Below, in pieces: positions 1-64,000 of a stretch of DNA of 64,000 nt (the first letter of the stretch is position 1; each line of letters opens with the position of its first letter). This DNA comes from Salinigranum rubrum (lineage in GTDB: Archaea > Halobacteriota > Halobacteria > Halobacteriales > Haloferacaceae). The notes under the pieces were generated by a model, which saw only the letters and a program-made list of their open reading frames with translations, was not told the origin of the DNA and ran no database searches. Location of the stretch: contig NZ_CP026309.1 of NCBI RefSeq assembly GCF_002906575.1, forward strand, positions 2,356,001 through 2,420,000. Reading direction: 5' to 3'. A program made the translations under genes and the position numbers.

Positions 1-72
1 AGGCGAGCGGCTGTCCGCGGCGCGGCGACGGCGGCTCCGTCGTTCACCGCCGTCGTTCCAGGACGTGACGTC

Positions 73-195
73 TCAGCGGATTCTGACCCGGTCGCCGCAG
101 GTCGGGCAGTTCGGACCGCCGTGAGTGTCGTCCAGTTCGAGCGCGTCGCCGGTCCAGCCACAGCCTGGGCAGTGAACGAGTGGTGTCGTACTCAT
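73..195 (-). CDS. Small zinc-ribbon protein, 40 aa
   Basis: The protein is 40 residues long and carries two Cys pairs, CPGC near residues 9-12 and CPTC near residues 31-34, with short acidic spacers. This is the layout of a single zinc ribbon, a family of tiny proteins that is abundant in haloarchaea. The ATG is preceded by a GGGGGAG purine run and by a TATA-like stretch (CATAATCG, about positions 213-220), which supports the start. The role is unknown; RNA or protein binding is only an inference from the fold. It is too short for most gene callers. Confidence 0.6.
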   Translation of the reverse strand: MSTTPLVHCPGCGWTGDALELDDTHGGPNCPTCGDRVRIR

Positions 196-429
196 GTGTC
201 TCCCCCATGATCGATTATGAGGTATTCCGAGAAGTATCTATCGTCGTGAGCGTCCGGGGAGTCTGATGGCTCTCTCGGGAGTTAGTGCCTCGATAATGCG
301 CCGGGAGTCAGCGTCAGATGCGTGTACCCCTACCCGCAGTCTGCCGCTGGACCTCCTCGGTCTACCCACACGTACCGACGACGCAAGTAAATACTTTGTG
401 ACAGACGTGCGTCTGACGCCGTCTCCCGT

Positions 430-831
430 TCACGAGTTCTCGGTGGTCGTTTCACCGGAGCCAGCGCGCCGTGAGACGAACCGGAGGGGCCCCGACTGTA
501 ACACGACGTCCGGATCCAGCGGACGCTCCTGGAGTTCGGTGACCTTGAGGCAGGCGACGTATATCGTCAGGTGGCTCGCCGCGTACGCGAGGACGACCTG
601 GACGAGCAGCGGAACGGCGAGGCCGGCTATCTCCAGCGTCCCGAAGACGAAGAGAACGGTCGACGACGTCGCGACGAGGCTCCCGAGTTGCAGCGTCACG
701 CCGATGAACGCCGTGATGGTGGTGTCGATGCGCGATGTCGTGTACGGGGTGTACAGCGCCGCAGTGACCACACTCACCGCCACGAGGACGAGTCCAACGG
801 GGAGTGCGACCACTGCGAACGCAGACTGCAT
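430..831 (-). CDS. Four-helix membrane protein of unknown function, 133 aa
   Basis: The protein is mostly hydrophobic, with about four transmembrane helices (near residues 5-25, 38-62, 66-82 and 83-100) and a hydrophilic C-terminal tail of about 30 residues. A TATA-like element (ACAATTATAC, positions 857-866) lies about 30 bases upstream of the ATG, so the transcript is probably leaderless and this start is well placed. No family motif is recognised. Overlapping open frames on the other strand lack these signals. Confidence 0.65.
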   Translation of the reverse strand: MQSAFAVVALPVGLVLVAVSVVTAALYTPYTTSRIDTTITAFIGVTLQLGSLVATSSTVLFVFGTLEIAGLAVPLLVQVVLAYAASHLTIYVACLKVTELQERPLDPDVVLQSGPLRFVSRRAGSGETTTENS

Positions 832-938
832 CGGTGTTTGATACGGGAGGCGGGGGTATAATTGTATCTGAGAGGCAGAGTGACACGATTTTGGACATGT
901 TTCGTGCCGTTGACAGAGCGGCCGCGAGCGGGGGTGGC

Positions 939-1940
939 TCAGTTCCCACCACCACGGGACCCGGAACGACCCGGTTCCGTCGCGTTCGTGGAACCGTTGC
1001 CACCGGGGTTCTCACCGCTGTTGCCACCGGCGTTGCCGTTGTTGCCGTTGTCGTTGCCACCGGGGCCGTTCCCCTCACCAGGGCCGTTCCCCTCACCGGG
1101 GTTCTGTCCCGACTCGCCGGCGGACTCGTTTCGCTCGCCCGGGGCGGTCGACGTTTCGTTCCCCGACTGGTCGGTGCCAGTCGCTCCCTGTCCCTGTTCT
1201 TGTCCCTGTCCGCGGGATCCGTTCGAGTCGTTCGCGCGGGACTCGCTCTGTCCGGGCGGGTCGGCGGGCGGACCCGACGAGTCGGGGCCACCCGTACTGG
1301 TGTTCTCCGGCGGTCCGAAGCCGCTCCCTCGTGTCGCGCTCGGTCCCGCGAGGGTCCGCGCGATGGCGGCGACCTCCGGTCCGGTGAGTTCGTCGGCCTC
1401 CGTCCGGAGCGTCTCGAGCGCGGTCACGTTCACCCCGTTCCGTCTGAGCGTCTCCGCCGGGAGCGTTCGTGCCCGCTGTGCGGTCCGGTCGGTCACGTGC
1501 CGGAGGGCGGTCGTCCGCGCGCTCAACTGCGCCGCCCGGATTCGGTACTCGCTCTCGCTGATCGTCCCGTTCTCACGGGCCGTCTCGAGTTGTGCTTTCT
1601 GGGTCCGGAGCGCCGCCAGTCGGTCTCGACTCTGGTTCGCCTGGCGAGCGACGACCTGTGCCTTCGACGCGTCCGAGCTAGAGCCGTTAAACTGGTGGTT
1701 AAACGACCGAGTCTCGAGTTCGCCGCCGAGTTCTGCGCCCTGCACCCCGACCGAGCCGGCCAGTCGGGTGCCGGGTGCGGCCGCTGCCGTCCCGTTGGTC
1801 GCGTCGGGCGACTCGGTCTGCCCCAGGGTCGTCTCCCCGCCGACACCAGCCGTCGACGCCGTCCCCGTCCCGACCACCGGGAGCGCGACTCCGGCGAGCA
1901 CGGTGAGGACGACCACGAGTACGGCCCCGATTCGTCTCAT
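939..1940 (-). CDS. Secreted Asn/Gly-rich protein, 333 aa
   Basis: The protein begins MRRIGAVLVVVLTVLAG, a Sec-type signal peptide, followed by a coiled-coil-prone, Gln/Arg/Ala-rich region (about 60-190). The last ~120 residues are a low-complexity Asn/Gly/Ser/Glu tail. I chose the start at 1940 over an upstream in-frame ATG because the TATA element (TATAAGG, positions 1967-1973) lies 27-33 bases upstream of this ATG, while the longer frame would start upstream of the promoter. The signal peptide also begins at this Met. It is presumably exported to the cell surface. No catalytic motif is seen and its function is unknown. It is co-oriented with the membrane-anchored winged-helix gene upstream. 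Confidence 0.65.
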   Translation of the reverse strand: MRRIGAVLVVVLTVLAGVALPVVGTGTASTAGVGGETTLGQTESPDATNGTAAAAPGTRLAGSVGVQGAELGGELETRSFNHQFNGSSSDASKAQVVARQANQSRDRLAALRTQKAQLETARENGTISESEYRIRAAQLSARTTALRHVTDRTAQRARTLPAETLRRNGVNVTALETLRTEADELTGPEVAAIARTLAGPSATRGSGFGPPENTSTGGPDSSGPPADPPGQSESRANDSNGSRGQGQEQGQGATGTDQSGNETSTAPGERNESAGESGQNPGEGNGPGEGNGPGGNDNGNNGNAGGNSGENPGGNGSTNATEPGRSGSRGGGN

Positions 1941-2048
1941 CTCCTCTTCCTCTTCGAACGGACTCTCCTTATACGTCCACAATCGTCACGCCGAATTAAC
2001 CCCGATTCACGCGGGTTCACCGCCGTGCAGTCGGGCGGTTCCGACTCG

Positions 2049-3296
2049 TCACGAGAGGCCGCTTCCGGGGAGGGCGACCACGTTCTCCCGCCCGATTCGG
2101 AACGTTTCGATCTCCTCTGCGTCGCGGAGCTTCCCGATGACCTGACTCGTCTTCGCGTCCGACCAGTCGAGTTCGGCGGCGACCGCCTGCTGTTTCATCC
2201 GACCAGCGTTGTGTTCGAGAAGCGCCAGCACCCGTTCCTCGTTGCTGAGGAGTTCGTCCTCCCAGGGATCGGGAGTGCCCTCGTCAGCCTCGGCCTCGGC
2301 GGGTCCAGCGTCCTCGGCGGCTTCGACGGTCCCGTCGTCTCCCGTGTCGGCGTCGACGCTCTCGGCACCGGTCGCCGTCGCCTCCGCAGCCGCCTCGGAA
2401 CCGTCCCCGCTCCCGGCCGGGGGGACGGAGCCACTGTCGGCATCGCTATCTGCGCGACTCGTCTCCTGTGAGCGCCGCCACAGCACGACCCCGAGCACAG
2501 CAATCACGAGGAGAAGCGCCCCGCCAGCGACGACGAGCACCGACGGTCCGCCGTCGGTGGTGTCGTCTCCGCCCTCCCCGTCGCCGCCGTCACCGTTGCC
2601 GCCGGTCGCACCGGTCGCGCTTCCGCCCCCCTCGGCTTCCGAGGCTGTCGGCGACAGGGAGACGACCGGCTCCCCGTCGGCGAAGTCCGTCGGTCCGATC
2701 CACACCACGGCGTCGTCGCGCCGTTCGTCCGGGGTCGGCTGGACGGCCGTCGTCGCGTACCCGTCGGGCCACGCCACGACGAACGTGGTCTGGCGGTCGA
2801 GGAACAGCCCCGCGAGCGCGTCCCCGGCTTCGAGGGTCTCCCCGCTCGCGACGGCGAAGCCCGTCCAGTCGAACCGGTAGGTGACGACGCCGTACTCCTG
2901 CGGGAGCTGTTGGCGCGTCGCGCGGACCGAGACGTTCTCCACCCGCATCTCCCGACCGGTCGCGTTCTCGGCCGCCCGGGCCGTCGCACCCATCCGCTCC
3001 GCGAACGTCGACGTGTACGCCGTCTCGTTGGCCTCGACGTCCGTCCGGAGCGACTCGAACGCCGCCGTGGTGTTCTCGTCGTTCAACCGCACCCGGTACT
3101 CGACCGTCCAGCGGGCGTCGCCGTTCGAGCGCAGATCCGCGCGCAACAGGACGCCGTCGGGCTCGATTCCCTCGTCGCCGAGTTGCGCTGCTCCAGGGGC
3201 CGGTGCGTGCTCCGTTGCGCCGGCAGCGCCCGCGACGACGCCGACGACCGCGAGCGTGACGAGGAGAAAGACGCCGGCGCGACGGACACCACACAT
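2049..3296 (-). CDS. Membrane-anchored winged-helix regulator, 415 aa
   Basis: The domain order is a signal peptide (residues 1-27), then an extracytoplasmic beta-rich domain (~35-230) and a Gly/Asp-rich linker. One transmembrane helix (about 255-277) follows, then an acidic Ala/Glu-rich linker and a C-terminal winged-helix domain (last ~65 residues, starting near LLSNEERVLALLEHN). This layout is typical of haloarchaeal membrane one-component regulators, in which an outside sensor is joined to a cytoplasmic MarR-like DNA-binding domain. The start at 3296 sits about 30 bases downstream of TTTAAG (positions 3325-3330) and at the signal peptide; a longer frame exists but begins upstream of that promoter. 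The ligand and targets are unknown. The neighbouring secreted protein is a plausible partner only by position. Confidence 0.7.
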   Translation of the reverse strand: MCGVRRAGVFLLVTLAVVGVVAGAAGATEHAPAPGAAQLGDEGIEPDGVLLRADLRSNGDARWTVEYRVRLNDENTTAAFESLRTDVEANETAYTSTFAERMGATARAAENATGREMRVENVSVRATRQQLPQEYGVVTYRFDWTGFAVASGETLEAGDALAGLFLDRQTTFVVAWPDGYATTAVQPTPDERRDDAVVWIGPTDFADGEPVVSLSPTASEAEGGGSATGATGGNGDGGDGEGGDDTTDGGPSVLVVAGGALLLVIAVLGVVLWRRSQETSRADSDADSGSVPPAGSGDGSEAAAEATATGAESVDADTGDDGTVEAAEDAGPAEAEADEGTPDPWEDELLSNEERVLALLEHNAGRMKQQAVAAELDWSDAKTSQVIGKLRDAEEIETFRIGRENVVALPGSGLS

Positions 3297-3511
3297 GCTC
3301 GTCCGGTGGAATGGGTGGCGCTGGCTTAAACGTTGTACGAACGGCGCGGGCCGTGCGACGCCGAGAGACGATTCGAGAGACCGCGTGTCACGACCATCGA
3401 CGCGCCGGTGACCGGTCGCCTCAAACACTCTGGCGCGTCCGACAGTTCACGGTATCAGAACTGCACACTCGGGACGATACCGTTATACGGGAAAACGGCC
3501 GACGATGTCCC

Positions 3512-4120
3512 GTGTCGTTCGACGACCCCATCGCCGAGAAACTCCTGAGCGACTCCCCGTACGAACGGCTCCGCGCCCGACAGCTCAGCTACTTCGTACA
3601 GCCCATCGACCGCAAACTCGCCTGGCAGAGCTACCTGCTCTTCGCGCTCGCCGGCCTCCTCCCCGTCCTCTCCGTCCTCCCCACTGCCGTCCGACGGACG
3701 TACCTCCCGACGGTCGCATCGAGCAGCCCGAAACTCGCGTTCGTCGCCCTCGTCGCAGTCGTCTTCGTCGCCGGCACCGGCGTCGGCCACGCGCTCGTCG
3801 AGTACGTCCGAGTCGAACGCGGTCCGCTCGACGAGCGACAGGCCCGCGAACTGGTGACGTTCGAGAGCCTCTGTTCGATGCTCGGGTTCGGCACGGGGGG
3901 CCTCGCGACCGCCTCGACGTACGCGCTCGTCCTCCTGGGGTTCGGCGGTCGGGACCTCCTGAGCGCGTTCCTCGCCGCCGGCGGCGGGAACCCGTTCGAG
4001 CCCTCGACGCTCGGCGTCACCGTCGGCTTCGTCGCCATCGTCGCGCTCCTGTGTGCCGTGGCGCTTCAGACGCTCTCGGCGTACCTCCACGTCCGGGCGT
4101 GTCTCGCCGACGGGGTGTGA
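3512..4120 (+). CDS. Multi-pass membrane protein, 202 aa, GTG start
   Basis: The protein has a soluble amino-terminal stretch of about 35 residues, then roughly four transmembrane helices separated by an acidic/basic loop (near VEYVRVERGPLDERQ). The GTG start is chosen because a TATA element (GTTATACGG, near 3482-3489) lies about 27 bases upstream, consistent with a leaderless transcript. The open frame extends further upstream, but only through non-conserved-looking Arg-rich sequence. No known family is recognised. It is divergent from the winged-helix gene at 2049-3296. Confidence 0.6.
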   Translation: MSFDDPIAEKLLSDSPYERLRARQLSYFVQPIDRKLAWQSYLLFALAGLLPVLSVLPTAVRRTYLPTVASSSPKLAFVALVAVVFVAGTGVGHALVEYVRVERGPLDERQARELVTFESLCSMLGFGTGGLATASTYALVLLGFGGRDLLSAFLAAGGGNPFEPSTLGVTVGFVAIVALLCAVALQTLSAYLHVRACLADGV

Positions 4121-4191
4121 GCGAACGCGAGGGAGCACGACGAAGGGAAAGCGGCGACGGGATTTATGTGTCATCGAACGTAACTCAACGC

Positions 4192-4278
4192 ATGGACGGT
4201 GCAGACCTGTTCTTCCTCGTCGTCTCGGTGCTCGTATTCGTCCTCATCCTCGTGGGCGTCGTCCTCAGTTTCCTCTGA
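4192..4278 (+). CDS. Single-span micro-membrane protein, 28 aa
   Basis: The reading frame encodes a 28-residue peptide, MDGADLFF followed by an unbroken hydrophobic helix to the C-terminus. A TTTATG element (positions 4163-4168) lies about 26 bases upstream, the spacing seen for other genes here. A single-helix small protein of this kind is common in haloarchaea but is usually missed by annotation. Function unknown. Confidence 0.5.
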   Translation: MDGADLFFLVVSVLVFVLILVGVVLSFL

Positions 4279-4368
4279 CACACGGGTGTCCGCCCACCCC
4301 CGGTGTCTGCCCCGCGTCTGACAACCGGGGAAAAGTTTATAATACGTGTCTCATATTTCCGTCACGTT

Positions 4369-4530
4369 ATGCCGGAGTGCCAGAACTGCGGTTCTTTCGT
4401 CACCCCCGCGTATGCTCGCGTCTTCACCCCCGATGGTGTCGAGAACCCTCGCGTCTGCCCGAGTTGTGAAGACATGGTCCGCGACGGCGCGGACGTCAGG
4501 AAGGCCCGTTCTCCGAGAAACACGAACTGA
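4369..4530 (+). CDS. DUF7563-type zinc-ribbon protein, 53 aa
   Basis: The protein starts MPECQNCGSFVTPAYARV and has a second pair CPSC near residue 33, giving a two-knuckle zinc ribbon. The sequence matches my memory of the haloarchaeal DUF7563 small-protein family. An AT-rich promoter (AAGTTTATAATA, near 4333-4344) lies 25-30 bases upstream of the ATG, which selects this start over a longer frame. The 3' end overlaps by 35 bases with the convergent winged-helix gene on the other strand. The molecular role is unknown. Confidence 0.7.
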   Translation: MPECQNCGSFVTPAYARVFTPDGVENPRVCPSCEDMVRDGADVRKARSPRNTN

Positions 4531-4737
4531 TCGCGTACCGCCCCTCCACTTCTCTCACGAGTCCCCGTTCGGTGAGCGTCCGAAGGACGCCGTACAACGC
4601 CAACTTCGTCATCGACAGCGCGGCCTGCAGTTCTTCGACGGTGGCCGCCCCGCCCACCCGAGCGCGAGATAGACGAGTTTCGCCCGCGGCGACTGCACGT
4701 CCGGTGGAACCTCGATGGGTGTCGACTGCGTGGACAT
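4496..4737 (-). pseudogene. Winged-helix (MarR/TrmB-like) regulator, frameshifted
   Basis: From the ATG at 4737 the frame reads MSTQSTPIEVPPDV...LVYLALG and then runs out of frame. One frame over, the sequence continues as AATVEELQAALSMTKLAL...LTERGLVREVEGRY, a classic winged-helix repressor core. The switch lies in the G/C-rich stretch at about 4648-4660. The whole interval is 242 bases, one short of 81 codons, so one missing G in a GGGTGGGCGGGG run would restore a single 80-residue protein. Either the gene is a recent pseudogene or the base is a sequencing error. The family is a common small haloarchaeal DNA-binding protein. Confidence 0.6.
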
Positions 4738-4839
4738 CGCTCGACCGGTAGGATTCGACGATACTAAAACCCTGATTCAACGATCGTCGAAATGAAGGGA
4801 AAGAACGACCGGTCACGCGGCGGAGCGGCGAGAGAGAAG

Positions 4840-4929
4840 TGGAAGGGGCGGGAGTCGAACCACGCGAAGCCAAATTCACCGGGCGACAGGTGTCGGACCC
4901 GGTGTGCTCTACCACTGAGCCACCCTTCC
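4840..4929 (-). tRNA. Atypical tRNA-like gene, 90 nt, identity unclear
   Basis: Read on the minus strand, the ends form a perfect 7-bp acceptor stem (GGAAGGG with CCCTTCC). A canonical D-arm (GCTC, loop AGTGGTA, GAGC) and a T-loop TTCGACT are also present. The middle is abnormal. The anticodon arm is a 7-bp stem CACCGGG/CCCGGTG around 14 nt with no proper 7-base loop. The variable region is long, and the 5' T-stem pairs with CCCGC only if a U is bulged (GCG-U-GG). No anticodon can be assigned with confidence. It may be a tRNA pseudogene, a tRNA with an unusual intron or insertion, or a tRNA-derived RNA. Confidence 0.45.
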
Positions 4930-5088
4930 ACCCACTCGTAGTCGGGGCGGAAGCAAATACTCGTTGATGGCGGGGCGGCGGGGCAGGGTAGCGAGCGCGC
5001 GGGAACGACCGACGGGGCCGGTGGGGACGACGTGACGACGGGACGCGAGAAAGAAGCGGGGGGAACGCGGACGAGAGCGCGAGCGCGT

Positions 5089-6939
5089 TCAGTAGCTCCG
5101 GATCTTCGGCTCGTACGTCTTGTCCTCGCCCTCGAGGATGACGGGACGGAACCACACCTCGGGCGTGCCCTCGTTCCACGAGAGCATCGTGTGCTTCAGC
5201 CAGTTCTCGTCCTTGCGCTCTTGGTGTTCGGCCCGCCAGTGAGCGCCGCGGAACTCGTCGCGGACGAGCGCGCCGAGGGTGATGGCTTCGGCCAGATCGA
5301 GGATGTTCCGCGTCTCGATGGTCTGGATGAGGTCCGTGTTGAACGTCCGCGACGGGTCGGAGACGGCGACGTCCTGGTACGCCTCGCGAGCCTCGCGGAT
5401 GTCGCGGAGCGCCTGCTTGAGACCGTCCTCCTCGCGGAAGACGTTGACGAACCGCGTCATGGACTTCTGCACCTTCGCGCGGATGGTCGCGTGGTTCGTG
5501 CCCTCCCGCGACATCAGCGCGTCGACGCGGGTCCGCTCGTCCGTGACCGCCCGTTCGACGCACTCGTCGGGGGTGAGTTCGGCCGTCGCTCCACCGTCCG
5601 GAGCGGTACCGCCGTCGGCGGCGACGTCGCCCGGCCCGCCGACCTCGCCCGGCTGGACCGGCGTGTCGACTTCGCCGACCTCGTACTCGCCGCGCTTGCC
5701 AGTCTCGATGCGCGCCGTACCGAGGTCACGACCGGCGGCGTGCTGGCCGGCGCGCTTGCCGAAGACGATGAGTTCGGGCAGCGCGTTGCCGCCCAGTCGG
5801 TTGGCACCGTGGACGGAGGCGCAGGCGCACTCCCCGGCGGCGTACAGGCCCGTGATACAGGTCTCGCCGTTCTCGTCCGTCTCGACCCCGCCCATCGCGT
5901 AGTGCTGGCCGGGCTTGACCGGCATCGGCTCTTCGAGGCCGTCGACGCCCTCGAAGTCCTCCGCGAGGTGGAGGATGTTCTCCAGTCGGTCGATGATGCG
6001 CTCCTCGCCGAGGTGGCGCATGTCGAGGTGGACGTACTCGTCCTCGATACCGCGACCCTGGTTCACCTCGGTCAACTCGGCCCGGGAGACGACGTCCCGG
6101 GAGGCGAGTTCGCCGGCGTTGTTCGCGTAGCCGTGTTCGTACATGAACCGCTCGCCGTTCTCGTTGTAGAGGATACCACCCTCGCCGCGGACCCCCTCCG
6201 AGATGAGCACGCCCGTGGAGGGAAGCGTCGTGGGGTGGAACTGGATGAACTCCATGTCCTCGATGGGTGCGCCGGCGCGGTAGGCCATCGCCACGCCGTC
6301 CCCCGTGTTGGAGACGGCGTTGGTGGTGTGGTCGTACACCTGCCCGGGTCCGCCGGTGGCGAGGACGACGCCCTTGCGGGCGCGGAAGCCGGCGATTTCG
6401 CCCGACTGGATGTCGTAGGCGACGACGCCGTGACACCTCCGGTCTTCGGGCCGCTCCTCGTCGCTCACGGCGAGACGGGTGGCGTACCACTCGTCGTACA
6501 CCTCGATGCCGCGCTTGACCAGTTGCTCGTACATCGTGTGGAGCAACTGGTGGCCGGTTTCGGCACCGGCGTAGGTGGTCCGCGGGAACGAGAGGCCGCC
6601 GAACGGTCGCTGGGAGACGCGGCCGTCCTCGTCGCGCGAGAAGGCCATCCCCCAGTGTTCGAGCTGCATCGTCTCCCTGGGGCTCTCCTTACAGAGGGTC
6701 TCGACTGCGGGGGCGTCCCCCAGGTAGTCCGAGCCCTTCATCGTGTCGTAGGCGTGGTCCTTCCACGAGTCGCCCTCGCGGAGGGCGGCGTTGATGCCGC
6801 CTTCGGCCGCACCCGTGTGGCTCCTGACCGGGTGGAGCTTCGTGACGATGGCCACGTCGGCTCCTTCTTCCTGTGCTGCGATGGCCGCACGCAGGCCCGC
6901 ACCGCCCGCGCCGACCACGATAACGTCGTGTTCGTACAT
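5089..6939 (-). CDS. sdhA: Succinate dehydrogenase flavoprotein subunit
   Basis: SdhA is the FAD subunit of membrane complex II and oxidises succinate to fumarate on the cytoplasmic face. The 616-residue length is normal. The N-terminal dinucleotide-binding motif VVGAGGAGLRAA is followed by RSHTGAAEGG, where His41 is the residue expected to hold FAD covalently. The HxxE/Arg substrate region and a C-terminal domain with the typical HTMLSWNEG sequence are present. It is the last gene of sdhC-sdhD-sdhB-sdhA. The 109-base gap from sdhB contains TTTAAAAAGG near 6976-6985, which could serve as an extra internal promoter. Residues 460-490 hold a Gly/Ala-rich insert typical of halophiles. Confidence 0.95.
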   Translation of the reverse strand: MYEHDVIVVGAGGAGLRAAIAAQEEGADVAIVTKLHPVRSHTGAAEGGINAALREGDSWKDHAYDTMKGSDYLGDAPAVETLCKESPRETMQLEHWGMAFSRDEDGRVSQRPFGGLSFPRTTYAGAETGHQLLHTMYEQLVKRGIEVYDEWYATRLAVSDEERPEDRRCHGVVAYDIQSGEIAGFRARKGVVLATGGPGQVYDHTTNAVSNTGDGVAMAYRAGAPIEDMEFIQFHPTTLPSTGVLISEGVRGEGGILYNENGERFMYEHGYANNAGELASRDVVSRAELTEVNQGRGIEDEYVHLDMRHLGEERIIDRLENILHLAEDFEGVDGLEEPMPVKPGQHYAMGGVETDENGETCITGLYAAGECACASVHGANRLGGNALPELIVFGKRAGQHAAGRDLGTARIETGKRGEYEVGEVDTPVQPGEVGGPGDVAADGGTAPDGGATAELTPDECVERAVTDERTRVDALMSREGTNHATIRAKVQKSMTRFVNVFREEDGLKQALRDIREAREAYQDVAVSDPSRTFNTDLIQTIETRNILDLAEAITLGALVRDEFRGAHWRAEHQERKDENWLKHTMLSWNEGTPEVWFRPVILEGEDKTYEPKIRSY

Positions 6940-7048
6940 TGTATGAGTGTCCGTGTGTCCGCGAGTGTCCGCGTTCCTTTTTAAAGCTCGTCCGTGGATG
7001 GCGGTTAGGACTGGGTTGACTTGAGCGTTTCCGCCCCCGTCCCCGCCT

Positions 7049-7933
7049 TCACCAGAACTTCAGGTTGTTCTTGACCGCCTCGCGTTTGAGCTCCTGGATG
7101 TGCTCGGTGAGGGGGATGTCCTTCGGGCACACCTCCGTACAGGAGAACTGCGTCTGACACCGCCAGACGCCGTGTTCCTGCTCGATTATCTCGAGCCGTT
7201 GCTGTTTGATGTCCTCGCCCTCCCGTTCGTCCATCGCGAAGCGGTACGCCTTGTTGATCGCCGCCGGGCCGAGGTACTGGTTGTCGCCGGCCGCGATGTT
7301 GCACGAGGACATACACGCGCCGCACCAGATACACCGCGTGGACATCTTGATCTTCTCGCGGTTCTCTCTCGTCTGGCGCTGCTCGTCCAGTTCGCCGTCG
7401 GGGAGTTCGTTCGTCTGGAAGTACGGCTCGACGGCCTCCATCTGGTCGTAGAAGTGCTCCATGTCCACGACGAGGTCCTTCACGACCTCCTGGTGGGGGA
7501 GCGGCTCGACGCGAACCGGCTCGTCCAGGTCCGAAAGCTGGGTCTTACACCCCAGCCGCTGTCGACCGTTGACGAACAGCGCGTCGGAGCCACAGATGGC
7601 CTGCCGGCAGGAGTGTCGGAAGGTGAGCGAGGAGTCGTAGGTGTCCCGCGCGTACATCAGCGCGTCGAGCACCGTCATCCCCTTCTCGAAGGGGACGTGG
7701 AACGAGTCGAACCGCGGCTTCTCCTTCTCGGGGACTTCGGGGTCGTACCGGAACACCTTCAGCTCGACGGTGTCCTCGGCCTCCTTCGCGCGCTCGGCCG
7801 CCTCCTCCTGCCGCTCCTGTTCTCGCGCTGCTGCCTTGCGACGGCGCTCGGCACGGCGCTGGTCGCCCTTCGAGGGTGCCTGTTCTTCGGCTTCCGGTTC
7901 CGCTTCCTGGGTCTCTGGGACTTGCGTACTCAT
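7049..7933 (-). CDS. sdhB: Succinate dehydrogenase iron-sulfur subunit
   Basis: SdhB passes electrons from SdhA to the membrane anchor through three Fe-S clusters. The Cys motifs are visible in order. First is the [2Fe-2S] ligand set around CRQAICGSDALFVNGRQRLG. The first helical set is CIWCGACMSSC, and the last is CQTQFSCTEVCP. At 294 residues it is longer than most SdhB proteins because of a charged Glu/Arg/Ala-rich N-terminal extension of about 60 residues that looks coiled-coil. The gene begins 4 bases after the end of sdhD, so the two are one transcription unit. Confidence 0.95.
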   Translation of the reverse strand: MSTQVPETQEAEPEAEEQAPSKGDQRRAERRRKAAAREQERQEEAAERAKEAEDTVELKVFRYDPEVPEKEKPRFDSFHVPFEKGMTVLDALMYARDTYDSSLTFRHSCRQAICGSDALFVNGRQRLGCKTQLSDLDEPVRVEPLPHQEVVKDLVVDMEHFYDQMEAVEPYFQTNELPDGELDEQRQTRENREKIKMSTRCIWCGACMSSCNIAAGDNQYLGPAAINKAYRFAMDEREGEDIKQQRLEIIEQEHGVWRCQTQFSCTEVCPKDIPLTEHIQELKREAVKNNLKFW

Positions 7934-7937
7934 GGTG

Positions 7938-8309
7938 TTAGAACGTCGGGAAGCCCGCCCACGCGTTCGCCGTGCGGATGCCCTGGATGACGAGCACCGC
8001 GCTGGCGAGCACGAGCGCGCCCTTCACGACCTGAAGTTTCGTGCCCGTGAGGCCCTGGTTCACGAGCGCGTTGTAGACGCCGTTGACCCCGTGGAACGTC
8101 GCCGTCACGAGGAACAGGACCATCAACGAGTAGTACGAGAGCTGTTCCATCCGCGCGGAGGACATGGCGAACGTCACCTCGTCGGCGTGGTTGACGAAGT
8201 GAAGCAGGAAGAAGTGGAAGGCCAACACGATGACGAGGAACGCCGCCGTGATGCGCTGCCAGAGCCACCGCCGACCGCCCGGCTTGAACGAGGAGTAGCG
8301 TTCCGCCAT
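7938..8309 (-). CDS. sdhD: Succinate dehydrogenase membrane anchor subunit D
   Basis: This is a 123-residue protein with three transmembrane helices, in the position of the second membrane anchor of complex II. Histidines in the first and second helices (FHFFLLHFVNH and ATFHGVNGVYN) are candidate heme or quinone-site ligands. The gene starts one base after the sdhC stop codon and is followed 4 bases later by sdhB, so it is translated from the shared sdhCDBA message. The assignment rests on context plus fold, because anchor sequences are weakly conserved. Confidence 0.9.
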   Translation of the reverse strand: MAERYSSFKPGGRRWLWQRITAAFLVIVLAFHFFLLHFVNHADEVTFAMSSARMEQLSYYSLMVLFLVTATFHGVNGVYNALVNQGLTGTKLQVVKGALVLASAVLVIQGIRTANAWAGFPTF

Positions 8310-8310
8310 C

Positions 8311-8703
8311 TCAGAACACCCCTGCCATGAACGTCGGCACGCTCGCGACGACGATGGCGCCCGTCAGAACGAGCGACGCGTAGAAGCTCTTGTCCTGTGC
8401 CTCCAGCCCGACGCCGAGGTCGACGAGGAGCAGACGCAACCCGTTGAGGATGTGGAACACCGCCACCGCGAGGAGCCCCACTTCGAGGATGCGAACGACG
8501 AGGAGGCTCTCCAGCGCCTGGATGGTGTTGGTGTACGCCGCGTCACCCGATAGCGCGGTCGAGAGGACCGCGATGTGGGTGAAGAGGTATCCCACGAGCA
8601 CCCAGCCCGTGAACTTGTGGAACACCCAGGCCCACATCCCGGCGGAGAACTCCCGCCACCGGCCGAAGTCCTCGACGAGGCCTCGACTGTGATACTTACT
8701 CAT
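8311..8703 (-). CDS. sdhC: Succinate dehydrogenase cytochrome b subunit C
   Basis: This is the first gene of the succinate dehydrogenase operon. The 130-residue protein has three transmembrane helices. The [16 protein letters not shown] segment and [15 protein letters not shown] fit SdhC-type cytochrome b, where conserved His residues bind heme and the region contacts quinone. A TATA-like CTTCTATAC (about 8732-8740) is roughly 30 bases upstream of the ATG, marking the operon promoter. Confidence 0.9.
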
Positions 8704-8730
8704 GCTCCTGTGTGGCTGGGTACCGGGGTG

Positions 8731-8740
8731 GTATAGAAGT
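8731..8740 (-). promoter_or_regulatory. TATA-type promoter of sdhCDBA
   Basis: On the minus strand the sequence ACTTCTATAC lies 28-37 bases before the sdhC ATG, the usual position for an archaeal TATA box with a near-leaderless transcript. It is the only clear AT-rich element between the operon and the upstream gene. Confidence 0.5.
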
Positions 8741-8866
8741 TACGCGTTTGCGTCCGGGAGTGAAGGGGTGCGGGAGTCGATTCGGTGGGTGCCGTCTCCG
8801 TCGGGAGCCGACACACGCTGCCGGTGAGCAACGCGAAGACCGCGACCGTCGCGCCACCGCCTCAGT

Positions 8867-8888
8867 GCGGTCGGCGCGTGAGAGCGAG
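8867..8888 (+). repeat. 22-bp dispersed repeat, copy 1
   Basis: A 22-bp sequence starting GCGGTCGGCGCGTGAGAGCG is identical to positions 39030-39051, also in a non-coding gap. No gene covers either copy. The rest of the 8704-8986 gap shows no convincing gene. Confidence 0.6.
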
Positions 8889-8986
8889 CAGCGCCCTAGC
8901 GACCGCGGGGCTTCCGTGCTGTTCGACGCGTGACCGTTTATCGTTCACCGTGTGCACGTAGCGTATCGAACGACTGCACCGACGGC

Positions 8987-10012
8987 TCACACGTGCGTGT
9001 GTCGGGCGGGCGACTGCTGCTGTTCGACGACGCCCAGCGTCTTCTCGTCCAGTTCCACCAGGTGACAGAGCGGGTTCCCCGGGTACACCACCGGGTTCTC
9101 CAGGACGCCGACGAGTACGCCCGTGAAGGGCGCTTTCACGGTGGTGTTGTCGTCCTTGAACGGGTTGGTGATGGTGCAGATGCGGTCGCCGATGTGGACG
9201 AGCGACCCCACCTCGTAGTGCATGTCGACGATGCCGCCGACGTCGGCGCGAATCCACGTCTTCTCCTGGTTGTCCGTGATGACTGTCCGCCAACCGGGCC
9301 ACCGGACGAGGCTCGCGTCGCGGAGGCTGTACTCGGCGAACACCGACTCGACGCCCGCCAGCGCGTCGTCGATGAGTCGCCGCTGGAACCGGTGCGCCTC
9401 GCCCATCTCGATGGTGATGGTGGGAACGCCCGCGTCGGTCGCCTCGCCCCTGAGCGTGCCCTCGGGCCCCTCGCCGTCGATGATGACGTTCGAGCCGAAC
9501 GCCCGGGCGAGGCGGGCGACGCGCTTGTTCTTCATGTCCGCGCGCACGTGGAGCATGTTCGTCCTCCCTCTCGTCGAGGTGTGGAAATCCAGCCCGAGGT
9601 CACACGGCTCGATGAAGTTCTGGAAGATGCGGTACGCCATCCGCTTCGCCGAGGTTGAGTCCTCGTGCCCGGGGAACGAGCGGTTCAGGTCGCGGTCGTA
9701 GATGGGGAGGTACCGCTCCTGTGCGAGGAACGCGGGGACGTTCAGCACGGGCATGCAGACGAGCGTCCCCGCCAGGTCGGAGAGGTCCCACTCGAAGGCC
9801 ACCTCGCGGACGACCTCGATACCGTTGAGTTCGTCCCCGTGGGCGGCGGCGGTGAGAAACACCGTCGGTCCCTCCCGCTCGCCGTTGATGATGGTGACCG
9901 GGATGCGGACGGGGTCGCCGAGATACGTCTCGGAGATCCCGTAGCGGATGTTCTGGGTCTCCCCGGGGTCGACCCGCCCGCCGTTGTACGTGAAGGCCCC
10001 GTCAGTGGTCAT
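8987..10012 (-). CDS. AstE/AspA-family zinc deacylase, 341 aa
   Basis: This is a zinc-dependent hydrolase of the succinylglutamate desuccinylase/aspartoacylase family. Visible metal ligands are the HxxE motif in AAAHGDELNG (His58, Glu61) and a later His in LDFHTSTRG (His144). A catalytic Glu is expected in TIEMGEAHR. The C-terminal third is beta-rich (about 265-330) and resembles the biotinyl-lipoyl-like swivelling domain found in this family. ATTTAAATA (10035-10043) lies 27 bases before the ATG, fixing the start. It is divergent from the RimK-retropepsin gene across 171 bases. Family members remove acyl or glutamyl groups; the substrate here is unknown and the pairing suggests reversal of the neighbour's amide ligation. 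Confidence 0.8.
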   Translation of the reverse strand: MTTDGAFTYNGGRVDPGETQNIRYGISETYLGDPVRIPVTIINGEREGPTVFLTAAAHGDELNGIEVVREVAFEWDLSDLAGTLVCMPVLNVPAFLAQERYLPIYDRDLNRSFPGHEDSTSAKRMAYRIFQNFIEPCDLGLDFHTSTRGRTNMLHVRADMKNKRVARLARAFGSNVIIDGEGPEGTLRGEATDAGVPTITIEMGEAHRFQRRLIDDALAGVESVFAEYSLRDASLVRWPGWRTVITDNQEKTWIRADVGGIVDMHYEVGSLVHIGDRICTITNPFKDDNTTVKAPFTGVLVGVLENPVVYPGNPLCHLVELDEKTLGVVEQQQSPARHTHV

Positions 10013-10183
10013 TGTTCGGTACTGTTCCCCCGTGTATTTAAATCGTGAGCCACCGGATATCGGGGTCCTCGTGACGGTCTGTCGGTCCCCGTCGCCCGTG
10101 TGAATCCCGCTCGTGTCTGTGAGACTGACGCAGGCGAGAGGCCAACCGTCAACCCTTTTTCGCCCGCTCCGAAATCCAGTGCC

Positions 10184-11542
10184 ATGCCTGAACAGGACGA
10201 CGTACGTGTCGGTGTTCTCAGCCTCCACAACAGCAAGGAGACGAAGGCGATTCTCAACGCCGTCGAGGACCTGGGCCACACGCCGGTGTGGCTCCGCCGC
10301 GAGAACACCGCCGTCAACATCGAGGGGAGCGAGGTGACCGTCGAACCCGACATCGACATCATCGCCAACCGCCTGCTGCTCTCGAACACCGAAGAGCCCG
10401 CGGAACTGCTGGGGCTGGCGACGACGTTCAACCGCATCCGCCCGATGCTGAACGAACCCGACGCCGTCCTGACCGCCATCCACAAGTTCGCCACGGCGGC
10501 GACGCTGGCGAACTGGAACATCCAGGTGCCCGACGCCCTCTTGGCGCTCTCGAACGAGCGACTCAACCAGGGCCGCCAGCGCTTCGGCGACGTCGGCGTC
10601 TACAAGACCGCCATCGGCACGCACGGCGGGGGAACGTGGAAGGTCGACCTCACCGACGCGGTCAATCCGAAAGTCGGGAACCGACAGGCGTTCTTACAGG
10701 ACCTCATCGACCGCGACGAGTCCCGGCACCGCGACCTCCGCGTCTACATCGTCGACGGGAACGTCATCGGCGCGATGTACCGCTACGCCCCCGACGGCGA
10801 CTGGCGGACGAACGTCGCGCTCGGCGGCGCGGTCGAGGACGCCACCGACGAGATGCCGACCGAGGCGCGCGAGACGGCGCTGTACGCCGCGGACGTCATG
10901 GGGCTCGACTACGTCGGCGTCGACCTCGTCGAGGGCGAGGACGGCTGGTTCGTCCTCGAAGTGAACCCGACGGCGGGGTTCAAAGGCCTCCACGAGGCGA
11001 CGGGGAAGAGCGCCGGCCCCTACATCGCAAAGCTCGCCATCGAAACCGCCGGCGGCGAGGTCGACGACGAGCGCGTGGAGGAGCTCTCGTCGACGCTCGA
11101 CGACTCGACGCCCTCGTGCAAGCCGCGCTCCGCCGCGACCAAGGCCGAGGACACCCCGATCATCGGCTACATCGAGGACGTCGTCGTCTCGGGCACCAGC
11201 GGTTCCACGCAGACGCTCGCGAAGTCCGACACGGGCGCGACCCGGACCAGCATCGACACGTCGCTCGCCGCCGAAATCGGAGCCGGCCCCATCAAGAGCA
11301 TGACGCGCGTGAAGAGCGGGTCGGTCAAGGGTGGGAAAGCACGCCCGGTCGTCGACCTCGTCATCGGCATCGGCGGGCGACAGCACACCGTCACCGCGAG
11401 CGTCGAGGACCGCTCGCACATGGACTACCCCGTGCTCCTCGGGCGGGACATCCTCGAACACTACCGCGTCGACGTCCGTCGGCGCTCCGACAGCGAGGAC
11501 CGCAACCTCGAAGAGGAGGAAGAGGAGTTCGGGCTGGAGTGA
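10184..11542 (+). CDS. rimK: RimK ATP-grasp amidoligase fused to retropepsin-like RimB domain
   Basis: The 452-residue protein has two parts. Residues 1-290 are a RimK-type ATP-grasp ligase, with the Gly-rich loop GTHGGGTWKVD (145-155), RDLRVYIVDG (183-192) and the metal-binding ExN in LEVNPTAGFKG (258-268). Residues ~325-435 match the so-called ATP-dependent zinc protease (PF05618, RimB) of retropepsin fold, with DTGA at 349-352 and LLGRDIL at 418-424. The tail is a run of glutamates. RimK enzymes add Glu or similar amino acids to protein C-termini (ribosomal S6 in E. coli) or to small molecules. The substrate here is unknown. A T-rich promoter element is near 10153-10160. The fusion and the divergent deacylase make this a modification/de-modification module. 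Confidence 0.85.
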   Translation: MPEQDDVRVGVLSLHNSKETKAILNAVEDLGHTPVWLRRENTAVNIEGSEVTVEPDIDIIANRLLLSNTEEPAELLGLATTFNRIRPMLNEPDAVLTAIHKFATAATLANWNIQVPDALLALSNERLNQGRQRFGDVGVYKTAIGTHGGGTWKVDLTDAVNPKVGNRQAFLQDLIDRDESRHRDLRVYIVDGNVIGAMYRYAPDGDWRTNVALGGAVEDATDEMPTEARETALYAADVMGLDYVGVDLVEGEDGWFVLEVNPTAGFKGLHEATGKSAGPYIAKLAIETAGGEVDDERVEELSSTLDDSTPSCKPRSAATKAEDTPIIGYIEDVVVSGTSGSTQTLAKSDTGATRTSIDTSLAAEIGAGPIKSMTRVKSGSVKGGKARPVVDLVIGIGGRQHTVTASVEDRSHMDYPVLLGRDILEHYRVDVRRRSDSEDRNLEEEEEEFGLE

Positions 11543-11543
11543 C

Positions 11544-11696
11544 GTGGCTGACTCACCCGACGAACGGCCGACTCGATGCCCTCACTGTGGGTCGCGCGAC
11601 ATCCGCGAGCGTCGCGAGACCGGCGGGGGCTGGCGGAAGGTGTACCGGTGTGCGGCGTGCGGCGCTCGGGTGATGTCGGACGACGAGGACGACTGA
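11544..11696 (+). CDS. Small zinc-ribbon protein coupled to rimK, 50 aa
   Basis: A GTG codon one base after the rimK stop opens a 50-residue frame with CPHC and CAAC knuckles (residues ~12-15 and ~36-39) separated by a basic segment, and a DDEDD tail. The layout is that of a ribosome- or RNA-polymerase-like zinc ribbon. The tight spacing implies translational coupling with rimK, so it may act in the same pathway. Too short to assign a function. Confidence 0.6.
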   Translation: MADSPDERPTRCPHCGSRDIRERRETGGGWRKVYRCAACGARVMSDDEDD

Positions 11697-11705
11697 CGAC
11701 CCCGA

Positions 11706-12326
11706 CTACTCCTCGACGACTTCGGCCACCGACTCGGCGATGTCCTCTTTCACCCGCCAGAGGTAGAGGCTCGCGTAGCTCCGGTACGGTCGCCACGCCT
11801 CGGCCTGCTCCACCATCTCCTCGCGGGAGAGGTCGCCGTACAGCGTCCGCATCCCCTTCCGGATACCCAGGTCGCCGACGGGGAAGACGTCCTGCCGACC
11901 GAGGGCGAACATCAGCTGCATCTCGGCGGTCCACGTCCCGACGCCGGTGATGGACGTGAGTTCGTCGATTACCGTCTCGTCGTCCATTCCGGCGAACGTC
12001 TCGTGGGAGTAGTCGTTCGCCAGGAACGCCTCGGCGACGTTCTTCACGTACCGGGTCTTCTGCCGGGAGAGCCCCGCTTCCTTGAGTGTGGTCTCGTCCG
12101 CGGCGAGCACGCCTTCGGGGGTCATCTCGACGGCGTCGAAGAGTCGCTCGCGGGTCGCCGCGGCCGACGCCATCGACACCTGCTGGCGGAGGATGGAAGT
12201 GACGAGTCGCTCGAAGAGGTCCGGCGCGGGGTCGATGTCGAGTTCGCCGTGTTCGTCGATGAGGGCCGCGAACACCTCGTCGGTGGCGCGGAGGTGGTCG
12301 TGGGGGTCACTGTCCGTCTGTGTCAC
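11706..12326 (-). CDS. alkA: DNA-3-methyladenine glycosylase II-like (HhH-GPD)
   Basis: This 206-residue protein belongs to the helix-hairpin-helix glycosylase superfamily. The hairpin ITGVGTWTAEMQL is followed by the catalytic Asp region VFPVGDLGIRKG, as in AlkA-type enzymes that excise alkylated bases. It is shorter than E. coli AlkA because it lacks the N-terminal TBP-like domain. I chose a GTG start (VTQTDSDPHDHL) with a GAGGAA purine run before it; a longer frame upstream is Arg-rich and unlikely. It converges on the rimK operon. Confidence 0.8.
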   Translation of the reverse strand: MTQTDSDPHDHLRATDEVFAALIDEHGELDIDPAPDLFERLVTSILRQQVSMASAAATRERLFDAVEMTPEGVLAADETTLKEAGLSRQKTRYVKNVAEAFLANDYSHETFAGMDDETVIDELTSITGVGTWTAEMQLMFALGRQDVFPVGDLGIRKGMRTLYGDLSREEMVEQAEAWRPYRSYASLYLWRVKEDIAESVAEVVEE

Positions 12327-12421
12327 GCTTTCCTCTACGTCCGCGCGGCGATAGTGGTTTCGCCGGCCGTCCACCGACGGCCGGTCCAGTCGGGTCCGGC
12401 CGTCCGTGCGATGCAGTGGCG

Positions 12422-12463
12422 GTGAGTAGTAAACACGACTGCGTGAGTAGTAAACACGACCGC
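12422..12463 (+). repeat. Two tandem 21-bp direct repeats
   Basis: Two adjacent copies of GTGAGTAGTAAACACGAC plus TGC or CGC give a 21-bp period, with one mismatch in the last three bases. They sit in the gap between the divergent alkA and fatty-acid oxidation genes. The period is two helical turns, so tandem protein binding is possible. The reverse strand contains TTTACTACT, which resembles a weak TATA element. Confidence 0.6.
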
Positions 12464-12600
12464 GCTTCACCGCGTCCGTGCACCGCACGACAGCGTTCGT
12501 GGTCTCACCGCCGTCGACCCGACTTCCTCCCCGACAATCGGCTCGTCCGTCGCACTCGCCTCGGGGAAAGCTTCAACCGACGACCTACCGACGAGCGCGT

Positions 12601-14640
12601 ATGGACGACGCCGACAGCGACACGACCGCGGAGACGGACGCCGACCCTGACACCGCCACCGACGCGGTTCGCTCCGTCGACGACATCTCGACCATCGCCG
12701 TCCTCGGCGCGGGGAACATGGGTCACGGCATCGCCGAGGTCGCGGCGCTCGCGGGCTTCGAGGTCTTCCTGCGCGACATCGACGACGACCTCGTCCGGGC
12801 GGGCTACGACCGGATCGAGTGGAGCCTCGGGAAACTCGCCGAGAAGGACCGTATCTCCGACGACGAGGCCGACGCCGCGCTCGACCGCGTCACGCCGGTC
12901 GTCGACCTCGCGGCCGCCGTCGGCGACGCCGACGTGGTGGTCGAAGTCGTCCCCGAGCGCATGGAGGTGAAGAAGGACGTCTACGCCGAGGTCGAAGCAC
13001 ACGCCCCCGACCGGGCGTTGTTCGTGACGAACACCTCCTCGCTCTCTATCACCGAACTCGGTCGAGAGACCGACCGGCCCGAGCGGTTCTGCGGGATGCA
13101 CTTCTTCAACCCGCCCGTCCGGATGCGACTGGTCGAGGTCATTTCCGGGGCCGACTCGACGGAGGAGACGCTCTCGACCGTCGAGGCGCTCGCCGAACGC
13201 CTCGGGAAGACGCCCGTCCGGGTCCACAAGGACAGCCCGGGCTTCGTCGTCAACCGCGTGCTCGTCCCGCTGTTGAACGAGGCCGCCTGGGCCGTCCACG
13301 ACGGCGAGGCCACCGTCGCCGAAGTCGACTCCACGACCAAGTACGGCCTCGGACTCCCGATGGGCAGCTTCGAACTCGCCGACCAGGTCGGCATCGACGT
13401 CGCCCTGCACGTCCTCGAGTACATGCACGACCAACTCGGCGACGCCTACGAGCCGTGTCCCCTCCTCGCAGAGAAAGTCGCCGCCGGTGACCTCGGGACG
13501 AAGTCGGGTGCCGGGTTCTACGACTACGAGTCGAGAGGAGCCGAGATTCCGACGGACGAGGTGCGAGAGGAGGTCCGCGAACGCCTCCTGGCGGTGATGG
13601 CCAACGAGGTTGCCGGTCTCGTCTCGAACGACGTCGCCGACGCCGAGGCGGTCGACCGCGCGCTGCAACTCGGCGCGGGTTTCCCCGACGGCCCGGCGAA
13701 GATGGCCGACGACGTGGGTCTGGATACCCTCGTCGCGTGCCTCGACGAGCGCCACGCGAAGACGGGCGCCGCGCGGTACGAGGTCGTCGAACACTTGCGT
13801 GACCTCGCCGCGAGCGAGGAAGGATTGCTCGAAGAGAAGGCCGAAGCGGCGGACGACGTCGGGTACGACACGCTCAGTGTCGACCGAGACGGGGGCGTGA
13901 CCCACCTCGTCATCGACCGCCCGCACCGGCTGAACAGTATCGACGTCGACCTGTTGACCGACCTCGACGACGCCCTCACCGCGTGCGAGGAGGACGACGA
14001 GACGCGGACGGTCCTGCTGACCGGTGCGGGCGACCGGGCGTTCTCGGCCGGGGCGGACTTCCAGCGGGTCGCCGCCGAGTTGGATTCTCGATCCGTGGTC
14101 GACGTCTCCCGGGAAGGCCAGCGGGTGTTCGGCCGGTTCGAGTCCTCGCCGCTCCCGGTCGTCGCGGCCGTCGACGGGTTCTGCCTCGGCGGCGGGCTGG
14201 AACTGGCGGCCTGTGCGGACCTCCGAATCGCCACCCGGCGCTCGACGTTCGGCCTCCCCGAGCACAACCTCGGCATCATGCCCGGCTGGGGCGGCACCCA
14301 GCGCCTCCGCCACATCGTCGGCGAGGGTCGCGCGAAGGAGATTATCCTCACCGCCGAGCGGTACGACGCCGAGACGATGGCCGACTACGGCTTCGTCAAC
14401 AGGGTGGTCGCCAACGACTCGCTCGACGAGCGGGCGCTCGAACTCGCCCGTGACCTCGCGGCCGGGCCGCCCATCGCGCAGGCGTACACGAAGCGCGTGA
14501 TGCTCCGCGGCCGCGACGACACCGACGCGGGGCTCGAACTCGAAGCGCAGGCGTTCGGCCACGTCTTCGGGACCGACGACGCCAGCGAGGGAATCGCGGC
14601 GTTCGACTCCGACCGCGACCCGGAGTTCACCGGCGAGTGA
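12601..14640 (+). CDS. 3-hydroxyacyl-CoA dehydrogenase / enoyl-CoA hydratase fusion
   Basis: The 679-residue enzyme carries two consecutive beta-oxidation steps. Residues ~30-210 form the NAD-binding domain (VLGAGNMGHGIAE), with the HFFNPPVRMRLVEVI signature of 3-hydroxyacyl-CoA dehydrogenase. Residues ~215-400 hold its C-terminal dimerisation domains. Residues ~420-675 are a crotonase domain with the oxyanion-hole/active-site segments AGDRAFSAGAD, GFCLGGGLELAACADLRIA and GLPEHNLGIMPGWGGTQRL. The domain order is reversed relative to bacterial FadB (dehydrogenase first), which is common in archaea. The start is at the first Met after an Arg-rich upstream frame. The gene is isolated, so substrate chain length cannot be read from context. 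Confidence 0.9.
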   Translation: MDDADSDTTAETDADPDTATDAVRSVDDISTIAVLGAGNMGHGIAEVAALAGFEVFLRDIDDDLVRAGYDRIEWSLGKLAEKDRISDDEADAALDRVTPVVDLAAAVGDADVVVEVVPERMEVKKDVYAEVEAHAPDRALFVTNTSSLSITELGRETDRPERFCGMHFFNPPVRMRLVEVISGADSTEETLSTVEALAERLGKTPVRVHKDSPGFVVNRVLVPLLNEAAWAVHDGEATVAEVDSTTKYGLGLPMGSFELADQVGIDVALHVLEYMHDQLGDAYEPCPLLAEKVAAGDLGTKSGAGFYDYESRGAEIPTDEVREEVRERLLAVMANEVAGLVSNDVADAEAVDRALQLGAGFPDGPAKMADDVGLDTLVACLDERHAKTGAARYEVVEHLRDLAASEEGLLEEKAEAADDVGYDTLSVDRDGGVTHLVIDRPHRLNSIDVDLLTDLDDALTACEEDDETRTVLLTGAGDRAFSAGADFQRVAAELDSRSVVDVSREGQRVFGRFESSPLPVVAAVDGFCLGGGLELAACADLRIATRRSTFGLPEHNLGIMPGWGGTQRLRHIVGEGRAKEIILTAERYDAETMADYGFVNRVVANDSLDERALELARDLAAGPPIAQAYTKRVMLRGRDDTDAGLELEAQAFGHVFGTDDASEGIAAFDSDRDPEFTGE

Positions 14641-14727
14641 CAGGAGTCCCCGTGAGGGGAGTTCTCGCACCCGAGACGACCCGAAGACGGAATCCTTAAA
14701 TCGGTCCCGTGGTCACAATCGAGTGCC

Positions 14728-14802
<75 letters not shown>

Positions 14803-14845
14803 TGTTTCTGAACGAACGAAGTGAGAAAGAACCACGCGCAGCGTC

Positions 14846-14859
14846 GGGGATTTGAACCC
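14846..14859 (-). repeat. Inverted copy of tRNA-Glu T-arm
   Basis: The 14 bases GGGGATTTGAACCC are the exact reverse complement of the T-arm of the adjacent tRNA-Glu (14780-14793). They form part of the tRNA-derived debris between the tRNA and the islet gene. Confidence 0.6.
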
Positions 14860-14898
14860 TGCCGGTCGCGCGCAGCGTCAGCGAGCACGTCCGGGTCC

Positions 14899-14920
14899 GG
14901 TTCAAATCCCATACCGAGTA
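14899..14920 (+). repeat. att-like copy of tRNA-Glu 3' end
   Basis: The sequence GGTTCAAATCCC then ATACCGAGTA matches the tRNA 3' end GGTTCAAATCCCCTACCGAGCA with only two or three differences. It is a plausible attachment-site copy left by integration at the tRNA gene. Confidence 0.55.
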
Positions 14921-14998
14921 TTCTCCGTCGAATTATCGTCGAGCGACCGCTCTGCGTGTCTACTTAGATTGGGAGAAATCTGAGTCAGATAGACTCGG

Positions 14999-16468
14999 CT
15001 ATCCATAGGTTGCTTTCGAGTATTCCTGAGTTTTCTCTACAATGCTCTCACTCAATTCTCGCCATCGTGCCCCATTCTCGCCGGAGTCCATTTCGGTAAG
15101 GACCTTACCAAGTTGCTCTGGATCAACATCAGCCCAATCAAATAATTCGTCGATATTGAATCGATCTTTAATTTCATCATAGTTATCGATGACTAGTTCT
15201 TTCTCTCGTTCGTTCATATTTGGTTCAATCACGTTAAACGGGAGCGTAGAAAGAAGCTCAGAGACTCCAATTTCACTGATAACCCGATCCGAGATCACCT
15301 CTGAAAGATCTTCCGAAGTCCCAGTTTTGAGGAAGCTCAAGGCCTCATACGTACCAGAGAGGTAACTGTCCACATCTTCGATTTCTGGATAAATGGTCAT
15401 ATCAGCCAACTCCAGAGGCATCACAGCGATGAAGCCATCCCGAGCATGGTCGGAAGGGATTGAGGGCTGGATTGCCTCCTCAAGAAACCGTTCGGCGGTT
15501 CTGTAGTCGTGGTCAGGGTACACCACGTACATTCGCATGTATTTGACTTCCTCTGGGAACCCTCTATCTGGGTACTTGTTTCCTATTCTTGTGTGCGGGA
15601 ACCGCTCAATTGCCTGTGTTACCTCCTCATTGTAGTGCATCTTCTGACTGAAGAGCAAGAATTTGGTAGCTTCATTTCCGATGCGCTCCATCTCTCTTTG
15701 AATTTCTTGAGCTGTTTCACGGTTAATCGTCTTGGTATGTAACTTTCCACGAGCAACGAGCCGACCAAGAGTACGTCGGAGTTCGCTTGAACGCTCCCGG
15801 TCACTGAATAAAACAAGAGCAAGCTGTTGTGTCGTCCCGAATTTGATAGCGAATTCTAGAGCCAGATCGCGTGGCTCATCTGGTTCTTGTCCAAATAATT
15901 CCTGTGGCTCTCCATCAACTCCCTCAATTGTGTTCCGAGCCGCGTCAAATGCACCGAGGAACTCGGTCGTCGCATCGTCAATTTCTCCAAGATTAAAATT
16001 AGTCATCAGATCATCTATTTGTGTCTTCATTTCGGCTTGCTCAACGGCCTTTCCAGAAATGAATATTTCACGACATAATAGAAGGATGACAATAATATTC
16101 TCACGAGATTGCGGAAGAGTATCAAAACTCAGTGATACACCTATCTGATAGATTGCTTCCTTGGTCGGTTCTGTGTTAGATTCAAGAACCGCTGAAACTA
16201 ACTCATCGTTATCCGCAGGTGTCAGTCCAAACTCGTTCATTCGCCCGCGAAATCGTGATGCAAGATTTCGGATGAGATCTTCTCGCTGATTCTGTCGCTT
16301 TCGCGCGTCGTACATATTCTCAATCCGGTTTGCGAAGGGAATGCTAGCTGTCGCCAGTACAGCGAGAATAGCGGTCACTTCTGTGGAGAACGAAAAAATA
16401 CGCGTGAGAGCTACGATTCCACCGATTGTCAGGTATAGGAGTCCAAATACGACTACTCTCAATCGCAT
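14999..16468 (-). CDS. Unknown two-helix membrane protein, 489 aa, low GC
   Basis: This is the only long gene of the tRNA-Glu islet, with codon use much richer in A/T than every other gene around it. Two N-terminal transmembrane helices (about residues 2-22 and 30-48) are followed by a ~430-residue soluble, charged, mainly alpha-helical region without a motif I recognise. The start at the second in-frame Met (MRLRVVVFG) is chosen because TTTAATA (16493-16499) lies about 29 bases upstream. The protein could belong to a defence or phage-related system, since such islets often carry these, but nothing in the sequence proves it. Confidence 0.75.
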   Translation of the reverse strand: MRLRVVVFGLLYLTIGGIVALTRIFSFSTEVTAILAVLATASIPFANRIENMYDARKRQNQREDLIRNLASRFRGRMNEFGLTPADNDELVSAVLESNTEPTKEAIYQIGVSLSFDTLPQSRENIIVILLLCREIFISGKAVEQAEMKTQIDDLMTNFNLGEIDDATTEFLGAFDAARNTIEGVDGEPQELFGQEPDEPRDLALEFAIKFGTTQQLALVLFSDRERSSELRRTLGRLVARGKLHTKTINRETAQEIQREMERIGNEATKFLLFSQKMHYNEEVTQAIERFPHTRIGNKYPDRGFPEEVKYMRMYVVYPDHDYRTAERFLEEAIQPSIPSDHARDGFIAVMPLELADMTIYPEIEDVDSYLSGTYEALSFLKTGTSEDLSEVISDRVISEIGVSELLSTLPFNVIEPNMNEREKELVIDNYDEIKDRFNIDELFDWADVDPEQLGKVLTEMDSGENGARWRELSESIVEKTQEYSKATYG

Positions 16469-16621
16469 TTTGAGACACATCAGTCGTGATAGTATTAAAT
16501 ATACATGATGATTGATACCTCGTGTCGTGGAAACATGACGTGGGTTGGACGTACGACACGGAACCACCCTCTCGACGTGACAATCGATAACTCATGAAAA
16601 CGCGCTGCTCCGCAGTAACTC

Positions 16622-16633
16622 GTTCAAATCCCC
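16622..16633 (+). repeat. Distal tRNA T-arm repeat of islet
   Basis: GTTCAAATCCCC is an exact match to 14782-14793 within tRNA-Glu and sits exactly where composition returns to the chromosomal norm. It is the candidate distal attachment site. Confidence 0.5.
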
Positions 16634-16681
16634 ATTCGTCCCTCGTCGTCACCCTCTTGTCACGTCCCCCGAGCGTCGACC

Positions 16682-17077
16682 ATGGTCCTCCACGACCGCC
16701 TCCGCCCGTGGCACGGCGTGATGCTCGCCGTCTTCCTCCTCGGCGCGGGTCTGTCGCTCGCGCGAAACGGAGCCCTTACCACACGAACCGCCTCGCTCGC
16801 GCTCCTCTCCGGACTGTTCGGACTCGTCGTCTTCCAGTTCACCGTCGGCAACGTCTGGGGGTACGCCGTCGAGTACTACAACGCCGGCGGGCGGTGGACG
16901 GACCTCCCCTTTCTCGTCCCGTTCGTCGCCGCGGGCCTCGCGGGAGCGGTCGTCGCGCTCCGGTTCGAGAGCCTCGCCGCCGGCGCGTGGACGGCGTTCT
17001 GGACGTTCGTCGTCGTCGCGGGGCTCGTCGCCATCACCGCGTGGATGGCGGTCGGCTACCGCGACGTTGCCGAGTGA
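16682..17077 (+). CDS. Four-helix membrane protein, 131 aa
   Basis: A small integral membrane protein with four predicted helices (about residues 10-28, 38-55, 77-92 and 100-122) and short loops containing YYNAGGRWTDLPF. No known family is recognised. It lies 45 bases beyond the islet edge and has normal haloarchaeal composition, so it belongs to the core chromosome. Confidence 0.65.
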   Translation: MVLHDRLRPWHGVMLAVFLLGAGLSLARNGALTTRTASLALLSGLFGLVVFQFTVGNVWGYAVEYYNAGGRWTDLPFLVPFVAAGLAGAVVALRFESLAAGAWTAFWTFVVVAGLVAITAWMAVGYRDVAE

Positions 17078-17213
17078 ACGAGGGCCGTGGCCGCCGGTCG
17101 GAGTCCGGCTATCACCCGTGCGAACGACGTCGGACGCCGCTCGTGAGAGTGTGAGATAGTTGTATATACGGCCGGCCCCCTAGGCAGAACGTACTCCGGA
17201 GGAGCCTCACAGG

Positions 17214-17777
17214 ATGGCCACCCACAGCCGATTCGACGACGAGTCGACGCCCACCGAGCTGACACAGGACACCGTCTTCTCGGTGTTGAGCAACGAGCGA
17301 CGGCGTCACGTCCTCAGACACCTCCACGAGAACGAGAACGAGGGATCGGACATCCGCGAACTCTCCCAGCAACTCGCGGCGTGGGAGAACGACGTCCCGC
17401 CAGAGGCGGTGACGTACAAACAGCGAAAGCGCGTGTACACCTCGCTGCACCAGACGCACCTCCCGGCGCTCGCCGACGCGGGCGTGGTCGACTACGACCG
17501 GGACCGCGGGACGGTCAGGCTCACCGCGCGGGCGTCGGTGCTCGACGAGTATCTCGCGGCCGACACCGACGGGTCGACCGCACCGCCGTGGCACTCGGTC
17601 TACCTCGCCATCGCCGCGGTCGGGACCGTCGCGACGCTCCTGGCCGCGGTCGACCTGCTGCCGGCGGCCGTGCCCCACCTCGCCATCGCCGGGGTCGTCT
17701 CCGTCGTCCTCGCCGTGGTCGCGGGGGTCCACAGCTACCTCGCGTCCGACGGGGGGAACAGTCACGATGGCCGCTGA
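17214..17777 (+). CDS. DUF7344-type winged-helix membrane protein, 187 aa
   Basis: Residues ~15-110 form a winged-helix domain of the haloarchaeal DUF7344 type, with the hallmarks VLSNERRRHVLRHL and VYTSLHQTHLPALADAGVV. Two transmembrane helices follow (about 125-165). Such proteins are thought to be membrane-tethered DNA-binding regulators. The gene has both a TATA element (TTGTATATACGG, near 17160-17171) and a Shine-Dalgarno-like GGAGGAG (17202-17208), unusual for this window where leaderless starts dominate. A paralogue lies at 19806-20348 on the other strand, with dsbB and the photolyase between them. Confidence 0.75.
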   Translation: MATHSRFDDESTPTELTQDTVFSVLSNERRRHVLRHLHENENEGSDIRELSQQLAAWENDVPPEAVTYKQRKRVYTSLHQTHLPALADAGVVDYDRDRGTVRLTARASVLDEYLAADTDGSTAPPWHSVYLAIAAVGTVATLLAAVDLLPAAVPHLAIAGVVSVVLAVVAGVHSYLASDGGNSHDGR

Positions 17778-17846
17778 ACGCACACGGCCCGCCAGTCTTG
17801 GTCCTCGCGGTGGATTCGATTGGGACCCAGAAACCGACCCGTCGAC

Positions 17847-18299
17847 GTGACTGACGCTCGTTCACTCCCCGGAACGCTCCTCGCGGCGCTCACGCTCGTC
17901 GCGAGCGTCGCGACCGCCGGAAGCCTCTACTTCAGTCTCGGCCTCGGCCTCGTCCCGTGTGAACTCTGCTGGTACCAGCGAATCCTGATGTACCCGCTCG
18001 TCGTCGTCGGCGGCGTCGCGGCGCTCGAACGACGGGTCGGCGTCTGGAGAACGGTCCTCCCGCTCTCGCTCGGCGGCCTCGCGGTCGCCGCGTACCACGT
18101 CTACCTGCAGGTGACGCCGGCCGCGGCCGGGTCGTGTAGTATCGGCGGCGGCTGTTCGGCGGTGTTGTACCCGATGCTCGGCGGCGTCCTCACGATTCCG
18201 CGGCTCTCGATGCTCGCGTTCACGCTCGTCTCCCTCCTGGGATTAGGACTCGCTCGGCTCGAACGCGGGGAGACGGAGTCGGCGAACCCGTGGCTGTGA
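17847..18299 (+). CDS. dsbB: DsbB-family disulfide oxidoreductase
   Basis: The 150-residue, four-helix membrane protein contains the DsbB active-site segment VPCELCWYQR and a second Cys pair CSIGGGC in the periplasm-side loop. DsbB passes electrons from a DsbA-like thiol oxidase to quinone, making disulfides outside the membrane. A GTG start is taken because the N-terminus then matches the family; a TTG 27 bases upstream is the alternative. The gene stands between the DUF7344 regulator and the convergent photolyase gene. Confidence 0.85.
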   Translation: MTDARSLPGTLLAALTLVASVATAGSLYFSLGLGLVPCELCWYQRILMYPLVVVGGVAALERRVGVWRTVLPLSLGGLAVAAYHVYLQVTPAAAGSCSIGGGCSAVLYPMLGGVLTIPRLSMLAFTLVSLLGLGLARLERGETESANPWL

Positions 18300-18303
18300 C
18301 CGG

Positions 18304-19763
18304 TCAGCGGAGTTTCTCGTAGGGCCGTTCGAGGTCGACCATCGGCTCGGGGTAGTCGACGCCCAGTTCGACGCCGTACTCCGCCTGTTCCTCGTCGCTC
18401 AGCGTCCACGGCTCGTGGGCGTACTCGGGGGGAGCGGGTCGAGTGCGGGGAGCCAGTGGGTGACGTACTCGGCGGCCGAGTCGTACTTGCGGGCCTGTTT
18501 GACGACGTTGAAGTATCTGTCCCGCGAGTCGTTGCCGACGCCCGCGATGTACGCCCAGTTGCCGTAGTTCGAGCAGGGGTCGTAGTCGACGAGTCGCGTC
18601 TCGAAGTACGCCGCCCCCCGCCGCCAGTCGAGGCGGAGGTTGTTCGCGAGAAAGGAGGCCACGTTCTGTCTGCCCCGGTTGGACATGAATCCCGTCCGGT
18701 TCAGTTCGCGCATGTTCGCGTCGACGAACGGAACGCCCGTCTCGCCCCGCGCCCACCGCTCGAACGCCGCACTATCCTCCCGCCAGTCGATGTCGTGACG
18801 CTCGCGTATGCCCGGCCGAGAGAACATCGTTCCGCCGTGTTTGGCCGCCTGAAACTGAAAAAAATCCCGCCACAGAAGCTCGAAGAGGAGCCAGTACGTC
18901 GAATCGTTCTCGACTCTCTCCGACTCGTACCGGCGCACCTCGTCGTGGACGTACCGCGGGGAGAGACAGCCCTCGTTGAGCCACGGCGAGAGCTTCGAGG
19001 AGTAACCCTCCCCGAGCATCCCGTTCCGCGTCTCCTTGTACTCGCGCAACCTGTCTTCGTCCCAGATGTAGGAGTCGACCCGGTCGAGCGCCGCCGACTC
19101 GCCCCCGTCGAACGGGAGGACGCCGCGCTCGTCCGGGTCGGTCGGGGACGCGGCGTCGCCGAGGAGGTCCGCGGGTGTCGGGACGGCCCCCGGCTCGACT
19201 CCCTCGAACGACTCGGGCAGCGGCGGCAGCGACGGCGTCTCGACCTGCGCGCGGACGCTCGCCTCGCGCTCGACCGCCTTCCGAAAGGAGGTGTACGTGT
19301 CCGGGATGTCGGTGTAAGGGGTCGGGAGGTCGTTGATGTGGTAGAGGGTGTGGCCCCACCGTCGACGAACCTCGACGCCGTCCTCGCGGAGTCGAGCCGT
19401 GACCGCCGACTCGGCCCCGCTCTCCTCCGGAGTCGGCCACGTGTGCATCGAGACGAGGTCGGCGTCGACCGCCCGCGCGAGAGCGGGGAGTACGTCTTCG
19501 GGGAGGCCTTCGCGGACGACGAGGTCCGAGTCGTGCTCGCGGAGCGACCCGCGCAGGTCCGCGAGCGACTCACAGCGGAAGCGCACGCGGTGAGCGCCCG
19601 TCTTCTCGAATCGGAACGAGTCGCGGCCGCCGTAGGGGCGCTCGCCGTAGTCGCGCGGGTCGAAGACGTACACCGGGAGGAGGGAGTCGGCCGCCGCGGT
19701 CGAGAGCGCCTCGTTGTCGTGAAGCCGGAGGTCCCGCCGGAACCAGACGAGAGCAGTCGTCAT
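18304..19763 (-). CDS. phr: Deoxyribodipyrimidine photolyase, apparent C-terminal frameshift
   Basis: This is a light-dependent DNA repair enzyme. The N-terminal antenna-domain start ALVWFRRDLRLHDNEAL and the FAD-binding region (WLLFELLWRDFFQF, FMSNRGRQNVASFL, DYDPCSNYGNWAYIAG) are intact. The frame ends early after HWLPALDPLPP, but one frame over the sequence continues PEYAHEPWTLSDEEQAEYG to a stop at 18304. The G6 run at 18427-18432 is one base short: 1460 bases become 487 codons if one C is added. All catalytic regions precede the shift, so a real frameshift would alter only the last ~40 residues. Sequencing error is the simplest reading. Confidence 0.85.
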
Positions 19764-19805
19764 GGCCGGGCTAGGGAAGGGGGTGACTTGAACCTGCTCG
19801 CCGCG

Positions 19806-20348
19806 TTAGTCGCGAAGCCAGTTGGCGGCGTCGCGCTGGGTGAGGTGGTGGTACGCCGCGGAGACGCAGATGATCGCAAAGAGGGACCCGCCGAGCAGCA
19901 CGGGGTCGGCTTCCGAGAGAACGGGAACGCCGACGCGGTGTGCGAAGAGCGTCAGCACGCCGAGGAGGCTCACCGTGAAGTAGTACGAGGCCCACGAGAG
20001 CGCGTTCTTCGGGACGACCTCCATGTAGACGGCGACGTCGTCGGCGTTTTCGGCCCGTTCGACCGTCTTCGCGTTCGCGTCGTACGTGACGATACCGAGG
20101 TCGTCGAGTTTCGGGAGGTGCGTCTGGTGGAGGGAGACGTAGACGCTCTGTCGGACGTTGCGCGGTGGCGGTTGCTCGCCGGACTCCACACCCGCGATGT
20201 ACTCCGCGAGATCGCTCACGGACTGGCGTTCCTCCGTCTCGGCGAGTCGCTCGAGAACCAGCCGACGCCGGTCGTTCCGAAGGACGTCGTGTATCTCTGT
20301 CTCCGCGAGCGAGGACTCACGGTGCGTCTGGGCGGGACCCGGATTCAT
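19806..20348 (-). CDS. DUF7344-type winged-helix membrane protein, 180 aa
   Basis: This is a paralogue of the gene at 17214-17777. It has an N-terminal winged helix with VLRNDRRRLVLERLAE and VYVSLHQTHLPKLDDLGIV, then two transmembrane helices (about residues 120-165). A TATA element (CATATATCG, near 20371-20379) lies about 27 bases upstream of the ATG. It is probably a membrane-bound DNA-binding regulator; the target is unknown. It lies upstream of, and in the same direction as, the photolyase gene. Confidence 0.75.
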   Translation of the reverse strand: MNPGPAQTHRESSLAETEIHDVLRNDRRRLVLERLAETEERQSVSDLAEYIAGVESGEQPPPRNVRQSVYVSLHQTHLPKLDDLGIVTYDANAKTVERAENADDVAVYMEVVPKNALSWASYYFTVSLLGVLTLFAHRVGVPVLSEADPVLLGGSLFAIICVSAAYHHLTQRDAANWLRD

Positions 20349-20559
20349 CCAACTGGTTCTGACGGACGACGATATATGAAACTAGGTCGGTAATTCTCTA
20401 ACTCGATATTGTCCGCCACGTTCTACTGCTAGAATCTTCTCAAACATGAGAACAGGGAATCGACGAAACCGGTGGACGAGTGCGATAAAGCCAGGATAGA
20501 AAGCCGGACGAGACGACGCGTCGAGTCCGGCCGGACTCCTCAGTGGCGTCCGAAGCCGG

Positions 20560-22568
20560 TCAGGCGAGCCACTCCTCGGGTTTGGTGTCGTAGTCGACGT
20601 CGGTCGCCTGGATGCGCTCTTCGAGTTCGGGGTCGAGGTCGTACGTCTGGAAGCCGTCACCGTCGTACCGGATGCGCTTGCCCACCTCGACCGGCGTCGG
20701 CTCGCGGTTGCGCCGGCGCGCGACTTCGACGTCGTGGTCGTCGTACTCCTTGACGATGGTCATCAGATTGACCGGACGGCCCCACAGGTGATACACCCGT
20801 TCGAGCACCGACTTCGCCTGCGGGACGTCGAGCATGATGCCGTTGTACTGGTGGCCCAAGAGGAGTTCACCCCGGTTGTCGAAGTTGCCGTCGTAGACGG
20901 CGATAGTCGGCTTTCCGAAGTTGGTGAACTGCAGGAGGAGCTTCTTCTTGACGTCCTCGTACTCGGTCGAGGTGACGCGGAAGTCGCCGCTCGTCTGGGT
21001 GTACTCGTACGTGAAGTAGTGGTTGTCCGTGACGAACTCCTGGGTGAGGAACTCGTCGAGGAACGTCACGTCGTTGTGGCTCTCGCGCACCTCGCGCATC
21101 CGCGCCCAGCCGGCGCCGTGGTCGACGTCGTCGAGCGCCTCCGCGACCGTGTCGTACTTCTCGTCGTCGAACATGTATCGCGAGAGCTGTTCGAGGTCCG
21201 ACCGGCGGACCCGCGAGCAGAACCCGCGGTTCTGTGGTTTGACGAGCGAGAAGTGTCGCTCGACGATTCCCTCGTACGTCAGGACCTTCCACGGGTACTT
21301 CTCGACGTCTATCTCGCCAGCGAGCGCCTTCTCCACCGCCTCGCTGTCGACGCGCGGGTCGTCGGCGTCGGCGAGTTCTTTCAGCGCGTCGAGGTTCTCG
21401 GCCGTGACGGCGTCGATGGCGGGGTGCGGTCGGAGCAGTTCCTGAACCTCGTCGAAGTCGACGACGTCGCGGAAGTTACGCCAGGTGATGCCCCTGACGC
21501 GCAGGAGTTTGTCCGCCACCTCTCGGCGGTTGGTGGTGTTCTCGACGTACTCCCACAGCTCCTTGCCGAGCTTGTAGGGGTTCAGCCCGGGCGAGCCGAG
21601 GACCCGAGACTGGTGGTCGGCGTAGGTGACGAACTCGTCCGTGCCGGCGAACCGTTCGTCGCCCATCATCAGCGACTCCCAGTAGGCGGCCCACCCCTCG
21701 TTCATCACCTTCGTCATCTTCTGGGCGGCGAAGTAGTACGACTCCGTCCGGAGCATGTCGAGGACGTCCTTCTGCCACGGCTCCATCTCCACCGCGCGGC
21801 CCTCCTCCGCGTCGTACTGCATGCCGTGTTCGCGGAGGTACGCCGCGACGTCCTTCCGGGGCTCGGTGAGCTTCGCGGCGCGCTCTTCCGCTTCGGCGAG
21901 CGTGTCGAGCCACTCGTCGTCGAACACCTGTCGCCGCACCTCCTCGGAGATGTTCATCGTATCGAGGCGCTTGCGGAGGTCTTCGGGCTGCGTCCGGGTG
22001 CGACCCTCGCCCGCCTCCTCGAACGCGCGGTGCTGGTCGATGGTGTCCTCCAGGGTGAGGACGGCGTCGATGAACGTCTCCACCTCCTCGCGGTCGATTT
22101 CGGGGTCGTTCATGTACGCCGCGATGGCGTCGGCGTGCCGTTCGAGCATCGCCGCCGCGTTGGGGTCGTCCCCCTCGCCGAGGAAGAGGCCGAACCACTC
22201 GTTGTTGGCGAAGAAGTCCGCGTGCGCCTCGACGTGGGTGATGACCGCCTTCTGGTCCGTGAGCGTGTTCGACAGCTGGAGGAAGGCGTGGGAGGGGTTG
22301 TCGTTGTTGACGATTTCGAACGCCTTGCCCATCCCGAACTGCCCCTGCTTGCGCTGGCGGTCGTACGTCATCCCCACCGCCAGTGGGGGTAGCGACGCTG
22401 GAACCCGCCGTAGGCGATGAGCTCGTTCATCTCGTCGTAGTCGACGATCCAGTAGTTCACCGGATAGGGCTCCAAGCCGAGCTTCCGGGCGAGGTTGCCG
22501 GCCTCGCGGACCGGTTCTTCGAGTTCCTGGGCCTCTCGCTGCTTGTCGACTCTGTCTGAGTTGCTCAT
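20560..22568 (-). CDS. spoVR: SpoVR family protein, apparent frameshift near N-terminus
   Basis: SpoVR/YcgB proteins are widely conserved proteins of unclear chemistry that sit with PrkA kinases. Here the N-terminal part (66 residues ending [15 protein letters not shown]) and the rest ([19 protein letters not shown] onward) are in different frames. Joined, they give the standard uninterrupted SpoVR sequence of about 669 residues. The break is a G4 run (22372-22375 on the plus strand reads CCCC) where five are needed. The interval of 2009 bases is one short of 670 codons. The gene overlaps the stop of the VWA gene by 4 bases. I read it as an intact gene with a base-calling error. Confidence 0.88.
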
Positions 22569-23884
22569 TGACCGTCCTCCGTGCTGAGTATCTCGTAGAT
22601 GGCGTCGACGACGTCGGCCGGCGAGGAGACGTAGGTGACGACGACGTTGCCCGTGTCGCCGAGCGCGCGGTCGACCTCCTCGGCGTGGGTCGCGTTGATG
22701 GCCGTCCCTCCCGGCTGGGTCTCGACGTACGCGTGGAGGTTCGCGGGTATCTCCTCCATCAGTGGGATGACGTTCTCGGTGGTGTCGTTCGACGAGTTCT
22801 CCGAGTCACCCGCCGCGAACACGTAGCGGTTCCACTCGTTCCAGGGGTACTCCTCCTCTAAGACCGCCTTCGCGAGTTCGTACGCGCTCGAAATCTTGGT
22901 CCCGCCGCCCGAGCGGATGCCGAAGAACTCGTCGCGCTCGACCCGCCACGCCTCCGCGTCGTGGGCGATGTAGACGAACTCCGCGTTGTCGTACTTTCCG
23001 GTCAGGTACCAATCGAGCGGCGTGAAGGTGCGCTCGACCAGTTCGCGTTTCTTCTCGCGCATCGACCCCGAGACGTCGCGGATGTTCACCACGACGACGT
23101 TCTTCTCCTTCTTCTCGATGATCTCGGGGTGGCGGTAGCGCTCGTCTTCTCGTCGGAAAGGCACCTCTTTGAGCCCGTCGCGGCGGATGCGCTGAATCGC
23201 GGTGGTCCGCTCGACGTTCGCTTCCATCTCCTCGAACGACGCCCACGTCCCGCGTTCGTCCTCCGGAATCTCACCGAAGGCCTCCTCGACCCACGGGAGG
23301 CTGACGAGGATGTGCTGTTCGCGGCACCACCGGAAGACGTCGCGGGCGTCTTTCCCGGCGACTTTGCACGCCTCGCGGACGAACTCCTCGTCGAAGTCCA
23401 TCGAGAGCTTCCGCTTGAGTCCCTCCTTGAACAGCTTCTCGAAGTCCAGCGTCGAGTTGGGGCCCGAGCGCGTGATGTCCGTGAAGTCGCCCTCGATCTC
23501 CTCGATGACCTGCTTCCCCTTGGGTTCGAGTTCGAGGCCGAGTTCCTCGTCGAGTTCCTCGGCGAACTCCTCGGGGTCCATCTCGTAGTACTCGTGCTCT
23601 GCGCCCTCCTCGCCGGGGTCGCCCTCCTCGTCGCCGTCACCGGGCTGGGGCTGTGGCTGGCCGACCGGCTGACCCACGTCGGGCGTGCCGCCCTGCCCCT
23701 GACCGACGCCGCCCTTGTCGAGTTGGTCGTACTCGAACGACGGAAGGTCGACGACCTTGATTGGGATTTTTATACTGTTGGGGCCGCTTCCCCCCAGGTC
23801 GCCGTAGGTGATGAACTCCTTGAGGTCCTCGCGGCGCTCCTCGCCGACTTCTCGAAAGCGTTCGACGTCGTCTCTCAGTCCCAT
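22565..23884 (-). CDS. yeaH: YeaH/YhbH (DUF444) family VWA protein
   Basis: The 439-residue protein is of the UPF0229/DUF444 type. An acidic, Gln/Gly/Pro-rich linker (about 58-95) precedes a helical middle and a C-terminal von Willebrand A domain, whose metal-binding motif DVSGSM is at residues 270-275. In bacteria this protein is encoded with a PrkA/YeaG kinase and SpoVR/YcgB, and is linked to starvation or stress responses. Here it lies between the second kinase (10-base overlap with its 3' end) and spoVR (4-base overlap), a clear operon. VWA domains usually mediate Mg-dependent protein binding, so an adaptor role is likely. Confidence 0.9.
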
Positions 23885-26160
23885 TGGTAGCTCACCTCCC
23901 GCATCACGTCGCGGCTCACCAGTTCGGCCGAGGCCGGCGTGTATCCGTTCTCAGTCATGTGTTCGATGGTCCGGGCTTTGATCTCCTCCGTGTCGGTGTT
24001 CGCCGGCGGGTCGGCCCACTGGCTCGGGTCGAGGTCGGGGAACAGTCGCTGGACGTCCTCCCAGTCGTGCGTGTCGAGCACAGCGCGGATCACGGGGATG
24101 TCGGAGAAGTCCACGTCCGTGATGGAGAAGTCCTCGTCGCGGTTCTCCCACGCGTAGCGGTTCAAGGCGCTGATGACGCGCTCGCGTCGGAACTCCACCA
24201 CGTCCTCGTTCGGTTCGTTCCCCGCGTAGTCGTCCTCGCGGAAGCGGCCGAGGTGTTCGGTCTCGAACAGTCGCATCAGGAGCGGGTCGGGGTCGACCGG
24301 GCCGTGTTCGGTCTCCAGTTGGTCGTCGCTGGCCCACGCGTACACGTGCTCGATGTACTCCTCGACCGTCTCGGCCTCGACGCCCTTCTCGGCGAGAAGC
24401 GCGTCCAGCACGTCCGTCTCCTGGCGCTCGTAGACGTGGTCCTTGACGATGGCCAGCCGCGACTCGTACTCCGTGACCTCCGCGCGCGAGAAGACGGGCG
24501 CGTCGGCGAGTTCGCTCGCCATCGCGTCGAGGACGTCCATCGACGTGATGACGCGTTCGACTGGGAGCGACTCGTGTCGTCTCCCCGTGTCCTCGTGGAG
24601 CAGGTCGGCGATGACGTCGCGCGTGAACGTGACCGGGATGCCGTGGGTGCCGTCGCCCGTCCCGACGAAGTCGAACTCGTCGGCGTCGACCCGCTCGTCG
24701 CCCTGCTGGAGGTAGCCCTGGTCGTACAGGAGCGCCTTGTCGACGAGGCTCAACCCCGCCGAGAGGTCCTCGCCGTCCAGCCGGGAGACGACGGAGTACA
24801 TCGCCGCCGCCTCGACCGCGTGCGGGGCGAGTTCGCGGTCGGTGAGTTCGCCGGCGCTGTCGCGCACCTCGATGACGAGACCCGCGCGAATGCGGTCGTC
24901 GACCTCCGCGTCGGACTCGCTGTCCCACACCGACGTCTCGTTCGTCAACTCGCGGCGGATGAGTTCCGCCTCCAGCGAGTAGTTCGTCAGGTAGCGGAAC
25001 TCGTGTTTGTTCAGCCTGCGTTTGAGCGCCTTCAACGGGTCCCGTCCGTTACGGTCGGCGTACTTGTCGAGTTCGGCGTCGAGGTCGGGGTTCGAGATGA
25101 TCACCAACTGCGTATCGATGTCCATCCCGATTCCCTTGTCCAGTTTGACGTGCCCCTCGTCGGGGACGTTCAGCAGCTTCTGGAGCAGGTCGGCGTGCTG
25201 GGTGGCGTCCTCGACGATGGTCAACAGGCTGTTGCCCTGCGAGAGCACCCCGTCGTACGAGAACGCCTGCGGGTTCTTTCTCCCCCGTGAGTCGAGTTCG
25301 CGCAACATCCCGGGCATCCACGAGCCGACGAGCCGTTCTTTCGGCGAGCCGTCGTCCTCGGAGTGGAGGATGCCGATTCCCCGTCCCACGTCGACGACGT
25401 AGTTCTTCACCCGCAGGTGTCTGTCGTCCGTGACCTCGCTGAAGAGGTTCTGCTTGCCCGCGCGGCGGTACTGCTCTTCGAGGTGGTGGTACGCCTCCCG
25501 ACAGAACGGGTCGAGGTCCTCGTCGACCGAGAGGGGGATGTGGTCGCCCGAGGCGTCGTTGAGCGCCCCGACCACGTCACGGCGCACCTCCAGCGGGAAG
25601 ACGGTGAGCGGGTGTGACTGCACCGGCGACTCGTACCAGTCCTCCTCGTGGTCGAGTTCGTCACCGTACGACAGCCCCCGCGTGTCGGAGACGTTCGCGA
25701 TGTTCCACTCGACCGTGTACCGGCGACCGGCGTCGGTCTTCGAGTACTCGCGGAGGCCGTTGACGAGACACCGCTTCAGTTCGGATTTTCCCGTGGCCGT
25801 GGGGCCGTCGAACCAGATGAGTTTCTCCGCTTTGCCCCTGTCGGCGGCGATGGTTCGGAGGTCGTCGACGAAGTCGTTCAGGATCTCCGTGTTCCCGAGG
25901 ACGGCGTGCTCGCCGTCGTTCGCGGGGTCGTCGAAGAACCGGTAGCGCTCGCGCTCTTCGCCCTCCTCGACCACGGTGCGCGTGCCCATCGATTCGATCG
26001 CCTCCAAGAGGTACTTCGAGGCGTGCGAGGCGATGGAGGGACGCTCGAACGCGCGGTCGAGGTACGTTTCGAGGCTCATCGGCTCCTCGTACGTCCCCCG
26101 GAGTTCCTCGTCGGCGGCACGGATGAAGTCGGGCCGCTCGGCCGGCGTGTTCTGGCGCAT
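23875..26160 (-). CDS. prkA2: PrkA-type serine protein kinase, second copy, 761 aa
   Basis: This is an AAA-type P-loop protein of the PrkA/YeaG family. The Walker A motif GPTATGKS is at residues 119-126, followed by the ATPase core with [21 protein letters not shown] and a long helical C-terminal half. It is only distantly similar to the kinase upstream (26171-28246), so the two are not a recent duplication. The gene starts 10 bases after the first kinase ends and overlaps yeaH by 10 bases. In E. coli YeaG phosphorylates proteins in a starvation response; in haloarchaea two kinases are usually encoded together, perhaps working as a pair. Confidence 0.88.
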
Positions 26161-26170
26161 TCGCTTCAGA

Positions 26171-28246
26171 TCACTCCTTCTCGAGTTCGCTCTTGGCCAC
26201 CTCGGCCCCGGCGAACTCGAGGACTTCCCGTGCGCCCTCCCGGGAGTACCCCTGGTCGACCAAGGCGTCGATCCACGCGTTGCGCTCGTCGTCGTCCAGT
26301 TCGTTCGCGCTCACCAGCGCCGAGAAGTTGATGTTGTGCTTCTTGTCCTCCCAGAGCTTTCGCTCTAAGGCGCGGCGGAGGCGGTCGTTGTCCTGGGGGT
26401 TGAACGAGGTGCCTTCCCGGGCGCGCCGCGAGACCCAGTTGGAGACCTCCTGTCGGAAGTCGTCCTTTCTGTCCTCGGGGATGGAGAGTTTCTCCTCGAC
26501 GGAGCGGAGGAACTTCTCGTCGGGTTCCTGCTCCCTGCCCGTGAGTTCGTCCTCGACGGTCGCGTCGTCGATGTACGCCATGACGTGGTCCATGTACTTC
26601 TCGCCCTGCCGCTGAATCTCGTCGAGGTCGTACGCGAGCGCGTGGCGGACGTCCTCGATGGCGCGCTCTTTGTACTCCTCGCGCACCATCTCGAGGTAGC
26701 GGTGGTACCGCTCGATGTTCTCCTCCAAGATGGAGCCGTGCGATTCGAGGTTGCGCTCGAAGTGGTTGAAGACGGTGAGCGGAGAGAGGTAGTCTCGACC
26801 CCGGTGGGTGGAGTCCATGATGGCCTCGGCGATTTCGTCGCCGATGAACCGCGCCGAGACGCCGTCCATTCCCTCGGCGATGTCGGCCTTCGCCTCGCCT
26901 TCTTCCCGCAGTTTCTTCACGTCGAGGTCGTCGCCGTCGTCGACTTCTCCGTTGTATGCTTTCGCCTTCTGGACCAGGGTCACGTTGCCACCGTCGGGTT
27001 CCGTTATCCTGGTGAGGACGCCGAACAGCCCCGCCATCTCCATCGCGTGTGGCTCGATGTGCATGTCGGGCACATCGGCGTTCCGGAGCATCTTGCGGTA
27101 GATTTCGGCCTCCTGCTCGTACTCCAGCACGTAGGGGAAGTCGATGCGCTTCGTGCGGTCGTTGAAGGCCTCCATCTTCTCGTCGCCCTTCTTGTCCCGG
27201 TACTCGGGCATGTTCGTCCGGCCGACGATGACCTGGTCGATGTCGATTCGCGGGTTGTTCTTCGGCTTGATCGTCTGCTCCTGCGACGCGTGCAGGAAGT
27301 CGTAGAGGAACTCCCGCTGGAGTTTGAGCAGTTCCTCGCCGGAGAACAGCCCTCTGTTCGCGTTGCAGAACGCGCCGGAGTAGTCGAACGCTCTCGGGTC
27401 GCTCTCGCCGTAGACGGCGAGCTTCGAGTAGTTGACGTCTCCAGTGAGTTCGGTCTCGTCTTGGTTCTTCTTGTCCTTCGGCTCGAACGTCTCGATGCAC
27501 TGGCGTTTGTTCTCCGACGCCACCAGTCGAACAATCTCGATGTGGTTCTCCATCACCGACTGGAGATCGTCGTCGTAGTGCGCCAGTAGCTTGTCCATGT
27601 AGAACTCGCTGGCGGGGTCGAGCGACTGCTCGTTGCGGACGGTGTACGGCGCGTCGAGCGACCCGTTCAGGCGTTCGAGGACGATGTCGCGCTGCTCCTG
27701 GGGGAGCAGGACGATGGGGTCTTGGTGCATCGGCGAGGTGACCGTGTCGTCGGCGGGGTCCTGGTCGCGGATGACGTCGCCCAGGTTGGTCCACCGGAAG
27801 GTGTACATCCGGCCGTCGTCGCGCATCGTGTAGTCCTCGAAGTACCGCCGGACCATCCAGTCGAAGTGGGACTTCCCGGAGCCGACCGGCCCCAAGAGGA
27901 GTTTGATGCGTTTCTCGGGACCGAGTCCGCGAGCGCCCGACTTCACCTTGTTGACGAACTCGTGGATGGACTCGTGGACCTCTCGTCCGTAGAAGACGTT
28001 CTCGCCGTCGTGCAGCGGGTCTTCGGAGGCCATGAGGTACTCCACGATGCCGGCGTCCTCGTCGTAGGTGGTCCCGTAGTGGTCGAACATGTCCGCGACG
28101 CGCTGGTGGGCGTTGCGGGCGACCTTCGGGTCGTCGTACACCTCCGAGAGGTACCAGTCGAAGCTCTTCGCCTCGCGGAGGTCCGCGGGCACGGAGTCTT
28201 GATAATGCTTGCTCAGGTCTTCTAGTGTCTCGAGTTCACTGCTCAT
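26171..28246 (-). CDS. prkA1: PrkA-type serine protein kinase, first copy, 691 aa
   Basis: This first gene of the operon is closer in length and sequence to bacterial PrkA/YeaG. The Walker A motif GPVGSGKSHFDWMV begins at residue 119, with IVGRTNMPEYRDKKGDEKMEAFNDR in the ATPase core and a helical C-terminal regulatory domain. Members are annotated as serine protein kinases, though the AAA core makes ATPase or chaperone roles possible too. No TATA element is obvious in the 30 bases before the ATG, so the operon promoter lies further up or is atypical. Confidence 0.9.
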   Translation of the reverse strand: MSSELETLEDLSKHYQDSVPADLREAKSFDWYLSEVYDDPKVARNAHQRVADMFDHYGTTYDEDAGIVEYLMASEDPLHDGENVFYGREVHESIHEFVNKVKSGARGLGPEKRIKLLLGPVGSGKSHFDWMVRRYFEDYTMRDDGRMYTFRWTNLGDVIRDQDPADDTVTSPMHQDPIVLLPQEQRDIVLERLNGSLDAPYTVRNEQSLDPASEFYMDKLLAHYDDDLQSVMENHIEIVRLVASENKRQCIETFEPKDKKNQDETELTGDVNYSKLAVYGESDPRAFDYSGAFCNANRGLFSGEELLKLQREFLYDFLHASQEQTIKPKNNPRIDIDQVIVGRTNMPEYRDKKGDEKMEAFNDRTKRIDFPYVLEYEQEAEIYRKMLRNADVPDMHIEPHAMEMAGLFGVLTRITEPDGGNVTLVQKAKAYNGEVDDGDDLDVKKLREEGEAKADIAEGMDGVSARFIGDEIAEAIMDSTHRGRDYLSPLTVFNHFERNLESHGSILEENIERYHRYLEMVREEYKERAIEDVRHALAYDLDEIQRQGEKYMDHVMAYIDDATVEDELTGREQEPDEKFLRSVEEKLSIPEDRKDDFRQEVSNWVSRRAREGTSFNPQDNDRLRRALERKLWEDKKHNINFSALVSANELDDDERNAWIDALVDQGYSREGAREVLEFAGAEVAKSELEKE

Positions 28247-28520
28247 TGTTCGGTGTCGGAGTTTCTGGACCGGGTGCGCCGAGAACGGGGACGGACTGTG
28301 CGCGACAAACGTCGAATGCGACCGTCAGTGGGAGTGGGGGGTCTGTTCGTGGCATGCGTGTTCATACCACCCGTTCCGCGCGGCGACACAGGTCTTCGGC
28401 GGTTTCTGCGAGAACGACGTAGCCAGCTGACAGTGCACGGGGGCGGCGACTCGGGCCGATATCCGAGGCTACTTGAGTGGTGAGATTCCGACGCAGATAA
28501 ACCTTCCCCTAAAATGTGAT

Positions 28521-29006
28521 ATGAGCGCCATGTTTTCGATGCACGGCGCCGACCCGAGGGGACTGAACCGGACCGTCGCGCTCTTCAGGCGGGAAGCCCT
28601 CCACTCGCCCATGAGCTACGACGACCTGCCGGCGGGGTGGCAGGTGTGGGCCGACGAACACGAGGGACGGAGCGTCCTCGCGTACCGCCCGGACGTGTTC
28701 AACACGAAGGACTTCCCCGCCCCCTGCATGCCGACCATCTACGTCACGAACGGGTCGCGGAAGCGACGTCCCGGGGCGTCACAGGTCCCCACCGACACCT
28801 GGCACGTGTCGCTCTTCTTAGAGCCCGAAGTGGAGGCCCCCGCCGAGCGGTACGACTCCCGCGCCGAGGCCGTCGCCGGGGCGACTGACCTCGCCGCCCG
28901 ATTCGTTCGAGGCGGCGTCGACTACCGGGACCTGTATCAGGTCCCGCGGGAGGAGTATCTCGACCGCCTCGACGAACTGGTCGGTGAGAACGCTTCGGAC
29001 GAGTGA
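28521..29006 (+). CDS. Conserved haloarchaeal protein, probably DUF5820, 161 aa
   Basis: This is a soluble protein with DLPAGWQVWADEHEG, VLAYRPDVFNTKDFPAPCMP and TWHVSLFLEPEVE segments, which I associate with the haloarchaeal DUF5820 family. An AT-rich stretch (GATAAAC, near 28494-28500) lies about 25 bases before this ATG; a later Met (MSYDDLPAGW, 28611) is an alternative start. Function unknown. The upstream 28247-28520 gap shows no further gene. Confidence 0.6.
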   Translation: MSAMFSMHGADPRGLNRTVALFRREALHSPMSYDDLPAGWQVWADEHEGRSVLAYRPDVFNTKDFPAPCMPTIYVTNGSRKRRPGASQVPTDTWHVSLFLEPEVEAPAERYDSRAEAVAGATDLAARFVRGGVDYRDLYQVPREEYLDRLDELVGENASDE

Positions 29007-29236
29007 GCGACTGCGCGAGGGTCGCATACGGCTCTCATCTCCCGACCACCCCTAGCCCCACACGAACTACACGCTCCGCGCCCAGCCACGACGCCCGTCG
29101 CCAGCCCCGAGCGCTTCGAGCACCCGACGCATCGATACGTCGTCTCTGAAAGCGACCACACCCCCGCGCCTCGATATCCCGGAATCCTTTTGCACCGGGT
29201 CGTACACGTTCCGCCAATGATACTGGGTGGTCCGAC

Positions 29237-30787
29237 ATGACGATGGAGGACCGGATCGACGAACTCCGCGAGAAGCGCGAGCGTGCGCTGTTGGGCGGCG
29301 GGCAAGACCGCATCGACAAGCAGCACGACAAGGGGAAGATGACCGCCCGCGAGCGGATCGACTACTTCCTCGACGACGACACGTTCAACGAGTTCGACAA
29401 GTTCCGGACCCACAGAACGTCGAAGTTCGGGATGGAAGAGAAGAAGCTTCCCGGCGACGGCGTCGTCACGGGCTACGGCGAGGTCGACGGCCGGACGGTG
29501 TTCGTCTTCGCCCACGACTTCACCGTCTTCGGCGGTTCCCTCGGTGAGGTGATGGCTCAGAAGATCTGCAAGGTGATGGACAAGGCGATGGAGGTCGGCG
29601 CACCCATCGTCGGCCTGAACGACTCCGCCGGGGCGAGGATTCAAGAGGGCGTGAAGTCGCTGGCCGGTTTCGCGGACATCTTCCACCGCAACCAGCAGGC
29701 GTCCGGCGTGGTCCCACAGATTTCGTCCATCATGGGGCCGTGTGCCGGCGGCGCGGTGTACTCGCCCGCCATCACCGACTTCATCTTCATGGTGCAGGAC
29801 ACCTCCCACATGTTCATCACCGGCCCGGACGTCATCAAGACGGTCACGGGCGAGGAGGTGAGCTTCGAGGAGTTGGGCGGCGCGAAGACCCACGCCCAGA
29901 AGACGGGGGTCGCTCACAAGGCGTTCAACAGCGAGGAGGAGGCGCTCGACAACATTCGGCGGCTACTCTCGTACGTCCCCCAGAACAACGTCGAGGACCC
30001 ACCGCGGGTGGAGCCGTGGGACGACCCCGCTCGTGAGACGACCGAACTCACGGACGTCGTCCCGGACAAGCCGCAGAAACCCTACGACATGACCGACGTC
30101 GTCGACAGCGTCGTCGACGAGGGCTCGTTCTTCGAGGTCCACGACGGCTGGGCGCGCAACATCGTCGTCGGCTTCGGCCGCCTCGACGGTCACTCGGTGG
30201 GCGTCGTCGCGAACCAGCCCCGCTCGAACGCCGGCACCCTCACCGTCGACGCCTCGATGAAGGGCTCGCGCTTCATCCGCTTCTGCGACGCGTTCAACAT
30301 CCCCATCCTCACTTTCGTCGACGTTCCGGGGTACATGCCCGGCACCGACCAGGAGCACCGCGGCATCATCCGCCACGGGGCGAAACTGCTGTACGCTTAC
30401 TCCGAGGCGACGGTCCCGCTGCTGACGGTCATCACCCGCAAGGCCTACGGCGGGGCGTACTGCGTCATGGCCTCGAAACACATCGGCGGCGACGTCAACT
30501 ACGCGTGGCCCACCTCCGAAATCGCGGTCATGGGGCCCCAGGGAGCGGTGAACATCCTCTACAGCAGCGAACTCGAAGCCGCCGACGACCCCGACGCGCG
30601 CAGACAGGAACTCATCGACGAGTACCGCGAGGAGTTCGCCAACCCCTACACGGCGGCGGACCGCGGCTTCGTCGACGACGTCATCGAGCCCGCCGAAACC
30701 AGAGCCAGACTCGTCGAGGACCTGAAGATGCTGAAGACGAAACGCGGCGACCAGCCCGACAAGAAACACGGCAACCTCCCCATCTGA
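29237..30787 (+). CDS. pccB: Propionyl-CoA carboxylase carboxyltransferase (beta) subunit
   Basis: The 516-residue acyl-CoA carboxyltransferase moves the carboxyl group from carboxybiotin on PccA to propionyl-CoA (or acetyl-CoA). The two crotonase-fold halves are visible. The N-terminal oxyanion region includes [16 protein letters not shown] and [12 protein letters not shown]. The C-terminal half includes [20 protein letters not shown] and [16 protein letters not shown]. It is directly followed by pccX (one base apart), the arrangement described for the propionyl-CoA carboxylase of Haloferax mediterranei. The biotin-bearing subunit lies about 14 kb away at 44598-46427. Confidence 0.93.
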
Positions 30788-30788
30788 C

Positions 30789-31037
30789 ATGGAGCTCTCG
30801 ATTCCCGACGACGCGAGCGAGGACGAGGCGGCGGCCATCGCGGCCGTCCTCTCGGCACACCTGCGCGACCAGGAGGTCGCAGCGGCGGCCGCCGCATCCG
30901 ACACGGAGGAGACGTGGCAGGACAGGAAGTGGACGTTCGCCGGCCGCGTCGACGCGCTCCAGGGCCGCACCACGCGCGTCCCCGACGGCACGCCGACGAA
31001 CGCGTGGGTCGCCGCGAGCAGAGCCGAGCGGTTCTGA
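30789..31037 (+). CDS. pccX: Small propionyl-CoA carboxylase subunit PccX-like, 82 aa
   Basis: This 82-residue acidic, Ala-rich protein has the shared features of acyl-CoA carboxylase epsilon-type small subunits: a helical N-terminal half ([15 protein letters not shown]) and a W-rich middle ([20 protein letters not shown]). The ATG is one base after pccB, so the two are co-translated. In H. mediterranei a small protein in this position, PccX, is needed for carboxylase activity; the assignment here rests on that context and the look of the sequence. Confidence 0.8.
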
Positions 31038-31237
31038 CCCCCCATCGCGAACGGCTTCGACAACTGAAAGAAACGGGCGAAACGTGTGAACGAGTTGAAG
31101 TGCGTCCGGCTATTTCAATCGAGTAGAGGCCCCGAGTTCTCCCCCCTCACCTCCCCCTCGGGTGGTCCTCTGTTTTCCTGCACACTGTCCGACGCCGACG
31201 CGCAGCGTCTTTACCACTCGCTCGACTACGGACGAGT

Positions 31238-32071
31238 ATGCGAACCCCGGCGGACAACGCCCTGCTAGCGCTTCTCCTCGAAGCGTCCGGAACCCCGAAA
31301 CCGGGGAACGTCGACCGCCACCGCGAGTACGAGGACCTCCGGTTCGAGCACTTCCTCGCGGGGGCGGTCGGTGCCGGTTCGGGACTCCGCACCGCCGAGG
31401 CCGGTGGCGAACTCGGCGCCGCGTTCGAAGAGAGCGTCGAGGGCATGCGCCACCAGCGGGGCGGGAACACCCAGTTCGGCTGTCTGTTGGACCTCGTACC
31501 GCTCGTGCGGGCGGCCGCCGACGGACCGCTCACCCCCGAGTCGGTTCGCGGGGTGTGTGCCGCGACCACGGTGGAAGACGCCTGTGGGTTCTACCGCGCG
31601 TTCGAGTACGTCGACGTCGCCGTCGGCGCCCTCCCCTCCGATATCGACCTCCCCGACGTCGGCCTCGCCGCCGACGCCACGCCGACGGTGCGCGAGCGAG
31701 GGCTGACGCTCTGGGACGTCATGGATCGCTCCTCACCCATAGACGCGAACGCCCGCGAGTGGGTCGAGGGGTTCCCGCGCTCGTTCGCCGCCAGCGAGGG
31801 AATCCTCGACGACGACGGCCCCGCGACCGAACGGGTCGCCCGGGCGTTCCTCCGGCTACTGGCCGAGGAACCCGACAGCCTCGTTCGAACCCAGCACGGC
31901 GAACGGGTCGCCCGCGAGGTACAGGAGAGCGCGACCGACGTGGGGACGGACCTCGACGCCGCCGCCGCCCTCGCCGAGAAGTACGTCGAGCGGGACATCA
32001 ACCCGGGGACGACCGCCGACCTCACTGCGGCCGCGGTCTTCATCGCGCTCGAACGGGGCTGGGAGGTGTGA
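31238..32071 (+). CDS. CitG/MdcB-like triphosphoribosyl-dephospho-CoA synthase family protein
   Basis: The 277-residue protein has the family signature near its start (SGTPKPGNVDRHRE) and the later GGNTQFGCLLDLVPL and DINPGTTADLTAA segments. Bacterial members make the prosthetic group of citrate and malonate lyases, but no such lyase is visible here and archaeal members probably have another nucleotide or pterin-related substrate. A TATA element (TCTTTACC, 31207-31214) lies about 28 bases upstream of the ATG. The last bases overlap the next gene (GTGA), so they form an operon. Confidence 0.8.
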   Translation: MRTPADNALLALLLEASGTPKPGNVDRHREYEDLRFEHFLAGAVGAGSGLRTAEAGGELGAAFEESVEGMRHQRGGNTQFGCLLDLVPLVRAAADGPLTPESVRGVCAATTVEDACGFYRAFEYVDVAVGALPSDIDLPDVGLAADATPTVRERGLTLWDVMDRSSPIDANAREWVEGFPRSFAASEGILDDDGPATERVARAFLRLLAEEPDSLVRTQHGERVAREVQESATDVGTDLDAAAALAEKYVERDINPGTTADLTAAAVFIALERGWEV

Positions 32072-32763
32072 CGTCCGTGCCCTCGGGGAACGAGTCGAAC
32101 GCGGTCGACGGGACGGACGAATCGAACGAGTCGGACGAAATCAACGACGTCGAGACGGACGAGCGCGCCTGGCCGGTCGCACTCGACGGGGTGACGGAGT
32201 CAGTCGTGACCACGCTCGGGCCGAACGGACTGTGGAACGTCGCGGCGCTCGGCCTCCACGCGCCCGACGCGGGTGTCGACGCCGGGGCGCGAACCCCGGT
32301 CGAGGCCGTGACGTGGGGGAACACGCGAACGCGCCGGAACTTCCACCGACAGGGCGGGGGCGTCGTCCAGTTCGTCGCCGACGCCCACGACTTCGTCGAC
32401 GCGGCGCTCACGATTCGCGAGGAGGAAGAGCCGGTGCTGGACTCGGCCGACGCGTGGGTCCGCGTCCGGGCCGAGCGGACAGACGAGGGCCGCGAGGACG
32501 ACACCCGCTGGGAGCGGTGGCGGCTCACGCCCGGCGAGAGCGGGGTCGAACGCGAGCGCCCGTTCACCGTCAACCGCGGCTTCTACGCCGTCGTCGACGC
32601 CACCGTCGCCGCCTCGCGCCTCGACGTCTCTGACTACGACACCGACGTCCTCCTCGACCGCCTCGCGTACTTCGAGCGCGTGGTCGAGCGGTGCGGGGGG
32701 ACCCGAGAGAGAGAGGCGTTCGCGCGGCTCTCGGCCGAAACCGGCTGGCACGAGCGGCGCTGA
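32068..32763 (+). CDS. DUF447 family protein, 231 aa, GTG start
   Basis: After an acidic, low-complexity N-terminus (residues 1-35) the protein shows the archaeal DUF447 pattern: WPVALDGVTESVVTTLGPNG, AVTWGNTRTRRNFHRQGGG and FTVNRGFYAVVDATVAASR. Structures in this family have an FMN-binding split barrel. The GTG overlaps the stop codon of the CitG-like gene, which fixes the start. The pair is probably one pathway; I recall DUF447 and CitG-like genes near methanopterin-type cofactor genes in other organisms, but that is a weak recollection. Confidence 0.75.
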   Translation: MTSVPSGNESNAVDGTDESNESDEINDVETDERAWPVALDGVTESVVTTLGPNGLWNVAALGLHAPDAGVDAGARTPVEAVTWGNTRTRRNFHRQGGGVVQFVADAHDFVDAALTIREEEEPVLDSADAWVRVRAERTDEGREDDTRWERWRLTPGESGVERERPFTVNRGFYAVVDATVAASRLDVSDYDTDVLLDRLAYFERVVERCGGTREREAFARLSAETGWHERR

Positions 32764-32857
32764 CGCGACGTTGACGCGTCGACCAGTATCAGCCGTGATT
32801 TCCCGACCCGAACAGTGATACCGTCGCTCGCAGTGGTCCCGGTCGATACGAGAGACG

Positions 32858-34081
32858 ATGCGACGACCGAACCCCCACCGAAGCCACAGCGCGCGCCGAG
32901 TCGTGACCGCACTGATCGTCTGGTGGCTCGTCGTGAGCGCCGCGGTGCCGGGCGTCGTCGCCGGGGCGACGACTCCCCCCTCGGCGGCCGCCGAACCACT
33001 GACCGACGTCGAAGACGCACGCGGCACCTCGGTGAACGCCACGGCGTCGCCCGGGACGGTCGCCGCGGGCGTCGGTGACAGCGTCGAGATTACGGGGGCC
33101 ACGACGTTCGACTCGGGCGACGTCCGCCTCTACCTCGTCGGCCCCCGCGGACGGTTCCTCGGAGAGGACGGGGCGGCGGGCGACATGGAGACCGAACGCG
33201 TCTCGGGGGGCGCGTTCACCGCGACGTACGAGTCGTTCACTCGGCGCGGGACGTACCGGCTCCTCGTCGTCAGCCCGCGCGCGGACGGGCGCTTCGCGTC
33301 GACGACGACGCTCGGCCGCGACGCCCTCCCCACGGGCGTGACCCAGCGGCAGGCGGTCGACCTCGTGAGAGCGGCCTACGGCGGCGACGAGGTGATCGAA
33401 CTGTCGCTCCGCGGGGCGACGCCACGGCTCAGCATCGACCCGGTCTCCGCGGACGGGACGCTCGTCGGGGACGACGTCGTCACGGTGACGGGGACGGCGA
33501 ACCGCGGCGACGGAGCGGCCGTCTTCGTCGACCTCGCCGACGCCAGCGGGCGGACCGTCACGACCGCCGAGGCCGACGTCGACGCCGCGAGCGGCACGTG
33601 GGAGGTCGACCTCGACCTCGTGGGGGTCGAACCCGGGTCGTACACGCTGTTCGCCGCCGACGGTGCCTCGCGCGCCTCGACGACCGTCATCGTCGTCAGC
33701 GAGGAGACGACGCCGACCGAGACGCCCGCCGAGACCCCGGTTTCGGCCGAGTCGGACGCGGTCGACGACGCCCGCGAGACCGTCGAGGACGTGACCGGTG
33801 CGGCGCTCGCGAACGGGACCGCGGGGCTCGAAGCCGCGAACGAGACGGTCGGGGGCGCGATTGGAGGGGACGCGAGCGCGAACGCAACCGCGAGCGCGAA
33901 CGCGACCGAAACGAACGCGAGCGGCGACGGAGGAACGAACGCGAGCGCGAACGGCACCGCCAACGCCACTGCCGAAGGCGGCGGCTCGACCGGCGGGGCC
34001 GTCCCCGGCTTCGGCGTCGGCGCGTTCGTCGCCGCGCTCGTCGTCGTCGCGCTCGGCGTGCGTCGGCACGTCCGCCGGTGA
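32858..34081 (+). CDS. PGF-CTERM surface protein, 407 aa
   Basis: The protein has a signal peptide (hydrophobic stretch about residues 15-35), two beta-rich domains of roughly 110 residues each and a Thr/Glu then Asn/Ala/Ser/Thr-rich stalk. The end is GGAVPGFGVGAFVAALVVVALG followed by basic residues. The PGF tripeptide, helix and Arg tail are the archaeosortase A sorting signal, which in haloarchaea leads to lipid anchoring at the cell surface. Many NxT/NxS sites in the stalk are likely N-glycosylated. It is probably a cell-surface structural or binding protein. Confidence 0.8.
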   Translation: MRRPNPHRSHSARRVVTALIVWWLVVSAAVPGVVAGATTPPSAAAEPLTDVEDARGTSVNATASPGTVAAGVGDSVEITGATTFDSGDVRLYLVGPRGRFLGEDGAAGDMETERVSGGAFTATYESFTRRGTYRLLVVSPRADGRFASTTTLGRDALPTGVTQRQAVDLVRAAYGGDEVIELSLRGATPRLSIDPVSADGTLVGDDVVTVTGTANRGDGAAVFVDLADASGRTVTTAEADVDAASGTWEVDLDLVGVEPGSYTLFAADGASRASTTVIVVSEETTPTETPAETPVSAESDAVDDARETVEDVTGAALANGTAGLEAANETVGGAIGGDASANATASANATETNASGDGGTNASANGTANATAEGGGSTGGAVPGFGVGAFVAALVVVALGVRRHVRR

Positions 34082-34168
34082 GTGAGTCGGCTCCGGTCGT
34101 GTGGGTTCCCCGGGCGGCCGACGACGCGTAACGAATCGTTTTTGTGCGCCAGCGAGCAACCGTCGGGT

Positions 34169-34366
34169 ATGGCCATCAAGCCCAAGTACGTCAAACAGCT
34201 CGGGAACATGCTCCTGGAGCGGTACCCGCAGGCGTTCAACACGGACTTCGAGACGAACAAGGACAGCGTCATGAAGCTCACGAACGTCGAGTCGAAGGGC
34301 GTCCGCAACCGCATCGCCGGCTACATCACCCGCAAGAAATCCAGCAGCCAGGCCGCCTCGGCGTAA
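34169..34366 (+). CDS. rps17e: 30S ribosomal protein S17e
   Basis: The 65-residue protein begins MAIKPKYVKQLGNMLLERYP and continues with NKDSVMKLTNVESKGVRNRIAGY, the archaeal form of eukaryotic-type S17. A T-rich element (TCGTTTTTGTG, near 34136-34146) lies about 27 bases before the ATG. The upstream frame extension is Arg-rich and not part of the gene. A monocistronic location is common for this gene in haloarchaea. The 286 bases after it show no convincing gene. Confidence 0.95.
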   Translation: MAIKPKYVKQLGNMLLERYPQAFNTDFETNKDSVMKLTNVESKGVRNRIAGYITRKKSSSQAASA

Positions 34367-34652
34367 CTCTCCTCCCGACACTGCGCACGACCGACCCGGG
34401 CCCTGAGCGACCGCCTCCCTCTCCGTACTCGCGGCGCGCACACCGAGACGTCGCTGCCCCGTGCTCTCTCGTTCCCGAACCGACAGCGACGCGGCCGACA
34501 GTGGCAGTGACGCGTGGGCCGACGACCTCGCCACTGCTCGGAGCCTCGACTGTAGCGCCGTCCATCACCAGTGCGAACTGCTCCTTGAGGCACTCGGGCG
34601 CGCCGGCGACGACGGCGTCACCGTCGACGGCCGGGCGGTCGCTGTCGGGGAG

Positions 34653-35459
34653 TCAGCGGGCGTCGGCGTCGGAGGCGGTCCGGCGGTCATCCGACACGGG
34701 CCTCGACCCGTCCCGCGCGTCGAACCAGCCGTCGATGGCCTCGCGGACGCGCTGGAGGACGCGCGGGTCGGTGCTCGGCCGGCCGACGCTGACGGCGTCC
34801 GCACCGTAATCGAGGTACTCGCTCACCGTCCGGCGGTCGCGGACGCCGTTGTTGGCGACGAGGTAGAGGTCGGGCGCCGCGTCGGCCACGCTCGCGACGA
34901 CGTCCTCGGAGTCCATGGCGTCGACGTGAAAGACGGTCGCCCCCGCCTCCTCGACCCGACGGGCCGTCTCCGCGAGGTCGACGCCGTCGACCTCCGCGCG
35001 GACCTTCACGCTCACCTCCGCTCCCTGTTCGGCCGCCGCGGTAACGTACTCACAGAGCCGGTCGGTGTCCCGGAGAAGCGACTCGCCGCAGCCGACGCGA
35101 CACAGTTCCGCCTGGCGGCAGTGGGCGTTTATCTCGACGGCCGCGTCGTGTGCCGCACACAGCCGCGCGACTTCCCGGACGGGGGCGACGGTCGCACTGC
35201 GGACGTTCACCCCCGCGCAGACGGGCGTGTCGGCGAGGACGGCGAGCTGAAAGTCGACGAAGACGAGCGGGTCCGGCGGGAGGAACTCCGAGCGGTCGCG
35301 GGCCACGAGCGCCCGGGCGGCGTCTCTCGATTTCCCGTCGAGGGAGATGCCGCCGAGCATCGCGAGGTCCGCCCACAGGCTCCCGTCGCACGCCCACCCG
35401 GCGTCCGCTTCCCCCGAGAGGCTCGCGAGGACGAGTCGCGGCGACGACTCGCGCGTCAT
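34653..35459 (-). CDS. Dihydrouridine synthase-like FMN protein, 268 aa
   Basis: This TIM-barrel protein of the Dus type shows [22 protein letters not shown] with several Cys at the active-site position, [23 protein letters not shown], and the phosphate-binding end [30 protein letters not shown]. Dus enzymes reduce uridine in tRNA using FMN; this archaeal branch is shorter and its target is not established. The ATG overlaps the stop of cofD (ATGA), so the two are co-translated. The C-terminal 30 residues are variable, charged tail. Confidence 0.75.
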
Positions 35460-36472
35460 CTCGGCCCCTCGGGTCCGGCGACTCGGTCGAGCGCCTCCCA
35501 GACCGCGTCGAGGACGCGCCCCGCGTCACCGGGGCCGTCGATGCGGGTGTCCGTTCGAACGACGGGGCGACCTAGTTCTGTCCCGTCCGCGGTGTCGAGG
35601 ACGAACGCGTCGGCGAAGGGGTACGCGTCGGCGACGCCCGCGGTCGAGGGGTCGAGGCCGACGCCCTCCATCAATTGCGCCGCCGGGCCGGAGAACACCT
35701 CGCGGCCGACGAACGGCGAGACGACGACGACCGGCGTCTCGGCCAGCGCCGCCTCGACGCCCGACAGTGCGAGGACGGGACCGATGCTCGTCACGGGGTT
35801 CGAGGGACCGACGACGACCGGGTCGGTGAGGGCGTCGAGCACTTCGGCGGTCGGTTCGGCGTCGTCGGCCCCGCGGAACTCCACTTCCTCTACCTGGGGC
35901 TCGGCGCGCCGACTCACCCAGTACTCCTGAAAATGCATCTCGCCCTCGACGGTGTGGACGATGGTCGCGACGGGGTCGTCGCTCATCGGCACGAGGTCGA
36001 CGTCGAGACCGAACGCCTCGGCGAGCGTCCGCGTCACCTCTGTCAGCGACCTCCCTTCGTCGAGGAGGCTCGTCCGGGTGAGGTGCACGGCCCTGTCGCG
36101 GTCGCCGATCTCCATGAACTCCGCCACGCCCGAGAAGCGCCGCCAGCGGGCGATCTCTCTCCCCGCGACCTGGGCGTCGTCGGGGAGGTACCGCGGGCCG
36201 TCGCCGAGTCCGGCCGCGTCCGCGAGTCGGTGGAGTTCGTCGTGCGTCTCGGTGGTGTCACCGGCGATGCCCCACCACCGGTCGCGGTCGAGGACGTCGC
36301 CGCCGTGAAACAGCACCGTGTCGACGTCGGGGCAGACGAGGTGACCGCCGAGTTCGACGTCGTCGCCGGTGTTCCCGACGACGGTCACGTCGCTCGGCGC
36401 GACGGGCCCATCGGGACCGAGGCCGTCGAGGAGTTTGGGCGTCCCCGTCCCACCGGCGAGGAACGTCACCAT
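35456..36472 (-). CDS. cofD: 2-phospho-L-lactate transferase (coenzyme F420 synthesis)
   Basis: CofD joins the activated phospholactyl (or phosphoenolpyruvyl) unit to the deazaflavin Fo, the step that makes F420-0. The N-terminal nucleotide-binding motif [15 protein letters not shown], the [25 protein letters not shown] segment and [13 protein letters not shown] are all characteristic. The start is set at MVTFLAGG because the 14 residues before it in the open frame are unlike the family. It heads a two-gene operon with the Dus-like gene. Confidence 0.92.
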
Positions 36473-36600
36473 AGAGCCCTGCTTTGTGGAGCGGCGGTTT
36501 GAAGCTTCCTGCATCGACGCGCGGCGGCGGCCGTCCGGGGTGTGCGCAGCCGTCCCAGGAGAGGCCCCGACAGCCTCGCGCGCGAATCCGTGGATACTTG

Positions 36601-36618
36601 ACTGACCAGTTAGTCAGT
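36601..36618 (+). promoter_or_regulatory. TetR-type operator, inverted repeat
   Basis: ACTGAC-CAGTTA-GTCAGT is a perfect 6-bp inverted repeat with a 6-bp centre. It lies just after a TATA-like GGATACTT (36592-36599) and 12 bases before the tetR ATG, so bound protein would cover the transcription start. The placement fits autorepression of tetR and the coupled MATE gene. Confidence 0.75.
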
Positions 36619-36629
36619 TCGAACACCGA

Positions 36630-37253
36630 ATGTCAGACGAGCCCCGCGAGACGGTTGTTCGCGCGACGTGCCGCGCCCTCTGTGCGCACGGCTACGCGAA
36701 CCTGACGATGCAGGACATCGCCGACGAGACGGACCTGAGCAAAGCCGCCCTCCACTACCACTACGACACCAAGCGCGACCTCCTCACGACGTTCCTCGAC
36801 TCGCTCGCGTCGTGGTACGAGGGCCGACTGGACGAACTCCCGGGGGCCGACGCCGCCGAGCGGCTTCACGCGCTGTTCGACGAGTGTCTCTCCGCGGAGG
36901 ACGACGAGGCCGACTACCCCGCCTTCCACACGGCGATGCTCGAAGTGAAGGCGCAGGCACCCTACGAGGAGGCGTACCGCGAGCGCCTCACGGCGGTCGA
37001 CGACGTCGTCCGCTCGCGTATCGAGACGCTCATCGAGACGGGCATCGAGGAGGGCGTCTTCCGCGACGTCGACCCCGAAGCGACCGCCTCGTTCGTCGTC
37101 GACGTCATCGTCGGCGCGTACACCCGGAACGTCGCCGTCGGACACCCGCTCGAAGAGACGCGCGCGCTGCTCGACGCCTACGTCGACGACCACCTCATGG
37201 CTCAGGGGCGCGAGGGCGGCGAGGGCGACCCCCGGCGGGAGGCCGCCGAATGA
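36630..37253 (+). CDS. TetR family transcriptional regulator
   Basis: The 207-residue protein has the TetR N-terminal helix-turn-helix (residues ~27-46, MQDIADETDLSKAALHYHY), followed by the all-helical ligand domain. The inverted repeat at 36601-36618 overlaps its probable transcription start, and the stop codon overlaps the ATG of the MATE efflux gene (ATGA). This is the standard set-up of a repressor that controls itself and an exporter, released by the exported compound. The inducer cannot be read from the sequence. Confidence 0.9.
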   Translation: MSDEPRETVVRATCRALCAHGYANLTMQDIADETDLSKAALHYHYDTKRDLLTTFLDSLASWYEGRLDELPGADAAERLHALFDECLSAEDDEADYPAFHTAMLEVKAQAPYEEAYRERLTAVDDVVRSRIETLIETGIEEGVFRDVDPEATASFVVDVIVGAYTRNVAVGHPLEETRALLDAYVDDHLMAQGREGGEGDPRREAAE

Positions 37254-38694
37254 GCGTCCTCGACCGCCTGTCGGGGCTGTTCAAGAGCAAGGAGGAGTTC
37301 GACCTGACCAGCGGCGGTATCGGCAAGCCCCTCTTTTACCTGGCGCTCCCCATCGTCATCACGAACCTCCTCCAGACCGCGTACAACCTCGCCGACACCT
37401 TCTGGCTCGGCCAGTACTCGACGGAGGCGCTGGCGGCCATCTCGTTCGGCTTCCCCCTCGTCTTCTTGCTCATCTCCTTCGGCTTCGGTATCTCCATCGC
37501 CGGGAGCGTCCTCGTCGCGCAGTACGTCGGCGCCGGCGAGGAGGCCGAAGCCGAGTACGCCGCCTCACAGACGATGACGTTCGCCGTCCTCGCGTCCGTT
37601 GTCCTCGGCGCGGGCGGCTACTTCTTCGTCGAGGACGTCCTTCGACTGCTGGGCGCCTCCCCGAGGTGCTCCCGGGCGCGACGGCGTACATGCAGGTCAT
37701 CTCGCTCGGTATCGTCTTCCTCTTCGGCTTCCTCGTGTTCATCTCGCTGATGCGCGGCTACGGCGACACCATCACCCCGATGCTCGTCATGTTCGGCTCC
37801 GTCGGCATCAACGTCGTCCTCGACCCGTTCCTCATCTTCGGCTGGTGGGTGTTCCCCGAACTCGGCGTCGCCGGCGCGGCGTACGCGACGGTGTTCTCCC
37901 GCTCGCTGGCGCTGTTCGTCGGCCTCGCAATCATGCTCAAGGGGACCCGCGGCGTACGCATCCGCCCGCGGGAGATGTTCCCCGACCTCGACTACTTCCG
38001 GCGCATCGCCGCGCTGGGCGGGCCCGCCTCGGTGGAGGTCACCGGGAGAGCCCTCTCCGTGAACTTCCTCCTCGTGGTCGTCGGCCTCTTCTCGACGACT
38101 GTCGTCGCCGCGTTCGGCATCGGCACCCGCGTGTTCTCGGTCATCTTCCTCCCCGCCATCGCGGTCGCACAGGCGGTCGAGACGATGTCGGGCCAGAACA
38201 TCGGCGCCGGGAAACCCGACCGTGCCGAGGCGACCGCGGACTTCGCCGCGAAGACGATGTTCGTCATCCTCTCGGCGATGGGCGTCGTCGTCTTCTTCTT
38301 CACCGAACCCATCGTCGCCGTCTTCACGACCGACCCCGAGGTCGTCAGGGAGGGTGCGAACTTCCTCCGCACCGTGGCCCCGACGTTCGGTCTCCTCGGT
38401 GTCCTGCGGGCGTACAGCGGGAGCTTCCGCGGGGCCGGCAAGACGATGATATCGGCCGCCGTCGCCATCTTCGCGCTCGGTGTCGTGCGCTTGCCCGTCG
38501 CGTGGTTCGGCGCCCAGGAGTTCGGACCGAGCGGCATTTGGTGGTCGTTCGTCGTCTCGAACATCGTCGGCGCCGCCGTCGCGGTCATCTGGTACAAGCA
38601 GGGGACGTGGCGCGACGCCGACCTGACGCACAGGGACGTCGTCGACGACATCGAAGACGGGGACGTCGTCGACCCCGCGAGCACGGACGACTGA
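37250..38694 (+). CDS. MATE family efflux transporter, apparent frameshift
   Basis: This is a multidrug/toxin extrusion transporter with about 12 transmembrane helices. The first ~138 residues (LFYLALPIVITNLLQTAYNLADTFWLG onward) are in one frame. The rest (VLPGATAYMQVISLGIVFLFG onward) continues in the next, with no loss of family sequence at the join LLGASP|EVLPGA. The C run at 37659-37662 has four bases where five are needed, and the 1445-base interval is one short of 482 codons. It is translationally coupled to the TetR gene. MATE proteins use Na+ or H+ to export cationic compounds; Na+ is likely in a halophile. Confidence 0.88.
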
Positions 38695-39029
38695 GACCGA
38701 GGCGGACGCGCTGGCTCGGGCGACGAACGGTGCGTTCACGCGCTTCTGACCGTTTGCGATTCGCGACCAGAGAGACGCGAGAGGCTGTGGATGGACGTGC
38801 CGTGAGTGTCCGCTCGGTGGTCGGGAAGTGGACCGGTGACGGCGCGGAACACGGGCGCGGTGACCCCACACCACCGGAGCAACGTCGTTTCACCGAGCCG
38901 TCACTCGTTTTACTGACAGACCTCGCGCGCGGCTCGTCTGGCGAGCCCGCTGGTCTCGTCGGCTCCCGTTCGTTTCACTCACGGGAACGGACGCGGAGCC
39001 GCGACGCCACGTGCGACCGCTCCGTTGAG

Positions 39030-39051
39030 GCGGTCGGCGCGTGAGAGCGAG
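39030..39051 (+). repeat. 22-bp dispersed repeat, copy 2
   Basis: It is identical over 22 bases to positions 8867-8888, both copies being intergenic and in the same orientation. Flanking bases diverge after the shared core. Confidence 0.6.
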
Positions 39052-39163
39052 TGAAACGAGCGAACGCGCGAGGGGCCGCTCGCGCCTCCGGGCGCGAGCA
39101 CCCGGGTGGGGAGGCGAGAGGCAGCGGTCCACCGCGCCCGTGCGTCGCGCGGTGTTCACGCTC

Positions 39164-39259
39164 GGACCATCGGTCACGACGAACCCCGGACCATCGGTCA
39201 CGACGACCATCGGACCATCAGTCACGACGACCCTCGGACCATCAGTCACGACGACCCTC
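39164..39259 (+). repeat. Four 24-bp tandem repeats
   Basis: Four head-to-tail units of 24 bases begin GGACCATCGGTCACGACGA or GGACCATCAGTCACGACGA and end ACCCC, CCATC or CCCTC; a fifth partial unit GGACC follows. The last two units are identical. Because the unit is a multiple of three, all frames stay open through it, but no start or family supports translation. Each unit contains the partly palindromic GGACCATCGGTC. Confidence 0.8.
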
Positions 39260-39407
39260 GGACCGCCGTCGACTTCGACGACACCGCCCCGTACTCGGTG
39301 ATACGTGTCTCACCCCCGCTGAACGACGTCTCCAGCGATCACGACGACGTCTTCCGGACGCACCACCCACCCGACGGTTTTTGTCCGATGCCGACCCACC
39401 ACCCGCC

Positions 39408-40631
39408 ATGCTGGCTATCAAGGACAGCGTCCACGACCACATCGAGGTCGGGGGCGTTGCCGAGGCGCTCATCGACACGCCGGCCGTCCAGCGACTCCGC
39501 CGCGTCACCCAACTGGGTACCGTGAAGTACGTCTACCCCTCCGCAAACCACACCCGGTTCGAGCACTCGCTCGGCGTCTACCACCTCGCCACGCGCGCGC
39601 TCGACAACCTCGGCGTCGAGGGCGTCACGGCCGAGCGAATCCGCGCGGCAGCGCTCTTACACGACGTCGGCCACGGCCCCTTCAGCCACAACGTCGAGAG
39701 CGTCGTTTACCGTCACACCGGCAAGTACCACGACGACGTCGAAGACCTGGTCACCACCGGAGCGGTGGGACGCGTCCTCGTCGACCACGACATCGACCCG
39801 AAGGAGGTGGCCGGACTCGTCCGTGGCGAGGGTCGGTACGGCCAACTCGTCTCGGGCGAACTCGACGTCGACCGCATGGACTACCTCGTGCGGGACGCCC
39901 ACCACACCGGCGTTCCGTACGGCACCATCGACCACGAGCGACTCGTCCGCGAACTGGCGTTCGTCGACGGCGAACTCGTGCTGCGGGAGGGAAACGTCCA
40001 GACGGCGGAGTCGCTCCTCCTGGCACGGGCGCTGATGAACCCCACCGTCTACGCACACCCCGTCGCGCGCATCTCGAAGGCGATGCTCCGGCGGGCCGCA
40101 GAACGGCTGCTGGAGACGCCCGACATCTCCGCCGACGACCTCCGGCGGATGGACGACTACGACTTCGTCTCGGCGCTCCGGATGACGCCCGAGACGAGCA
40201 CGTACGCCGAGCGACTCGACACCCGACGGCTGTTCAAGCGCGCGGTGTGGGCCGAACACGGCGACGTTCCCCCCTCCCTCCTGGCCGCCTCGCACGCGGA
40301 ACTGCAGGCGTTCGAGCGCGAGATTGCCGACCGCGCTGACCTCCCGGCGGAGAACGTCGTGGTCGACGTCCCCTCCCCGCCGTCGATGACGGAGTCGACG
40401 TCGCGCGTGGTCGTCAACGGCGACATTCGGGAGTTGGGGAAGGCCTCGCCGCTGGTGTCGGCGCTCCGCACGGCGCAGGAACAGCAGTGGCGGCTGGGCG
40501 TCTACTGTCCCCGCTCGGAGACCGACGGGGTCGGCCGCGCGGCCGTCGACGTCCTCGGCCTCGACATCGAGGGGGCGCTCGTGAGCGACGTGCGCGCGGG
40601 GCTGAACGCCACACTCGACGAGTTCCAGTGA
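39408..40631 (+). CDS. HD-domain phosphohydrolase, 407 aa
   Basis: The N-terminal HD domain resembles deoxynucleotide triphosphohydrolase/SAMHD-type proteins: HTRFEHSLGVYHLATRAL supplies the first His, ALLHDVGHGPFSHNVE the HD pair, and LDVDRMDYLVRDAHHTG the final Asp. A helical C-terminal part follows (residues ~220-407). Members cleave dNTPs or nucleotide signals using a metal pair; the exact substrate is unknown. The start is at the first Met after a low-complexity upstream stretch, with a T-rich promoter about 28 bases before it. Confidence 0.85.
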   Translation: MLAIKDSVHDHIEVGGVAEALIDTPAVQRLRRVTQLGTVKYVYPSANHTRFEHSLGVYHLATRALDNLGVEGVTAERIRAAALLHDVGHGPFSHNVESVVYRHTGKYHDDVEDLVTTGAVGRVLVDHDIDPKEVAGLVRGEGRYGQLVSGELDVDRMDYLVRDAHHTGVPYGTIDHERLVRELAFVDGELVLREGNVQTAESLLLARALMNPTVYAHPVARISKAMLRRAAERLLETPDISADDLRRMDDYDFVSALRMTPETSTYAERLDTRRLFKRAVWAEHGDVPPSLLAASHAELQAFEREIADRADLPAENVVVDVPSPPSMTESTSRVVVNGDIRELGKASPLVSALRTAQEQQWRLGVYCPRSETDGVGRAAVDVLGLDIEGALVSDVRAGLNATLDEFQ

Positions 40632-40679
40632 GCGTCGCCCGCACCAACGCTTATGCGCCGCCGGGCAGTAACAGGTCGA

Positions 40680-42160
40680 GTGGACCGCGATAGCTCTCCG
40701 GTCGCGGCGACCTTCTCCTGTGACCTCCTCGACTCCGTCTCCGACCTGTTCGTCGTCTTCGACGCGGCCGGTGAGTTCACGCAGTGGAACCGGGCGGTGA
40801 CCGAGGCGACCGGTCACACGGACGAGGCGCTGTCGTCGCTATCGACCGACGACCTGTTCGTCGACGCCGCATCCGTCCGCCAGCGAATCGCCGACGCCGA
40901 CGCGGGCGAAGGGCCGTTCGACGTGACGGTCCTCACCGCCGACGGCGACCGACTCGACTACGAGTTCGCCGTCACGACCCACGGTGACGCCGACGGTTCG
41001 GACGACTCGGACGACTCGGACGACGAGCGCGACGGATACGTCGTCTGCGTCGGCCGCGAGGCCGCCGGCCGCTCCGGCCGGGGGCGCGACTGGTACCGAA
41101 CCGTCCTCGAAGCGCTTCCGGACGCCGTCTACGCCATCGAGACCGACGGGACCATCGCGTACGCCAACGAGGCGTACGTGACGATGAAGGGCGTTCCCCG
41201 AGACGACCTGCTCGGCACCGACGTGGACGACTGGATCGCCGACGAGACGGTCGACCGGGCCGACGAACTGCGCCGGGAACTCGACGCCGGCACCCGCGAC
41301 GTCGGAGCCATCGAGTACGAGTTCGTGACCGGCGAGGGGGCGCGGTTCCCGGCCGAGATTCGGTTCACACGGGTCGGCGACGACCGGTTCGGGTTCTCGC
41401 GGGTCGGGATAATCCGCGACGTCACCGAGCGGGCAGAGCGCGAGCGACGGCTCCAGCGACAGAACGACCGCCTCGAGGAGTTCGCGGCCATCGTCAGCCA
41501 CGACCTGCGCAACCCGCTGAACGTCGCGCAGGGCCGGCTCGAACTGGCGCGACAAGAACACGACAGCGAGCACCTCGCGAGCGTCGAGCGCGCACACGAC
41601 CGGATGTGGTCGCTGATAGACGACCTGCTCACGCTGGCGCGACAGGGCGAGGGCACCCTCGACCTGACGACGGTGGCGCTCCCGGCGCTCGCCGAGCGCT
41701 GCTGGCACTCGATCGAGCAGTCGGGCGCGAGGCTCGTCGTCGAGACGGAGGCGACCCTCCACGCGGACGAGAGCCGACTCCAGCGGCTCCTCGAAAACCT
41801 GTTTCGGAACTGCGTGGAACACGGTCCCACGGAGAACCGTCCACAGGCCGGCGATTCGGTCGAACACGTCTCCCCCGACGGTCGACCGACGGACGACGCC
41901 GACGCGAACGGCGAGAGCGGGGTGACGGTGACCGTCGGCGACCTGCCGGACGGCTTCTTCGTCGCGGACGACGGCCCGGGCGTTCCCCCGAAGAGCGCGA
42001 CCAGGTGTTCGAGGCCGGCTACTCGACGAACCCCGATGGGACCGGCTTCGGGCTGAGCATCGTCCGGGAGATCGCGGAGGCGCACGGGTGGGACGTCCGA
42101 CTCACCGAGGCAGACGGCGGCGGGGCACGGTTCGAGTTCCGCGGCGTCGCGACGGTGTGA
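40680..42160 (+). CDS. PAS-domain sensor histidine kinase, apparent frameshift
   Basis: The domain order is two PAS domains (about residues 12-115 and 135-255) and a dimerisation/His-phosphoacceptor helix with [21 protein letters not shown] HATPase follows, with N-box [15 protein letters not shown]1 box DDGPGVP and G2 box [18 protein letters not shown]. The frame changes within the G1 region at CCCCC (around 41983-41992), where one extra C joins GVPP to [11 protein letters not shown]; the 1481 bases are one short of 494 codons. A GTG start is used because CGCTTATGC lies about 27 bases upstream. No transmembrane helix is seen, so it senses a cytoplasmic signal. No response regulator lies next to it. 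Confidence 0.88.
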
Positions 42161-42229
42161 GCGGCGACCCCGGTACTCGTGTTCGACGAACCTACAGCTT
42201 CAAGGACGTGCCAGCCCCAGGGCGAACCG

Positions 42230-43243
42230 ATGCACGTAGAGGGGACCATCCTCGTCGGCCGCGACTTCGAACCCGTCGAGGGACGGGTCGTCGTCGAGGA
42301 CGGACGGATCGAAGCCGTCGAAAGGCGGGAGACCGACTCAACGGACCTCGTCTGCCCGGCGTTCGTCAACGCTCACACGCACATCGGCGACTCCATCGCC
42401 AAGGAGGCCGGCGCGGGACTGTCGCTCGACGACCTCGTCGCGCCGCCGGACGGCCTCAAACACCGGCTCCTCCGCGCGGCCTCCGCCGAGGAGAAGGCCG
42501 CCGCGATGCGCCGCTCGCTCCGGTTCATGGAGGCGACCGGCACCGCCGCCTGCGTCGAGTTCCGCGAGGGGGGCGTCCCCGGCGTCGAGGCGTTCGAACG
42601 GGCGAGAGAGGGCCTCGACATCGACGCGGTTCTCCTCGGTCGGGAGACACAAGAGGCGATGCAGGCGAGCGACGGCTTCGGGGCGAGCGGCGCGCGCGAC
42701 GGCGACTTCGCCGCGGTTCGGGAGGCCACCCGGGAGGCAGCGAAACTGTTCGGCATCCACGCCGGCGAGCGCGACGCCGACGACGTGGACGCCGCCATCG
42801 ACCTCGACCCCGACTTCCTGGTGCACATGGTCCACGCGACCACCGCGCATCTCGACCGCGTCAGGGAAAGGGAGATTCCCATCGCCGTCTGCCCCCGCTC
42901 GAACCTCGTCACGAACGTCGGCGCGCCGCCGATTCGACGCCTCGCCGAGGCGACGACCGTCGCGCTCGGGACGGACAACGTCATGTTGAACTCCCCGTCG
43001 ATGTTCCGCGAGATGGAGTTCGCCGCGAAGCTCTCGGACGTCTCGGCCGAGGAAGTCCTTCGAATGGCGACGGTCAACGGCGCCGACCTCGCGGGACTGG
43101 ACTACGGCGTCGTCAGGGAGGGCAAGCCGGCGAAACTGCTCGTCCTCGACGGCGACTCCGACAACCTCGCCGGCGCGCACGACCCCGTCCGGGCGGTGGT
43201 TCGGCGGGCCGGGCAGGCGGACGTGAAGCGCGTGATCCGCTGA
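42230..43243 (+). CDS. Amidohydrolase (metal-dependent deaminase-like), 337 aa
   Basis: This is a TIM-barrel amidohydrolase. The metal-binding HxH is in VNAHTHIGDS, with later ligands in FGIHAGE and HMVHATTAHLD, and the catalytic Asp in LGTDNVMLN. The short N- and C-terminal strands form the usual beta-sandwich. The sequence is nearest to the TRZ/ATZ and cytosine-deaminase-like group, so it may deaminate or hydrolyse a purine or pyrimidine derivative; the substrate is not known. It sits alone, convergent with birA. Confidence 0.85.
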   Translation: MHVEGTILVGRDFEPVEGRVVVEDGRIEAVERRETDSTDLVCPAFVNAHTHIGDSIAKEAGAGLSLDDLVAPPDGLKHRLLRAASAEEKAAAMRRSLRFMEATGTAACVEFREGGVPGVEAFERAREGLDIDAVLLGRETQEAMQASDGFGASGARDGDFAAVREATREAAKLFGIHAGERDADDVDAAIDLDPDFLVHMVHATTAHLDRVREREIPIAVCPRSNLVTNVGAPPIRRLAEATTVALGTDNVMLNSPSMFREMEFAAKLSDVSAEEVLRMATVNGADLAGLDYGVVREGKPAKLLVLDGDSDNLAGAHDPVRAVVRRAGQADVKRVIR

Positions 43244-43266
43244 GCGGGTCGTGAACAGAGACCGTC

Positions 43267-44223
43267 TCACACCGGCCGCAGGTGCTCGCAGTCTCCGGTG
43301 TGAACCACCCGGTCCCCCTCGGACGTTCGAACCACGAGGGCGCCGGGGAACTCGACGTCGACGGCCTCGCCCTCGATAGTCTCGGTCGGCGTCTCGATCC
43401 GCACCCGACGACCGAGCGTGTCCGCGTACTCGCGCCACGCGTCCAGAATCGCGTCGGGGTCGTCGCGGAGGTCGTCGAAGACTTCCAGTAGCCGCTGGAC
43501 GAACAGCCGTCGCTCGACGTCGCCCGCCTCGTCCCGGATGCTCGTCGCACCTGCTGGGAGTTCGGAGGCGTCGATGTTGGCGTTGACGCCGATGCCGACG
43601 AGGACCCACGAGACGCGGTTCGCCTCCCCTTCCATCTCGGTGAGGATACCCGCCAGTTTGCGGCCCCCGCGGTCGGTTCCACCGTCGGGGGTGTCCGTGG
43701 AGACCACGAGGACGTCGTTCGGCCACTTGATGCTCGCATCGACGCCTGCCTCCCGTGCCGCCCGCGTCGTCGCCACGGCCGCGGCGAGCGTGTAGACGGG
43801 CGCGTGCGCCGGTGGACAGTCGGGCTGGAAGACGATGCTCAGCCAGACGCCGCCCGATGGCGCGCTCCACGCCCGGCGGAGTCGCCCCCTGCTCCCGGTC
43901 TGTTCGTCGGCGAGAATCACGATGTCGCGCTCGCCCGCCTTCGCCAGTTCACGCCCGCGGTCGTTCGTACTCCCGACGCTGTCGTGGTACTCGATTCGAT
44001 AGCCGGTGTCGAGGCCGTACTCGACGGCTCCCGCGCCGAACTCCGGCACCTCGCTGACGACGTAACCCGCGTCCGTCGACTCGACCACGAACCCCTCGTC
44101 GCGGAGCGCTTCGACCTGCTTCCAGACGGCCGCCCGCGAGACGTCGAGGCGCTCGGCGAGCGCCGGTCCGGAGACGGGACCGCTCGCCAACTCTGCCAAC
44201 AGCGCGCGCCGTGTCTCGTTCAT
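43267..44223 (-). CDS. birA: Biotin protein ligase with N-terminal winged helix
   Basis: The 318-residue protein starts with a winged-helix domain (about residues 3-60, ALAERLDVSRAAVWKQVEAL). The biotin-ligase core follows, with the ATP/biotin loop GSRGRLRRAWSAPSGGVWLS, KWPNDVLV, KLAGILTEM and a C-terminal SH3-like domain. Like bacterial BirA it may both attach biotin and repress genes. The obvious substrate is PccA, whose gene lies just upstream in the same direction. The start at MNETRRALL is the one that opens directly into the winged helix. Confidence 0.92.
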   Translation of the reverse strand: MNETRRALLAELASGPVSGPALAERLDVSRAAVWKQVEALRDEGFVVESTDAGYVVSEVPEFGAGAVEYGLDTGYRIEYHDSVGSTNDRGRELAKAGERDIVILADEQTGSRGRLRRAWSAPSGGVWLSIVFQPDCPPAHAPVYTLAAAVATTRAAREAGVDASIKWPNDVLVVSTDTPDGGTDRGGRKLAGILTEMEGEANRVSWVLVGIGVNANIDASELPAGATSIRDEAGDVERRLFVQRLLEVFDDLRDDPDAILDAWREYADTLGRRVRIETPTETIEGEAVDVEFPGALVVRTSEGDRVVHTGDCEHLRPV

Positions 44224-44261
44224 GCGAGGAGAAGACGCGAGCCGGGTATGAAGGCGACGGC

Positions 44262-44570
44262 TCACACCTCCGGGAGCGACCAGTAGCCGAGCGCGACGAG
44301 CACTACCCCGCCGACGAACAGGAACAGGGCGACCTGACCACCCCCGCGTCCGAGCGCGCCTCCGAACAGCGCGATGACGGGCAGCACGACCCCTCAGACG
44401 ACGGTTTTCACCGCCGTCGCGAGGTCGTCGACGGCCTCCTCATTCGCGTAGCGCGCATCGTCGGCATCGGGACCGCCGCCAGCGTCGGCGTCGGGACCGT
44501 CGTCAGTGCCGGCGTCGAGGCTGTCGTTGTTGACGTTGGGGTTGTCGTCGCCGGACGCGGAGGGCGTGTG
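44262..44570 (-). pseudogene. Small membrane protein gene with in-frame TGA
   Basis: Reading in one frame, an acidic segment (DDGPDADAGG..ARYANEEAVDDLATAVKTVV) runs into a TGA at 44394-44396. It then continues as GVVLPVIALFGG and LFLFVGGVVLVALGYWSLPEV, a two-helix C-terminus. A Trp codon (TGG) at the TGA would give a continuous ~100-residue small membrane protein. No start codon is found in frame at the 5' end, which abuts the pccA stop. A GTG at 44387 could make a 41-residue remnant. The gene is either broken or the base is miscalled. Confidence 0.45.
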
Positions 44571-44597
44571 GCGAGACGAGAGAGAACCGACCGGCGA

Positions 44598-46427
44598 CTA
44601 CTCGATGACGATGAGGACGTCGCCCATGTCGACCGAGTCGCCCTCGCCGACGAGCACCTGCGCGACGGTGCCGCCGGCCTCGGTGGTGACGTCGTTCTCC
44701 ATCTTCATCGCTTCGAGGACGCAGACGACGTCGCCCGCCTCGACCTCGTCGCCCGCTTCGACTTCGACCGAGAGGATGGTCCCCTGCATCTCGGCTTCGA
44801 CCCGCGCGCCGTCGGCGGCGACCGCACCGCCGTCGTCGTCCCCCGTGGCGACGTCGGGACGGCTCCGACCGCCGCCACCCCCGCCGCCGGCGGGGAGTTC
44901 GATGGCGGGCGCGCCGCGCTCTTCGAGCGACACCTGGAACCGTTTCCCGTTCACTTCGACGGTGAACTCGCGTTCGGTGACCTCCTCGTCGTCTTCCTCG
45001 GCCGACCCCTCTGCCGGCCCCCAGCGTTCGACGGCCGCCTCGATGCGCGAGCGGTCGAGTTCCTCGTCGAGGTACTTCGTCGTGTGCGTCCCCGCGCGGA
45101 ACGCCTCGTCGGAGATCATCAGTCGATGGAACGGAATGATGGTGTGGAAGCCCTCGATCTGGTACTCACGGAGCGCGCGCTCGGAGCGCGCCAGACACTC
45201 CTCGCGGTCGCTCGCGTGGACGATCAGTTTCGCCACCATCGAGTCGTAGTCCGTCACGAGGTCGTCGCCCTGCCGGATGGCGTCGTCGAGTCGGACGCCG
45301 ATGCCGCCCGGCGGGTCGTACGTCTCGAAGGAACCGCCCGTCGCCGGGGCGAACTCGTTGGCGGGGTTCTCGGCGTTGATCCGATACTCGACGGCGTGAC
45401 CGTCTATCTCGACGTCGTCCTGCGCGAAGTCGAGTTCCTCGTCGGCGGCGACCCGGAGTTGCCACTTGACGATGTCGATACCCGTGATCTCCTCGGTGAC
45501 GGTGTGTTCGACCTGGATGCGGGTGTTCACTTCGAGGAAGTAGAAGTTCGCATCGGATCCGAGAAGTTCGTCGTCTCCCCTCTGTTCTTCCTCGACGAGG
45601 AACTCGAAGGTGCCGGCGTTGTAGTAGTCGGCGGCGTCGGCGCCGCGACGGGCGGCCTCGCCGATCTTCTCCCGCAGTTCGTCGGTGAGTGCGGGGCTGG
45701 GGCCCTCCTCGATGACCTTCTGGTGTCGGCGCTGGAGCGAACAGTCCCGCTCGCCGAGGTGGCGGACGTTGCCGTGGTGGTCGGCGAGGATCTGGACCTC
45801 GATGTGCCGGGGCTTTTCCAGATAGCGCTCCAGGTAGACCGACGGATTGTCGAAGTACGCCTCACCCTCGCGCTTGGCGCTCTGTAGTTTCTCCTCCGCC
45901 TCGTCGGGGTCGCGGACGATCTTCATCCCGCGGCCGCCGCCGCCGCCTTCGGCCTTGATCGCGATGGGGTAGCCGTACTCCTCGCCGAACTCGTGGACGT
46001 CTTCGGGTGAGTCGACGGGGTCGGTCGTCCCGGGGACGATGGGGACGCCGGCCTCGTTCATCACCTTCCGGGCCTTGGTCTTCTCGCCGAGTCGCTCCAT
46101 CGCGTCGCTCGTGGGGCCGACCCACGTCACCTCGCTCTCTTCGACCTTCCGCGCGAACTCCGCGTTCTCCGCGAGGAAGCCGTAACCGGGGTGGATGGCG
46201 TCCGCGCCCGCCTTGCGCGCCGCGTCGATGACCGCCTCGTGGTCGAGGTACGAGTCCGCCGCCCGCGCCGGGCCGATGTTGTACGCCTCGTCCGCGTACC
46301 GGACGTGTCCCGCGTGTTTGTCCGCGTCGCTGTAGACGGCGACCGTCCGGACGCCCAGTTCCTCGCAGGCTCGCATCACCCGGACCGCGATCTCCCCGCG
46401 GTTCGCCACCAGTACCTTGCTGAACAT
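44598..46427 (-). CDS. pccA: Propionyl/acetyl-CoA carboxylase biotin carboxylase-BCCP subunit
   Basis: The 609-residue protein fuses a biotin carboxylase (residues ~1-450) to a biotin carrier domain at the C-terminus. The carboxylase part begins [20 protein letters not shown] and has [11 protein letters not shown] as ATP-grasp loop and [16 protein letters not shown] in the active site. The carrier domain bears EAMKMEND, where Lys575 is biotinylated. Between them is a Gly/Asp-rich linker. It carboxylates biotin with bicarbonate and ATP and works with PccB/PccX encoded at 29237-31037. birA downstream provides biotin attachment. The start at MFSKVL is preferred over an upstream Met that lacks family similarity. 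Confidence 0.93.
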
Positions 46428-46698
46428 TTGGGCCGTACTTCTCGGAAGGCCCACGTGTTTCTATCGGTTCTTCACTCGTATCACCGGACCGAGAGGAGCG
46501 CGCGTCCGGAGTGCTCACTCGGAGACGAGTGAACGACTGACAGCTCCCCCCGCTCAGTATCTGAACAGGATCGTCCGATATGGAAAATAAGCCGACGAAC
46601 GTCCAGTAGTTTTGCGTCGACCGGCTCGTGAGTGAACGATTGTGATATCTAGCCCGATTCCGAAGCGTCTTATGTGAGTGCCACACAAGCACACGGCA

Positions 46699-47733
46699 AT
46701 GAATGTGCGAGTCGGTATCCTCGGTGCAACCGGTGCGGTCGGCCAACGATTCATCCAACTGCTCGACGACCACCCGACGTTCGAACTCGCGGCGCTGACC
46801 GCGAGCGAGGAGTCGGCGGGCAAGTCCTACCGCGAGGCCGCGAAGTGGCGCGTCAACACGCCCATCCCCGACGACGTGGCGTCGATGACCGTCGGTCGAA
46901 CCCACCCCGACGACGTCGCCGACGACGTCGACCTGCTCTTCTCCTCGCTTCCCTCCTCGGTGGCTGCGGAGGTCGAACCGCTCTTCCTCGACGAGGGGTA
47001 CGTCGTCTCGTCGAACTCCTCGAACGACCGGATGGCCGAGGACGTTCCGCTGACCATCCCCGAGATCAACCCCGGCCACCTGGACCTCATCGAGATCCAG
47101 CGCGAGGAGCGCGGCTGGGACGGCGCCCTCGTGAAGAACCCCAACTGCTCGACCATCACGATGGTGCCGACGCTCGCCGCCCTCGACGAGTTCGGCCTCG
47201 AACGCGTCAACGTCACCACGCTCCAGGCGGTGTCGGGCGCGGGCTACTCCGGCGTGACCTCGATGGAGATAATCGACAACGCCCTCCCCCACATCGGCGG
47301 CGAGGAGTCGAAGATGGAAACGGAGTCCAGAAAGCTCCTGGGAGCGTTCGACGGAAGCGAGGTGACGCTCCACGGGATGGAGGTCGCCGCCTCCTGTAAC
47401 CGGATTCCGACGCTCGACGGCCACCTCGAGAGCGTCTTCGCCGACCTCGCCGATGAGCCGTCGGTCGACGAGGTCGCTCGGGCCATGCGCGAGTTCCCCG
47501 GTATCGACCTGCCGAGCGCGCCCGAGCAACTCATCCACGTCTTCGACGACCCGTCGCGTCCGCAGCCACGGCTCGACCGCGACCGCGAGAACGGAATGGC
47601 CGTCTGTGCCGGCGGTATCCAGGAGACGACCCACGGCGTGAAGTACAACTGCCTCGCGCACAACACGATTCGCGGCGCCGCGGGCGCCTCGCTCCTCAAC
47701 GGCGAACTGCTCGTCGAAGAGGGCTGGGTCTGA
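46699..47733 (+). CDS. asd: Aspartate-semialdehyde dehydrogenase
   Basis: Asd reduces aspartyl phosphate to the semialdehyde in the lysine/threonine/methionine pathway. The 344-residue protein has the NADP-binding motif [12 protein letters not shown], the catalytic Cys150 in [11 protein letters not shown] and the archaeal-type [19 protein letters not shown] segment. A TATA element (CTTATGT, 46669-46675) lies 28 bases upstream of the ATG, indicating a leaderless transcript. The 270-base upstream gap is otherwise empty. Confidence 0.95.
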
Positions 47734-47782
47734 GTCGAGAGAACGCTTTTCTCGGTGCCGTCCCGAGCCTCGGACGAGAGTG

Positions 47783-48397
47783 ATGGTCGAGGACGGACGC
47801 GTCACCGACGCTCGTACGCGACTCCACGCGTGGCGAGCGACGCGGCCGGCGACGACAACGCTCGTCGCGGTCCTCGCGGCGGCGTTCGTCGTCGAGTCGC
47901 TCGTCTGGTGGCTGTTCGGTTTCCCGACCATGACGTTCTGGTTCGCCGCGAGCGCGACCCCTTCCCCGGGGTGGGTTCTCGCCCCGCTCGCCCACCAGTC
48001 GGTCGGCCACCTCCTCGGGAACCTCCTCTTTCTCGTCGTGTTCGGGTCGCTCGCGGAGGCCGACCTCTCGGCGCCGACCTGGTACTGGCTCTTCGCCACC
48101 AGCGCGCTCGCCGGGACCGCCGCGCAGGTGTGGAGCTACCTCCTCACGGGCGTCGAGGGCGGGGCCGTCGGCGCGAGCGCGGGCGTCGTCGCGCTGGTCT
48201 CGTTCGTGGCCGTCCGAACCGTCCGCGACGGTCCCTCGACGCGCTCGACGCTCGCGTACGCGGTCGGTCTCGCGGGAGGGATCGGAATGCTCGCGCTGCT
48301 CCTCAGCGACTTCGTCTCGACCACTGGCTCGGCCGAGTACGCACACCTCATCGGCGTGACGGTCGGCGCGTTCGCCGGCGTCTACGTCCGCGGGTGA
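47783..48397 (+). CDS. Rhomboid-like intramembrane protease
   Basis: The 204-residue membrane protein has about six helices. The LAHQSVGHLLGNLLFLVVFGSL segment with GHLLGN matches the second helix of rhomboids. GASAGVVAL carries the catalytic Ser in the GxSxG-like loop, and AHLIGVTVGAFAGVY provides the His at the final helix. Rhomboids cut transmembrane proteins within the bilayer. The start at the second of two adjacent codons (GTG ATG) is uncertain by one residue. Confidence 0.8.
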   Translation: MVEDGRVTDARTRLHAWRATRPATTTLVAVLAAAFVVESLVWWLFGFPTMTFWFAASATPSPGWVLAPLAHQSVGHLLGNLLFLVVFGSLAEADLSAPTWYWLFATSALAGTAAQVWSYLLTGVEGGAVGASAGVVALVSFVAVRTVRDGPSTRSTLAYAVGLAGGIGMLALLLSDFVSTTGSAEYAHLIGVTVGAFAGVYVRG

Positions 48398-48413
48398 CTC
48401 TCGAATCCCTGTG

Positions 48414-48797
48414 TTATCCGCGTTCGACCCGGACGTGTGCCGCCCCTTCGACGTCCGAGAGCGCCGACACGTCCGCGACGCGAGCGACGACGTTCACCGG
48501 CGACGCCGCCCGCGGTTCCCCACCTTCAGAGGCCGGCGTCGGTCCCCAGAACAGACAGAGTTTCGCGCCCGCCGGCCAGTACGCGAGGCTCCCCACGTCG
48601 ACCACGGACCGGGCGTTCTCGGGTCCGGCGTCGATGGGAACCGAGACGTACAGTTCGTCGCCCCACCGCGCCGCCTCGCCCGCGACGGGGAGGGCGTCGG
48701 CGATTTTCTCCCTCGTTCGCGGCGCGTCGTCCGTCCAGTCGGCTGCGAGGCAGATTTCGCGGGTGCCGTCACCGACCGTGATTCGGAGGTCGGCCAT
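48414..48797 (-). CDS. Cyclophilin-like fold protein (PF04126), 127 aa
   Basis: The segments LPVAGEAARWGDELYVSVP, VVDVGSLAYWPAGAKLCLFWGPTP and a beta-rich remainder match the TM1367-like cyclophilin-fold family (formerly DUF369). Family structures resemble cyclophilin but lack a proven isomerase activity. The ATG overlaps the end of the FAD-linked oxidase region by being one base past its stop codon, so the two share an operon. Confidence 0.75.
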   Translation of the reverse strand: MADLRITVGDGTREICLAADWTDDAPRTREKIADALPVAGEAARWGDELYVSVPIDAGPENARSVVDVGSLAYWPAGAKLCLFWGPTPASEGGEPRAASPVNVVARVADVSALSDVEGAAHVRVERG

Positions 48798-48798
48798 C

Positions 48799-51700
48799 TC
48801 ACCGGAGGGCGCGCGCGACCAGTTCGATGGGGTGGGGCGGGTGCTCCGACCCGTCGTCTCTGTCCCCGAGTTGTGACCGACACGACGCGCCGGGAGCCGT
48901 CACCTGCGTCCCCTCGCTGGCGTCGACCTGGTCGAAGAGGATGCGACCGATGGCTTTCGAGAGCGCGAAGTGTTCGCTCTCGTAGCCGAACGACCCGGCC
49001 ATCCCACAGCACCCCGAGTCGAGCGGGTCGACCGCGTAGCCGACTCTCCTGAGCAGGCCGACGGCGTGGTGGTCCTTGTTGGTCGCCTTCTGGTTGCAGT
49101 GGCCGTGGTACGTGAGCGTCTCACTCGACTCGGCCGGCGGCGTCTCCAGCGCCTCGTCCAGGCGGTGGACGTCGAGGTACTCGCACACGCCGAAGGCGGC
49201 GTCGGAGACCTGTTCGACCCCCGGTCCAGAGAGCAGGTCGCGGTACTCGTCCTGGAACATCACGGCGTCGGAGGGTTCGACGAACACGACCGAAAAGCCC
49301 TCGCCGACTCGCTCTCGGAGACGCTCGACGTTCGCCTGCGCGCGCTCGCGGGACGTGTCGAGAAAGCCCTTCGAGTACGCCGCCCGTCCGGACGGTTCGA
49401 GGTCGGTCGGGACCTGTACGTGAACGCCCGCCGCCTCCAGCACCCGGACGGCGGCCTTCCCCGGTTCGGGGTACGAGTAGTTCGTGTAGGTGTCTGCGAA
49501 GAGGAGGACGCGGTGGTCGGCGTCGGACTCGGGGACCTGCGGGCCCCCGCGCGCCTCGAACCAGTCGACGAGCGTCTCGCGGGTGAACGTCGGGAGTTCG
49601 CGGTCCTTTGCGATACCGAAGACGGACTCCATCACCGTTCGCGCACCGGGCAGCTTCGTCGCCCAGTTCGAGACCGGAGCCAGGGCGCTCCCCCGACGGG
49701 ACCACGAGTCGATGTCGGCGAACAGCCGTTCCCGCCGCGACGACCCCTCCCGCTGGTGGTACTGGTGTTTCACCTCGGTCTTGAGCTTCGCCATGTCGAC
49801 GCCGGTCGGGCAGTCGGACTTGCAGCCCTTACAGCCGACACAGAGGTCCAGAATCTCCTCCTGGAAGCGCTCGGAGTACAGTTCCTCCTCGGGGAGGTCG
49901 CCGCTGATGGCCGCCCGGAGCATGTTCGCTCTGCCCCGGGTCGTCTGAATCTCCTCCTTCGACGCCCGGTAGGTGGGACACATGACGTCCGAACGGGTCT
50001 GTCGGCAGGTGCCACAGCCGTTGCAGAGTTCGACCAGGTGCGAGAAGCCGCCCTCGTCGGAGAAGTCCAGCGCCGTCTGTGGTTCCAGGGAGGCGTACTC
50101 CGCGCCGTAGCGGAGGTGCTCGCGCATGTCCGTCGGGTCGTCGTCGCGGAAGACGACCTTCCCGGGGTTCATGAGCCAGTCGGGGTCGAACGCCGTCTTC
50201 ACCTGCTTGAACGCCGTCCAGAGCTCCTCGCCGTACATCTTGGGGTTGAACTCCGTCCGCGCGAGGCCGTCACCGTGCTCGCCCGAGAAGGCCCCGTGGT
50301 GTTCTAAGACGAGGTCCGTCACGGCGTCGGCGATGGCGTGCATCGTCTCGATGCCCTGTTCCTCCTTCAGCGAGAGGATGGGCCGGATGTGGAGCGTGCC
50401 GACGCCCGCGTGTGCGAAGTACGCCGCCGACGTGCCGTTCTCCTCCAGCACCTGCTCGAACTGCTGGACGTACTCGGCGAGTTCCTCCGGGGGAACCGAG
50501 GCGTCCTCGATGAACGGGTACGGCTTCGGGTCGCCCTCCATCGACATGAGGAGGGGAATCGCGGCCTTGCGGAGCTTCCAGATCCGTTCTTGCGCCTCGG
50601 GCGTGTACGCCTCGATAGCCGCGAAGGCAGTCGCCGCGGCGGGCGTCGGTGCCTGCCCCGCCGTCGCGCCGCCGTCGGTCTTACCGCTGTGCGTCCGCAC
50701 CTCGCCGAGCAAGTCGGCCTCTTCCTCCAGGAAGTGTGCGTTCGTCTCGGCGATTGCGTCCTGGAAGTCGCCGTGGAGCTCCGAGTCGAACTCCAGCATG
50801 AGCGCCGCCTTCGTCTCCTCGGGGATGCCTTCGACGTACTGGGCGTACTCGGTCGACTCCGCCGCCAGTCTGAACACCTCGTCGTCCATCAACTCCACCG
50901 CGGACGCGCCGTAGTCGAGCGCCTCGGGGACGGCTCGCATCGCGTCGACGAGGTCGTCGAAGCAGTAGAGCACGAGCGCCGTCTCCTCCGGGCGGGTGAC
51001 GAGACTCACCGTCGCCTCGACGACCACGCCCAGCGTCCCCTCCGCGCCCACGAGGAGCTTCGAGAGGTTGATACAGCGCTCGCCGGCGTCGTTCTCGTAG
51101 ACGACCTTGTGGAGGTTGTACCCCGAGACGCATCGCTTCAGGGTGGGGTAGCGTTCCTCTATCTCCGCCTCGTTGTCCTCGACGACGCCCCGAACGATGC
51201 GGTAGATGTGTGATTCGAGGCCGCCCTGTTCGACGATGTCCTCGTACTCCTCGGAGTCGATGACGACCTCCCGGGTGTGGATGAGCGAACCGTCCGCGAG
51301 GACGACTTTCAGTTCCTCGGTGTAGGCGTCGGTGATCCCGTATCGGACGGAGTGCGCCCCGGTGGAGTTGTTGCCGATGCCGCCGCCGACGGTCGCCCGC
51401 GCCGACGAGGCGGGGTCGGGTGCGAACTTCAGCCCGTGCGGTTCGAGCGCGGTGTCGAAGTGGTCCTGCACGACACCCGGCTGGACCGTCGCTCGGCGGG
51501 CCTCGGAGTCGATGTCGAGTATCGAATCGAGGTGCCGCGAGAGGTCGAGCACGACACAGCCCGGACCGACCGCCTGTCCTGCGAGCGACGACCCGGCACC
51601 CCGCGGGAGGACGGGGACGCCGTGGCTCGTGGCCACGTCGACGGCCCGCTGGACGTCCTCGACGTCCGTCGGGAACACCACTCCGGCGGGACGCGCCCCG

Positions 51701-51882
51701 TAGATACTCCCGTCCGTGGCGTACAACACCTGTGCGTACTCGTCGAACTCGACGCCCCCGTCGACGGCGTCGCGCAGGTCGCTCGCGAGGGCGCGATACT
51801 CCTCGACGTCCGGCCGGTCGTGTCCGAGCGTCGCCGCCGATGTCTCCGGCGGCGGCTCGGATGTCGGGTCGTCGACAGCCAT
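48799..51882 (-). CDS. FAD-linked oxidase fused to Fe-S/CCG module (D-lactate dehydrogenase type)
   Basis: This 1027-residue enzyme unites a GlcD-like half and a GlcF-like half. Residues ~35-500 form the FAD-binding (VLPRGAGSSLAGQAVGPGCVVLDLSRHLD) and FAD-oxidase C-terminal domains. Two ferredoxin-like clusters follow, CNGCGTCRQTRSDVMCPTY and CVGCKGCKSDCPTG. The last third has cysteine-rich CCG-type motifs (YHGHCNQKATNK, DSGCCGMAGSFGYE). Such fusions oxidise D-lactate or glycolate and pass electrons to the respiratory chain. The start at MAVDDPTSE is fixed by GCTTTATCATG (~51905-51915) being 25-30 bases upstream; an upstream ATG lies inside that promoter. Confidence 0.9.
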   Translation of the reverse strand: MAVDDPTSEPPPETSAATLGHDRPDVEEYRALASDLRDAVDGGVEFDEYAQVLYATDGSIYGARPAGVVFPTDVEDVQRAVDVATSHGVPVLPRGAGSSLAGQAVGPGCVVLDLSRHLDSILDIDSEARRATVQPGVVQDHFDTALEPHGLKFAPDPASSARATVGGGIGNNSTGAHSVRYGITDAYTEELKVVLADGSLIHTREVVIDSEEYEDIVEQGGLESHIYRIVRGVVEDNEAEIEERYPTLKRCVSGYNLHKVVYENDAGERCINLSKLLVGAEGTLGVVVEATVSLVTRPEETALVLYCFDDLVDAMRAVPEALDYGASAVELMDDEVFRLAAESTEYAQYVEGIPEETKAALMLEFDSELHGDFQDAIAETNAHFLEEEADLLGEVRTHSGKTDGGATAGQAPTPAAATAFAAIEAYTPEAQERIWKLRKAAIPLLMSMEGDPKPYPFIEDASVPPEELAEYVQQFEQVLEENGTSAAYFAHAGVGTLHIRPILSLKEEQGIETMHAIADAVTDLVLEHHGAFSGEHGDGLARTEFNPKMYGEELWTAFKQVKTAFDPDWLMNPGKVVFRDDDPTDMREHLRYGAEYASLEPQTALDFSDEGGFSHLVELCNGCGTCRQTRSDVMCPTYRASKEEIQTTRGRANMLRAAISGDLPEEELYSERFQEEILDLCVGCKGCKSDCPTGVDMAKLKTEVKHQYHQREGSSRRERLFADIDSWSRRGSALAPVSNWATKLPGARTVMESVFGIAKDRELPTFTRETLVDWFEARGGPQVPESDADHRVLLFADTYTNYSYPEPGKAAVRVLEAAGVHVQVPTDLEPSGRAAYSKGFLDTSRERAQANVERLRERVGEGFSVVFVEPSDAVMFQDEYRDLLSGPGVEQVSDAAFGVCEYLDVHRLDEALETPPAESSETLTYHGHCNQKATNKDHHAVGLLRRVGYAVDPLDSGCCGMAGSFGYESEHFALSKAIGRILFDQVDASEGTQVTAPGASCRSQLGDRDDGSEHPPHPIELVARALR

Positions 51883-51992
51883 GACGAATCCGTTAGAGTA
51901 GTTCATGATAAAGCTGTGGTAACACGTTCCAGTGCCGTCCGTCGAGTCACGTGCCTGACAAACTTATCGTCCTACGGCGCGTTCTTCTCTCC

Positions 51993-52199
51993 ATGAGCAA
52001 CGTCACCTGGAGCCCGCTCGAAGCGGCGTACGACGACGACAACGAGAAGTGGTACGTTCTCCTGTACCGCGTCCGCGAGACGGATGCGGGCGACCGACAC
52101 GAGTTCCGGACGGTCCGCGGCGACGCCACCACCGAGTTCGGCATCACCGAGCACAAGGAGGGCGAGCGACTCAACGTCACCGGCGGAGAGGAACTGTAG
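51993..52199 (+). CDS. Conserved small haloarchaeal protein, 68 aa
   Basis: This is an acidic protein with aromatic-rich strands (WYVLLYRVRETDAGDRHEFRTVRGD) and no known motif. A TATA element (AAACTTATCG, 51958-51967) lies about 30 bases before the ATG. It diverges from the FAD-linked oxidase gene across 110 bases. Function unknown. Confidence 0.6.
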   Translation: MSNVTWSPLEAAYDDDNEKWYVLLYRVRETDAGDRHEFRTVRGDATTEFGITEHKEGERLNVTGGEEL

Positions 52200-52268
52200 T
52201 CATCGGGCGGAGTAGACGGGGCGGACGATACCGGGCGGATTTATGCCGCCCTCTCAGAGAGTAGCCGC

Positions 52269-52634
52269 ATGGCACCGTTCATCCACCTGTGTCTGAACGT
52301 GGCGGACGCCGACGAGAGCCAGGCCTTCTACGAACAGTTCGGCTTCGAGTACACGCGCTCGTTCGAACTCGGCGGGGCGGAGAACCGTTACGTCGCCGAC
52401 GAGAACGGCATCGAACTCCAGCTAAAAGACGACCCCGCGGTCGACGAGGTCGAGGTCGGCGACGCGTGGGACCACCTCGCGCTCGGCGTCGACTCCGTGG
52501 ACGACGAACTCGAACGGATCGAACACCACGGCATCGTGAACGGACCGATGGACGTCGAGCAGGCCGGCGCGCGCGTCGTCTTCTTCGAAGACCCCGACGG
52601 CCACGTCGTCGAACTCGTCGAGTCGCTCGACTGA
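52269..52634 (+). CDS. VOC/glyoxalase family protein, 121 aa
   Basis: A single VOC-fold protein with two beta-alpha-beta-beta-beta units: HLCLNVADADESQAFYEQFGF in the first and WDHLALGVDSVDDELERIEHHG in the second, ending FFEDPDGHVVELVE. His and Glu residues at the usual positions (His6, Glu52, His72, Glu117 by eye) could bind a metal as in glyoxalase I. A TTTATG element (52240-52245) sits 27 bases upstream. The substrate cannot be told. Confidence 0.85.
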   Translation: MAPFIHLCLNVADADESQAFYEQFGFEYTRSFELGGAENRYVADENGIELQLKDDPAVDEVEVGDAWDHLALGVDSVDDELERIEHHGIVNGPMDVEQAGARVVFFEDPDGHVVELVESLD

Positions 52635-52856
52635 CCACCCGGTCCGAAGCTTCAAAACGGATGACGCGGCCACCTGCCGGTGTCCCCGACTCACCGGCCG
52701 GACGCGTCTCGCGGGTGCGCGGTACGCCGCGTCCGGAGCGACGGCGTACCGCCTGTTCGCACCTGTTCTCGAAAGCGGTGAGCCGTGGGTGGCCTCCGAC
52801 GCGCACAGTCGGCGGGAAGCGACAGGCTTTCGACACGGAACCCTCGAAAGGGAGGC

Positions 52857-53579
52857 ATGCGACTGGCGAGGGCACGGACGGACGACGGTGTCGTCCCGGG
52901 CGAGTATCGGGACGGGACGCTCGTGACCGGCGGCGACGAGTACGCGGTCGACGAGCACGAACTGCTCCCCCCGTGTGAACCGACCGCGCTGTACTGCGTC
53001 GGGCGGAACTACGCGGCGACGCTGGAGCAGATGGAATACGAACGGCCCGAGGAGCCGGACTTCTTCATCAAGCCGCCGGCGTCGCTTCTCGGCCACGAGG
53101 ACCCCGTCGCGTACCCGCCGTTCACGGAGGAACTGACCTACGCTGGCGAACTCGCGGCTGTCGTCGACGTCGAGTGTCGCGACGTCGCGCCCGCGGACGT
53201 TCCCGACGTCGTGCGCGGCTACACCGTGATGAACGACGTCGACGCGCTCGACCAGCAGGGACGGACGGCTCGGAAGGCGTTTCGCGGGTCGGGACCGCTC
53301 GGGCCGTGGGTCGAGACGGACGTCGACCCGACGGCCATCGACATGCACACCGACGTCTCGGGCGAGCGCCGGCAGGACGCGAACACCGAACTGATGCTGT
53401 TCGGTCCGCACGAAGTCGTCTCGTTCCTCTCCCGGCGGTTCACCCTCCAGCCGGGTGACGTGGTCGCGTTCGGCAGCCCCGCGAATCCGGGGCTCATCGA
53501 ACCCGGTGATTCCGTCGAAATTACCTACGAGGGCGTCGGGACGCTCCGCAACGAAGTCGTCGACGCGAGCGAGTGGTAG
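52857..53579 (+). CDS. Fumarylacetoacetate hydrolase family protein, 240 aa
   Basis: The FAH fold is seen in YCVGRNYAATLEQM, FFIKPPASLLGHEDPV, the acidic metal site TYAGELAAVVDVECRD and GSGPLGPWVETDVDP. The C-terminal FTLQPGDVVAFGSPANPG gives the closing loop. Members cleave C-C bonds or decarboxylate/hydrate oxoacids with Mg; the substrate is unknown. A GGGAGG purine run directly before the ATG suggests Shine-Dalgarno initiation, and the upstream frame has no family sequence. Confidence 0.85.
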   Translation: MRLARARTDDGVVPGEYRDGTLVTGGDEYAVDEHELLPPCEPTALYCVGRNYAATLEQMEYERPEEPDFFIKPPASLLGHEDPVAYPPFTEELTYAGELAAVVDVECRDVAPADVPDVVRGYTVMNDVDALDQQGRTARKAFRGSGPLGPWVETDVDPTAIDMHTDVSGERRQDANTELMLFGPHEVVSFLSRRFTLQPGDVVAFGSPANPGLIEPGDSVEITYEGVGTLRNEVVDASEW

Positions 53580-53622
53580 CCCGCCGGCGCTCGCCCGTCG
53601 ACCACCGGAGCGGCTGCCGTCG

Positions 53623-53790
53623 TCACTCGCCGCCGAGACAGAGTTCGCAGGTCTTCTCGAGCGTAGCGAGTTCGCTGTCGGAGACGACCCGCTCCCGCCG
53701 GCGCGTCACTCCGACGTGAGTGTACAGACAGCTGGCACGGTGCCAGGTCCCCCGGCCGTCTGCACGAGGACGTGTCTCCCAGACGTACAC
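53623..53790 (-). CDS. Small Cys-containing protein, 55 aa, GTG start
   Basis: The frame reads VYVWETRPRADGRGTWHRASCLYTHVG and ends in CELCLGGE, with a Cys pair near the C-terminus. The pattern resembles a tiny haloarchaeal protein with one half of a metal-binding ribbon. A T-run (TGTCTTTTTTCAC, ~53808-53820) lies about 25 bases upstream of this GTG. A longer form from a GTG at 53820 is possible. Function unknown. Confidence 0.45.
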   Translation of the reverse strand: MYVWETRPRADGRGTWHRASCLYTHVGVTRRRERVVSDSELATLEKTCELCLGGE

Positions 53791-53886
53791 TCTGTTATTT
53801 GTGAATGTGAAAAAAGACACTACCTGCCATATCAGGTTCGACGGGACTGAACCACCTGACTCCCGGGATTGACCGGGGAAGAGGGG

Positions 53887-54834
53887 TTAGACCACGCGAT
53901 TCCGGAGGTCGTCGTCGCCGTCGTCGAGCCGTCTCACGTTCTCGGCGACGATGTCGGCGAGGCGTTCGTAGTATCGGGGCGTGTGACCGGCGTTGTGCGG
54001 GGTGATGAGGACGTTCCCGAAGTTCCACAGCGGGTGCTCTTCGGGAAGCGGTTCGGGATCGGTCACGTCGAGGGCCGCACCCCGGATGTGATTGCGCCGG
54101 AGCGACCGGACGAGCGCGTCCGTGTCGACGACGGGACCGCGCGCGACGTTCACGACGACGGCATCGGGCGGGAGCGTTTCGAGCGCCTCGTGGTCGACGA
54201 GTCCCTCGGTCGTGTCGGTGAGCGGGCAGGCGAGGACGAGGTAGTCGCTCTCCGAGAACGCGTCGTGGACGGCGTCGAAGCCGACTACTTCGTCCGTCGG
54301 GCCGCCCTTCTCGGGCGTGTACCGGACCCCGATGGTGTCGACGCCGAAGCCTTCGAGTCGGTCGACGACGGCCTCGCCGATGGCGCCGAGACCGACCACC
54401 GTCACCGTCGAGCCCTGGAGTTCGGACGCCTGGAAGGAGCGCCACTCGCGCGCCTGCTGTCGCTGCCAGGCGGTGTCGAACCGCCGGGTGAACGCGAGCA
54501 TCGCGCCGACCACGTGCTCGGCGACGTTCGGACCGTGGACGCCGGCCGCGTTCGTCACGGCGACGCCCGCCTCGGCGAGTTCGTCTGTCGGGAGGTGGTC
54601 TGTCCCCGCGTAGGTGCAGGCGAACACCTCCAACCCGTCCTCGACGCGGGCGGGGTCGACGCGGTGGCCGGTGACGACGCGCGCGGCGAACGCCTCCTGT
54701 TCTTCCGCGGGCGTTCGTGCCAGAACGACCTCGTGGTCGGGGAGTCGTTCGCGGAGCGCCGCGACGTACTCGCTGGCGGGCATCCCGTGTACCTTCTGTC
54801 GAAGGACCGCAACGTCGGGTGGTGTGTCGGTCAT
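53887..54834 (-). CDS. D-2-hydroxyacid dehydrogenase (NAD-dependent)
   Basis: The 315-residue protein shows the dinucleotide motif VVGLGAIGEAVVDRL, and NVARGPVVDTDAL with the catalytic Arg. LDVTDPEPLPEEHPLW contains the Glu and LITPHNAGHTP the His of the catalytic triad. Members interconvert 2-oxoacids and D-2-hydroxyacids such as glycerate, glyoxylate or lactate. It lies two genes from the D-lactate dehydrogenase-type oxidase, but nothing in the sequence shows the same substrate. It is divergent from the geranylgeranyl reductase gene. Confidence 0.88.
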   Translation of the reverse strand: MTDTPPDVAVLRQKVHGMPASEYVAALRERLPDHEVVLARTPAEEQEAFAARVVTGHRVDPARVEDGLEVFACTYAGTDHLPTDELAEAGVAVTNAAGVHGPNVAEHVVGAMLAFTRRFDTAWQRQQAREWRSFQASELQGSTVTVVGLGAIGEAVVDRLEGFGVDTIGVRYTPEKGGPTDEVVGFDAVHDAFSESDYLVLACPLTDTTEGLVDHEALETLPPDAVVVNVARGPVVDTDALVRSLRRNHIRGAALDVTDPEPLPEEHPLWNFGNVLITPHNAGHTPRYYERLADIVAENVRRLDDGDDDLRNRVV

Positions 54835-54989
54835 ACGCTGGCTTCGACAGGGGTGACCAAGAGTTCGTCCGAGGCGGCAGGGGTCGCCGTCTCCCGTCCC
54901 GACGCTCCTCTCGACGACGACTGACCGCGGGGACGGCCGACCGTCGGTAAAGAATGGAATTTAATACCGCCGCATCGACGAAACCGAGT

Positions 54990-56387
54990 ATGGAACGCGT
55001 GGACGTGGCTATCGTCGGCGGTGGTCCGGCGGGGTCGGCGGCAGCACACGCCGCCGCCGAAGTCGGGGCGTCGGCCCTCGTGCTGGAGAAGGGGGTGCCG
55101 CGGGCGGACCGCCCCGAGCGGCTGGGACCGGACTCGACGGACGCCGCGGGCATCCTCGACTACTGGGTCGACATCATGGGCATCCATCCCGACGAGTTCC
55201 CCGAGGGGGTGCTCCTGCATCACCTCGACCGCGCGGAGTTCATCGGCCCGAACGAGTCGGTGACGATGCGCTCGACGGGAATCGAGTCGTCGTACGACCA
55301 CTTCGGCTACTGTTTCAACCGGGCGCGCTTCGACGACTTCCTCCGCGACCGCGCCGAAGCGGAGGGTGCGGAGTACCGCGTCGGCGTCTCCGTCCGTAAC
55401 GTCGAGACCGATGGTGACGCGAACGGCGGTGAAACCGACCCCCGACACGTCGTCACCACCGCCGACGGTGCGACCGTCGGCGCGGACTTCCTCGTGCTCG
55501 CCGACGGCCCACAGCGGACGGTAACCAACAGAGTGCTCGATCGTCTCGTCGACTTCGACATCACCGACCGTCTCGCCTCCACGAGGGCGAACCACATCGC
55601 CTACCAGGAACACCGCCGCTTCCCCGAGGAGGTGTACGAGGAGGTCTCCGGCGCCATCAAGTTCTGGTGGGGGTACATGCCGGGCCACACCGCCTACCCG
55701 TGGATCTTCCCGAACGACGACCGCGTGTGCCGTGTCGGGCTGACGATGCCCATCGGTCTCGATCTCTCGGAGGTAAAAGCGCGCGACAAGTACAAACTCC
55801 TCGAACCGGACGACGAGCGGATTCCCCAGGGGAAGGTGTACATCCGTCGCCTCCTCGAACGCGAGTACGGCGACGAGTACGACGTCGAGTCCGACTTCCC
55901 GCTCGTCGAAGAGCGGGGCAAGACGAAGGGGACCGAGACGTACCCCATCTCCTCGACACGCCCCATCGACTCGCCGGTCTCGTCGGGAATCGCCGTCGCC
56001 GGCGGCGCGATGGGTGCAACCTCGGCGTTCCACGAGGGCGGCGACCACGTCGCCGTTCGGACGGGCGCCATCGCCGGCCGACTCGCCGGCGAGGGCGACC
56101 TCTCGACGTACAACCGCGCGTGGAAGGGGGCGATCAACGACGAGATACTCCGGAACGTGGCGATGGCTGACATCGTCCACGACTACGGCCCCGACGACTG
56201 GGACCGGGCGTTCAAGACGGCGCGAAAACTCCAGACCGAGGAGGGAGGGTACCGTTCCCTGAGCGTCTCGAAGATGAGCGCGGGCGTGAGCGCAGCCAGG
56301 CTCGTCGGCACGTACAAGAAACGCAAGTTCAAGTTCCGAAACGGCAAGTACGTTCAGATCCGCGAGGACGAGTACCGCTCGGCCTGA
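54990..56387 (+). CDS. Geranylgeranyl reductase family flavoprotein, 465 aa
   Basis: The N-terminal FAD motif DVAIVGGGPAGSAAAH, a middle region with ADFLVLADGPQRTVTNRVLD, and GYMPGHTAYPWIFPNDD identify the geranylgeranyl reductase family. These flavoproteins reduce isoprenoid double bonds in archaeal lipids or quinone side chains. The start at MERVDVAIVGG is supported by TTTAATAC (54960-54967), 26 bases upstream; a Met 36 bases earlier would lie in the promoter. The C-terminal 40 residues are basic and helical. The specific acceptor (lipid, menaquinone or retinal-type) is not resolved. Confidence 0.85.
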   Translation: MERVDVAIVGGGPAGSAAAHAAAEVGASALVLEKGVPRADRPERLGPDSTDAAGILDYWVDIMGIHPDEFPEGVLLHHLDRAEFIGPNESVTMRSTGIESSYDHFGYCFNRARFDDFLRDRAEAEGAEYRVGVSVRNVETDGDANGGETDPRHVVTTADGATVGADFLVLADGPQRTVTNRVLDRLVDFDITDRLASTRANHIAYQEHRRFPEEVYEEVSGAIKFWWGYMPGHTAYPWIFPNDDRVCRVGLTMPIGLDLSEVKARDKYKLLEPDDERIPQGKVYIRRLLEREYGDEYDVESDFPLVEERGKTKGTETYPISSTRPIDSPVSSGIAVAGGAMGATSAFHEGGDHVAVRTGAIAGRLAGEGDLSTYNRAWKGAINDEILRNVAMADIVHDYGPDDWDRAFKTARKLQTEEGGYRSLSVSKMSAGVSAARLVGTYKKRKFKFRNGKYVQIREDEYRSA

Positions 56388-56986
56388 CGCCTCCGGGCCG
56401 CGAGCGGGACGTAATCTGTTTACGCCTCCGTCCCCTCCTTCGGGTACACACCGCAGTCCCCGCCCGAGCACGCCCACGAGGGCGCGATGACGCGCGGAGA
56501 ACCCCGGTGTGGGACAGACGGGACCGCCCCTCCTGGTCACCCGACCGAACGTGGGCCGCCCGGCACGAGGGTTTCCCGGTCGACGCGGCACGCCGCCACG
56601 GGATGAGACCGGTCGTTAGTGTTCCGGGCGTACATTTTGAGTATGATATTAGAATTGTCTATAAATAATACACATCATTCCAGACACGATCTACCGTTGA
56701 AACTCTCCCCGTCCATAGTAACCGCTCTTCCCACCGAGTTTTCGAAACAGTCGATGATGGCGAGCCTGGAATGAAGTCTCCCGGGAGTACTGACATCTGT
56801 CAGCGCTGGATGACCGTGCTGAAGGGACGCGTATGGGCTATCGCTCGCTACCACCGGTTGTGCTGAGTGGTAGATACAGACGACGGACTTTCCCCGAGGC
56901 GCTCGGCAGATGAACATGTGGAATTAATGATATTTGACTGTGGTATTACCTATGACTGCCCCGTACGCGGAGTATGGGGGGACCCA
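56388..56986. other. 599-bp intergenic region with repeat copy
   Basis: No credible gene is visible. The composition shifts from GC-rich to AT-rich near 56615. The segment contains the first copy of a repeat (56617-56641, then 56752-56800) that recurs at 61126-61255, and a TATA-like CTATAAATAATAC (56659-56671). It marks the left edge of the accessory block that follows. Confidence 0.6.
56617..56641 (+). repeat. 25-bp repeat flanking metal module, copy 1
   Basis: Twenty-five bases beginning TAGTGTTCCGGGCGTACATT are identical to 61126-61150 in the same orientation. A second similar block follows each copy (GCCTGGAATGA at 56764-56774 and 61218-61228), at different distances, so the two sites share an older, partly eroded longer sequence. 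Confidence 0.75.
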
Positions 56987-57397
56987 CTACTCGACGACAA
57001 TCGTGCCAGTCATCCCTGAACTCTCGTGTGGGACACACACGTACTCGTAGGGTCCGGGGACCTCGAAGGTGTGTTCGTACGCGTCTCCTGAATCGAGCAG
57101 TCCACCACTGATGCCGTTTCGCGCAGCCGTCTCCGACTCGAAACCACCACTGGCGAAGTACGTCGCGTCGGGTGGAATCCGATCGTCGTAAGCGGTCACT
57201 GTGTGTCCGACTTCACTGTCGTTCGTCCATCTCACAGTGGTGCCAGCGCTGATCGTGAACCGCTTCGGGTCGAATTCGAAGTCTTCGGTCATCGAGACGC
57301 GCTTCACAGCGCCTGACTCACCGGTGGCTGAGCAGCCCGCAGAAACCGTCGCTGCGAGTGTTCCCCCACAGAGTCGGAGTACCTGTCGTCGGTTCAT
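56987..57397 (-). CDS. Halocyanin-like blue copper lipoprotein, 136 aa
   Basis: The N-terminus MNRRQVLRLCGGTLAATVSAGC has a twin-Arg signal and a lipobox Cys, so the protein is exported folded and lipid-anchored. The plastocyanin-like fold has the type 1 copper ligands in GHTVTAY (His) and CVPHESSGM (Cys, His, Met). It is a mobile electron carrier at the outer membrane face. It is the last gene of the DtxR-oxidase-ZIP operon, suggesting it exchanges electrons with the multicopper oxidase encoded upstream. Confidence 0.85.
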   Translation of the reverse strand: MNRRQVLRLCGGTLAATVSAGCSATGESGAVKRVSMTEDFEFDPKRFTISAGTTVRWTNDSEVGHTVTAYDDRIPPDATYFASGGFESETAARNGISGGLLDSGDAYEHTFEVPGPYEYVCVPHESSGMTGTIVVE

Positions 57398-57425
57398 AGG
57401 TTACGTGACTGTTGGCCGAGGGGGA

Positions 57426-58661
57426 TTAGAGTGCGACGAAGAGGTCGGTGGCGTACATCACGACGAGACCCACGAGGAACATGACGAGGTTCAGTGCAGA
57501 CGCTGCCCGTCCATTCCGGCCCATCATCCCCCACAGTTCCCAGATGACCTGCAGGATTGCGCCCACGCCGATAGCGAGGAAGAACGCTCCGAGCGTCGGC
57601 GAGAACGCGAGGCTCCCGAGCCAGCCACCGAGGATCACGGGTGCGCCGGCGAGGAAGCCGAGCGCGAGGAAGTGCAGGACGCTCGGGCGCTCACCACGAG
57701 CCACGGGTGCGACAACAGCGGGTCCCTCGGTCACGTTGTGGAGCATGAAGCCGATGACGAGGAACGCACCAAGCGAGACCTGCCCGAGTGCGAACGAACT
57801 CCCGATGGCAAGTCCTTCGGCGAGGTTGTGCAGACCGATACCAAGTGCAACCAAGTACGCAATCCACAGACCACTCTGTGCGCGAGCGTCGCCCGCAGCA
57901 GCCCGACCCTTCCGCCATGCACTGACGGCTTGCACGGCGAGGAGTGCACCGATGATTCCCAGCGCAACCAGGGCAGTTCCCTCGAACGCGCCCGGCACCT
58001 GTTCACCGAGTTCGAACGCCTCGAACCCGGCGTCGATGGCGAGAAACGCGAGGATCCCAGCCGAGAAGGCGAGGATAGCGTGGAGCCACCGGTCGCTCAT
58101 CGACTGCAGGAACGGGAACCACAGCATCCCGAGCGCGACGGGGATGACACCGACGAACAGGCCAATGATGGCCATCGTCAGCAAGAGGTCACCCGTCAGA
58201 CCCGGTGACTGGCTCGGTGCTACGATAGTGTGGTGGACCGTAGCGCCATCCGAGAGCATCAGCGCAACGCCGAGGTCCCAGCCGGGGTTCCAGTGATACG
58301 GGATGACGACCCGTGCGCTCTCACGCGGTGCAAGGGTGTTATCACCCCCTGCTCCCTGTACCTCGAAATTCCAGTAGGCGTCGGCGACGAGAACCTGTGA
58401 GATCGTCACTTCACGTGGTCCGTTATTCGTGACGTGAAGGATAACTGTCTCGTCGTTCGGCAATGTCGTGTGCGTTACCGAGACGTCTGGGAGTGGTTCC
58501 CCGCCGGTGTCGAGCGACGCGAACGGCGTCGCCGCGAAGAAGCCACCCACGATGAGACCCAAGAGGAGAATCGGGAGGAGTGCTGCTACCCATCTGGGAA
58601 GTCCGAGTGGGCGCTCTGTCCGAGTGACGTTCGCTCCGCCGTCGGTGTTCGGTTTGCTCAT
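57426..58661 (-). CDS. ZIP-family metal permease with extracytoplasmic N-terminal domain
   Basis: The 411-residue protein has one N-terminal transmembrane helix (about 25-46), a ~130-residue beta-rich domain outside the membrane, then seven or eight helices of the ZIP type. The ZIP metal-binding signatures are GIGLHNLAEGLAIGSS and FMLHNVTEGPAV, both HNxxEG. ZIP proteins move Zn, Fe or Mn toward the cytoplasm. The extra domain (contains VSVTHTTLPNDETVILHVTN) is not part of canonical ZIPs and looks like an immunoglobulin- or cupredoxin-like fold. The gene ends 28 bases before the halocyanin gene and directly abuts the multicopper oxidase stop. Confidence 0.8.
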   Translation of the reverse strand: MSKPNTDGGANVTRTERPLGLPRWVAALLPILLLGLIVGGFFAATPFASLDTGGEPLPDVSVTHTTLPNDETVILHVTNNGPREVTISQVLVADAYWNFEVQGAGGDNTLAPRESARVVIPYHWNPGWDLGVALMLSDGATVHHTIVAPSQSPGLTGDLLLTMAIIGLFVGVIPVALGMLWFPFLQSMSDRWLHAILAFSAGILAFLAIDAGFEAFELGEQVPGAFEGTALVALGIIGALLAVQAVSAWRKGRAAAGDARAQSGLWIAYLVALGIGLHNLAEGLAIGSSFALGQVSLGAFLVIGFMLHNVTEGPAVVAPVARGERPSVLHFLALGFLAGAPVILGGWLGSLAFSPTLGAFFLAIGVGAILQVIWELWGMMGRNGRAASALNLVMFLVGLVVMYATDLFVAL

Positions 58662-59924
58662 TTAGACCACCTCGAAGAAGCTCATCCAGCCTAGTTCGGC
58701 GAACTCGGACTGGTGGGCGTGGAACATGTAGAGTCCCGAGTCGTGGTTGGAGTAGTCGAGTTCGATAATGCCGCGCTGTGCCTGACACTGCATGACCGTG
58801 TCGACGGTCCTGTTCGTGGGGAGCAGGGTCGTCCCGTGGTCGTAATAATCGAAGAACTGCGAGTGGGTGTGGAACGAGTTGATGAGGTCGAACTCGATGG
58901 CGTTGATGAGATATACCCGATGACGTTGGTTCTTGTCGATCTGAATCGGCCGCTTTGTCTCGCCCGCTTGCCAGTTGCCCTTCCCGTCAGTCTGGCCGAC
59001 GCCGTAGGCGAATGCCCGCGTGTTGACGGCGTACACCTCGTTGTCGCCGTCGAAGTTAGTGTCGAAGCCGTTCATCACCATCACCATCTCGTTGACGGCG
59101 TCGTTCTCGGGATACTCGTGGTTCCGGCTCTTCGCCTCTGCGACGAGGTCTGCACGGAGTTCGTCGGTGATCTGTGAGCGGTGGAACTCACAGTACTCCT
59201 CTGGTTTTTCGGCGACGCGCTCCGGGTCGGGGTCGATGACGATAGCTCCGTACAACCCCCGATGGATGTGCTCTTTCAGGGGGAGCGAGTGGCAGTGGTA
59301 GAAATGGCTACCTGCCGGTTGGGCGATCCATTCGTAGGTGAACGAGTCACCGGTGTTGAGGACGCCCGGTCCATTGGTTGGGACCCCATCCATGTTCGGA
59401 TTGAGGTTCCTGAGGTGTGGGTGGATGGTGTGGGCGTGCCGTCCGAGGTTCTCGAACGTGACGCGGATGAGATCCCCCTCGACGGCACGAATGGTCGGGC
59501 CGGGTACTTGACCGTTGTAGGCCCATGCCGGGAATTCGATGCCGGGGGCGATAGTGACGGTGGTATCGACCGCCTGAAAGGTGAACTCACGGACAGTTCG
59601 ACCGTTCTCCTCGTAGATGTCCTGCGGGACGTTCTCCTGTTCGCCACGGCCCGTGTTGAACTGGTAGAGGAACTCGTGTGGGTCGAAGTCCGTGTCGCGA
59701 TATTCTCCGGCCGCACCGAAATTCCCGTGTGAGTCATCTCCTGGACCATGGGACTCGTCGCTATCTGCCCGTCCGATCCCAGTGAGAACGGCGCTCCCTG
59801 CGAGACCAAGTCCCCCGAGAACTGCCCGTCGAGTGGTCTTGAAATCCGATTCGATCGAATCAACTAACCGTTGCTCCAATCTCTCTGACAACTTTGCTGC
59901 TTGTGAGTAATCTTGTGAAGGCAT
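58662..59924 (-). CDS. Tat-exported two-domain multicopper oxidase, 420 aa
   Basis: A twin-Arg signal (TTRRAVLGGLGLAGSAVLTG, residues ~30-50) precedes two cupredoxin domains. Copper ligands are HTIHPH and HFYHCHSLPLKEHIHRGLYG in domain one, the latter with Cys-His and the axial position apparently Leu. FHTHSQFF and FHAHQSEFAELGWM in domain two complete the trinuclear centre. It may oxidise a metal ion (Fe or Mn), a phenolic or nitrogen compound outside the cell. The adjacent ZIP permease and DtxR regulator point to metal oxidation linked with uptake, but this is inference. Confidence 0.85.
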   Translation of the reverse strand: MPSQDYSQAAKLSERLEQRLVDSIESDFKTTRRAVLGGLGLAGSAVLTGIGRADSDESHGPGDDSHGNFGAAGEYRDTDFDPHEFLYQFNTGRGEQENVPQDIYEENGRTVREFTFQAVDTTVTIAPGIEFPAWAYNGQVPGPTIRAVEGDLIRVTFENLGRHAHTIHPHLRNLNPNMDGVPTNGPGVLNTGDSFTYEWIAQPAGSHFYHCHSLPLKEHIHRGLYGAIVIDPDPERVAEKPEEYCEFHRSQITDELRADLVAEAKSRNHEYPENDAVNEMVMVMNGFDTNFDGDNEVYAVNTRAFAYGVGQTDGKGNWQAGETKRPIQIDKNQRHRVYLINAIEFDLINSFHTHSQFFDYYDHGTTLLPTNRTVDTVMQCQAQRGIIELDYSNHDSGLYMFHAHQSEFAELGWMSFFEVV

Positions 59925-59927
59925 GTG

Positions 59928-60629
59928 TTACGCCTCGTTGTGCTGTCTGCGTTCGTTTTCAGCCCGTTCAGCAGGCCGTGATACGTAGATCTCTGCAGCG
60001 ACCCCAGTTGGGAGCGAGAGCGGGTTCTCTGCCGCCCTCACTTCGCACGTGACCATCCCGAATGGTGCGATTTCGACCACTTCGAGTTCCGTTCCAAGCG
60101 ATATCCCAGCGTTCGAAAGATACGACAGAACGTCTGTGCTGCTTTCTCGCACCTCAGAAACGACCGCGACCGTTCCCTCTTGACATTCCGCTAACAACTG
60201 CTGTGTCTCGCACTCGCGAATTTCGAGGTCAGCTGTAGGAATCGGTTCTCCATGTGGGTCTACCGCAGGCAACCCAAGGAGCACCTCGATTCGTTCGACT
60301 AGCGTCTCGCTCAGGTGATGTTCGAGTACGTCTGCTTCAGCGTGTACCGCTGCCCAATCGTATCCGAGCTCCTCGGTCAGGAAGAGTTCGAGTAGTCGGT
60401 GGTTGCGGAGCACTTTGAGTGCCCCCCTCTCACCACGCTCGGTGAGACGAGCGCCCTGATAACTCTCGTAGTGTACGAGACTCTCCTCGTCCATTCGTTG
60501 CAACATCGTCGTCACGGTTGGTGGTTTGACCCCTATCGCGGACGCAATTTCAGACGACGCGGCCGGGGTGTCTCCGTCCTGCAGACGGTATATCGCCTTC
60601 AGGCAATCTTCGAATTTTGGAGACACCAT
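59928..60629 (-). CDS. DtxR/MntR-family metal-dependent regulator, 233 aa
   Basis: The N-terminal winged helix (SSEIASAIGVKPPTVTTMLQRM) is followed by the metal-binding dimerisation domain with conserved His/Glu/Cys (HAEADVLEHHLSETLVERIE). A C-terminal SH3-like FeoA domain (GTELEVVEIAPFGMVTCEVR) completes a full-length IdeR/DtxR-type protein. It should repress with Fe or Mn bound. The start at MVSPKFEDCLKAIYRL is favoured because CTATTTATTTAG (~60649-60660) lies about 26 bases upstream. It heads the operon with the multicopper oxidase, ZIP and halocyanin genes, three bases before the next start. Confidence 0.88.
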   Translation of the reverse strand: MVSPKFEDCLKAIYRLQDGDTPAASSEIASAIGVKPPTVTTMLQRMDEESLVHYESYQGARLTERGERGALKVLRNHRLLELFLTEELGYDWAAVHAEADVLEHHLSETLVERIEVLLGLPAVDPHGEPIPTADLEIRECETQQLLAECQEGTVAVVSEVRESSTDVLSYLSNAGISLGTELEVVEIAPFGMVTCEVRAAENPLSLPTGVAAEIYVSRPAERAENERRQHNEA

Positions 60630-60660
60630 AACATATATTTTGACACCTCTAAATAAATAG
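60622..60660 (-). promoter_or_regulatory. Promoter region of metal operon with spaced GGTGTC repeats
   Basis: The minus strand reads CTATTTATTTAGAGGTGTCA..TTATGGTGTC. GGTGTC occurs twice exactly 20 bases apart, between the TATA element and the regulator's start. This could be a site for the DtxR protein to block its own operon, although it is a direct rather than an inverted repeat. Confidence 0.45.
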
Positions 60661-61355
60661 TTTCTCATGACCACAGCGGTTTTGGATGTCACACTAACTG
60701 ACACGGTTTGTGTCCAGCTTCGCTGAGTCGCCCGTTCACCCGACGAAAGGCAGAAACCGGGTGCCTACCCACATACGGGAGCCGTATCCTGCTGTAAGCC
60801 CACGTCGGCCGATACCTTCGATTGATTGTAGGTTCAGGAGCGGCACTCGCAGTGATAACGTAATCCGGAAAAATCGAATCAGTACGGGGAGTACAAGAGA
60901 TTAGTTCGAGCCGTTGCTGAACTCCACTTCTGTATTCGGCAGGGGGATTTCTGACGACGTGTATAGCGGACCTCAACGTCAGCGACTCGTAATCCATCCG
61001 CACCGGGATGATAATAGAAGGAGATTGTATGTGCCACGTTCCGACTATTGTGCCGTATCTTCGGCGTTTACGACCAATTCGTTTGATTTCAGTTCCACCG
61101 GGCCGACTAGTAGAAACTCGCTCGGTAGTGTTCCGGGCGTACATTTTGAGCGCGGAGTAAAATCACCCGCAGTCGGTCCTTTATCACCGAAATCTCGGTA
61201 CTACCCGATGATGACCAGCCTGGAATGAGATCTGTCGGGAGGAGTATTTCTGTCAAGTCCGTCCGGACTGAATACGCGATGCGTCTCTACCACGACCGCA
61301 TCTCGGTGTCCGGAGAATCCATTACTGCGCAGCGACAATTTCAGACGACTCACTC
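60661..61355. other. About 0.7 kb without a convincing gene, repeat copy 2
   Basis: The segment is AT-richer than the chromosome and has no family-like frame. It includes the second 25-bp repeat copy (61126-61150) and its companion block (61207-61255). Short frames exist but lack promoters and coding character. Confidence 0.55.
61126..61150 (+). repeat. 25-bp repeat flanking metal module, copy 2
   Basis: Identical to positions 56617-56641 in the same orientation, 4.5 kb apart, so the two copies bracket the DtxR-oxidase-ZIP-halocyanin operon. Confidence 0.75.
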
Positions 61356-61802
61356 ATGGAGCCAGACCCCGTATTCCGTGAAGTACAGCGATTTCGTCAG
61401 CCGTGGCTCTGGGCACTGCTCGGGGGAATCGCCTTGTTCACGCTCGTGTTAGGACCCATCTCATGGCCGGGGCTCGTGGTCGTCGGTGCGACCGCTGCAC
61501 TCCTCTACGGTCTCCGTCTCGAAACCGAAGTGAGGGTCGACGGCATCTATTTCAAAATGTGGCCCTTTCATCGGTCGTTTCGCCGAATCTCGTGGGCCGA
61601 GATAGAGCGCTACGAATCCAAACGGTACGGACCACTTCGTGAGTTCGGTGGCTGGGGCATCCGCTGGGCACCCGGAAAGATCGCGTACAACGTCAGTGGT
61701 AATCGGGGAGTCTGGATCGAGCGGACGACCGGGCGTGGAGTTCTCATCGGGTCACAACGCACCGAGGAACTCGTCGGGACCATCGACGAGGCGAGACGGT
61801 AA
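61356..61802 (+). CDS. DUF6141-like membrane protein, 148 aa
   Basis: Two N-terminal helices (about residues 17-55) are followed by a PH-like beta domain with GIYFKMWPFHRSFRRISWAEIERYESKRYG and GVWIERTTGRGVLIGSQR. This resembles the DUF6141 family, found in archaea and bacteria. The function is not known. It directly follows the second repeat copy and is transcribed away from the metal operon. Confidence 0.7.
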   Translation: MEPDPVFREVQRFRQPWLWALLGGIALFTLVLGPISWPGLVVVGATAALLYGLRLETEVRVDGIYFKMWPFHRSFRRISWAEIERYESKRYGPLREFGGWGIRWAPGKIAYNVSGNRGVWIERTTGRGVLIGSQRTEELVGTIDEARR

Positions 61803-61951
61803 CCTCTCTCGAAATCTTTCTCTCCCCCACCAGCGAACAGAGGAGACGATCACTCACCCGTGGTGACCACGCATCGCCTTCTCAGACCGGCCAAACTGGA
61901 AGTTCCTGCTTCGGGCACGGATTAATGCTGTCTGGATAACAACACGTATCC

Positions 61952-62140
61952 ATGGGCCTCAGGCGGAATCTCTACGTCTCTGCGTTTGTCGGTGCGTCGT
62001 TATCGTACGTTTTCAACGTCTTGGCCATCACGGGCACGTTCGACGTGTTTCGGTGGGTTGTATTCGTGGTACTGTTCTTCGGGTTCACGTACGGATTCGA
62101 GAGGGTTCTGAGCCTGACTGAACTCTTGGAAGGTACATAA
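61952..62140 (+). CDS. Two-helix small membrane protein, 62 aa
   Basis: The protein contains two transmembrane helices (about 7-27 and 33-50) and a short acidic tail. Its stop codon overlaps the ATG of the next reading frame (TAATG), implying an operon with the broken membrane gene. Function unknown. Confidence 0.55.
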   Translation: MGLRRNLYVSAFVGASLSYVFNVLAITGTFDVFRWVVFVVLFFGFTYGFERVLSLTELLEGT

Positions 62141-62366
62141 TGGCAGAGAAAGTACAGGACTGGCGAATCGGACTCTTCGGCTTGTTCGGCTGACCGGCCT
62201 GCAGGCCTTCGCCCTGAACGAACCGCTCTGATTGTTCTATTTCGGTTTCTTCGGCTTCTTCTCGTACTTCCGGTACTACCGAGAGGAACTGAAGTATCTC
62301 GGGCTCCTCGGAGCTGTCGGTGTGTTATTGGCGATAGCCGGTGTGGTGGGAGTGTTTCCGGTGTGA
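62140..62366 (+). pseudogene. Small membrane protein gene, frameshifted with in-frame TGA
   Basis: The frame begins MAEKVQDWRIGLFGLFG and then stops. One frame over it continues LTGLQAFALNEPL, meets a TGA at 62229-62231, and goes on LFYFGFFGFFSYFRYYREELKYLG to a hydrophobic end. One extra C after GGC (near 62190) and a Trp instead of TGA would give a continuous 75-residue membrane protein. The interval is 227 bases, one short of 76 codons. It may be a decaying gene in the accessory region or a double base-calling error. Confidence 0.5.
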
Positions 62367-62694
62367 GTGCGGTTACCTGATTCCTGCCGGGGGCACTGTC
62401 TTTCGATTAAGTTTGCTGTCAGTGCTGAACACAGGGCGCAAGTCGGCCAGTTCTACGCAGACGGCTTCGCCGAAGAGTCGGAAAGTGCGACACGGACGCT
62501 ACTCTTTTGATACGATTATTCGACTTCTCATTCATGCCTTTTTGCGATGTTGCGGATACTTTCAGGTGTAGCCGCTGGGTTAGTCGTGACGCCACGCCCG
62601 TGACCCAGAATTGAATCCTCAGTTCGTATCCAGAGGAGTGGATTCTCACACCGCCTCCGACGTTTCGTCGGCAGGCCGGAAGTCCACGGACGAG
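62367..62694. other. 328 bp without a recognisable gene
   Basis: The DNA is AT-richer than average and has no family-like frame. Its last ~100 bases run into the IS605-like hairpin, so the segment may be what is left of a transposon's 3' end. Confidence 0.4.
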
Positions 62695-62714
62695 CCCCCG
62701 ACTTCAGTCGTGGG
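62695..62714 (+). mobile_element. IS200/IS605-like terminal hairpin remnant
   Basis: CCCCCGACTTCAGTCGTGGG folds as CGACT-TC-AGTCG with a mismatched CCC/GGG extension. The hairpin closely resembles the right-end stem-loop of haloarchaeal IS200/IS605-type (TnpB) elements, which I remember as CCCACGACT...AGTCGTGGG. No tnpA or tnpB gene is visible nearby. The hairpin also supplies the stop codon of the P1B-ATPase gene read from the other strand. Confidence 0.45.
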
Positions 62715-64000
62715 TCGACGACCCGCGAAAGCCGAGCAACCGTAGGCCGTTTAGCGAGACGAGAACCGTCGAGCCCTCGTGGCCGACCACCGCGAGTGGG
62801 AGCGGGATGCCTCGAAGGAGGATTGTGCCGACCATGAGAGCAATCGCGCCGAAAGCGATGGCGAGATTGATCGTGAGTGTCCGGCGGGTCCTGCGTCCGA
62901 GGCCGAGCACGTAGGGAATCTTGCTGAGGTCGTCGCCCATCAGTACCACGTCAGCAGTGTCGAGCGCGACGTCGGTTCCCGCGCCGCCCATCGCTATGCC
63001 GAGGGTTGCTGTGGCGAGCGCTGGGGCGTCGTTGACGCCGTCGCCGACCATCGCCACGTGCTCGTGTCGCTCGACCAGTTCCTCGATGGTCGCCACCTTT
63101 TCCTCCGGCAGCAGTTCCGCTTGCACTTCGTCGATGCCGACTTCGTCGGCGATTCGCCGTGCGACGCGTTCGTTGTCGCCCGTCAGCATGACGATGTGTT
63201 TCACGCCCAGCGAGCGGAGGTCGTCGATCATCTCGGCGGCGTCGGGGCGAACGGTGTCGATGAAGGCGAGCCACCCCAGGACGCTGACGTCGCCGCGACG
63301 CTCTCTGGCGACGAGGACGCTCGTTTTCCCGTCTTCCTCTAACGTTTCGAGGCGGTCAAGGCCCGGTTCGAGACCGTCGATTACCGCGTCCCCGAGAACG
63401 GTCTGGAAGTAACTACGGTTCCCAATGTGGGTAGTTTGGCCGTCGACGTCGGCTTTGACCCCTTTCCCGGCGACTGACTGAAACCGCTCGGCGTCAGCGA
63501 CGTCGAGTGACCGGGCGGCTGCCGCCCGCACGGTCGCACGAGCGAGGTGATGCTCCGAGCGAGCCTGCACTGCGGCCGCGATGGAGAGCAGGGCGTCCTC
63601 GGTCAGTGTGTCGTCCGCCGTCCCGTCACGGACGAATACGTCGGTCAACTGCGTGTCGCCCCGTGTGAGTGTACCGGTCTTGTCGAAGGCGACCGCGTCG
63701 ATGCGTGCTGCGGTCTCGACGTGTTCGCCGCCTTTGAACAGCACGCCCTGCCGGCCCCCGGAGGCGATCGCCGAGAGGACTGCCGCGGGCGTCGAGATGA
63801 TGACTGCACACGGCGAGGCGGCTACCATGAGTGTCATCGCGCGGTAGAACGTCCCCGTGAATTCGCTCCCGAGTGCGACCGGGAGTGCGATGGCTGCGAT
63901 TGTGAGTACGAACACGCCGAGGACGTACGGTTGTTCGAGCCGGTCGATGAGTCGCTGTGTTGGGGCCTTTTCGCTCTGGGCGCGTTCGACCATGTGGATG
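62704..64000 (-). CDS. Zn/Cd-type P1B-ATPase, C-terminal part (open at window edge)
   Basis: This heavy-metal export ATPase is incomplete: the frame runs past base 64000, so its N-terminal metal-binding and first helices are outside the window. Visible features are the SPC metal site in LMVAASPCAVIISTP, the phosphorylation motif AFDKTGTLTRGD, MVGDGVNDAPAL, and the HEGSTVLVSLNGLRLL end typical of the Zn/Cd (P1B-2) group. The nucleotide-domain motif reads SEHHLA where SEHPLA is usual, so the HP-motif proline is replaced. The 3' end meets the IS605-like hairpin, which provides the stop. Confidence 0.88.
   Translation of the reverse strand, partial: IHMVERAQSEKAPTQRLIDRLEQPYVLGVFVLTIAAIALPVALGSEFTGTFYRAMTLMVAASPCAVIISTPAAVLSAIASGGRQGVLFKGGEHVETAARIDAVAFDKTGTLTRGDTQLTDVFVRDGTADDTLTEDALLSIAAAVQARSEHHLARATVRAAAARSLDVADAERFQSVAGKGVKADVDGQTTHIGNRSYFQTVLGDAVIDGLEPGLDRLETLEEDGKTSVLVARERRGDVSVLGWLAFIDTVRPDAAEMIDDLRSLGVKHIVMLTGDNERVARRIADEVGIDEVQAELLPEEKVATIEELVERHEHVAMVGDGVNDAPALATATLGIAMGGAGTDVALDTADVVLMGDDLSKIPYVLGLGRRTRRTLTINLAIAFGAIALMVGTILLRGIPLPLAVVGHEGSTVLVSLNGLRLLGFRGSSTHD

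Follow-up and report, generated by a model that had tools for sequence, protein, structure and literature searches.

What would a haloarchaeon do with a single protein that joins a RimK-type ligase to a RimB-like retropepsin? The question is raised by a reading frame in a 64,000-nucleotide stretch of the Salinigranum rubrum genome (hereafter the window), which an earlier note, made from the sequence alone, took for a self-contained protein-tagging enzyme able to add and trim residues, with a glutamate-rich tail of its own. Here, we follow the protein from its two domains to its distribution, its genomic neighbor, and its C terminus.

One reading frame holds a ligase and a retropepsin

The fusion gene (Table 1) runs on the plus strand from an ATG at 10184 to a TGA at 11542 and encodes 452 residues. 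Homology begins near residue 4, so this ATG was kept as the start and an upstream GTG (10100) was dropped. Full-length homologs with 60-85% identity in 106 of 116 Halobacteria genomes rule out a fission, fusion, or assembly artifact and make the fusion the normal haloarchaeal form. The AlphaFold2 model of the whole protein has a mean pLDDT of 86. Pfam, profile-profile alignment, and predicted fold all bear out the presence of both domains in one protein, and a domain search for PF05618 and the RimK ATP-grasp returned each above its curated cut-off.

Table 1. Features of the fusion gene and of its divergent neighbor (positions in the window)
Feature	Coordinates	Strand	Remarks
RimK-like ATP-grasp/retropepsin fusion gene	10184..11542	+	452 aa; homologs full-length in 106/116 Halobacteria
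ATP-grasp ligase part, residues 1-290	10184..11053	+	PF08443 core 100-274 = 10481-11005
Linker, residues 291-321	11054..11146	+	Lower model confidence; low-pLDDT stretch 318-321 at end
Retropepsin (RimB-like) domain, residues 322-436	11147..11491	+	PF05618, clan AA, hhalign, AF2, Foldseek
Catalytic DTG motif, residues 349-351	11228..11236	+	D349 in 105/107 homologs
Arg387 (aligned with Arg of RPV motif)	11342..11344	+	99/107
Arg410 of DRSHM motif	11411..11413	+	103/107
Acidic disordered C-terminal tail, Glu-ended	11492..11539	+	Terminal Glu in 99% of orthologs; pLDDT < 50
AstE/AspA-like zinc hydrolase (PF24827), divergent linked partner	8987..10012	-	Pfam, co-occurrence, gene neighborhood
Intergenic region common to the two divergent genes	10013..10183	.	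66/79 divergent pairs: gap 76-272 bp

The ligase half matches PF08443 (RimK) over residues 100-274 (E 2.2e-24, 86.5 bits, cut-off 21), and its catalytic residues K101, K141, D184, R186, R200, D247, E259, and N261 are conserved, with K101, K141, D247, E259, and N261 aligning with K100, K141, D248, E260, and N262 of RimK. Among 107 fetched copies, all full-length or nearly so and used for every conservation count here, the equivalents of RimK K100, K141, R189, R203, D248, E260, and N262 are essentially invariant: Lys141, Arg186, and Arg200 occur in all 107, and Glu259 and Asn261 of the ExN motif in 106, the remaining copy having a gap. By alignment, the RimK polyglutamate contacts S7, R64, S68, R189, and N262 are retained in the fusion, and R8 and S14 of the Pseudomonas enzyme are replaced by Leu14 and Glu19. 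Against NCBIfam, this half narrowly misses the RimK subfamily TIGR00768 (138.5 vs. a cut-off of 143.4), widely misses the S6-ligase equivalog NF007764 (58.3 vs. 331), and scores 111.9 bits against the MptN model (cut-off 350, missed). It scores closer to archaeal MptN/LysX-like ligases than to the RimKs of the rimB-rimK-astE modules described below, and LysX/ArgX and RimK structures are its best Foldseek matches. Because the ligase misses the RimK/S6-ligase equivalog cut-off, we infer the added residue rather than read it from a family assignment; glutamate is probable.

In the C-terminal half, the PF05618 match is partial, covering residues 371-434 (E 5.2e-9, 36.6 bits, cut-off 27), and the DTG at residues 349-351 lies upstream of the matched stretch; weaker matches to Pfam clan AA aspartic proteases extend further upstream and include it. 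An hhalign comparison with methanogen RimB aligned 100 columns, DTG on DTG (probability 94.9, E 4.5e-8). RloA-type retropepsin models of NCBIfam match this half below cut-off, and the RimB equivalog NF052261 is absent from the NCBIfam matches of the fusion up to E 0.1. Modeled alone (AlphaFold2, pLDDT 88), the domain retrieves in Foldseek RloA (9g58/9g59) and Lpg0085 (2pma, DUF785), then HIV-1 protease. The domain is assigned as a retropepsin because sequence, profile, and fold all support it.

Asp349 of the DTG is conserved in 105 of the 107 copies, and K347, R387, and R410 in 99, 99, and 103. The latter three are likely the counterparts of RloA K46, R114, and R137, the two arginines being equated on the strength of the alignment and an identical 23-residue spacing. 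In RloA, polyglutamate cleavage was affected most strongly by R114A and R137A (PMC12239564). We consider it highly probable that the fusion consists of an active ligase and an active retropepsin, and the conserved active sites are consistent with the capacity to add and trim in a single polypeptide, as the earlier note had proposed.

The ligase scores invite a different reading, in which the fusion, like MptN, CofF, or another cofactor ligase of the RimK family, acts on a small molecule such as coenzyme F420 or some other carboxylate, and the retropepsin only regulates the reaction or trims an oligoglutamate side chain. Such a reading accounts for an MptN score above that of the S6-ligase equivalog, for LysX/ArgX being matched first among structures, and for the two altered chain-binding residues. 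It is nonetheless unlikely, given the missed MptN cut-off, a built-in retropepsin of the polyglutamate type with conserved basic contacts, and a conserved Glu at the end of the tail.

Distribution, paralogs, and the absence of S6

Elsewhere in the phylum, the matches listed are stand-alone RimK-family proteins only, without the C-terminal half; genuine stand-alone RimB genes adjoin rimK in Methanosarcinaceae. A stand-alone retropepsin that predated the fusion was sought among methanogens and rejected: the weak PF05618 matches examined (profile 25-138) have an HExEH-like motif and no DTG, and no fusion ancestor was found among them. These matches, at loci L139-L152, are proteins of ~175 aa with an HE(L/M)EH motif, and the profile may be catching an unrelated family in methanogens.

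Second, more diverged paralogs account for about 17 of the full-length sequences fetched, and the S. rubrum genome itself has one (59% identity, G000:C1:2602133-2603428). In six second copies (L057, L060, L063, L110, L111, and L113), DTG is replaced by EPV, DTA, DTA, DPT, NPA, and DTT, respectively, with the ATP-grasp residues intact; from their sequences, these are possible pseudo-proteases. If the retropepsin were functionally degenerate throughout, the protein would be no more than a RimK-family ligase of the usual kind that carries an extra domain, as the loss of DTG in some paralogs (to EPV, NPA, DPT, DTA, or DTT) might be taken to indicate, but in the main orthologs D349 and the contact residues hardly vary, and we regard this reading as very improbable.

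S6 (PF01250) was found in none of 20 haloarchaea, including S. rubrum, by the same profile that finds S6 in 10 control bacteria.

An AstE-like hydrolase is linked to the fusion

A gene for an AstE-like hydrolase starts 172 bp from the fusion and runs in the opposite direction. The protein scores 162 bits against PF24827 (cut-off 25) and misses the known equivalogs: DoeB (91.7 vs. 402.7), AstE (15.3 vs. 305.65), and aspartoacylase (36.9 vs. 180). Its kinship with characterized enzymes is distant, as with DoeB, well below cut-off.

Among 116 Halobacteria genomes, 106 have both fusion and AstE, nine have neither, and one has AstE only; the hypergeometric probability of this table is ~1e-12, a naive value inflated by the relatedness of the genomes. 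Genera g3, g18, g37, and g31 each include a single member that lacks the two genes, which its congeners carry; the one in g31 keeps a truncated fusion fragment. Since joint absence affects single members of at least four genera, co-loss has recurred. Of 90 main-type loci, 79 have the pair in divergent orientation, with a gap of 76-272 bp in 66 of them. In one locus (L117, genome G110), an in-frame fusion remnant of 89 aa (about 3255-3530, minus strand) stands beside an intact divergent AstE; it consists of the first 70 residues and an acidic tail ending in AEE, both catalytic domains in between being cleanly deleted.

The association extends beyond haloarchaea. A methanogen RimB profile run against genomes yielded 80 named bacterial and methanogen loci, several of which lack the full module and are short contigs; 67 have a RimK gene, 62 an AstE homolog, and 58 both in the same stretch, usually in the order rimB-rimK-astE. 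In Methanosarcinaceae, 22 genomes have RimB and 20 of these AstE too; of 79 others, five have AstE as a whole gene. Archaeal rimB-rimK-astE clusters occur in Methanolobus, Methanohalophilus, and relatives (L153-L159, L172). The RimK of L153 reaches the S6-ligase equivalog cut-off, although S6 is not expected in archaea, which suggests an S6-independent function or transfer from bacteria. The zinc ligands and catalytic Glu (H58, E61, H144, E202) are common to haloarchaeal and bacterial module AstEs, and R100-Y101, R188, E205, R208, W253, and R255 are found in module AstEs and absent from a more distant haloarchaeal AstE-like family. With a third gene genetically tied to the fusion, the description of the enzyme as self-contained is doubtful.

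AstE-type enzymes release an amino acid with a free carboxylate by hydrolyzing the amide bond that attaches it, and because of this chemistry a role as exo-deglutamylase would be natural. Pseudomonas RimK and RimB together leave chains of about four Glu, and the return of S6 to its unmodified state has been ascribed to an “as-yet-unidentified protease” (PMC7343187). The AstE-like hydrolase is a candidate for this deglutamylase postulated in the Rim literature; whether it trims the same chain as the fusion we judge an even call. Among the papers searched, none pairs RimK with AstE or a desuccinylase as eraser; beyond these, the 2009 amidoligase survey of Iyer and colleagues reportedly linked RimK-like ligases with peptidases.

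On the other side of the fusion, a 50-residue zinc-ribbon ORF (11544-11696, plus strand) starts one base past its stop codon. As a LysW-like carrier this ORF was ruled out, as it is not conserved in other haloarchaeal loci. An HhH-GPD base-excision DNA glycosylase (11706-12410, minus strand), convergent with the fusion, occupies the same place in at least L117; it was rejected as a conserved substrate tail, the window copy ending in EE and an ortholog in EG. Beyond it lies a long ORF (12478-14640, plus strand) that by eye is 3-hydroxyacyl-CoA dehydrogenase-like at its N terminus and enoyl-CoA hydratase-like at its C terminus, and a dehydrogenase/hydratase-type fusion has been reported as common in halophiles (PMC11237513).

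The tail ends in glutamate

The glutamate-rich tail is real: residues 439-452 have pLDDT below 50, and the C-terminal Glu is strongly conserved. Beyond the last retropepsin strand follows an acidic stretch of varying length (mostly 3-20 residues), disordered in the model. Of the 89 main orthologs, 74 end in Glu-Glu, and 99% of those with a tail have Glu as the final residue; Asp, though common further upstream, never occurs at -1 or -2. Among 80 distinct tails, 65 end in EE, vs. a mean of 9 and a maximum of 19 in 5000 shuffles; the orthologs are related and not independent draws, yet the ends agree despite very different lengths and sequences. Across 464 kb sampled from the S. rubrum genome, ORFs end in Glu in 17%, in Asp in 11%, and in EE in 3.1% of cases. 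Most paralogs are likewise Glu-ended, and two of the six with altered DTG retain the EE end, so that tail and protease are not strictly coupled.

RimK links Glu to a C-terminal residue through the alpha-carboxylate of the latter. For E. coli S6, the native end is given as GDSEE (PMC11957791), and to judge from their sequences the haloarchaeal tails resemble this acceptor of RimK. Because the conserved Glu-ended tail would be a built-in acceptor, the enzyme's own tail suggests itself as a substrate, and we tentatively entertain it as the acceptor of added residues. RimK is stimulated by RimB, which cleaves Glu stretches of some 5-6 residues or more but leaves Asp runs uncut (PMC11957791). Genome-coded Glu runs in the tails are mostly 2-5 long; since they are about as long as the shortest RimB target or shorter, a lengthened tail would turn into a protease substrate.

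The same lengths could mean that the tail sits uncut in the cleft of its own retropepsin as a docking or autoinhibitory element, the substrates being other proteins. Binding of that kind would act through internal residues and would not fix the last one, whereas an exact terminal Glu with Asp excluded suits a ligase acceptor, and we consider docking improbable. A further reading has the fusion making free poly-alpha-glutamate, as RimB-stimulated RimK does, with the retropepsin and AstE turning it over and protein modification being secondary. Fusing the halves would lock the RimB-stimulated state, and no S6 acceptor is present, but the conserved Glu at the protein's own C terminus is left unexplained; we rate this reading as less probable still.

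Relation to known systems

The haloarchaeal protein is not the first fusion of RimB and RimK. Bacterial RimBK hybrids, likewise a RimK ATP-grasp and a RimB retropepsin in one polypeptide, have been published from Desulfotalea psychrophila (DP2392), Flavobacteriales, and Rhodobacterales in a survey limited to bacterial accessions, and one such hybrid cleaves polyglutamylated S6 (PMC11957791). In those hybrids RimB is N-terminal, whereas the haloarchaeal retropepsin is C-terminal, and their hosts have S6; the haloarchaeal domains are divergent, with no RimK equivalog match and a shorter retropepsin. The haloarchaeal protein differs from the published hybrids in that the order is reversed, the domains have diverged, and nearly all members of one archaeal class have it. 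Because the order is opposite, the ATP-grasp is non-equivalog, and the retropepsin is shorter, independent origin of the haloarchaeal fusion is the simplest reading of the sequences.

In the Pseudomonas RimABK system, ligase and retropepsin likewise act on the same glutamate chain, but from separate genes, under RimA/c-di-GMP control and on S6 as substrate; AstE is not described in the RimABK papers (PMC7343187, PMC11957791). Pseudomonas RloABC shares with the fusion the retropepsin fold, the polyglutamate-contact arginines, and an ATP-grasp partner gene (PMC12239564; 9g58, 9g59). RloA, however, is secreted with a signal peptide and its partner RloB is a membrane transglutaminase-like protein; the haloarchaeal locus has no RloB-like partner, and its ligase and retropepsin halves are fused. 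The methanogen and gammaproteobacterial clusters (L153-L232) come closest in content, with the same three components adjacent and the same AstE subfamily residues, but each component has its own gene, the usual arrangement being rimB-rimK-astE in one direction, and the two module RimKs tested are true RimK equivalogs (448 and 459 bits). LysX/ArgX (3vpb, 5k2m), the top structural matches of the ATP-grasp half, ligate to the C-terminal Glu of the carrier protein LysW; unlike them, the fusion has no LysW-like carrier conserved beside it.

A proposed model of reversible glutamylation

From the observed domain anatomy, fold, active sites, AstE link, S6 absence, and C-terminal Glu, we slightly favor a haloarchaeal form of the Rim module that carries out reversible C-terminal glutamylation of its own tail, of other proteins, or of both. 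Spending ATP, the ATP-grasp half would extend a free C-terminal Glu by one amino acid at a time, most likely alpha-linked glutamate. Acting as a dimer, the retropepsin half would cut the chain back beyond about five contiguous Glu, and the AstE-like hydrolase would take off the C-terminal residues that remain or turn freed oligoglutamate back into glutamate. With its conserved Glu end, the tail would serve as an in-built acceptor, and other Glu-ended acceptors in the cell are likely. In this model, we infer the glutamate donor, the direction of the chain, dimerization, the role of AstE, and self-modification.

A more specific version, which we think rather doubtful, is self-tagging: the ligase would lengthen its own tail and that of its dimer partner, the retropepsin would clip the tail once it has some six Glu or more, and AstE would reset the stub, so that the tail would act as a gauge of glutamate, ATP, or salt in organisms that lack S6, and AstE homologs would be the missing eraser of bacterial Rim systems.

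Implications

To our knowledge, C-terminal polyglutamylation by RimK is documented for bacterial S6 only. A near-universal haloarchaeal version without S6 implies that the chemistry has another target. Newly noticed here are a third component, the AstE-like hydrolase, and a testable candidate acceptor, the Glu-ended tail; the fusion and AstE together look like an add-and-trim protein-tagging system. Haloferax volcanii, in which a PF05618 match is present, is a genetically tractable host that makes the system testable, and the AstE-like hydrolase, linked in haloarchaea, methanogens, and bacteria alike, is a concrete candidate for the deglutamylase postulated from the Pseudomonas work.
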